Assembly (NCBI GenBank): GCA_937895985.1
Contig: CALBKL010000229.1
Span: forward strand, 1-11,939
Source: an uncultured Solobacterium sp.
GTDB taxonomy: Bacteria > Bacillota_I > Bacilli_A > Erysipelotrichales > Erysipelotrichaceae
Direction: 5' to 3'
DNA: 11,939 nt
In this document: positions 1 to 11,939 of the stretch, piece after piece
Layout of the letters: every line of letters starts with the position of its first letter
Position numbering within the stretch: position 1 is the stretch's first letter
The notes under the pieces: generated by a model
What the model saw: the letters and a program-made list of their open reading frames with translations, nothing else
Told to the model about the DNA's origin: nothing
Database searches by the model: none
Program-made: the position numbers and the translations under genes

Positions 1-1044
1 ATTTCGTTTGAAACTGCTTCAGGTAGGGTGAAAGCGATTCGTGGTGTACGTATGGATTTATTTAAAGGTGAAACAATCGCTATCGTAGGTGAATCTGGTT
101 CTGGTAAGTCCGTTACCGTTCGTGCCATCATGGGAATTCTAGCGGGTAATGGTAGGATTGATAGTGGACGTATTGAATACAGTTTTACAAATGAAAAGGG
201 CGAACGCGAAACTGTTGATATGACAACACTATCGCAGAAAGAAATTCGTTACCGCTTTAGCGGAAAACATATTGCGATGATTTTCCAAGATCCGATGACA
301 TCACTTGATCCAACCATGCAGATAGGAAAGCAAATCATGGAAGGAATGATCATTCATGAAGGTATTTCCAAAGACGAAGCAAAGAAACGTGCAATTGACC
401 TTTTAGCAGAAGTTGGAATTGAAAACCCGGAGAAACGATTTAAAGAATATCCACACCAGCTATCTGGTGGTATGCGTCAGCGTGTTGTGATTGCGATAGC
501 ACTTGCATGTAATCCTGATATTCTGATTTGTGATGAGCCTACTACAGCGCTTGATGTAACGATTCAGGCTAAAATTCTAGAAGTGATTAAAAAACTTCAG
601 GTAGAAAGAAATATCTCAGTTATCTTTATTACGCATGACTTAGGAGTAGTCGCAAAAGTTGCGGACTATGTCGATGTCATGTATGCAGGTAGAATTATTG
701 AGAAGGGTTCCATTGATGAAATCTTCTACGATCCTCGTCATCCATATACATGGGGACTACTTGCATCTATGCCTGATACAGAAACCAATTCTGATCGATT
801 ATACGCAATTCCAGGAACTCCACCAGATTTATTAAAACCAATTACGTATGATGCATTTGCACCGCGTAATGAATATGCATTAGCAATTGACTATAAAGCA
901 GAACCACCAATGTTTAACGTCGGTGGACAGCATCGTGTGGCTTCGTGGTTATGTGATGAAAGAAGTCCACGCGCAGAGATGCCGGCAATTCTAAAAGAAA
1001 GAATTGAACGTATGAGAGAGGAGAGTGAAAAGTATGGCAGTTGA
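1..1044 (+). CDS. oppD: Oligopeptide ABC transporter ATP-binding protein OppD, 5' end outside window
   Basis: One of the two ATPases powering uptake of oligopeptides through the OppBC permease at the inner face of the membrane. The reading frame is open from base 1, and the codons before the in-frame GTG at 28 encode normal family sequence (ISFETASGRV), so the gene starts upstream and 28 is not the start. Counting from the first visible codon (347 visible residues): Walker A GESGSGKS 30-37, Q-loop Gln 96, signature LSGGM 154-158, Walker B ILICDE 174-179, H-loop His 212. The C-terminal oligopeptide-transporter extension starts near DPRHPYTWGLL. The iron-sulfur cysteines found in many OppD/DppD tails are absent: the segment reads DAFAPRNEYALAIDY. 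Its end overlaps oppF by 11 bases, implying translational coupling; oppA, oppB and oppC presumably lie upstream. Peptide specificity cannot be read from the sequence; a dipeptide transporter (DppD) is the alternative. Confidence 0.93.
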   Translation: MSFETASGRVKAIRGVRMDLFKGETIAIVGESGSGKSVTVRAIMGILAGNGRIDSGRIEYSFTNEKGERETVDMTTLSQKEIRYRFSGKHIAMIFQDPMTSLDPTMQIGKQIMEGMIIHEGISKDEAKKRAIDLLAEVGIENPEKRFKEYPHQLSGGMRQRVVIAIALACNPDILICDEPTTALDVTIQAKILEVIKKLQVERNISVIFITHDLGVVAKVADYVDVMYAGRIIEKGSIDEIFYDPRHPYTWGLLASMPDTETNSDRLYAIPGTPPDLLKPITYDAFAPRNEYALAIDYKAEPPMFNVGGQHRVASWLCDERSPRAEMPAILKERIERMREESEKYGS

Positions 1045-1969
1045 TTATAACGCAACACCATTATTGCATGTAGAAAATTTAAAACAGCACTTCCGTATCT
1101 CTCGAAATTACACAACGAAAGCTGTTGATGGTATTAGCTTTGATATCTATGAGGGCGAAACCTATGGACTAGTAGGCGAGTCTGGGTCTGGTAAGTCCAC
1201 AACAGGGCGTGCAGTCATTCGCTTATATGATCCTACTGAAGGAAAGATTATCTTTGATGGTCATGATATTAGTGGAAAGCTTTCCAAGCAGGATAACGAT
1301 TATCTCCGTAAGAATATGCAGATGATTTTCCAAGATCCGATGGCTTGTTTAAATCCTCGTAAGAAAGTCAAAGAAATAATTGCGCAAGGATTGCGTATTC
1401 ATCATGACTATAAGAGTGAAGAAGAGTTAACAGAGCGTGTATATCAAATTTTAGAGAAGGTTGGTTTATCCCGTGAACATGCGACACGTTATCCACAACA
1501 GTTTTCAGGTGGACAAAGACAGCGTATTGGGATTGCACGTGCGCTCATTATGAATCCAAAACTCGTTATCGCAGATGAAGCTATCTCTGCTTTGGATGTA
1601 TCGGTACAGGCACAGGTCGTTAATCTAATGCGAGACTTACAACAAGAGCTTGGCATTACGTATTTATTTATTGCACATGATCTTTCAATGGTGAAGTATA
1701 TCTCTGATCGTATTGGAGTTATGCATCTAGGTCATATTGTAGAAACGGGTACGACGAATGAAATCTTTGATAATCCAATTCATCCATATACAAAAGCACT
1801 CTTATCTGCAATTCCAAAAGCAAATCCAGTTGTAGAGAAAAAACGGATTGCGCTTAGCTATGACAAGGTAAAAGAGGGCGTTGATTACACCGCTGGAAGC
1901 TATCATAAGATTACTGATACACATACAGTCCTTGCGACAGAGGAAGAGCTTGCAAAGTGGACAAAATAA
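1034..1969 (+). CDS. oppF: Oligopeptide ABC transporter ATP-binding protein OppF
   Basis: Second ATPase of the oligopeptide importer, expected to pair with OppD. Protein of 311 residues: Walker A GESGSGKS 48-55, Q-loop Gln 100, signature FSGGQ 157-161, Walker B LVIADE 177-182 (followed by Ala where most relatives have Pro, DEAISALD), H-loop His 215, and the family C-terminal segment [15 protein letters not shown] 247-261. I chose ATG 1034 because the purine-rich site AGAGAGGAG (1016-1024) is about 9 bases upstream. The in-frame GTG at 1025 directly abuts that site and is too close to use it. It is the last gene of the operon: a strong hairpin terminator follows within 10 bases. Length and motif order are normal for OppF/DppF. 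Confidence 0.93.
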
Positions 1970-1977
1970 ATAACATT

Positions 1978-2011
1978 AGCAAATGACTACAATGTGGTCA
2001 TTTGTTTTTTT
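1978..2011 (+). terminator. Rho-independent terminator of the opp operon
   Basis: A 13-bp stem pairs 1978-1990 with 1994-2006 (core CAAATGAC / GTCATTTG, a few wobble pairs) around a 3-base loop, with a run of seven T at 2005-2011. It starts nine bases after the oppF stop codon. The in-frame GTG at 1994 lies inside this hairpin, which argues against a helicase start there. Confidence 0.9.
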
Positions 2012-2029
2012 AGAAGAACAAATTATAAT
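2002..2029 (+). promoter_or_regulatory. Putative promoter of the SNF2 helicase gene
   Basis: A perfect TATAAT lies at 2024-2029. A weak -35 match TTGTTT (2002-2007, 16-base spacer) falls in the T-run of the preceding terminator. Transcription would begin near 2036, at the ribosome binding site, giving a leader of only about 9 bases. The -10 is convincing; the -35 is weak. Confidence 0.45.
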
Positions 2030-2044
2030 TCATATGAGGAAATG

Positions 2045-4162
2045 ATGCGACCAGGAAATATCAACTACAAAGAGATTCGGTATGAACGTGAACAGTTGAA
2101 GATGTTAAGAGATCAACTCTTTTCTTTACGCGGTCAAGAAAAGAAAAATATCCAAGTGATTCATGATCGATGCCAAGATATTATCATGGATAAAGTTGTG
2201 GAAGAAGTTCAGCAGATTCCAATCAAGGATCTTTCAAAATCCTTCACAAGACTTCCGCTACAAGCACTTGAAGCAAATCATATTACAACGTTGTATGATT
2301 TATTGAAATATAATCGTAGACAACTAGAAGCGTTAGATGGTATTGGAGATGAAACAGCAGATAAACTCATGTTGGCATTACATCGTAGTACTGCAGCTAT
2401 TAAAAATCAGATACACTATCGTATAGACTTAGAATATCTAACGGATAGGGATAAAGAGATTCTTCAGGAAATTTACTTCTATCTGCATACAAAAGAAAAC
2501 CATGCAAAATTAAATGAAATCTATCAAGAAACAGAACGTGGTATTCAAGAAGCCTATGATAATAGTGACCTGATACAAAATTTCTTTGGTTGGATTTTTA
2601 GTGGTAGAAAAAAGAAACAGAAATTTTTAACAGCTGTAGAAGATGTAAAGTACTTTAACCAGTCTTCTTACGCAGAAACAATTAAGCAATTTTATGATAA
2701 TTGTACTGCACTAAAAAATGTAGATTTTGAAACGATATTACGGGACTACAAAGAACATGCGATTCAATATTATACGGTGATTGAAAAATTTTCGGATATT
2801 GAAATTAAGGATGATGTTGATGAAGATATTGATGTTTCACTATTAAAACAAATACAAGCAACACCATTATTGTTAGAATCATTCCATATGGAGTTGCGTC
2901 ATTATCAAGAATTTGGGACGAAGTATATCTTGCATCAAAAAAGGGTACTGCTTGGCGACGAGATGGGTCTAGGAAAGACTATTCAAGCGATTGCGGCAAT
3001 GAATCATTTACATCACAAAGGTCATCGTTATTTTCTTGTAATATGCCCAGCTGGGTTATTACTAAACTGGAAGCGTGAAATTGAAAAACTAACAGACATG
3101 CAAGCATATATGTTGCATGGAACCGGTATTAGTGATTTTGAAATTTGGAAGAGTGATAGTGGTATTGCAATCGTTAATTATGAAGGTTTAGATAAGATTA
3201 TTTTTGATAAAGATTTTCCGCTCGATATGGTTGTTGTAGATGAAGCGCACTTTGTTAAAAACAAAGAGGCACAACGTACACGCAATACAGTACGAATGAT
3301 TGAACAGGCAGAATACGCTCTATATATGACAGGTACAGCGATTGAAAATAACGTAGATGAAATGTGTTATTTAATTGAATGTTTAAATCCTTCAATTGCA
3401 AGCGAAGTAAAAGATATGAAATATCTAGCAAAAGCAGATTTGTTCCGCAAGAAGATTGCACCAGTATATTTACGCCGCAAGCGTGTGGATGTACTTATGG
3501 AACTTCCGGAGTTAACGATTCATGACGAGTGGTGCATGATGAATGAAGAGGAGATAATCTCTTACCGCAAAGCAGTTGAATCTGGAAACTTTATGGCAAT
3601 GCGTAGAGTATCTTGGAGTTCACTCAATTCTACAAAAGCAGAAAGAATGGTTGAGTTATGCTTGCAGGCACTCGGTGAAGGAAGAAAGGTAGTCATATTC
3701 TCTTATTTCTTGGAGACGCTATCTTTCGTGACAGATTTACTGTTAGGAAAATCTTTGCCAGTCATCAGTGGAAAGTTATCACTGGAGAAACGACAGGAAA
3801 TTCTAAGACAGTTTGATGAGCCTGTTGCGCAGGTTTTGCCAATACAGATTAATGTGGGTGGAATTGGATTAAATATTCAGACGGCAGAGATTGTAATTCT
3901 TTGTGAACCTCAGCTTAAACCGTCCGATGAGATGCAGGCAATTTCTCGTGTCTATCGTATGGGGCAAATCAATCATGTATTTGTATATCGTTTATTATCG
4001 GCAGATACGATAGATGAAGTACTGGTAAAGCGACTCCATGAGAAACAAAATATCTTCAATCAATTTGCAGATGAATCTGAGATATCCGATCAATTAGAAC
4101 AGTTAAAAGAAGATGATATCCAAACCCTGATTCAAAGTGAAAGAAAAAAATTGAATCATTAG
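2045..4162 (+). CDS. SNF2-family DEAD/DEAH-box helicase with N-terminal helix-hairpin-helix region
   Basis: Superfamily 2 DNA translocase of the SNF2/Rad54 type (COG0553-like), 705 residues from ATG 2045. Numbered from that Met: a helix-hairpin-helix-like stretch around 70-113 (ALDGIGDETADKL), a charged mostly helical linker to about 280, then the ATPase core. Core motifs are Walker A GDEMGLGKT 304-312, motif Ia ICPAGLLLNWKRE, motif II DEAH 399-402, motif III TGT 429-431, C-terminal lobe from about 545 (RKVVIFSY), motif V NVGGIGLNIQTAE and motif VI QAISRVYRMGQ 631-641. All catalytic motifs are intact. GAGG (2036-2039) is 5 bases from ATG 2045 and 2 from ATG 2042, so 2045 is preferred; the GTG at 1994 lies in the opp terminator. 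It is a single-gene unit with no nuclease, methylase or defence gene beside it. No terminator of its own is visible before the cys leader promoter. Substrate and role are unknown; DNA repair or chromatin-like remodelling is family-level inference. Confidence 0.88.
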   Translation: MRPGNINYKEIRYEREQLKMLRDQLFSLRGQEKKNIQVIHDRCQDIIMDKVVEEVQQIPIKDLSKSFTRLPLQALEANHITTLYDLLKYNRRQLEALDGIGDETADKLMLALHRSTAAIKNQIHYRIDLEYLTDRDKEILQEIYFYLHTKENHAKLNEIYQETERGIQEAYDNSDLIQNFFGWIFSGRKKKQKFLTAVEDVKYFNQSSYAETIKQFYDNCTALKNVDFETILRDYKEHAIQYYTVIEKFSDIEIKDDVDEDIDVSLLKQIQATPLLLESFHMELRHYQEFGTKYILHQKRVLLGDEMGLGKTIQAIAAMNHLHHKGHRYFLVICPAGLLLNWKREIEKLTDMQAYMLHGTGISDFEIWKSDSGIAIVNYEGLDKIIFDKDFPLDMVVVDEAHFVKNKEAQRTRNTVRMIEQAEYALYMTGTAIENNVDEMCYLIECLNPSIASEVKDMKYLAKADLFRKKIAPVYLRRKRVDVLMELPELTIHDEWCMMNEEEIISYRKAVESGNFMAMRRVSWSSLNSTKAERMVELCLQALGEGRKVVIFSYFLETLSFVTDLLLGKSLPVISGKLSLEKRQEILRQFDEPVAQVLPIQINVGGIGLNIQTAEIVILCEPQLKPSDEMQAISRVYRMGQINHVFVYRLLSADTIDEVLVKRLHEKQNIFNQFADESEISDQLEQLKEDDIQTLIQSERKKLNH

Positions 4163-4164
4163 AG

Positions 4165-4193
4165 TAGACAAATAATACTGATAGTACTATGAT
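4165..4193 (+). promoter_or_regulatory. Promoter of the cys leader-cysK-cysE operon
   Basis: TAGACA (4165-4170, five of six matches to TTGACA) and TATGAT (4188-4193, five of six matches to TATAAT) are separated by exactly 17 bases. Transcription should start near 4200, about 33 bases before the leader-peptide ATG. The -35 starts two bases after the helicase stop codon. Confidence 0.7.
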
Positions 4194-4218
4194 AATTTCC
4201 GTAATAAGAACGGTGAAC

Positions 4219-4224
4219 AGGAGG
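4219..4224 (+). promoter_or_regulatory. Ribosome binding site of the cysteine leader peptide
   Basis: A consensus AGGAGG, eight bases before ATG 4233. It is as good as any ribosome binding site in the window and is the main evidence that the 29-codon leader ORF is translated. Confidence 0.85.
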
Positions 4225-4232
4225 AAACGGGC

Positions 4233-4322
4233 ATGAACAAACAAGTGATGAATCAAATGTGTTGCTGTTGTATTTTAAACAATGTCCGGATGAATGCTGT
4301 TACTGCGTCGGGGCTGCTTTAA
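4233..4322 (+). CDS. Cys-codon leader peptide of cysK-cysE (29 aa)
   Basis: A 29-codon ORF with a consensus ribosome binding site. Codons 10-13 (4260-4271) are TGT TGC TGT TGT, four consecutive cysteines after Met 9. Cysteine is a rare amino acid, and four in a row directly upstream of the cysteine biosynthesis genes is the hallmark of an amino-acid-sensing leader peptide. The rest of the peptide (ILNNVRMNAVTASGLL after the Cys run) has no recognisable domain, signal peptide or membrane segment. I infer that the act of translation matters, not the product: shortage of charged tRNA-Cys would hold the ribosome at 4260-4271, leaving 4282-4291 free to pair with the downstream terminator arm. Codons 17-20 encode that switching segment. 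The alternative is a tiny Cys-rich metal-binding protein, but one CCCC block alone is poor support for that. Confidence 0.85.
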   Translation: MNKQVMNQMCCCCILNNVRMNAVTASGLL

Positions 4323-4374
4323 TTTACCTTTATTGCAGTGATTCGTAAGCACAATAGTAAATAAATCCGGGCAT
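4282..4374 (+). promoter_or_regulatory. Putative antiterminator pairing of the cys attenuator
   Basis: Segment 4282-4291 (ATGTCCGGAT) can pair with 4365-4374 (ATCCGGGCAT) over 10 bp with a single G-U wobble. The second segment is the left arm of the terminator, so the two structures exclude each other. Between them, 4299-4306 can pair with 4335-4342 (8 bp, two wobbles), which would shorten the effective loop. Segment 4282-4288 can also pair with 4228-4234 (CGGGCAT, overlapping the leader start codon; 7 bp, one wobble), a possible anti-antiterminator. Pairings were found by eye; no energies were computed. Confidence 0.7.
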
Positions 4375-4403
4375 ATGAATGCATGCTCGGATTTTTGTTT
4401 TTT
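4363..4403 (+). terminator. Attenuator terminator before cysK
   Basis: A 12-bp stem with one G-U pair (4363-4374 with 4383-4394) and an 8-base loop is followed by a T-rich tract TTTTTGTTTTTT (4392-4403). It lies 40 bases after the leader peptide stop and 40 bases before cysK, so it can only act as a conditional terminator for the operon. It is probably also the only terminator available to helicase readthrough transcripts. Confidence 0.88.
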
Positions 4404-4443
4404 ACCGCTCCATATATTACATGAGAGAAAAGAGGAAAATACT

Positions 4444-5376
4444 ATGTCAAATATCAAAAAATCAACAACTGAATTAATTGGTCACACACCATTATTAGAA
4501 TTTACACACTTCGAAAAGGAACTTGGCTTAAAGGCACGTGTTGTAGCAAAAGTTGAATACTTTAACTTAACAGGTTCTGTTAAGGATAGAATTGCATATC
4601 AGATGATTGTAGATGCTGAAGAAGCAGGTTTATTAAAGCCGGGTTCTACAATTATTGAACCAACATCAGGAAATACAGGTATTGGTTTAGCTGCAGTTGG
4701 TACAGCGAAGGGTTATCGTGTTATTCTAGTAATGCCAGATACAATGACTATTGAGCGTCGTAAGATGGTTAAGGGTTATGGTGCAGAGGTTGTATTAACA
4801 GAAGGTGCCAAGGGTATGAAGGGCGCAATTGCTAAGGCAGAAGAACTTGCGGAAGGCATTGAGAACTCATTTATTCCACAGCAGTTCGAAAATATGTCCA
4901 ATCGTAAAGCACATTATTTAACAACAGGACCAGAAATCTGGGAAGATACAGATGGTAAGGTTGATATCTTCATTTCCGCTATCGGAACAGGAGGAACAAT
5001 CTCTGGTACAGGTAAGTATCTCAAGGAAAAGAACCCAAATGTGAAGGTGATTGGTGTTGAGCCAGCAACTAGTGCAGTATTATCAGGTGATGCACCAGGT
5101 CCACATAAGATTCAAGGTATCGGTACAGGCTTTATTCCTACAACATTAGATACAGACATCTACGATGAAGTTATCCGTGTTACAGATGAAGAAGCTTTCA
5201 CAACAGGTGCTGAAATCGGCAGAAAGGAAGGAATATTAGTTGGTATTTCTTCAGGCTCAGCAGTATACGCTGCACTTGAAGTAGCGAAGAGAGAAGAGAA
5301 TGCAGGTAAGTTAATTGTTGTATTACTACCTGATTCAGGCGATCGCTATTTATCAACTGCATTATTCGCAGAATAA
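4444..5376 (+). CDS. cysK: Cysteine synthase A (O-acetylserine sulfhydrylase)
   Basis: PLP-dependent cytoplasmic enzyme making L-cysteine from O-acetyl-L-serine and sulfide. The 310-residue length is typical. Visible motifs: PLP lysine Lys 47 in TGSVKDR, the substrate loop TSGNTG 74-79, the phosphate-binding GTGGT 181-185, GIGTGF 225-230, and the C-terminal PDSGDRY 296-302. The start is ATG 4444 with AGAGG (4431-4435) 8 bases upstream. An in-frame ATG at 4375 lies in the loop of the attenuator hairpin and is rejected. It is followed after one base by cysE, so the two genes are co-transcribed and probably translationally coupled. Expression should depend on readthrough of the upstream attenuator, which is predicted to open under cysteine limitation. 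Cystathionine beta-synthase-like relatives are longer or lack this tail, so CysK is the best call. Confidence 0.95.
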   Translation: MSNIKKSTTELIGHTPLLEFTHFEKELGLKARVVAKVEYFNLTGSVKDRIAYQMIVDAEEAGLLKPGSTIIEPTSGNTGIGLAAVGTAKGYRVILVMPDTMTIERRKMVKGYGAEVVLTEGAKGMKGAIAKAEELAEGIENSFIPQQFENMSNRKAHYLTTGPEIWEDTDGKVDIFISAIGTGGTISGTGKYLKEKNPNVKVIGVEPATSAVLSGDAPGPHKIQGIGTGFIPTTLDTDIYDEVIRVTDEEAFTTGAEIGRKEGILVGISSGSAVYAALEVAKREENAGKLIVVLLPDSGDRYLSTALFAE

Positions 5377-5377
5377 A

Positions 5378-6196
5378 ATGGAAAATTACGAAACACTACT
5401 CAAAGAACTAAATGATATTACGGATGAAGATCTAGTATTAAAAATGCGAATTCCTGATCGTACAAATATCATAACGATATTGAAACAGGTACAAGCAGTT
5501 ATTTTACCAGACTATTATCATGCTGGAATGTTAAACCAGCAACAAGCGCTCAACTATTTATCGGAAGGTTTACAGAAGGAAATTCAAGCATCTCTACAAT
5601 TTAAAGGTGCGGATTGTTCCATCTGTGGACATTTAAGAGATATGTTCTTGCAGGAGCTACCTGCAATCAAACGTTCTGTCTTAACAGATATCCAAGCGAT
5701 CTATGATGGAGATCCGGCGGCGAAATCAAAGCCGGAAGTTGTTATTGCATATCCTGGTTTCTACGCTATCTTTATCTATCGTATTGCACATGTGTTATAT
5801 AACTTAGGAGTTCCATATATCCCACGTTTAATGGCAGAATATGCACACGAAAAGACGGGAATTGATATCAATCCTGGTGCAAAGATTGGTGATTACTTCT
5901 GCATTGACCACGGTACAGGTGTTGTCATTGGCGAAACAGCAGTGCTTGGTCACCATGTGAAGTTATATCAGGGCGTTACACTTGGAGCGAAGAGTTTCAA
6001 GGTTGATGAGAATGGTGAGCTTGTAAAGGGTATAAAACGTCATCCAAATATTGGTAATAACGTTGTTATCTATGCCAATGCGACAGTTCTTGGTGGTGAT
6101 ACCGTAATTGGGGATGGTTGTGTGATTGGAGCGAGTGTATGGATTACTAAATCTGTAGAAGCTGGCACAACTGTATACTTTAATCCAAATAAATAA
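5378..6196 (+). CDS. cysE: Serine O-acetyltransferase (EpsC/CysE type)
   Basis: Transfers acetyl from acetyl-CoA to L-serine, giving the O-acetylserine used by CysK. The protein has 272 residues. An alpha-helical N-terminal domain (about 1-150) includes YPGFYAIFIYRIAHVLY. A left-handed beta-helix of hexapeptide repeats follows, from about 160. His 178 in IDHGTG and Asp 163 in GIDINPGA correspond to the catalytic His and Asp of the family. The long N-terminal region resembles the EpsC-type enzymes of Firmicutes and Bacteroidetes more than E. coli CysE. The C terminus ends YFNPNK and lacks the terminal Ile that docks into CysK in the classical cysteine synthase complex. The start is ATG 5378, one base after the cysK stop. 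No clear ribosome binding site is visible, so coupling is likely. The in-frame start at 5315 lies within cysK and adds unrelated residues. Confidence 0.92.
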   Translation: MENYETLLKELNDITDEDLVLKMRIPDRTNIITILKQVQAVILPDYYHAGMLNQQQALNYLSEGLQKEIQASLQFKGADCSICGHLRDMFLQELPAIKRSVLTDIQAIYDGDPAAKSKPEVVIAYPGFYAIFIYRIAHVLYNLGVPYIPRLMAEYAHEKTGIDINPGAKIGDYFCIDHGTGVVIGETAVLGHHVKLYQGVTLGAKSFKVDENGELVKGIKRHPNIGNNVVIYANATVLGGDTVIGDGCVIGASVWITKSVEAGTTVYFNPNK

Positions 6197-6202
6197 GCAT
6201 GA

Positions 6203-6229
6203 GGGGTACTCCAAAGGGAGTACCTTTTT
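6203..6229 (+). terminator. Terminator of the cysK-cysE operon
   Basis: A perfect 8-bp stem GGTACTCC / GGAGTACC (6205-6212 with 6217-6224), extendable by wobble pairs, has a 4-base loop and is followed by five T (6225-6229). It begins within ten bases of the cysE stop. Confidence 0.9.
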
Positions 6230-6230
6230 G

Positions 6231-6236
6231 TATAAT
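6231..6236 (+). promoter_or_regulatory. Putative -10 box of the MATE gene
   Basis: A perfect TATAAT directly follows the cysE terminator T-run. It ends six bases before ATG 6243, so transcription would start at or next to the start codon. No credible -35 is visible, because that region is the terminator stem, so the promoter call is moderate. Confidence 0.45.
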
Positions 6237-6242
6237 AGGCGT

Positions 6243-7652
6243 ATGAATACACAGCTAGCAGAAAAAATACGGAATGCAGAACGATTAACATTTTCCGATA
6301 AAATCAAATTGATACGAGATTTAAGTATCCCTGGCATCCTGGCAGTCATTACAGAGACGGTCATGGGATTTATTGATACAGCGATGGTTGGCGCACTTGG
6401 GGCATTAGCCTCTGCTTCAATTGGCCTCGTTATGTCGAGGACTTGGTTATTTGGTGAACTGATTAACAGTGTTTCAATTGGCTTTTCGGTGCAGGTTGCA
6501 CATGCTGTTGGGGCAGGAAAGCTTGATCGTAGTAGAAGGATATTTAAAGGATCGATTTTAACATCTTTATTGATATCATTTTTGATTGCTGGAATTTGTT
6601 ATGTGTGGTCACATGTTGCTCCATCTTGGTTACAAGCACAGCCGGAGATATGGAAAGATGCAATAGATTATTTAGGTTTATATGCAATCTTCCTTCCAAT
6701 ACGTCAGTTAAATTATTTGGTGAATGGTATGTTGCAATGTGCAGGTGATATGAAGACTCCAAGTAAGATGGCTGTATTAATGTGTGTATTAGATATTATC
6801 TTTAATTTTATTTTGATTTTCCCATCTCGTCTGATCTCAATCTTTGGTATTGAAATATGGGTATATGGTGCAAATCTTGGTGTTTTTGGTGCACAGCTTG
6901 GAACATCACTAGCAGTATGTGTATGTACTGTGATTTCCTTTAAGGTAGCCTTAACAAAATCAAAGGAATTACATATTAAAGAAATTCGTGGGAATTGGTT
7001 TGCTAGTAAAGAGGTATTGTCTTCTGCTTGGAAGATTGGAATGCCAAATGCATTAGCACAAAGTGTATTATGCATGGGACAGATTGCGTCAACAAAGATT
7101 ATTGCGCCACTAGGTACAGTGGCCATTGCGGCACATTCCTTTGGCAATACAGTAGAATCAATTTGTTATATGCCGGGCTATGGTATCGCGGCTGCAGCAA
7201 CAACATTAATTGGACAAGCGATTGGTGCTGGTAAGAAAGATCTTGCAAAAGACTTTGCGAATATTATTACATTATTGGGTATGTCTGTAATGGGTGGCCT
7301 TGCAATATTCCTATTCTTTACATCGCCGATGATTTTTGCAATCTTAACCCCGGACGTTGAAGTGCAAAGGCTAGGTGTCAGTGTAATTCGTGTTGTCATG
7401 CTTGCAGAACCATTATTTGCAGCGTCGATTGTAATTACAGGTGTATTACGTGGTGCTGGTGATACGGTGGTGCCATTTATACTCAATTTACTAAGTTTAT
7501 GGGGGATTCGTATTACACTAGCGTTTTTCTTGGCACCTACGATGGGTCTTATGGGGGCTTGGCTAGCGATGACGATTGATATTGCGATAAGAGGTGTATT
7601 ATATTTAATTCGGTTATATAAGACAAATTGGTTAAGTGGAGTAGGAGGATAG
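6243..7652 (+). CDS. MATE-family multidrug/toxin efflux transporter
   Basis: Multidrug and toxic compound extrusion protein of the cytoplasmic membrane, exporting cationic or amphipathic compounds by sodium or proton antiport (family knowledge). The 469 residues show about 12 hydrophobic segments in two homologous halves. The first half has the family pattern FIDTAMVGALGALA near 43-56, VQVAHAVGAGK at 83-93 and GMLQCAGDMKTP at 162-172. The second half has the matching GVLRGAGDTVVP. ATG 6243 is chosen because the alternative TTG at 6228 lies in the terminator T-run and would make TATAAT part of the coding region. There is no clear ribosome binding site, so a leaderless message is likely. The metallophosphoesterase gene starts five bases after its stop and its ribosome binding site lies in the last codons here, so the two form an operon. 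Substrate unknown. Confidence 0.92.
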   Translation: MNTQLAEKIRNAERLTFSDKIKLIRDLSIPGILAVITETVMGFIDTAMVGALGALASASIGLVMSRTWLFGELINSVSIGFSVQVAHAVGAGKLDRSRRIFKGSILTSLLISFLIAGICYVWSHVAPSWLQAQPEIWKDAIDYLGLYAIFLPIRQLNYLVNGMLQCAGDMKTPSKMAVLMCVLDIIFNFILIFPSRLISIFGIEIWVYGANLGVFGAQLGTSLAVCVCTVISFKVALTKSKELHIKEIRGNWFASKEVLSSAWKIGMPNALAQSVLCMGQIASTKIIAPLGTVAIAAHSFGNTVESICYMPGYGIAAAATTLIGQAIGAGKKDLAKDFANIITLLGMSVMGGLAIFLFFTSPMIFAILTPDVEVQRLGVSVIRVVMLAEPLFAASIVITGVLRGAGDTVVPFILNLLSLWGIRITLAFFLAPTMGLMGAWLAMTIDIAIRGVLYLIRLYKTNWLSGVGG

Positions 7653-7657
7653 AAGGT

Positions 7658-8479
7658 ATGCATACAATTTTACTTGTTTCGATAGTGACGATTTTATTGC
7701 TTGCATTGATTATATTTTTAGGATGGCCGCATAAAATTGATGCGACAAGAAAAAAGATATATTCACCACTTATTTCAAGACGTGTTCGTATCTGTGTGAT
7801 TTCGGATTTGCACTCTCAAAGTTTTGGTAAAGATAATGAGCGTATTATTCGTATGGTAAATAAACATAAACCTGATTTAATTGTATTTCCAGGTGATATC
7901 TTTACGCCTAAAGGAGATAATGAGAGCATGCTTGCACTCATGCATGCTTTGAGAGAATACCCACGTGTGTATATCAGTGGAAATCATGATGCGATGTTGA
8001 AAGAAGAACTACATGACTATGTGATTGCGATGCGTTCCGATGGTGTGCAGATTCTACTAGATGATAGTGAAGTAATGAATATCAATGGGCAATTACTAGA
8101 GATCATTGGTTTAACGGATGGTGGTCCTAAGATGAATAAAACAGTAGAGGAAGTAGATTCTCTTTGTATGACATCGTATTATAGAATTCTTTTATCACAT
8201 CGACCACATCATATTGCATTTTATGAACAGCTGCCTGTAAATCTAATCATCAGTGGACATGCACACGGTGGTCAATGGGCAATCCCATTTATTAGACAAG
8301 GATTATATGCACCACAACAAGGACTATTCCCAAGATACACGCATGGCATCAAGAATCTTGAGGGAAGACTTTTATATATTTCAAGAGGATTTGCGACGGG
8401 AAATAAATTCTTTGTTCGCTTGTATAACAATCCTGAATTAGGATTTATCGATTTATTACCAATCAATGAAAAACGATGA
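7658..8479 (+). CDS. Membrane-anchored metallophosphoesterase (YkuE/YaeI-like)
   Basis: Calcineurin-type phosphoesterase of 273 residues. One N-terminal hydrophobic segment (about 3-22) should anchor it to the membrane; the catalytic domain follows from about residue 40. Metal-binding motifs are all present and in order: DLH (Asp 50, His 52), GD (Asp 80), GNHD (Asn 109, His 110), HRP (His 181) and GHAH (His 201, His 203), continuing GGQW as in the YkuE/YaeI group. Relatives hydrolyse phosphoesters or pyrophosphates, some of them lipid-linked; the substrate here is unknown. ATG 7658 has AGGAGG at 7643-7648, nine bases upstream and inside the end of the MATE gene. The in-frame GTG at 7628 lies before that site and is rejected. 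It is probably the second gene of the MATE operon and converges on alr, ending at a shared terminator. Confidence 0.9.
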   Translation: MHTILLVSIVTILLLALIIFLGWPHKIDATRKKIYSPLISRRVRICVISDLHSQSFGKDNERIIRMVNKHKPDLIVFPGDIFTPKGDNESMLALMHALREYPRVYISGNHDAMLKEELHDYVIAMRSDGVQILLDDSEVMNINGQLLEIIGLTDGGPKMNKTVEEVDSLCMTSYYRILLSHRPHHIAFYEQLPVNLIISGHAHGGQWAIPFIRQGLYAPQQGLFPRYTHGIKNLEGRLLYISRGFATGNKFFVRLYNNPELGFIDLLPINEKR

Positions 8480-8501
8480 GCAAACTGTTGCCCATCGTTT
8501 T
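8469..8501. terminator. Bidirectional terminator between convergent genes
   Basis: A 9-bp stem AAAACGATG / CATCGTTTT (8470-8478 with 8493-8501), one A/C mismatch, then a 4-bp stem (8480-8483 with 8488-8491) and a 4-base loop. Both strands carry T-runs at the 3' side of the stem. The stop codon of the metallophosphoesterase (8477-8479) and that of alr (8500-8502) both overlap the hairpin. Confidence 0.85.
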
Positions 8502-9618
8502 AGTTTCTTTCTTTTGTAAGAATACTCTTTTCTAAACGAGAATTTTCTTCATCTTGAATTTTGTTATGCCAGATATAACGACGTGTTACACGGCTGCTAA
8601 GTAAACAGATAATCTCATATGGGATTGTATTTAATTCTTCAGCCATCTTTTCTAAAGAGATGTGTTCACCAAAGATTTCAACAACTGTTTTTACTGGAAC
8701 TTCTTTCTCTAAGTGAATCATTGCTTGATCCATACAAACGCGTCCAACAATCTCGGCATATTGACCATCTACGTATACCTTTCTACCTTGGTTTGCACGG
8801 ATAAATCCATCCGCATAACCAATTGGTAGGGTAGCGATGATTTCGTCATCTTCTGCAGTGTAGGTAGCACCATAACCAACTGTATCACCTGCATGCATAT
8901 GTTTTACCATTACAACTTCACTGAAAAGTGAAATTGCTGGTTCAAGGGATTTTTCGTAAGTAGAGATGCCATATAGAGAGATACCAATACGGCAAGCATT
9001 TGAAGTGTCTTCTTTAAAGAATGCGGTTGCGTCACTGTTATCACAATGCACCCAAGGAAATGTATATGAGAAGGATTCTACTGCTTCTTTGAATTTGGAG
9101 AATTGGCGATTTGTAAGATCTAAATCACTATCTGCACAACAGAAGTGGGTGAAGATTCCTTCCATATCACAGCTTACAGCTTGTAGTTTTTCGAAGGCAA
9201 AATGAAGTTCGTCAATTGTACGAAAGCCAATACGACTCATGCCTGTATCAACTTTTAGATGTACGTGTAAACCTTTGCAGTTTTGTTTTGCTGCATCTTG
9301 TACCCATTCAGTAGAGTAAGCAGTACAGGAAATTCCGTATTTGATTAAAACAGGAATATCATTAGCTTCTGTAGCACCTAATATTAATAACTTTCCTTCA
9401 TAGCCTTCATTGCGAAGAACAAGAGCTTCATCTAAGGATGATACTGCGATCATCTCTGCCCCCGCCTCTAACACAGCACGTGCTACATGAATATCACCAC
9501 AGCCATAGGCATCTGCTTTTAATACAGCGATGATTTTCTTCTGACAAATTTCTTTTAATTGAATCAAGTTGCGTTCAATCTTGTCTAGATTGACTTGCAT
9601 CCATGTTTTTCTATACAT
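8500..9618 (-). CDS. alr: Alanine racemase
   Basis: PLP enzyme interconverting L- and D-alanine, supplying D-alanine for peptidoglycan. The 372-residue length is normal. The N-terminal TIM barrel carries the PLP lysine Lys 34 in AVLKADAYGCG. MSRIGF near 127-132 holds the PLP-contacting Arg. The second catalytic residue is Tyr 253 in GYGATYTAEDDE, followed by LPIGYADGF. The C-terminal beta domain carries GRVCMDQ at 292-298 and SSRVTRRY near the end. The start (ATG, plus-strand 9616-9618) has GAGG on the minus strand (plus 9625-9628) six bases upstream, and that site overlaps the stop region of the upstream membrane-protein gene nine bases away. The two are therefore one operon. The last 20 residues (IQDEENSRLEKS...) extend past the domain and look unstructured. 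No resistance-type or VanT fusion is seen. Confidence 0.96.
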   Translation of the reverse strand: MYRKTWMQVNLDKIERNLIQLKEICQKKIIAVLKADAYGCGDIHVARAVLEAGAEMIAVSSLDEALVLRNEGYEGKLLILGATEANDIPVLIKYGISCTAYSTEWVQDAAKQNCKGLHVHLKVDTGMSRIGFRTIDELHFAFEKLQAVSCDMEGIFTHFCCADSDLDLTNRQFSKFKEAVESFSYTFPWVHCDNSDATAFFKEDTSNACRIGISLYGISTYEKSLEPAISLFSEVVMVKHMHAGDTVGYGATYTAEDDEIIATLPIGYADGFIRANQGRKVYVDGQYAEIVGRVCMDQAMIHLEKEVPVKTVVEIFGEHISLEKMAEELNTIPYEIICLLSSRVTRRYIWHNKIQDEENSRLEKSILTKERN

Positions 9619-9627
9619 ATTACACCT

Positions 9628-10071
9628 CTATAAAATAACGGATTGCGTATATCCAACGTATATGCCAATTAAACGGAATGCTAAACTGATTAATGCATAT
9701 GGATTCAGAGAAGCAAAAATACGTAGATAAGACAGGAAGGTGGTTGCGATGACTGATAAATTTCCGCTTGTGAATAAGACGATAACGCCATTGATCGATA
9801 TGGAACTCGTTAGGTCACCGATAAAGATTGCAATAAAGGTCATGATTGCCCCAACTACCATAAATCTAGTATGAACACCTCTTCCGAAATGTTTGATTGT
9901 AGCGGCAATTCCATAGCCGATGGCAATAAACAGTAGAGAGAACTCGATATGTAAGAATGCGGTAATCAGTCCATATAAATTACCAAGTATAACTGCAGCG
10001 ATAAATCCTGTAATAATCGCAGCAATAAATCGTTGGTTATTATCTAAGTATCTAGCGTTATAGATTTTCAT
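9628..10071 (-). CDS. Small integral membrane protein of unknown function
   Basis: 147 residues, not recognised as a named family. About four hydrophobic segments can be seen (about 14-38, 41-58, 69-88 and 93-116), and a fifth near the end (124-142) is possible. A polar loop between the second and third segments carries KHFGRGVHTRF. That loop recalls the Gly/Arg-rich loop seen in various small bacterial membrane proteins; I offer that only as a resemblance. There is no signal peptide cleavage site, enzyme motif or metal site. The start ATG (plus 10069-10071) has an excellent GGAGG (plus 10078-10082) seven bases upstream on the minus strand. It is the first gene of a two-gene operon with alr, which begins nine bases after its stop, so a cell-envelope role is possible but is only inferred from position. 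Confidence 0.8.
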   Translation of the reverse strand: MKIYNARYLDNNQRFIAAIITGFIAAVILGNLYGLITAFLHIEFSLLFIAIGYGIAATIKHFGRGVHTRFMVVGAIMTFIAIFIGDLTSSISINGVIVLFTSGNLSVIATTFLSYLRIFASLNPYALISLAFRLIGIYVGYTQSVIL

Positions 10072-10096
10072 TTGAAACCTCCATAAAACATCTATT

Positions 10097-10105
10097 ATTG
10101 TAGCA
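10097..10105 (-). promoter_or_regulatory. Extended -10 promoter of the membrane protein-alr operon
   Basis: On the minus strand this reads TGCTACAAT, an extended -10 (TGn plus TACAAT, five of six matches). It would start transcription near 10090, giving a leader of about 20 bases with a good ribosome binding site. No -35 consensus is evident. Confidence 0.55.
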
Positions 10106-10216
10106 CATTCGCTTGTGAAACATCATTACGGCTTCTATATCCATTAAGTAAAATGAGAAAGAAAGGGATAAATAGAACTGTTTTGAAAAAAATTTAAAAA
10201 AAGGAAACAAAAAGTG

Positions 10217-10245
10217 TTGACGATGAAAAGTCACCATGCTACTAT
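10217..10245 (+). promoter_or_regulatory. Promoter of the tRNA operon
   Basis: TTGACG (10217-10222) and TACTAT (10240-10245) are 17 bases apart, and the -10 carries the extended TGC element (10237-10239). Start is expected near 10252, about 34 bases before the first tRNA. The 10072-10285 interval otherwise holds only the divergent minus-strand promoter and AT-rich sequence; I see no gene in it. Confidence 0.7.
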
Positions 10246-10285
10246 ATTAAAGCATTCCACGAAACAAGGAATGTAAGGGATAGAT

Positions 10286-10361
10286 GGAGGTTTAGCTCAG
10301 TTGGGAGAGCATCTGCCTTACAAGCAGAGGGTCAGCGGTTCGATCCCGTTAACCTCCACCA
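10286..10361 (+). tRNA. tRNA-Val (anticodon UAC)
   Basis: Full cloverleaf: acceptor GGAGGTT/AACCTCC, D stem GCTC/GAGC, anticodon stem TCTGC/GCAGA with loop CTTACAA (TAC, reading GTA), T loop TTCGATC, and encoded CCA. First gene of the array. Confidence 0.96.
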
Positions 10362-10369
10362 TTTTTTTC

Positions 10370-10445
10370 GCCGACTTAGCTCAATTGGCAGAGCAATTGA
10401 TTTGTAATCAATAGGTTGTAGGTTCGATTCCTATAGTCGGCACCA
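10370..10445 (+). tRNA. tRNA-Thr (anticodon UGU)
   Basis: Acceptor GCCGACT/AGTCGGC, anticodon stem ATTGA/TCAAT with loop TTTGTAA (TGT, reading ACA), T loop TTCGATT and encoded CCA. It lies 8 bases after tRNA-Val. Confidence 0.96.
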
Positions 10446-10452
10446 TTTATTT

Positions 10453-10537
10453 GGAGACGTAGCGAAGTGGCTAAACGCGGCAGACTGTAAATCTGCTCCC
10501 TCTGGGTTCGGTGGTTCGAAACCACCCGTCTCCACCA
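10453..10537 (+). tRNA. tRNA-Tyr (anticodon GUA)
   Basis: 85-base class II tRNA with acceptor GGAGACG/CGTCTCC, anticodon stem GCAGA/TCTGC and loop CTGTAAA (GTA). The long variable arm expected for bacterial tRNA-Tyr is present, and CCA is encoded. It lies 7 bases after tRNA-Thr. Confidence 0.96.
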
Positions 10538-10584
10538 TTTACTGATGATGCATCGAGTGATGCTTACGAGTTGGACTTGATTAT

Positions 10585-10659
10585 TGGGGTATAGCCAAGC
10601 GGTAAGGCAAGGGACTTTGACTCCCTCATTCGTAAGTTCGAATCTTACTACCCCAGCCA
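10585..10659 (+). tRNA. tRNA-Gln (anticodon UUG)
   Basis: Acceptor TGGGGTA/TACCCCA, anticodon stem AGGGA/TCCCT with loop CTTTGAC (TTG, reading CAA), and encoded CCA. It is preceded by an unusually long 47-base spacer. Confidence 0.95.
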
Positions 10660-10667
10660 TTTAAGAT

Positions 10668-10743
10668 GTCTCGGTAGCTCAGACGGTAGAGCAACTGACT
10701 TTTAATCAGTGGGTCGAGGGTTCGAGTCCCTTCCGAGACACCA
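10668..10743 (+). tRNA. tRNA-Lys (anticodon UUU)
   Basis: Acceptor GTCTCGG/CCGAGAC, anticodon stem ACTGA/TCAGT with loop CTTTTAA (TTT, reading AAA), T loop TTCGAGT and encoded CCA. Confidence 0.96.
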
Positions 10744-10758
10744 CTTTATTTAAGACAT

Positions 10759-10832
10759 GCGAGTGTAGTTCAATGGTAGAACGACAGCCTTCCAAGCTGT
10801 ATACGTGAGTTCGATTCTCATCACTCGCTCCA
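10759..10832 (+). tRNA. tRNA-Gly (anticodon UCC)
   Basis: 74 bases: acceptor GCGAGTG/CACTCGC, anticodon stem ACAGC/GCTGT with loop CTTCCAA (TCC, reading GGA), T loop TTCGATT and encoded CCA. Last gene of the array. Confidence 0.96.
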
Positions 10833-10842
10833 TTAATTTATT

Positions 10843-10867
10843 AGTCCAAGGTCAGGGGCTTTTTTTT
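10843..10867 (+). terminator. Terminator of the tRNA operon
   Basis: A short stem AGTCC / GGGCT (10843-10847 with 10856-10860, one G-U pair) with an 8-base loop, followed by a long run of T (10860-10867). The stem is weak but the T-run and its place just after the last tRNA support the call. Confidence 0.65.
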
Positions 10868-10926
10868 ATATCTTTTTCACCTTTTTTGCGTAAAAATCTA
10901 TATATTTTAGTATTTTTTTATTGTTT

Positions 10927-10983
10927 TTGACAAAGAGTTTTTACTCTTTTTACTATATTTTATGACGTAGTTCTTGGTATAAT
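10927..10983 (+). promoter_or_regulatory. Promoter region of the lipoprotein gene, two candidates
   Basis: The proximal candidate is the extended -10 TGGTATAAT (10975-10983), with start near 10990 and a leader of about 50 bases. The distal candidate is a perfect TTGACA (10927-10932) with TACTAT (10951-10956), spacer 18. A perfect inverted repeat AAAGAGT-TTTT-ACTCTTT (10932-10949) lies within the distal spacer. A smaller repeat ATGCAA-TAGT-TTGCAT (10992-11007) follows the proximal -10. The AT-rich stretch 10868-11039 contains no gene that I can see. Confidence 0.6.
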
Positions 10984-11039
10984 ATATACAGATGCAATAG
11001 TTTGCATAGTTTCAATTGGGGAAACAGGAGAAAAATAGA

Positions 11040-11648
11040 ATGAAGAAATTAAGTGTATTATTGTTAGCGTTAGCAGTTACATTTGGATCTGCTGGTTGCA
11101 CAAGAAAAACATTATCTGACATTGTTAATGAAAACAATGGAGGTAAAGAAAACAATGGAGGTAAAGAAAACAATACAACAACAGGAACAGACGATAGCTA
11201 CCATGAATATGAAGTTGGAGATACAGTTCAAACAATGTTCTTTGACTTCTCAGTTTTAGATTATTTATCTACAACAGATATTAATGGGATTACACCAGAA
11301 GCTGGAAAACAATTTGTTGGTGTTAAGCTAAATATCGAAAATACATTTAATAAGGATATTACAATGTTCTCATCAGATATAATTATCGAATGGGATAAGT
11401 TAAATGCTGATGATCCAGGTGCAGCAGGACCTAATTCTTATTATGATAAGGAAGCCATCTTCAATGAAGAGTTTGAAAAGGAATATACATTGGCTCCTGG
11501 AGAATCTAAAGAAGGTGTTCTAGTATTTGAAATTCCTGAAGGTATAACACAAGTAGCAATTACAACACAGGATATTTATGTAGATAAACAAGGTAATGAA
11601 CATAAAGGTGATGTATATATTGTAAACATCGATTTATCCAAACAATAA
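11040..11648 (+). CDS. Secreted lipoprotein with DUF4352-like domain
   Basis: 202 residues. An N-terminal signal MKKLSVLLLALAVTFGSAGC ends in a lipobox with the acceptor Cys 20; Ser at -3 is less usual than Leu, but Ala-Gly-Cys is standard. A low-complexity linker (about 29-50, with ENNGGK repeated twice and partly a third time) leads to a beta-rich domain (about 54-200) starting HEYEVGDTVQTMFFDFSV. That domain resembles DUF4352, an immunoglobulin-like fold found in many Gram-positive lipoproteins. The protein should be attached to the outer face of the membrane; its function is unknown. ATG 11040 has AGGAG (11026-11030) nine bases upstream; the in-frame TTG at 11016 precedes that site and would spoil the signal peptide. 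It is a single-gene unit with its own promoter and terminator. Confidence 0.87.
   Translation: MKKLSVLLLALAVTFGSAGCTRKTLSDIVNENNGGKENNGGKENNTTTGTDDSYHEYEVGDTVQTMFFDFSVLDYLSTTDINGITPEAGKQFVGVKLNIENTFNKDITMFSSDIIIEWDKLNADDPGAAGPNSYYDKEAIFNEEFEKEYTLAPGESKEGVLVFEIPEGITQVAITTQDIYVDKQGNEHKGDVYIVNIDLSKQ
11131..11175 (+). repeat. 18-base tandem repeat in the lipoprotein linker
   Basis: GAAAACAATGGAGGTAAA occurs twice exactly (11131-11148, 11149-11166), followed by the first nine bases of a third copy (11167-11175). The unit is six codons (ENNGGK), so changes in copy number stay in frame and only alter linker length. Confidence 0.95.
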
Positions 11649-11656
11649 AATAAATA

Positions 11657-11690
11657 AGACTGAGTTATCCGCTGAGATAGCTCAGTTTTT
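11657..11690 (+). terminator. Terminator of the lipoprotein gene
   Basis: An 11-bp stem with one wobble (11659-11669 with 11676-11686: ACTGAGTTATC / GATAGCTCAGT), a 6-base loop and five T (11686-11690). It begins about 10 bases after the stop codon. Confidence 0.9.
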
Positions 11691-11756
11691 ACGTATGAGT
11701 TTATTTGAAAATGATAAGCTTTTCGATATGCTATATATTAATAAGGGGGGAAATAT

Positions 11757-11939
11757 ATGAGAAACTTTATGCAAGGTGATATCATCCAACATTTTAAAAG
11801 AGAGACAGTTGAAAAAGATGGGTTTGAATATCTATATGAATATATTGGCGAGGCTACACACTCCGAATCGCGTGAGAAAATGGTTGTATACCGAGCTTTA
11901 TATGGAGATAAAGGGTTATACGTTAGACCGTATGAGATG
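11757..11939 (+). CDS. DUF1653-domain protein, 3' end outside window
   Basis: The frame is open from ATG 11757 to the window edge (61 codons). The visible sequence MRNFMQGDIIQHFKRE, then EYIGEATHSESREKMVVYRA, then LYGDKGLYVRPYEM matches the DUF1653 pattern (aromatic-HFKG-type start, Y-x-ALHSE-like centre, VVYRALYG, WVRP-like end) of small cytoplasmic proteins of unknown function. It has a G-rich ribosome binding site AGGGGGG (11744-11750) six bases upstream. A promoter is possible in 11705-11737 (TTGAAA at 11705-11710, TGCTATATA at 11729-11737), but the spacing is poor. Whether further domains follow cannot be seen. Confidence 0.8.
   Translation, partial: MRNFMQGDIIQHFKRETVEKDGFEYLYEYIGEATHSESREKMVVYRALYGDKGLYVRPYEM

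Follow-up and report, generated by a model that had tools for sequence, protein, structure and literature searches.

The window, that is, the whole stretch of 11,939 nucleotides of an uncultured Solobacterium sp. that was analysed, carries cysK and a cysE-like gene on the forward strand, preceded by a leader region which sits between the end of a SNF2-type helicase gene (4162) and cysK (4444). The first gene encodes cysteine synthase A (TIGR01139, 438 bits for a cut-off of 351), 82% identical to the CysK of Bulleidia sp. zg-1006 (P0013), and the relatives of this protein suggest an origin in the Erysipelotrichaceae. The product of the second is closest to the serine acetyltransferase family TIGR01172 (cysE, E 1e-46), with 158.5 bits, which is under the cut-off of 210.65, and it has the Hexapep and SATase_N domains. 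A homologue of this protein is encoded in 39 of the 47 other loci of the set described below, some of which end too soon downstream. Elsewhere in the window, six tRNA genes (Val, Thr, Tyr, Gln, Lys and Gly) are clustered at 10286-10832; tRNA-Cys is absent from the cluster.

The features of the locus are the following:

4165-4193, +: candidate promoter TAGACA-17-TATGAT, 10 matches out of 12
4211-4222, +: segment 1, outer arm, which overlaps the Shine-Dalgarno sequence and pairs with 4295-4305 (predicted fold; the homologous columns covary)
4219-4224, +: Shine-Dalgarno sequence AGGAGG of the leader, 8 nt 5' of the ATG at 4233
4228-4234, +: segment 1, inner arm CGGGCAT, which pairs with 4282-4288 (pairing test, covariation)
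4233-4322, +: leader peptide ORF of 29 codons, stop TAA; its Cys run is kept in relatives
4260-4271, +: putative sensor, four tandem Cys codons TGT TGC TGT TGT, conserved in position
4282-4291, +: segment 2, for which segments 1 and 3 compete (pairing test and covariation)
4295-4305, +: segment 2, outer part, which pairs with 4211-4222 (covariation)
4309-4345, +: predicted middle hairpin, arms 4309-4317 and 4335-4345, with the stop codon in the loop
4363-4403, +: terminator made of segment 3 (within 4363-4374), segment 4 (4383-4394) and a U tract (fold, covariation)
4444-5376, +: cysK
5378-6196, +: cysE-like gene

The leader ORF (4233-4322) translates as MNKQVMNQMCCCCILNNVRMNAVTASGLL. An initial annotation of this DNA, made from the sequence alone, had described the AGGAGG, the 29-codon ORF and the four Cys codons at 4260-4271, and all are located where it placed them. 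The leader thus has the ORF, the ribosome binding site and the run of codons for the product amino acid which are expected of an attenuator. The sequence TGYTGYTGYTGY is found twice in the window (at 4260 on the forward strand and at 7194 on the reverse strand), compared to 0.05 expected; the copy at 7194 is antisense inside a MATE gene.

The promoter is the weakest of the claims of this annotation. The box with its 17-base spacing is present, and it is retained in the nearest relative (L085), but such sites do not exceed chance: six are found in the 2.8-kb stretch scanned, for 9.2 expected. A -10-like hexamer (at least 5 matches out of 6) is seen in 34 of the 48 loci compared, window included, versus 21.5 expected after shuffling.

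Conservation of the leader before cysK

A CysK search of the order Erysipelotrichales, to which the genome of locus L055 belongs (G001, Solobacterium sp. UBA3303), gives matches in 246 of 294 genomes. The best 90 matching places by similarity (L085-L174) were examined, with the Cys run defined as at least two Cys, adjacent or one apart, then a terminator. A Cys-run leader and terminator are present in 44 of these 90 cysK upstream regions, two of which are doubtful (L088, whose frame is uncertain, and L167, whose pairing is no better than shuffles). Two members of the attenuator set (L006, L055) are found among 80 named loci; L006 is labelled Phascolarctobacterium and sits on a 3.5-kb MAG contig. 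The 48-locus set consists of the window, L006, L055, L083 and the 44 loci of the order, L081 and L082 being omitted as duplicates of L006 and L055; in six of the 48, where the script missed a terminator, it was chosen by eye.

The conservation of the Cys run in a peptide that otherwise drifts was a test set beforehand, and it came out as predicted. In 34 non-redundant leaders aligned on their first Cys, the Cys frequency over the first five positions of the run is 1.00, 0.94, 0.82, 0.44 and 0.38, and beyond the run the commonest residue never exceeds 0.31 at any position. The runs of 42 loci use both codons (116 TGT and 38 TGC). Since the run is kept while the peptide drifts and both codons are used, the pattern fits a selection for the tRNA that is read rather than for the peptide. 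A leader whose peptide is itself active, either by nascent-chain arrest or as a small functional protein, would also have a short ORF, a consensus Shine-Dalgarno sequence and conserved Cys residues, but this explanation is extremely unlikely considering the drift outside the run, the use of both Cys codons and the replacement of the Cys run by His or Met in elements built on the same scaffold (see below).

The helicase gene ends about 200 nt 5' of the terminator, which could suggest the ordinary terminator of an upstream gene next to an ORF that occurs by chance. The probability of this is practically nil and conservation rules it out: the element is found again ahead of cysK in numerous genomes, and among 30 TGYx4 matches in three genomes (G087, G142 and G016), the only ones which lie in a frame of less than 70 codons without an overlapping ORF of at least 90 amino acids are three cysK leaders.

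Other short ORFs with Cys codons were seen before cysK. In three of 79 named loci scanned and in three loci of the order (L020, L025, L046, L162, L151 and L170), a short ORF of another type, containing CC or CCC, lies about 70-135 nt before cysK; several of these ORFs read FFRCC, no terminator was seen with them, and a nearby TAGGAA-type box resembles a CymR/Rrf2 site. In five other loci (L138, L158, L159, L163 and L172), inspection by eye gives the order short CC/CCC leader, located far upstream, terminator-like hairpin, second small ORF and cysK, which is possibly another attenuator layout.

Competing pairings in the leader RNA

Both the terminator and the 10-bp pairing that competes with it, proposed by the initial annotation, are recovered at the same coordinates by sequence and folding. 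The intrinsic terminator between the leader and the first gene has a stem of 12 pairs (4363-4394) followed by the U tract; the stretch 4359-4404 folds at -16 kcal/mol (z -4.5), and none of 200 shuffles is as good. The antiterminator 2:3 pairs 4282-4291 (ATGTCCGGAT) with 4365-4374 (ATCCGGGCAT) over 10 bp, one of which is G-U, and the stretch 4278-4378 (-33.8 kcal/mol, z -4.0) is also better than all 200 shuffles.

A third helix, 1:2, involves the flanks of the Shine-Dalgarno sequence, commonly GACGGC-GAAAGGAGA-CGGG, and the segment that follows the Cys run (CCCG...GCCGTC). In the window, 4228-4234 pairs with 4282-4288 and 4211-4220 with 4297-4305, so that segments 1 and 3 compete for segment 2. 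In the absence of a stalled ribosome, the 1:2 pairing would free the terminator. It is weaker in the window alone, where the 1:2 stretch folded by itself is not better than shuffles (z -0.6; 40 of 200). The mechanism proposed in the initial annotation holds as regards the antiterminator competing with the terminator, which covaries, but it was incomplete: the helix around the leader Shine-Dalgarno sequence had been missed.

Covariation was measured on an alignment of 44 rows (A1), from which L006, L083, L167 and L088 are excluded and in which L087 is retained with a misaligned terminator. For the 2:3 helix, 84.4% of the cells are paired and 23 are changed on both sides, compared to 9.1 in shuffles, with a covariation score of 0.216 versus 0.117, above all 500 shuffles. 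The values for 3:4 are 92.9% of cells paired, 22 changed on both sides versus 6.0, and a score of 0.306 versus 0.165, again above 500 of 500 shuffles. For 1:2, 69.5% of the cells are paired, 54 are changed on both sides versus 29.2 in shuffles and the score, 0.276 versus 0.177, is above all 500 shuffles; of the five covariation measures of this helix, two are not distinguished from shuffles: 57 of 500 shuffles reach as many doubly changed pairs, and 306 of 500 as many additional pair types.

The comparison of duplexes formed by a locus's own arms with those formed by permuted arms, which is free of any alignment, gives -14.8 versus -12.1 kcal/mol for 2:3 and -11.8 versus -9.4 kcal/mol for 1:2. 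For both helices, none of 20,000 permutations is as low as the own-arm mean, also in a 34-locus subset, bearing in mind that kinship among the loci keeps these permutation tests, and the shuffle tests, from being exact probabilities. Compensating variants are found in individual loci: CCTGG/CCAGG in L088, L101 and L107, CTCGG/CCGAG in L110 and, in the 1:2 helix, ATCCC/GGGAT in L123. In a structure-fitted alignment of 63 model matches, which leans to the model, 142 cells are changed on both sides versus 52.6. The aligned sequences thus indicate that the helices 1:2, 2:3 and 3:4 all covary, and the antiterminator, which would exclude the terminator, bears out the covariation of 4282-4291 with 4365-4374 expected from the initial annotation.

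The evidence for the middle hairpin depends on how it is anchored. Anchored on the annotated stop codon, it is not significant (2824 of 20,000 permutations); anchored on alignment columns, a choice made after that null result, it gives 0 of 20,000, and 2 of 20,000 in a 30-row subset.

In Bacillota, control is usually exerted by T-boxes and repressors. A T-box, a metabolite riboswitch or a repressor such as CymR could accordingly be the main control, the leader being secondary, but this is very unlikely because no Rfam cis-regulatory family reaches its gathering score in the window, where no T-box or riboswitch is retained, and because the leader and its hairpins account for the conserved RNA. 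The search of 20 cysK loci outside the attenuator set for T-boxes gave none; the sole Rfam match there is a cobalamin riboswitch.

Alternatively, stalling on the Cys codons could act on how accessible the ribosome binding site of cysK is, and not on termination, a translational attenuation like that of mycobacterial poly-Cys ORFs. Cys-run ORFs described as lacking obvious terminators do precede the cys operons of actinobacteria (PMC1262725). Here, on the contrary, an intrinsic terminator lies downstream of the ORF, and the 5' arm of this terminator covaries with each of its two partners, whereas the mycobacterial type has no terminator hairpin, and transcription attenuation is preferred over this explanation, which is improbable.

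Codon runs on a shared scaffold

The element was looked for elsewhere with R1, a covariance model built on the terminated state, and with R2, the same model rebuilt with its own matches. R2 matches, training loci included, are found in 78 of the 315 genomes of the order at E<=0.01, and in 53 of the 315, in 60 places, at E<=2.5e-7. One of them, L160, is a further likely member outside the 48 loci (R2 E 1.5e-7). In draws from the phylum (392 genomes) and the class (346 genomes), for which the search filters are stricter because the draws are large, G001, G008, G016 and G060 are the only genomes with matches below 1e-6, and all four also belong to the order set.

A codon run is present in 17 of 20 further places matched by R1 (12 Cys, 3 His, 1 Met and 1 mixed); it is absent from the other three and from 11 of the 12 weaker places opened. 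Seven of the 12 Cys-run places precede cysK, identified by eye in five of these. The other Cys-run attenuators precede an ATC hydrolase with an ABC binding protein (L252, L254), an MFS_2 transporter (L245, L247) and a protein cut by the contig end (L243). The genes behind these five Cys runs are candidates for cysteine-related uptake or salvage.

The other runs consist of His, Met or Met+Cys codons. Three to six tandem His codons precede amino-acid substrate-binding proteins in L246 and L255 (SBP_bac_3 by Pfam), in L253 (binding protein by eye) and in L264, the sole codon-run case among the 12 weaker places, where HHHH precedes a similar binding protein (by eye). In L256, MMMRM precedes a MetN-like ATPase, which is below its cut-off, and a MetI permease, which is above. 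In L257, a mixed MMCCRM precedes an O-acetylhomoserine sulfhydrylase (metY-like), with a cysK match downstream on the same contig; the script search turned up no terminator in this locus. Leader readings and pairings were made for 11 same-scaffold elements, and the 1:2 pairing is weak in L245 (-5.1) and in L252 (-6.8, the first ATG being taken as the start).

Since the His, Met and Met+Cys runs precede genes of the matching pathways, the codon run tracks the downstream pathway. This match between run and gene, read from sequence, is strong indirect evidence for the attenuation mechanism. It is probable that the Erysipelotrichales have a family of attenuators which share one RNA scaffold and are programmable by amino acid, in which a swappable Cys, His, Met or Met+Cys run sits in the loop of a hairpin that involves the leader ribosome binding site. 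This family would control the supply of Cys, Met and His as a regulon, a role taken by T-boxes or repressors in other Bacillota. A shared scaffold with exchangeable codon runs suggests a route by which switches gain new specificities, and it predicts that a change of the codon run alone changes the amino acid that is sensed. Cys leaders can also suggest substrates for the MFS_2 and ABC transporter genes behind them.

Proposed mechanism and known systems

The leader is most likely, with a probability of about 0.9, a ribosome-mediated transcription attenuator which senses charged tRNA-Cys and controls cysK-cysE. The comparison of loci establishes its parts, their conservation and the covariation of 1:2, 2:3 and 3:4 at the level of sequence, and the initial annotation, which read the region as a Cys-run attenuator of cysK-cysE, is supported in these respects. 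From this pattern we infer that the leader is translated and that the ribosome stalls, as well as the direction of the cysteine response and the kinetics.

Four segments would compete: segment 1 flanks the leader Shine-Dalgarno sequence and reaches into the start codon, segment 2 follows the Cys codons, and segments 3 and 4 are the arms of the terminator. When charged tRNA-Cys is scarce, the ribosome would halt at the first Cys codons, in the loop of the 1:2 hairpin. The halted ribosome would separate segment 1 from segment 2, so that 2:3 could form and block the terminator, and cysK-cysE would be transcribed. When Cys-tRNA is plentiful, the ribosome would pass and leave, 1:2 would close and 3:4 would terminate transcription. 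In an untranslated leader, 1:2 would be expected to form first, which would keep the operon off.

The geometry is consistent with this scheme, considering the size of the ribosome footprint. In 44 of 44 rows, the core of segment 2 starts at least 19 nt past the first Cys nucleotide (median 23), so that segment 2 would remain accessible while a ribosome is stalled at the first Cys codons; from the last Cys codon, the core can be as little as 2 nt away. The core lies 13-47 nt 5' of the stop codon, and a ribosome at the stop would thus not always cover segment 2. For the OFF step, the favoured possibility is that 1:2 recloses after the passage of the ribosome. Equilibrium folding of the window leader does not predict the OFF state: it favours the antiterminated state (-55.7 versus -48.2 kcal/mol), also with a ribosome placed at the stop codon. 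Termination thus needs co-transcriptional kinetics, and the switch has to be kinetic if it operates as proposed.

The locus would offer a complete, covariation-supported 1-2-3-4 ribosome attenuator for cysteine in Bacillota, where T-boxes or repressors are expected, and the attenuator predicts the mode of regulation of cysteine supply in these anaerobes.

Attenuators with trp, his and leu leaders are known in enterobacteria. The present element is similar to them in its tandem codons for the product amino acid and in its competing antiterminator and terminator (as described for his in PMC9413887), but it differs by its Cys codons, by the genes cysK-cysE, by a segment 1 that flanks the Shine-Dalgarno sequence and by the position of the codons in the 1:2 loop. 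Before the his operons of six Erysipelotrichales species, and also in Eubacteriales and the Bacillus cereus group, attenuators are described that have three to five His codons, a terminator and an antiterminator (PMC9413887). They have the order in common with the Cys leaders and, on the basis of their description, differ in that they read His rather than Cys and precede his operons.

Leaders with Cys codons are also described elsewhere. In Rhodobacterales, uORFC-8-2 before cysS carries two Cys codons in tandem and has an intrinsic terminator downstream, and ribosome-mediated attenuation was proposed for it (PMC8632094); this likeness is found in Alphaproteobacteria, before a tRNA synthetase gene, and the Cys codons are within a stem of the published model. 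Cys-run leaders are described before the cys operons of Mycobacterium and P. acnes and before cbs of B. longum (PMC1262725), and the poly-Cys attenuators of mycobacteria were studied by Canestrari (2020, as cited in PMC13236596). These actinobacterial leaders likewise place a Cys-codon run in a short ORF ahead of cysteine genes, but the accounts cited report translation attenuation in M. smegmatis and, as far as they describe the leaders, no terminator hairpin.

The initial annotation knew of no such arrangement for cysK-cysE in this group, and likewise no report of Cys-codon attenuation of cysK-cysE in Erysipelotrichales was found in the open-licence literature. Ribosome-mediated attenuation is a known kind of regulation, and both Cys leaders (in actinobacteria and before cysS in Rhodobacterales) and Erysipelotrichales His attenuators are published, according to the sources cited above. 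Within Bacillota, leader-peptide attenuation is also described for the Leu-rich leader of the ilv operon of S. aureus (PMC5794164) and for His leaders of bacilli (PMC2965389), which, according to these accounts, act with other amino acids and on other genes.
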